Shown here: one piece after another, positions 1-12,858 of the stretch
How the letters are laid out: the number at the start of each line of letters is the position of its first letter
How positions within the stretch are numbered: position 1 is the stretch's first letter
Assembly: GCA_002435585.1 (NCBI GenBank)
Contig: DJDY01000121.1
Span: 1 to 12,858, forward strand
Reading direction: 5' to 3'
Length of the DNA stretch: 12,858 nt
Origin: Lachnospira sp. UBA5912
Lineage (GTDB): Bacteria; Bacillota; Clostridia; Lachnospirales; Lachnospiraceae
Position numbers and translations under genes: made by a program
The notes under the pieces: model-generated
What the model was told of the DNA's origin: nothing
Database searches by the model: none
What the model saw: only the letters and a program-made list of their open reading frames with translations

Positions 1-108
1 CTTCGTGAATAATTCAGGATTAATTATACATTTTTTGCCTCAATATTATTTATGTTCTGTAATATGCTTTTGTTTCTATACTCAATTTTTCTTACTTAAG
101 ATTACACC

Positions 109-136
109 TTGACAAATACTTCTGATTATCTAAAAT
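109..136 (+). promoter_or_regulatory. sigma-A-type promoter for the acetyltransferase pair
   Basis: A TTGACA -35 box (109-114) and a TAAAAT -10 box (131-136, five of six consensus bases) are separated by 16 bases, about 68 bases before the first GNAT start. The expected leader contains a 7-bp inverted repeat, TATAACA (150-156) and TGTTATA (163-169), with a 6-base loop; whether it is an operator or an RNA hairpin cannot be told. The preceding 1-108 holds no gene or terminator that I can support. Confidence 0.6.
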
Positions 137-203
137 ATTTTTATGCATATATAACACTATTCTGTTATACGAATCAGCACAAAACACACAAAAATGGAGT
201 TAA

Positions 204-716
204 ATGGTTAATATGAACATTCAAGATGACATTATTATAAGAGAGTATACGGGCGATGATGTGAGCCGTATGGTTAATATATGGAATGAAGTTGTGAATG
301 AGGGTATCGCATTTCCACAACTTGATGAGCTTAACAGTAAAACAGGGGCTGCTTTCTTCGCTGAACAAACATATTGTGCGGTAGCCTGCAACACTAAGAC
401 CAATGAGACTCTTGGCATGTATATTCTTCATCCTAATAATATAGGCAGATGTGGTCATATCTGTAATGCAAGCTATGCTGTGGATTCCAGTATCCGTGGG
501 CTGCATATCGGTGAAAAACTTGTACGTGACTGTATAAGCAATGCACATACACATGGCTTTAAAATTCTTCAGTTCAATGCAGTTGTTGCAACTAACACAC
601 ATGCAAGACATCTGTATGAACGAATCGGATTTAAGCAGCTTGGGACTATCCCTGGAGGCTTTCTTATGGATGATGGACATTATGAAGATATATGCCCATA
701 TTATATAGAAGTATAA
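204..716 (+). CDS. GNAT family N-acetyltransferase
   Basis: A single-domain GNAT acetyltransferase of 170 residues, the usual size for the family, expected to move an acetyl group from acetyl-CoA to an amine in the cytoplasm. The strand beta-4 and acetyl-CoA pyrophosphate loop are visible as SYAVDSSIRGLHIGEKLV (R98 to G103 is the R-x-x-x-x-G type motif A). The LYERIGF block at 137-143 is the typical motif B that precedes the last strands. The PGGF and YEDICPYY segments near the C-terminus resemble phosphinothricin/RimI-like GNATs that act on small molecules, but the substrate cannot be read. GGAG at 196-199 lies only 4 bases before this ATG and 13 before a second ATG at 213 (MNIQDD), so the start could be either. 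It shares a promoter at 109-136 with the next gene and probably an operon with it. Confidence 0.85.
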   Translation: MVNMNIQDDIIIREYTGDDVSRMVNIWNEVVNEGIAFPQLDELNSKTGAAFFAEQTYCAVACNTKTNETLGMYILHPNNIGRCGHICNASYAVDSSIRGLHIGEKLVRDCISNAHTHGFKILQFNAVVATNTHARHLYERIGFKQLGTIPGGFLMDDGHYEDICPYYIEV

Positions 717-792
717 ACTTATATCAGGGTCACCTGCTATGATACATGCTAACAACGATTTAAACTTGATATTTACAGGAGAAAAAATCACT

Positions 793-2007
793 ATGAATTT
801 TCCAAATGATGATGAATATATAATAAGACCTCTTACTACAGATGATGCAGAACAATATAATGCACTTTTAAGATATGCTTTCCAGGTCACAGAAGCTGAG
901 CTTGCTGAAACTGGATGGAAGGATGACGAGATAAAACAGTCTAAGTTCCCGGTTCTTCAACGAGCAGATGTTCTTGGATGCTTTGATAAGGATGAACTCA
1001 TCGCACAGTTTGCCGTATATCCACTTGATATGAACATATATGGTATACGCTACAATGTAGGCTTTGTAACAAGTGTATGCACATATCCTGAATACACCGG
1101 CCATGGCATTATGAAGAAGCTTATGATACAATGCCTTACACGTATGCGTGAGGGACATAAGTCTTTTGCACTCTTATACCCTTACTCCATCCCTCTTTAC
1201 CGCAATCTCGGATGGGAAATCATATCAAACAAAATGACATACATTGTTAAAGACCGGCAGATTCCAGAAAAATTACATGAACCTGGATATGTACGAAGGG
1301 TATCGTGGGATGATGAGGAGTTTCACAAGCTTCATTCCAAATTCGCCGAAAAAACCCACGGCTGCCTGTACCGCAATAATCTTGCGTGGGAAGAATACTG
1401 GCGCTGGGATGAGGACGACACTATGGTTGCCATATACTATTCAAGAGATGATATTCCTTATGGATATATGGTTTATATGATAAGCTCTGACATTATGCAC
1501 GTTAAGGAAATGATATATCTTAACCGTGAAGCCCAGCTTGGATTGTGGGAATATATACATGCACACGATTCTATGATTGATGAAGTCCGTGGTAACAACT
1601 ATTACAGCGAACCGATAGCCTTTGAGCTTGATGACAGCGATATAAAGGAAACTATCAGACCTTATGCTATGGGAAGAATTATTGACATAAAACAGTTTTT
1701 GGGAAAATATGCCATAGACCCGGATGAACCGGCATGCATATTTGCTTTTGACATCGAAGATGAACTCCTTTCCTGGAATAATGGAAGATTCATAGTTCTG
1801 TTTAAAGATGGTCAATGCAGAATCACAAGTGGCACTCCCGATTATACTATGAAAATGTCAATAGCAACACTTACAACTATGCTGCTTGGCTATAAAAGTG
1901 CCAAAAAGCTTTATAATATGGAACGGATTGAAACTACGAAAGAGGCTGTGGAAAAGCTTGATGACATACTTTTCCATGCGGTACCGTATGTGTCAGATTA
2001 TATCTAA
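793..2007 (+). CDS. Eis-like GNAT acetyltransferase with SCP2-type C-terminal domain
   Basis: A two- or three-part acetyltransferase of the Eis type. The first GNAT domain starts with EYIIRPLTTDDAEQY and carries the acetyl-CoA loop YTGHGIMKKLM (about residues 100-110). The IPLYRNLGW motif places Tyr136 at the position of the general acid Tyr of mycobacterial Eis (Tyr126). The last ~100 residues (FKDGQCRITSG, MKMSIATLTTMLLGYKSAKKL) look like the SCP2-like domain that ends this family, whose terminal carboxylate enters the active site. The protein ends in SDYI, right at the family's usual length of about 400. I chose ATG 793 because the fold starts directly after it and AGGAG lies at 777-781 (11-base gap). 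An in-frame ATG at 739 with AGGG at 726-729 would add 18 residues with no fold role. Known Eis proteins acetylate aminoglycosides or polyamines at multiple amines; the substrate here is unknown. It is co-directional with the first GNAT, 76 bases downstream. Confidence 0.85.
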   Translation: MNFPNDDEYIIRPLTTDDAEQYNALLRYAFQVTEAELAETGWKDDEIKQSKFPVLQRADVLGCFDKDELIAQFAVYPLDMNIYGIRYNVGFVTSVCTYPEYTGHGIMKKLMIQCLTRMREGHKSFALLYPYSIPLYRNLGWEIISNKMTYIVKDRQIPEKLHEPGYVRRVSWDDEEFHKLHSKFAEKTHGCLYRNNLAWEEYWRWDEDDTMVAIYYSRDDIPYGYMVYMISSDIMHVKEMIYLNREAQLGLWEYIHAHDSMIDEVRGNNYYSEPIAFELDDSDIKETIRPYAMGRIIDIKQFLGKYAIDPDEPACIFAFDIEDELLSWNNGRFIVLFKDGQCRITSGTPDYTMKMSIATLTTMLLGYKSAKKLYNMERIETTKEAVEKLDDILFHAVPYVSDYI

Positions 2008-2019
2008 TCAGATTATTGA

Positions 2020-2048
2020 TTGACAAGTGATTATATCAATGATATAAT
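2020..2048 (+). promoter_or_regulatory. perfect-consensus sigma-A promoter with overlapping dyad operator
   Basis: TTGACA (2020-2025) and TATAAT (2043-2048) are both exact consensus hexamers with an ideal 17-base spacer. The spacer and -10 box are covered by a perfect inverted repeat, GATTATATC (2029-2037) and GATATAATC (2041-2049), separated by AAT, so a dimeric repressor bound there would block the polymerase. The promoter reads toward the MATE gene, with a terminator about 90 bases downstream of the -10 box. Confidence 0.75.
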
Positions 2049-2053
2049 CCGCA

Positions 2054-2075
2054 TACATTGTTTTTACACAATGTA
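2054..2075 (+). promoter_or_regulatory. second dyad at the predicted transcription start
   Basis: TACATTGT (2054-2061) and ACAATGTA (2068-2075) form a perfect 8-bp inverted repeat with a 6-base centre, exactly at the expected start site of the promoter at 2020-2048. It may be a second operator (the spacing suits a winged-helix dimer of the PadR or MarR kind) or a 5'-end RNA hairpin that stabilises the transcript. Confidence 0.5.
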
Positions 2076-2167
2076 GGTTTTACTACAATTTATTTATAAA
2101 ACACATGTGGATTTTTCTAGATGTTTCTATTTTTCGCCACATAGCTTACGGGCTATGTGGTTTTTTT
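2055..2167 (+). ncRNA. candidate short leader RNA or small RNA
   Basis: The consensus promoter and the intrinsic terminator at 2137-2167 delimit a transcript of about 113 bases with no ribosome-bound ORF. The segment ATGTGG at 2105-2110 can pair with CCACAT at 2137-2142, which is the left arm of the terminator, so an antiterminator structure that excludes the terminator is possible. This would make it an attenuated 5' leader of the MATE gene; a free-standing small RNA is the alternative. I recognise no Rfam family. The transcript is inferred from signals only. Confidence 0.35.
2137..2167 (+). terminator. intrinsic terminator
   Basis: CCACATAGC (2137-2145) pairs with GCTATGTGG (2152-2160) in a perfect 9-bp stem around a 6-base loop and is followed directly by seven T residues. 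It works only in the plus direction, since no run of A precedes the stem. It ends transcripts from the acetyltransferase pair 130 bases upstream and also those from the promoter at 2020-2048, and so stands between that promoter and the MATE gene. Confidence 0.85.
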
Positions 2168-2168
2168 G

Positions 2169-2204
2169 TGCTTATAATACTGTTATTATGCTATTTTATA
2201 AGCA
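2169..2204 (+). repeat. inverted repeat before the MATE gene
   Basis: TGCTTATAA (2169-2177) and TTATAAGCA (2196-2204) form a perfect 9-bp inverted repeat. A shorter alternative hairpin, ATAATA (2174-2179) with TATTAT (2184-2189), overlaps the left arm. It starts just after the terminator T-run and contains a TATAAT at 2173-2178, so it may mark a second promoter or operator for the MATE gene, though no good -35 box is visible. Confidence 0.35.
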
Positions 2205-2275
2205 TTAATTAAGATAAGATTATGTGATTTTTTAGAATTTTTCACCATAAAAATATTAAAGAAATGAGGATTATT

Positions 2276-3600
2276 ATGGATCAGACTTATATGAAAAAGG
2301 ACAACGTATTGAAGCTGCTGTTAACTATGGCTCTTCCCATGGTCATATCTATGCTTGTCAATTCACTCTACAACATTGTAGACAGCTTTTTCGTAGCAAA
2401 AATAAGCGAAGATGCTATGACTGCCATCTCACTTGTATTCCCCATGCAGAACTTTATCAACTCTGTTATGATTGGTTTCGGTATCGGACTTAATGCAGTT
2501 ATTGCATTCTATCTGGGTGCACAGGATAAAAAAACTGCACATAAAGCTGCAAGCCATGGATTATTATTAAGCACTCTACATGCAATTATTCTTATGACAG
2601 GATGTATTATTCTTATAAGACCATTCCTTAATATGTTTACAGATAACAAAACTGTAATAGAGCTTGGAGTCCAGTATTCAGTTATTGCATTTGCATTTTC
2701 CCTTATGCTTGCATGGGAGCTTGTATTTGAAAAAACCTTTCAGGCAGTTGGAAGAATGACCGTTTCAATGACAGCTATGCTTGCAGGATGTATATCAAAT
2801 ATCGTGCTTGACCCTATGCTCATATTCGGTATAGGTATCTTCCCTGCTATGGGAATCAGAGGAGCTGCGCTTGCAACTGGAATAGGACAAACTATAAGTC
2901 TTATCGTATATATTATTATATATTTTGTCAGACCTCTTCCCGTTAGTTTTTCAATAAAATACATGAAACCAGACAAAAAGCTGTGCCTTAAAATGTACTC
3001 AATATGTATACCGGCAACACTTAATATGGCACTTCCTTCACTTCTTATATCCGCATTAAACGTTATACTCGCAACATATTCCCAGGTATATGTGTTCGTG
3101 CTTGGTGTGTATTACAAGCTGCAGACGTTTTTATATCTTACCGCTAATGGCGTTGTGCAAGGAATGCGCCCACTTATAGGATATAACTACGGAGCCAGGG
3201 AATATAAGCGTGTAAGAAAAATATATACAACTGCCACTACTATAGTCATTATAATCATGTGCATAGGCACCATTATATGTTTATGTATACCAGGCACGCT
3301 TATAGGCTTATTCACTAATAATGAAAACACTATAACAGCTGGTGTATCAGCTTTAAAAATAATAAGCGCCGGTTTTATTGTATCATCTGTATCTGTCACA
3401 GCCTCCGGTGCTCTTGAAGGACTTGGTAAAGGCTTTCCTTCACTTATAATATCTGTATTCAGATATGTGGTTATCATCATACCTGCTGCTTTATACTAAG
3501 CCGTATATATGGCGCTGCCGGCGTATGGCATGCTTTCTGGATAACTGAGGTAATAACTGCTATTATTGCTTACTTTACATACAGACACGCATCCAAGTAA
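2276..3600 (+). pseudogene. MATE family multidrug exporter, frameshifted near the 3' end
   Basis: A NorM/DinF-like MATE transporter that would export cationic or amphipathic compounds in exchange for Na+ or H+ across the cytoplasmic membrane. The start at 2276 (MDQTYMKKDNVLKLLL) has GAGGA at 2266-2270, 5 bases away; an upstream in-frame ATG at 2264 would place that site inside the gene. The MATE hallmarks are clear: ALPMVISMLVNSLYNIVDSF in helix 1, FQAVGRM and SNIVLDPMLIFGIG in the N-lobe, NGVVQGMRPLIGYNYGA in the C-lobe. The frame stops at 3497-3499 after 407 residues (VVIIIPAALY). In another frame the sequence continues without a break as SRIYGAAGVWHAFWITEVIT and ends at TAA 3598-3600, which is a normal MATE last helix. 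Adding one T to the TTT run at 3490-3492 restores AAFILSRIYGAAG and a 441-residue protein, the usual length. The loss removes the last helix and a half. Either a recent mutation or a read error explains it. Confidence 0.85.
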
Positions 3601-3617
3601 ATGGTGGTGGTGCACAA

Positions 3618-4295
3618 TTACGCCACATTTTTAACCCACTCCTCTACCTTTCTTGCAAGCCTCTTATGCCCCTCCTCATTAAGATGCTCTCTATCGGCAG
3701 TGCTTGGAGATGCAACTTCTGATGCTGCTATAAAACCAACATTTTCCTGTGCTGCAATCTTTTTATATACATCTGAAAGCTCTTTTGACAGACTCACTGA
3801 AGCCCTTGAGAATTCAGGGTCGTAGTCTGACTCCCAAACTCCCTCGCCAAGATGTATAGGCGATATTACAAGTATTTTACTGTCTGGTATGTGACTCTTC
3901 ACCTGTCCGATAAGCCTTTTTACGCCCTGACCTATAAACTCTGCTGATGCATTGTAGACAGTCTTGCAGTCATTAGTTCCAAGCATAATTATCACTATGT
4001 CAACCGGATTGTGGGTTTCCAATATGGTTGGCAGAATTTTAACGCCGTTTCGTCCATCTCTTAATGGATCATTAAATATGGTTGTCCTGCCGCACAAGCC
4101 TTCTTCTATAACCCGGTATTCTTCTTTTTGTTTCTGTCCCTGGTTAATCCCTTCAGCACCTTTAACTGTACCATTACTTTTATTCAAGCTTTCATTAAGA
4201 AGGCTTGTCCACCTTACACCCCATTCATATCTTTTATTAGTTTTGGGGATAAGTCCCCATGTATTAGAATCTCCAAAGCATAATATCTGTTTCAT
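3618..4295 (-). CDS. SGNH/GDSL hydrolase, MsAcT-like arylesterase/acyltransferase
   Basis: A 225-residue cytoplasmic SGNH-fold serine esterase without signal peptide. Block I is CFGDSNTWG with nucleophile Ser10; block III is VIIMLGTNDCK with Asn108; block V is DREHLNEEGH with Asp201 and His204 of the triad. The blocks RWTSLL, VIEEGLCGRTT and DIVIIMLGTND match, from memory, the Mycobacterium smegmatis arylesterase/acyltransferase MsAcT, which cleaves or transfers short acyl groups. Residues 38-59 (rich in N, G, K, Q) look like an extra surface loop absent from MsAcT. The likely role is deacetylation of small esters, possibly sugar acetates; the substrate is not readable. AAAGGTGG at 4305-4312 lies 9 bases before the ATG. 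The gene converges with the MATE gene, leaving 17 bases between the two stops and no separate terminator. Confidence 0.9.
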   Translation of the reverse strand: MKQILCFGDSNTWGLIPKTNKRYEWGVRWTSLLNESLNKSNGTVKGAEGINQGQKQKEEYRVIEEGLCGRTTIFNDPLRDGRNGVKILPTILETHNPVDIVIIMLGTNDCKTVYNASAEFIGQGVKRLIGQVKSHIPDSKILVISPIHLGEGVWESDYDPEFSRASVSLSKELSDVYKKIAAQENVGFIAASEVASPSTADREHLNEEGHKRLARKVEEWVKNVA

Positions 4296-4560
4296 AAAAC
4301 ATAACCACCTTTCACTATACAGCTACATATAACAAAGCTCTCTTTATTCCTATATTTCTTGTATGTTTATGTGGCTATTATAGAACAGACTTAGTATTTT
4401 GCATAATCCTAATAAAATATATGTAGTTATAGTTTTTCGCTATAACCAAATTAACCAGTTATACTAATTCTAATTTATGACTTCTTGCGTTTTGTGAACA
4501 GCAAGCTGCCATACAAGTTATTTGATAATTTTAAGTATTTAAGTAAATGATATATCCAAC
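4296..4560. other. gene-free gap between two minus-strand genes
   Basis: This 265-base stretch separates the AAC(3)-family gene from the esterase gene. It holds a 7-bp inverted repeat, GTTATAG (4426-4432) and CTATAAC (4440-4446), without a convincing T-run on the minus strand. A minus-strand TATAAT (plus 4377-4382) sits about 80 bases before the esterase start with only a weak -35 (TATGCA). The esterase therefore probably has its own promoter, but neither a terminator nor a promoter is secure. Confidence 0.35.
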
Positions 4561-5469
4561 TTAATATTCTGGCATCGATAATATATCCTTTGTTACAATA
4601 CACTCCGGATCTGGTGCAAGCACCTGTCTTACAATATTAAATATTCCTCTGGCATCACATAAAAGGCTGTCTGCTGCGCCAAACTTCACTTTCTTAACTA
4701 CCCCGCAATCTATAAATATCTTGTTAAGCTTGACGAAATCCTCAGATATATGAGGCTGCTGTGCATTATAGTGTTTTCTTACATATACATTTTTATATAT
4801 AACATTTTTTCCTGAAGCGGCATTTTTATCTATATCACCATTATTATATGAGGCAGACTCCTTTTTTAAAATATTACTGAATGCAGACTCTGCTTTATAT
4901 GGTGGGATTTTATTACAATTTTGCGGAATGGCTATCTTTAGTTTAACAGGCATATCCGATAATCTGTTAGGAACATTAAGTACCTCTTCCACACTGTGTA
5001 TATATGTATTTCTTTCATGTCCTACACCGACAAGCAGTATCTTTCCATCTACATACCTAAGCCTGTCATAACAACCACCTGGTGTACATGGTGTATTATT
5101 ATCTTCTTCTCCTGTAAGATATTCTGAAGCGTTCTTACCATATCCTGCCATACTATGGGTTGGATGCAGTGAACGTATCACACCCTCTCTTTTCATAAAC
5201 AGATTAGTTAGTATTCCTACGCATGAAGGTGTCTCAACCGGATTATATACCGGATTATCAGAATTGACATTCTTCCATGTATGCGTTGGAAGTAGTAAAA
5301 GGCCATTATGAAAATATTCCATCCATGCATCAAGCACTGTATCAGCTCTTCTCTCTACCTCTCCTATAGATTTCATAGATGAATGTATGAGTATTGTTTC
5401 ATCTCCTGCAAGCCCCATGTCTTCAAGCTGTTTTATTAAATCTTCTTTTCTATATATTTTATCAGACAT
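4561..5469 (-). CDS. AAC(3) family N-acetyltransferase
   Basis: A 302-residue member of the Antibiotic_NAT family, which contains aminoglycoside 3-N-acetyltransferases and relatives such as YokD that act on other amines using acetyl-CoA. The family core is visible: ILIHSSMKSIGEV (27-38), LLLLPTHTW (57-65), the signature RSLHPTHSMAGYG (99-111) and LLVGVGHERNTYIHSVEE (145-162). The hinge HPTHS and the H-E-R-N-T-x-x-H segment carry the conserved active-site His residues. Residues about 183-224 are a hydrophilic Asn/Lys/Ser-rich stretch that looks like a disordered insert, interrupting the usual spacing before the C-terminal part. A real aminoglycoside resistance role is not shown; chromosomal homologues in gut Clostridia usually have unknown substrates. 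AGGAG at 5476-5480 lies 6 bases before the ATG. A minus-strand TATAAT at plus 5522-5527 is a plausible -10 box. Confidence 0.85.
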   Translation of the reverse strand: MSDKIYRKEDLIKQLEDMGLAGDETILIHSSMKSIGEVERRADTVLDAWMEYFHNGLLLLPTHTWKNVNSDNPVYNPVETPSCVGILTNLFMKREGVIRSLHPTHSMAGYGKNASEYLTGEEDNNTPCTPGGCYDRLRYVDGKILLVGVGHERNTYIHSVEEVLNVPNRLSDMPVKLKIAIPQNCNKIPPYKAESAFSNILKKESASYNNGDIDKNAASGKNVIYKNVYVRKHYNAQQPHISEDFVKLNKIFIDCGVVKKVKFGAADSLLCDARGIFNIVRQVLAPDPECIVTKDILSMPEY

Positions 5470-5633
5470 CCTTTTCTCCTATTTGCTTATTTTCTCATTG
5501 GATTATTGTAACATATTTTTCATTATATTTAACAATTTTGCTATTGTTTCAACTATACTTTATGTGTATTTTGCACAGTAAGTTGTATAAACATTTGTTG
5601 TCTGTTGAATCTTATTTTGGGAGGTTTTTCATA

Positions 5634-5899
5634 ATGTTTAAAAAAGTGAAAAAGGTATTAACGGCCATTCTTACTTTAGCTCTTGTATGCTTTACAGCAG
5701 CTGCCAGTGTACCTGTCAATGCCGCAACTAACACATCTTGGAATTTCAAGAATTCCAGCTTTAAGTATCAGATTCTAATAAAGGTAACAATTATCACTGG
5801 TCATTAACCGGAAAGCCATCTGCACTCGGTTACAAGGTAACATTTGGTAAGGTTAATATAACAGGCGCAACTCTTAAGGGTAATTGTGTTGGATTCTAA
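5634..5899 (+). pseudogene. small exported cationic peptide gene, frameshifted
   Basis: Not recognised as a named family. The ATG at 5634 follows a strong GGGAGG (5619-5624) at 9 bases. Residues 1-31 are a textbook signal peptide: MFKKVKK, a hydrophobic core LTAILTLALVCFTAAA and a probable cut after VNA. The mature part begins ATNTSWNFKNSSFKY. The frame then leaves sense and stops at 5805-5807 after 57 residues. From 5771 another frame reads DSNKGNNYHWSLTGKPSALG and on through GYKVTFGKVNITGATLKGNC to VGF, with stop TAA 5897-5899. That second frame is closed by a TAA at 5762-5764, so the shift must lie in about 5765-5771, and one missing base there would join the two. The restored protein would have about 88 residues with a mature chain of about 57, rich in Lys and aromatic residues with one Cys near the end. 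An exported signalling or antimicrobial peptide is possible but unproven. A terminator follows 15 bases after the stop. Confidence 0.6.
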
Positions 5900-5914
5900 A
5901 GTAAAATACTAATA

Positions 5915-5969
5915 AAAGAGAAATTATTATATAGCTTCATCATAGTCTGCCATATAATAATTTCTCTTT
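5915..5969. terminator. long-stem, probably bidirectional terminator
   Basis: A perfect 18-bp inverted repeat, AAAGAGAAATTATTATAT (5915-5932) and its complement (5952-5969), encloses a 19-base loop. T-rich sequence follows on the plus side (TTTCTACTT region) and TTTTATT on the minus side. It lies between the end of the exported peptide gene and the convergent end of the second MATE gene and can serve both. Confidence 0.75.
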
Positions 5970-6072
5970 CTACTTACACACTATTATGTCTTATTTATTA
6001 TACATCCATCTATTATCTTTTGTATATTTTTATTATTAACGTATACTGCTTTAACATATATTACTTTCTTAT
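5970..6072. other. short AT-rich spacer after the shared terminator
   Basis: No gene, promoter or repeat is visible here. It is the 3' untranslated stretch of the second MATE gene. Confidence 0.4.
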
Positions 6073-7416
6073 TCACTTTCTTATTTTCCTTCTTACAAAC
6101 ACGAGACATATCGCCTGCATGATAATCGTCAATCCCCATGAAACCGGATATGACATAAACAGCACATACAATGACCTGTGATTAGGGAATATTCCATATA
6201 TCCATACAAGTCTTGTTCCAACTGTTCCTATTATTGAAAGTATCATAGGTACTGCTGAATATCCCACACCTCTCATAGAACCAGGAATCATATCCATAAG
6301 GCCACATAAGAAATACGGAATAGTCGATATGGAAAGAATCTCCATACCACACTGTATTACATCTTCCTGCCTTGTATATATACCTAGTATCTGGTGTCCA
6401 AGAAGATATGAACCTCCACCTATAACTACAGATATTATAATTGATAATATAGCACAATCAACAAGCACCTTATCCATTCTTTTAAACTTACGCACACCAT
6501 AATTCTGGCTTGTAAAGCTCATGCATGCCTGTGTAACTGAATTAACTGATACATATAGGAAGCCGAGTATATTGTTGGCCGCTGTGTATCCAGCCATAGC
6601 TATTTCGCCAAAAGAATTAACAGATGACTGTAATAAAACATTTGAGAAGTTAATAACTGTACTCTGGATACCTGCTGGAAGTCCAACCTGAAGTATCTGG
6701 ATAAGATAATATTTCTTTATCTTAAGCTTTGATATGTATAACTTATATATGGCATCTGTCTTACACAGACATCTTATAACAAGTACACATGAAATAAACT
6801 GTGATGTTATTGTTCCTATGGCTACACCTGCAACTCCCATTTTAAACACTATAACAAGAAGAAGATCTAGTACTGCATTCGTAGATCCTGCAACTATCAG
6901 GTACATAAGAGGTCTCTTGGTATCACCAACTGCTCTTAGTATTGCTGCACCATAGTTATATAACATAAAAAATGGCATACCTGAAAAATATATTCTAAGA
7001 TACAATGCTGCCTGTCCTATGACATCATCTGGTGTTGCAATGAGAGCAAGTGATTCCCTTGCACACAATATTCCTATAATACTCATGGCTATACCACTTA
7101 TTAAAGCAAGCAATATGGCTGTATGTACCGTATCTGACATTTCCTTCGTTTTTCCAGATGCATAGAATCTGGCTGCAAGTACATTAGCACCAAGTGATAC
7201 ACCTATAAACAGATTGGTAAATGTGCTTATAAGTGCTGTTGTTGAGCCTACAGCCGCCAGTGCCTGACTTCCTGTAAAACGACCTACAACTATTATATCA
7301 ACAGCATTAAACATAAGCTGCAGCATGCCTGATAACATAAGCGGCAATGCAAATGATATGAGCTTATCCATAATAGTGCCATTACACATATCTATTTCAT
7401 ACTTATTATTTTTCAT
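6073..7416 (-). CDS. MATE family efflux transporter
   Basis: An intact NorM/DinF-type MATE antiporter of 447 residues with about twelve membrane helices. It begins MKNNKYEIDMCNGTIMDKLI and continues with the family start FALPLMLSGMLQLMFNAVDI, then AILRAVGDTKRPLMY, STNAVLDLLLVIVFKMG, and in the second lobe QVGLPAGIQSTVINFSN and SQNYGVRKFKRMDK. DMIPGSMRGVGYS and the last helix are complete. I start at 7416 because GGAG (plus 7423-7426) lies 6 bases upstream; an ATG at 7428 has no ribosome site. It is the same family as the gene at 2276-3600 but only distantly alike in detail, so this is not a local duplication. It is co-directional with the GH28 gene, 192 bases apart, and a weak TTGCGG/TATAAA pair (plus 7475-7480 and 7451-7456, 18-base spacer) suggests its own promoter. 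Substrate unknown. Confidence 0.92.
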   Translation of the reverse strand: MKNNKYEIDMCNGTIMDKLISFALPLMLSGMLQLMFNAVDIIVVGRFTGSQALAAVGSTTALISTFTNLFIGVSLGANVLAARFYASGKTKEMSDTVHTAILLALISGIAMSIIGILCARESLALIATPDDVIGQAALYLRIYFSGMPFFMLYNYGAAILRAVGDTKRPLMYLIVAGSTNAVLDLLLVIVFKMGVAGVAIGTITSQFISCVLVIRCLCKTDAIYKLYISKLKIKKYYLIQILQVGLPAGIQSTVINFSNVLLQSSVNSFGEIAMAGYTAANNILGFLYVSVNSVTQACMSFTSQNYGVRKFKRMDKVLVDCAILSIIISVVIGGGSYLLGHQILGIYTRQEDVIQCGMEILSISTIPYFLCGLMDMIPGSMRGVGYSAVPMILSIIGTVGTRLVWIYGIFPNHRSLYVLFMSYPVSWGLTIIMQAICLVFVRRKIRK

Positions 7417-7608
7417 TTTTATCTCCATTCATATGCTGCAAAAATCATGTTTTATATTTATGTATCATATATCCCCGCAACATATATTTAAAGCCTGCTT
7501 TGTATTTTTAAAAAGTCTTTTTCTTAAGGCAGAAATAACTTTTTATCCTTTTGACACTTACATCATACATTATCAATTCAGATATATGCATATGTCTGAT
7601 TTATACAA
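7417..7608. other. gap with near-palindrome between GH28 and MATE genes
   Basis: A 22-base near-perfect palindrome centred on ATGCAT covers 7578-7599 (one mismatched pair), ending 9 bases before the GH28 stop. It is not followed by a T-run on the minus strand, so it is more likely a protein site or mRNA 3' hairpin than a terminator. A possible MATE promoter lies at 7451-7480. Confidence 0.35.
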
Positions 7609-8919
7609 TTAGCAATATTTCTTTCCATTCACCACAATATTCTCTATTGTTTCAGGATGTCCCTGTAAAGGTTCTATCTTAACGAATTCCTTACAACCTA
7701 AGCATGTCACATCTTCCATATTCATATTCTTAAAATATGGAATATCATCTTCGTTATCCATGGCTATAGTTTCATTTCTGTTAAGAAGATTCAGGACATA
7801 TGACATAGTGAGTATGATTCCCTCACCCTTTATATTAATCATGTTAATATTACGGATTGTTATATTCTCTACAACGCCTCCACGTCCTAATGCACTCTTC
7901 ATCCTTACACCGACATCAGTTCCTGTAAATGTACAATTCTCAACAAGTATATCTTTAACACCTCTTGACATTTCGCTTCCTATTACAAAGCCACCATGAC
8001 CTTCATTAACAAGGCAGTCGTGTACATATATGTTACTGCATGGACCTTCTATCGTTCTTGCAACTGCATTCTTTCCTGACTTTATACATATAGCATCATC
8101 ACCTGTTTCAAATACACTGTGATGAATATGCACATCTGTGCATGATTCAACATCTATGCCATCACCATTCTGTGCGTAATATGGATTACGTACATTTACA
8201 TGGTCAACTGTAAGACTTTTACAGAAAAACGGATGTATATTCCAGGCTGGTGAATTCATAAATGTAACTCCCTGTAACAGCACATTTCTGCAATATCTTA
8301 AGCTTATCATAACTGGTCTGTAGAAATCATAATAATCTGCTGCCTTATCAAGTACATCCTCTGTGTCTCCCTGGATATTCTTCTCATTGCCTATAAGACT
8401 TGACTTAGATGGCATCCATACCTCTGTTTCTTTAGTAGCAAACACATTATTGCTCTTTTTAAGAAGTGCCTCCCACTGCTTGTCTGTCACCTTGAATCTC
8501 TTGACTGGGCGCCATTCATCACCACTTCCATCTATGATTCCTTCTCCTGTTATAGCAATATTTTCTGCATTCTCTGCTGTTACTGGTGAAACTGTACGTA
8601 TGCACTGCTGGCCTTCATAGTTAGTTATCACTAAATGATAGTCTTCTTTAGACTTTATAAACTTAAGCATAGCCTGACTTTCAAGATGAAGATTAATTCC
8701 TGACAATATACGTATAGGAGCACATGCCCATATGCCTGCTGGCACTACTATAGTTCCGCCACCATTTTCAGATAAACTTTTTATTGCATTGTTAATAATT
8801 ACTGCATTGTCATGTCCTGTCTTAACATCAAGCTTTCCGCTCACTGCACCAAGCTCATCTATTGATACTCTTACATCCTTAAACTCTGGAATAACCACAT
8901 TATAATCTTCTCTATACAC
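7609..8919 (-). CDS. glycoside hydrolase family 28 polygalacturonase, cytoplasmic
   Basis: A right-handed parallel beta-helix pectin hydrolase of 436 residues that cuts alpha-1,4-galacturonosyl bonds. The GH28 catalytic blocks are all present: NGDGIDVE with Asp253 (the NTD block of plant and fungal enzymes), TGDDAICIKSG with Asp274-Asp275, NEGHGGFVIGSE with His308, and VRMKS (R339-M-K341) for carboxylate binding. An N-terminal GGGTIVVPAGIW block is typical of the bacterial exo-acting type. There is no signal peptide, so it should work inside the cell on imported oligogalacturonides, releasing monomers or dimers for the uronate pathway. The start is GTG (8917-8919), fixed by GGAGG at plus 8927-8931 with a 7-base gap and by the fold beginning directly after. 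Residues about 136-195 form a lid-like insert. Exo versus endo action cannot be decided from motifs alone, though the intracellular site favours exo. No transporter or uronate gene lies nearby. Confidence 0.93.
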   Translation of the reverse strand: MYREDYNVVIPEFKDVRVSIDELGAVSGKLDVKTGHDNAVIINNAIKSLSENGGGTIVVPAGIWACAPIRILSGINLHLESQAMLKFIKSKEDYHLVITNYEGQQCIRTVSPVTAENAENIAITGEGIIDGSGDEWRPVKRFKVTDKQWEALLKKSNNVFATKETEVWMPSKSSLIGNEKNIQGDTEDVLDKAADYYDFYRPVMISLRYCRNVLLQGVTFMNSPAWNIHPFFCKSLTVDHVNVRNPYYAQNGDGIDVESCTDVHIHHSVFETGDDAICIKSGKNAVARTIEGPCSNIYVHDCLVNEGHGGFVIGSEMSRGVKDILVENCTFTGTDVGVRMKSALGRGGVVENITIRNINMINIKGEGIILTMSYVLNLLNRNETIAMDNEDDIPYFKNMNMEDVTCLGCKEFVKIEPLQGHPETIENIVVNGKKYC

Positions 8920-8969
8920 AATAAATCCTCCATTTCACAATGCCTGAATTTTATTATAAATTAATATAT

Positions 8970-9049
8970 TCTGGTACTTGAATTAAATTATACTCCTATG
9001 CTACAATACTTTATATTATAGGTAATAAGTACTATTGTATAGTACCAGA
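8970..9049. promoter_or_regulatory. GTAC-core half-sites in the GH28 control region
   Basis: TCTGGTACT (8970-8978) and AGTACCAGA (9041-9049) are perfect 9-base inverted copies 62 bases apart. A third copy forms a local hairpin with the second: GTACTA (9029-9034) and TAGTAC (9040-9045) around TTGTA. A minus-strand TATAAT at plus 9015-9020 lies between them, so the paired sites would cover the -35 region of a GH28 promoter and the distant copy its transcribed leader. This pattern suits a regulator that binds two places and loops the DNA. No regulator gene is in the window. Confidence 0.45.
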
Positions 9050-9087
9050 GGAGCACTTGTATATTCTATAAATATATTGTCATAACC

Positions 9088-9111
9088 TTGACTATTATAG
9101 TCAATCGACTA
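9088..9111. promoter_or_regulatory. overlapping dyads upstream of the diguanylate cyclase gene
   Basis: TTGACTA (9088-9094) and TAGTCAA (9098-9104) form a perfect palindrome around TTA, and TAGTC (9098-9102) pairs again with GACTA (9107-9111). The left half doubles as a TTGACT -35-like box, but no -10 sits at a normal distance. A dimer-binding operator is the simplest reading. Confidence 0.4.
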
Positions 9112-9144
9112 AAATATTATATATAGTGCCATAATTAAAAGCTC

Positions 9145-9178
9145 AAGTTGAAAACAATAAGCATATAATAATCAACTT
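9145..9178 (+). promoter_or_regulatory. candidate -10 box flanked by an inverted repeat
   Basis: TATAAT at 9164-9169 lies about 40 bases before the cyclase start and is framed by a perfect 7-base inverted repeat, AAGTTGA (9145-9151) and TCAACTT (9172-9178). No good -35 hexamer is found at 16-18 bases, so this promoter may need an activator. Confidence 0.4.
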
Positions 9179-9207
9179 AATATTATCAGAAAGGATAATA
9201 AACAATC

Positions 9208-10896
9208 ATGCAGAATATATTTTTCAATAATAAAAAGCAGCGTTTTAACAACAAGTTTAATATAATTACAAAATCATCCGCTGTCAATATAAGTATATGT
9301 TTTATCCTTACTGCTTTTTTATTCTTAGGCATGGCTATATATTTTAATACAAGAATAAATGGATTATGTCTTAATAATGAGGCAATCCGCACAATATCTG
9401 ATAATTATAATATAAGTTATAATAACCATCATTCATCAATTAATCTTCCTGCCAGGATTAATGAAGATACGAATTCTATAACTCTTACACGTTTTATTCA
9501 TGCTGATGAGCTGGCTGGGGATTATATCTCTTTTTTTGCATATAATTCAGCAGTCAATGTATACGTTGACCAGAATGAGGTATATAGTGAGTCTGATATA
9601 ACCGATTTTTCAGGCTTTGCAAGACCATCCCACTGGTATTTCATAAAGGTTCCACAGCGTGGTTTTAATCTTACTATCACTATGGATTCAAGACTGGATA
9701 TAAAAAACCTTTTAGATATTTCAACTGGAACCAAAAGCGCACTTATATATAATATATTAGGCAGCCATGCATTCCAGATGATAACTGGTGCTCTTGCCTG
9801 CATATGTGGAATTATGCTTTTAATAACATCATTGATAATAAAGGCTGATTTGAACAAAAGACTCCGCTGGCTCGGACTTATATCTATACTTGCCGGCGTA
9901 TGGACCATATGTAATTCCACTGTTCTTCAGATATTTTTCAGCAAAGGAACATTTACATCGTATATAGGATATTGCTGTTATTTTGTATTTCCAATTACAG
10001 TAACAGGTTTTTTACTCACATTTGACAGATTTAAAGAAGAAACTTATATGTATGCCACCTACTGGTGCCAGACAATCATACTTGTTGCCATATTTGCCAT
10101 GCAACTTATGGGACTTGTAATCATTTCTAATCTTTTGTGGATTGTCCATATTGAGGTGTTGGGCATTACATTATCTGTTGTTATTACATATATTAAAAAC
10201 TGGAAAACAATTACAACTAAAGAGCTTGATGTATTCATAGCAATTATAATAATATCATTCTTTCTTATTCTTGATATCATACGTTATTACTCAAACAGCT
10301 CTGCTTTCGGACGCATAAGATTCTCCGTATATGGTGTTGTATTACTGCTTATATATTTCAGTTTTTCTATATTTCATGTTATCAAAGAGAATTTTGTACA
10401 AAGTACACGTAACGAAATATACAAAGAACTTGCTTTCACAGATGCAATGACACATATAAATAACCGCTCAGCCTTTGAACTTGCCATGGAAAAGGAAAGA
10501 AACAACTCGGATTCACATGGATATATACTTATTGCGGACCTTAACAACCTTAAACATGTCAATGATACATATGGACACCATTACGGCGATGAAGCCATTA
10601 AAAACACCGCAAGACTTATACATGAAAGTTTCAATGAAATAGGCAAATGTTACCGCATAGGTGGTGACGAATTCTGCGTTATAGCCAGTGATGCCAACAA
10701 AGATATCATTAATGAATGCCTAAAAACCTTTCATCAGGCTGTTAAAGATATTGCTGATACAACAAGCTACCCATATTCTGTAGCCACAGGCTATGGTGCA
10801 ATTGATGAAAGCGGAATAGATAACTGTTTCAAAGTCGTAGATTCTATTATGTATGCTAATAAAATTAAAAGTAAAAAGAGCCGCAGAACACAGTGA
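9208..10896 (+). CDS. 7TM-sensor diguanylate cyclase (GGDEF)
   Basis: A 562-residue membrane-bound cyclase that makes c-di-GMP from two GTP. Order: a short cytoplasmic tail, one helix (about 26-46), an extracytoplasmic domain of about 140 residues, seven helices (about 187-393), then a GGDEF domain (about 408-555). This is the layout of 7TMR-DISM-type receptors, whose outer domain often binds carbohydrates, although the outer domain here is not clearly recognisable. The catalytic domain is complete: FTDAMTHINNR, metal-binding Asp444 in IADLNNLKHVND, the GHHYGDEA block, and an intact GGDEF at 485-489. The usual RxxD inhibitory site five residues before GGDEF reads NEIG, so product feedback through the I-site is probably absent. 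AAAGGA at 9190-9195 lies 12 bases before the ATG, rather far. It is divergent from GH28 and ends 56 bases before the convergent CdhC-like gene. Confidence 0.9.
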   Translation: MQNIFFNNKKQRFNNKFNIITKSSAVNISICFILTAFLFLGMAIYFNTRINGLCLNNEAIRTISDNYNISYNNHHSSINLPARINEDTNSITLTRFIHADELAGDYISFFAYNSAVNVYVDQNEVYSESDITDFSGFARPSHWYFIKVPQRGFNLTITMDSRLDIKNLLDISTGTKSALIYNILGSHAFQMITGALACICGIMLLITSLIIKADLNKRLRWLGLISILAGVWTICNSTVLQIFFSKGTFTSYIGYCCYFVFPITVTGFLLTFDRFKEETYMYATYWCQTIILVAIFAMQLMGLVIISNLLWIVHIEVLGITLSVVITYIKNWKTITTKELDVFIAIIIISFFLILDIIRYYSNSSAFGRIRFSVYGVVLLLIYFSFSIFHVIKENFVQSTRNEIYKELAFTDAMTHINNRSAFELAMEKERNNSDSHGYILIADLNNLKHVNDTYGHHYGDEAIKNTARLIHESFNEIGKCYRIGGDEFCVIASDANKDIINECLKTFHQAVKDIADTTSYPYSVATGYGAIDESGIDNCFKVVDSIMYANKIKSKKSRRTQ

Positions 10897-10952
10897 TTAT
10901 ATATACAAACAAAGATATATAAAAAGCAGAAATATAAACTAAAAATACGTTT

Positions 10953-11705
10953 TTAAAAATAAAGTTTTTTATGTAAGTCTTTCATACCATCTATCTCATC
11001 ACACAATTCCCTGCTGGAACACGTAGAACAATCCATCACAAGTCCATTAAATATGTGATTAAGTGAGTCTGTAATCTGTTCCAGCCTGTGCGCCACACTA
11101 CGCAGCAATCCATAATCTGCTGTCTTACTTGTCACGAAATATATCTGTACAGCCTCCACCTCTTTACGCTTTTTATACGCATTTATCATCTCGGAACCTA
11201 TATGTGAAAATGTCATTCCTTTTTCTAATGCCTCTCTTGATACTCTTACTGGTTCTCTCTCCTTAACGGATGATATTCTCATCATATACCCCTTCGGATA
11301 ATTATGATATCTTACATAGTCAACAGCCCGGAGCACTGAATACAACGCTTCCTTATTTTTTTCCTGTATTGTTCTTATATATGACTCATTAAGCCTTATC
11401 AGTGTAAATCTTGCATATGATATATCTTCCGTTATATCTGAAAGATCATCTCCTATAAGATACACTCCATCACTATCAACATACTTATCTGACGTAGTAA
11501 ATGCTATTGAACTGACTGCCTCATTCATACCACCTCCAAGCTCATATGCCATATCACTTCTTAGCACAAGGCTTTCCTGACTGGTAACTTCCCATGATTC
11601 ATCTGGTGAAAGCTCTTTTATATCTCCGCATTGCCCTGACTGGAAATATTCTTTTAATTCTGATATATCTTTATCATAAATACTTATTCTGTATGTGTTA
11701 TCCAT
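10953..11705 (-). CDS. acetyl-CoA synthase (CdhC/AcsB) middle-domain-like protein
   Basis: A 250-residue soluble protein. From memory of Moorella AcsB, it aligns with the middle part of acetyl-CoA synthase: MAYELGGGMNEA (about 52-63) with MYVEMGGNRTPA, DGVYLIGDDLSDI with GKIEVIGPDIDQI, and RVSREALEKGMTFSHIGSEM with RVSKDAVAKGFRFKNYGEIL, followed by VEAVQIYFVTS with VDRVQVTIFTD. It then ends in a Cys cluster, DCSTCSSRELC (Cys226, Cys229, Cys235), where the synthase has the first three Fe-S ligands of its A-cluster. The fourth Fe-S ligand and the Cys-Gly-Cys nickel ligands are absent because the protein stops 15 residues later. It therefore cannot be a working acetyl-CoA synthase; it may hold an Fe-S cluster or zinc. 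It starts 9 bases after the small membrane protein gene and is the third gene of the activase operon. The alignment is recalled, not computed. Confidence 0.65.
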   Translation of the reverse strand: MDNTYRISIYDKDISELKEYFQSGQCGDIKELSPDESWEVTSQESLVLRSDMAYELGGGMNEAVSSIAFTTSDKYVDSDGVYLIGDDLSDITEDISYARFTLIRLNESYIRTIQEKNKEALYSVLRAVDYVRYHNYPKGYMMRISSVKEREPVRVSREALEKGMTFSHIGSEMINAYKKRKEVEAVQIYFVTSKTADYGLLRSVAHRLEQITDSLNHIFNGLVMDCSTCSSRELCDEIDGMKDLHKKLYF

Positions 11706-11714
11706 GTTTATTAG

Positions 11715-11894
11715 TTAGGCCTTTCCACTTTTCCTGTTTCTTCTGTCCCTTGACCAGTTATAATATGCTGTTAAAGGCTTTATAAGCGCTGCAGCAAACT
11801 TCATATCAAGATTAAAGAAGTATATAATAAGCGAAAGTATGAACAACACGATAAATACTACTATTACTATTCCTAATATTTTAAATATAATCAC
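11715..11894 (-). CDS. small single-helix membrane protein, GTG start
   Basis: An unrecognised 59-residue protein. It starts with GTG at 11892-11894, with AGAGG at plus 11903-11907 and an 8-base gap. Residues 2-27 are one long hydrophobic helix (IIFKILGIVIVVFIVLFILS and onward), followed by an amphipathic stretch LDMKFAAALIKPLTAYYNW and a basic tail SRDRRNRKSGKA, which suggests the C-terminus is cytoplasmic. It lies 29 bases after the activase stop and 9 bases before the CdhC-like start, so it is almost surely translated from the same mRNA. It could anchor its partners to the membrane, but that is inference from position only. It is easily missed because of the GTG start and small size. Confidence 0.75.
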   Translation of the reverse strand: MIIFKILGIVIVVFIVLFILSLIIYFFNLDMKFAAALIKPLTAYYNWSRDRRNRKSGKA

Positions 11895-11923
11895 TTTATT
11901 TTCCTCTTTTTGATTATTAAAGG

Positions 11924-12721
11924 CTAGTTTTTAGATGCGTGCAGCCTTGCGTACTCTGCTGCTCCTAGTGCTCCCATAAGCTGTGGGTCTATAGGCAGCT
12001 CTACAACTTTTACCTTAAGCACCTTCTCTATCGCCTGCTTCAACCCTTCATTCTTGGCACATCCGCCAGTAAGAGTAACAGAATCAACAACTCCGGCTTT
12101 TTTTGCCATAACAAAACATCTTTTGGCTACAGAAAGTTCTATGCCGGCCGCTATCTCATCCATCGGCTTTCCTTCACCTACAAGCGATATAACTTCACTT
12201 TCAGCAAACACTGCACACTGCGCTGTTATCGGTATAACATTCTTAGCTGACAGTGAGAGCTTTGAGAATTCATCAAGGCTCATCTCAAAGGCTCTTGCCA
12301 TGGACTCGAAAAACCTTCCAGTTCCTGCTGCACATTTATCATTCATAGCAAAGTTAAGTACTGTTCCATCTGTATCTATGGCAATTCCCTTAACATCCTG
12401 CCCACCTATATCTATGATAGCTTTGACCGATGGGTCTGTCACATGTACTCCCATGGCATGGCAGCTTATCTCTGATATATTCTCATCTGCAAAAGGTACC
12501 TTATTACGTCCATATCCTGTTCCAATAAGATATGCAAGTTCCTCTGTGCTGTCAAGTCCGTCTACCTGGCTTATTGCCACATCGAGGGCATCCTTAGCAC
12601 TTAATACTGGATTGATTCTGCTTCTTTTAGTAACATCTGCCACTATCTTTCCATCTTCATCTAATATTACGCATTTCGTATATGTACTTCCGGCATCACA
12701 GCCGCCATAAAACCTGCTCAT
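11924..12721 (-). CDS. 2-hydroxyacyl-CoA dehydratase activase (BadF/BadG/HgdC family ATPase)
   Basis: A 265-residue ASKHA-fold ATPase of the archerase type. As a homodimer it carries one [4Fe-4S] cluster and uses ATP to push an electron at very low potential into a partner enzyme. Motifs: phosphate 1 GGCDAGSTYTK (6-16), IGTGYGRNKVPF (66-77), phosphate 2 IDIGGQD (103-109), and the adenosine loop LTGGCAKN near the C-terminus. The cluster ligands are Cys130 (NDKCAAGTGRF) and Cys169 (ITAQCAVFAESEV), matching Cys127 and Cys166 of Acidaminococcus HgdC. GGAGG at plus 12726-12730 lies 4 bases before the ATG. Known partners are 2-hydroxyacyl-CoA dehydratases, benzoyl-CoA reductases and double-cubane cluster reductases. 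None is encoded downstream in this operon, and a promoter directly upstream shows that this is the first gene, so its partner is elsewhere or is one of the two unusual downstream products. Confidence 0.93.
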   Translation of the reverse strand: MSRFYGGCDAGSTYTKCVILDEDGKIVADVTKRSRINPVLSAKDALDVAISQVDGLDSTEELAYLIGTGYGRNKVPFADENISEISCHAMGVHVTDPSVKAIIDIGGQDVKGIAIDTDGTVLNFAMNDKCAAGTGRFFESMARAFEMSLDEFSKLSLSAKNVIPITAQCAVFAESEVISLVGEGKPMDEIAAGIELSVAKRCFVMAKKAGVVDSVTLTGGCAKNEGLKQAIEKVLKVKVVELPIDPQLMGALGAAEYARLHASKN

Positions 12722-12754
12722 ATGTCCTCCATATCTTCCTTTTCTTTTGCGCTC

Positions 12755-12763
12755 ATTATATCA
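12755..12763 (-). promoter_or_regulatory. extended -10 promoter of the activase operon
   Basis: On the minus strand the sequence reads TGATATAATG, a perfect TATAAT -10 with the extended TGn motif, 34 bases before the activase ATG. The -35 region (about plus 12778-12783) is poor, which is normal for an extended -10 promoter. Confidence 0.6.
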
Positions 12764-12780
12764 TAATTTATTTTTTAACA

Positions 12781-12858
12781 TCCATGCACTCACGAACCCG
12801 TGCTTACGCACTCTTTCGTCCTGCTTCGCATGACCGTTCGTTCGTTAATGGCGCAAGA
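12781..12858. other. GC-richer edge segment with overlapping hairpins
   Basis: Base composition jumps to roughly half G+C. CACG (12791-12794) pairs with CGTG (12799-12802), and GTGC (12800-12803) pairs with GCAC (12808-12811), so two hairpins compete. A short tandem of GTTC units lies at 12836-12845. No gene can be supported; it resembles a dispersed intergenic repeat or the end of a transcription unit beyond the window. Confidence 0.3.

Follow-up and report, generated by a model that had tools for sequence, protein, structure and literature searches.

A six-gene operon of Lachnospiraceae combining a stand-alone acetyl-CoA synthase middle domain with the genes of a probable ATP-driven iron–sulfur reductase

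Results

The activase locus and its missing upstream half

The window analysed here, 12,858 nucleotides long, is the entire contig C84 of the Lachnospira sp. UBA5912 genome (G000). Three open reading frames lie in a tight row near its end, as the initial annotation had noticed, separated by 9 and 29 bases, and the window ends only 137 bases beyond the start of the activase gene. The features are as follows:

10953..11705, minus strand: CdhC-like protein, 250 aa (PF03598, predicted fold, 79 related loci)
11049..11606, minus strand: acetyl-CoA synthase (ACS) middle-domain fold, residues 34-219, matching residues 317-495 of Moorella ACS
10971..11030, minus strand: Cys226-x2-Cys229-x5-Cys235-x9-His245, putative metal or cluster motif (conservation)
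11715..11894, minus strand: one-helix membrane peptide, 59 aa, GTG start (hydrophobic stretch, conserved motif)
11924..12721, minus strand: ATP-dependent activase (archerase), 265 aa (TIGR00241, PF01869)
12739..12761, minus strand: 23-nt overlap with the end of contig C199 (exact identity), leading into the activase leader
12760..12858, no strand: dispersed repeat of about 100 bp closing the contig (23 matches in its own genome, its own place counted)

Activases inject electrons at the cost of ATP. The one encoded here is of the ASKHA type, with 219.9 bits against TIGR00241 (cut-off 125.4) and 195.6 bits against PF01869, and its relatives of solved structure include MbdQ (9gai_D, E 3.2e-58) and the activator 1hux (E 2.7e-55). 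The same genome also has a separate long archerase-type protein, a frame of 1470 aa in which two activase-type matches lie (C103:952-2733). The 59-residue peptide has one strong hydrophobic stretch (residues 6-24) and, in Pfam and NCBIfam-type profile searches, no family match over cut-off; its motif FNLDxK (F27, N28, L29, D30 and K32) is present in 74 of 74 aligned sequences.

The activase had been described as lacking a dehydratase subunit, which we reject as an artefact of the contig edge. Another contig of the same genome, C199, carries a CooC-like ATPase, HGD1 (404 aa) and HGD2 (512 aa from its ATG) in operon order and shares the 23 nt with the window, and in relatives CooC, HGD1 and HGD2 lie upstream of the activase. 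In the sister genome G008 the order CooC-HGD1-HGD2-activase-CdhC is found on one contig, and L. rogosae ATCC 27753 (L002) has the same gene order, with the membrane peptide also present. The overlap and these relatives together suggest that C199 and C84 are contiguous in this MAG. The repeat that closes the contig may reflect either an assembly branch or a strain insertion separating HGD2 from the activase; its copies in the genome are 75-100% identical over part or all of its length, and it shows no significant hairpin (z -0.74). It is possibly a small mobile or REP-like element.

The row of genes had also been credited with its own promoter, for which we found no support: a promoter scan returned 7 promoter-like sites, against 7.3 +/- 2.6 in shuffled sequences, and no minus-strand site preceded the start of the activase gene; a terminator scan gave nothing exceeding chance. 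Elsewhere in the window, the open reading frame at 4561-5469 resembles by eye the aminoglycoside N(3)-acetyltransferase family, and its neighbours resemble MATE transporters and a GDSL esterase.

A stand-alone ACS middle domain with a cysteine tail

The 250-residue protein matches the CdhC profile PF03598 with 40.3 bits (E 3.7e-10, cut-off 24), and its predicted fold is that of the ACS middle domain, as had been proposed (AlphaFold2 pLDDT 91.5, falling to 65-75 past residue 220). It also aligns with model positions 310-450 of NF040764 (E 5.9e-9), with scores far below the cut-offs of the full-length models (34.7 bits for NF040764, cut-off 800; 23.8 bits for TIGR00316, cut-off 355.95). The DM-x2-E-x-G motif, common to the ACS middle domain, is present in 78 of 79 CdhC-like proteins. 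In contrast, the nickel-site motif CGC of ACS, which is present in all 28 full-length ACS frames compared (from 28 of 30 loci, two having failed the length filter), occurs in 0/79 relatives, bearing out the earlier remark that the nickel ligands are missing.

The Cys-x2-Cys-x5-Cys end is likewise a constant feature of the family, its three cysteines being invariant in 80/80 aligned sequences and present in 120/120 homologues among the matches listed. The histidine stands at the exact spacing in 78/79 loci and in 118/120 homologues among the matches listed; a distant member, L132, keeps the cysteines and not the histidine. The C226xxC229 pair lies a few residues past the end of the structural alignment (219/495), near the place of a CxxC in ACS, but the spacing that follows differs (x5 in the CdhC-like protein, x8 in ACS), no aligner spans the motif, and the hhalign alignment of the family with ACS ends before the cysteine tail. 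The sources of several relatives give them the name "carbon monoxide dehydrogenase" or CODH/ACS beta subunit; we found no support for such an activity.

HGD1, HGD2 and the CooC-like ATPase

Both subunits on C199, outside the window, match PF06050 (HGD1 289.9 bits, HGD2 133.5 bits, cut-off 28.4), and they resemble each other only weakly (hhalign probability 38.6). In HGD1 all six cysteines that bind the [8Fe-9S] cluster of BzdN align (6/6), each being conserved in 50-51 of 51 relatives, and the double-cubane and BzdN models give it higher scores than dehydratase models do. Curated cut-offs are not reached for the equivalogs of the double-cubane-cluster reductase (NF040772, 139.2 and 44.7 bits, cut-off 350) and the benzoyl-CoA reductase Bzd (TIGR03190, 100.8 bits for HGD1, cut-off 453.8), nor for the 2-hydroxyisocaproyl-CoA dehydratase (NF052455 and NF052456, 22.3 and 83.5 bits, cut-offs 750 and 700).

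By structural alignment, HGD2 has the fold of an O-type partner, at 15% identity to Bzd chains; Ser212 falls at the place of the catalytic His131 of BzdO, a position placed by offset from the range ends only. Beside the usual ligands it has extra conserved cysteines, C201 (58/60), C205 (57/60) and C369 (59/60), with exceptions in L066 (without C201), L076 and L077 (without C205) and L078 (without both). The CooC-like ATPase presents a Cys-Tyr-Cys (CYC) motif, a putative metal site, and the deviant Walker A motif GKGGVGKT.

HGD2 is present in four copies in G199, three in G238 and G252, and two in G034, G036, G081 and G153, whereas the full-length CdhC-like protein is single-copy in all 24 operon genomes of the family survey described below (G034 and G062 each have a second CdhC-like fragment). 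Second HGD1-HGD2 pairs, 33-54% identical to those of the window genome, were seen in L123, L124, L125 and L129 (G234, G252, G238 and G081); in the first three, a small one-helix-looking peptide lies beside the second pair, these being paralogous reductases within one genome. In L117 (570-2629), two CobW-type GTPases, one with DUF1980_C, adjoin an HGD1-HGD2 paralogue, as does a protein that by eye is chloride-channel-like.

Gene order and co-occurrence

We viewed up to 5000 bases on each side in 79 related loci, many of which end at contig edges, and took gene counts from direct matches, because greedy ORF choice drops some genes (short peptides, for instance, and the CdhC-like genes in L151 and L152). 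The CdhC-like gene is found in 79 loci, the activase in 75, the membrane peptide in 73, HGD2 in 68, HGD1 in 59 and the CooC-like gene in 58. The three genes of the window do stay together, being consecutive in 70 of the 79 loci, and the four loci without the activase all have under 500 bases of sequence ahead of the CdhC-like gene. The complete six-gene order is present in 49/79 loci, and in 3 more without a match to the membrane peptide.

Exceptions to this order are L008 and L035, with no HGD1 and CooC beside HGD2, L037, with neither the HGD pair nor CooC, and L076 and L077, where the order is rearranged. In five loci HGD2 is not at the locus despite about 5 kb of upstream sequence (L011, L022, L034, L037 and L054), and it is found elsewhere in all five genomes; a check of 12 genomes for HGD2 failed to find it in one, G603, the genome of L058 (another of the 12, G602, is probably the same as G034 of the family survey, as it has the same HGD2 coordinates). 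In six loci (L037, L044, L046, L049, L052 and L053) the activase is preceded by a small kinase-like gene of about 170-195 aa, by eye a chloramphenicol-phosphotransferase-type P-loop protein in L044, so the block of activase, membrane peptide and CdhC-like gene is separable from the HGD pair.

In a survey of 299 family genomes, including that of the window, those with a full-length match to the short CdhC-like protein (E < 1e-50) and those with HGD2 (E <= 1e-30) are exactly the same 24 (about 8%), which are related genomes and not independent events. A strictly co-occurring dehydratase had been named initially as what could account for the activase, and HGD2, confined to the genomes having the short CdhC-like protein, does explain it. 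What is new, and not accounted for in this way, is the regular presence of a CooC-type ATPase and of an ACS middle-domain protein in such a system. In five more family genomes the CdhC-like profile is matched by nothing but ACS frames of 717-729 aa. Full-length ACS is found in 37 family genomes, and 23 of the 24 operon genomes are without it; the two forms occur together in one genome (G026) against 3.0 expected (p 0.17, kinship ignored), and we do not claim mutual exclusion. Named gut and rumen isolates, e.g. of Pseudobutyrivibrio and Butyrivibrio, are among those having the operon.

A survey of 299 genomes of the phylum gave 47 with a match, with the short form only in G000 and G457, and all other matches in frames of at least 416 aa, nearly all above 700 aa. 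In G457, which lies outside the family, the short CdhC-like gene is found beside HGD1, HGD2, two activases and a CooC-like gene, and no other independent observation, in our view, speaks as strongly for a functional link. This genome also carries a full-length ACS (752-aa frame) on another contig, so its CooC-like gene could serve that ACS.

Two further genes are frequent neighbours in the 79 loci, an oxidoreductase (34) and HypA (33). In a subset, as at L062 (5810-8626) and its relatives, an FAD/Fe-S oxidoreductase of about 940 aa lies directly downstream of the operon, often with HypA next, and looks like a member of the IsrA/FoxRed group. An association of IsrA with HypA is described in PMC10134865, and the resemblance indicates that HypA probably belongs to the neighbouring oxidoreductase and not to the operon. 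Strong HypA matches (E <= 1e-20, a chosen threshold) are enriched in the operon genomes (19/24, against 62/275 of the others; Fisher p 3.9e-8, kinship ignored), but this tie to the oxidoreductase weakens HypA as evidence of nickel in the operon.

Discussion

A probable accessory-rich reductase

We consider the window to hold the downstream half of an operon of six genes, encoding an ATP-driven Fe-S reductase of very low potential from the family that comprises class I benzoyl-CoA reductases, 2-hydroxyacyl-CoA dehydratases and double-cubane proteins (BCR/HAD/DCCP), with the CooC-type and CdhC-like proteins as dedicated accessories (probability about 0.6). Gene content, synteny, co-occurrence, conserved ligand positions and predicted folds are the level at which this reading was built. 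In support of the initial proposal that the three products act together, they belong to one conserved module. The module had been called undescribed, and we found no paper describing the operon in the open-access literature searched, most subscription papers and bioRxiv lying outside that search.

From the protein families, we infer an ATP-driven electron flow and the types of cluster involved. The activase would hydrolyse ATP and drive single electrons into HGD1, which would store them on an [8Fe-9S] double-cubane cluster and pass them on to HGD2, whose own cluster would be the active site. The CooC-type ATPase would load a metal, and the CdhC-like protein may be a subunit that docks on the HGD pair and handles CoA or a cluster; which metal is loaded and which substrate is used (perhaps a CoA ester) are guesses, as is the role of the CdhC-like protein, suggested by analogy. 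The ACS domain to which this protein corresponds interacts with CoA in C. autoethanogenum, according to PMC12289521, which makes docking of CoA or a CoA ester reasonable; handling of a cluster or metal is the main alternative. No catabolic pathway was recognised among the neighbouring genes, nor a common one near the HGD paralogues. As HGD2 is multicopy in several genomes but the full-length CdhC-like protein single, one accessory pair may be shared by multiple HGD pairs. The one-helix peptide with FNLDxK, which goes with the set in 73/79 loci, may provide a membrane tether.

Alternative readings

The multicopy HGD2 and the single CdhC-like protein are also what would be expected of a shared factor, and the three invariant tail cysteines resemble a site for holding a cluster or metal, so that the CooC-like and CdhC-like proteins could instead be a scaffold and insertase pair, building or repairing the unusual cluster of HGD1 or HGD2 outside catalysis. 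This differs from the reductase with dedicated accessories only in the accessory role, and we find it tenable while leaning against it: G034 and G062 have a second CdhC-like fragment, and to our knowledge BzdNO and HadBC are active without CooC-like or CdhC-like genes. It is unlikely, in our judgement, that the enzyme is a nickel archerase, in which CooC would load Ni into HGD2 (Cys201/205/369) or onto the CdhC-like tail. The CooC homology including CYC, the extra HGD2 cysteines, the CobW-type GTPases adjoining one HGD paralogue (L117) and the enrichment of strong HypA all speak for it. Nevertheless, CooC-type sites bind Zn as well as Ni, the HGD2 cysteines are incomplete in L066, L076, L077 and L078, 5/24 operon genomes are without strong HypA, and HypA trails an oxidoreductase resembling the isr system (PMC10134865). 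In the wider form of this doubtful idea, the CooC ATPase and the stand-alone ACS middle domain would equip a double-cubane enzyme with a Ni or other hetero-metal site new to the superfamily; if true, many gut Lachnospiraceae would have a reductase acting on a substrate that ferredoxin cannot reach.

PF06050 proteins with an activase are the hallmark pair of an ordinary (R)-2-hydroxyacyl-CoA dehydratase, to which the remaining genes might merely be hitch-hiking. We judge this improbable, given the preference of HGD1 for double-cubane and BzdN models, the lack of a CoA-transferase or enoyl-CoA reductase among the nearby genes (families judged by eye), and the presence of CooC and the CdhC-like protein with the set in a genome outside the family (G457). 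We give very little credence to the operon replacing the missing CODH/ACS in those Lachnospiraceae in which CO2 is fixed into acetate although the canonical genes are lacking, even though it unites an ACS middle domain, CooC and low-potential electrons. PMC7000372 reports CODH activity and labelling from 13C-bicarbonate in cultures of "Ca. Galacturonibacter soehngenii", which lacks CODH/ACS genes, and lists P. xylanivorans and B. fibrisolvens, to which the operon loci L020 and L027 belong, among species with a partial pathway. However, the nickel-site CGC is missing throughout the CdhC-like family, and in G144, taken as the "Ca. G. soehngenii" MAG, neither the CdhC-like nor the HGD2 profile finds anything at E <= 0.001, the same profiles finding 24 other family genomes. 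If G144 is that organism, the operon is rejected as its missing CODH/ACS.

Relation to known systems

The proposed reductase with its dedicated accessories resembles class I benzoyl-CoA reductase Bzd (BzdNO and BzdPQ), sharing the [8Fe-9S] ligand set of the N-type subunit, the O-type fold and the activase, but it adds the CooC-like and CdhC-like proteins and the membrane peptide, has one activase in the operon of the window (two in G457), and its HGD2 is only distantly similar to Bzd chains. With 2-hydroxyacyl-CoA dehydratases (HadBC with HadI, HgdAB with HgdC) it shares two PF06050 proteins and an activase, and differs in the six cluster cysteines of HGD1 and the extra accessory genes, with no fermentation gene set noticed. 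With the double-cubane cluster protein and its reductase (DCCP and DCCP-R), the biological function of DCCP being called unknown in PMC11971306, the common elements are a double-cubane-type subunit and an activase; NF040772 is the best NCBIfam match, below cut-off, but here there are two different subunits instead of a homodimer, and accessory genes are added. The likeness to the isr operon (IsrA/FoxRed with HypA/HypB) is one of neighbourhood, as the oxidoreductase and HypA are neighbours in a subset of loci only.

BCR/HAD-type enzymes work at potentials among the lowest in biology, and the operon appears as an accessory-rich branch of them. From CODH/ACS (AcsB/CdhC, CooC/AcsF) it shares the middle-domain fold with its DM-x2-E-x-G motif and a CooC with CYC, whereas its CdhC-like protein has neither the N-terminal domain nor the nickel motif, and nearly all operon genomes are without full-length ACS. 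Parts of nickel enzymes, CooC and the ACS middle domain, are thereby tied to a double-cubane-type enzyme, so that direct tests can address the metal content, the substrate and what the ACS domain does. The combination of a stand-alone ACS piece, a metal-insertion type ATPase and an ATP-powered Fe-S reductase suggests a widespread low-potential system in Lachnospiraceae.
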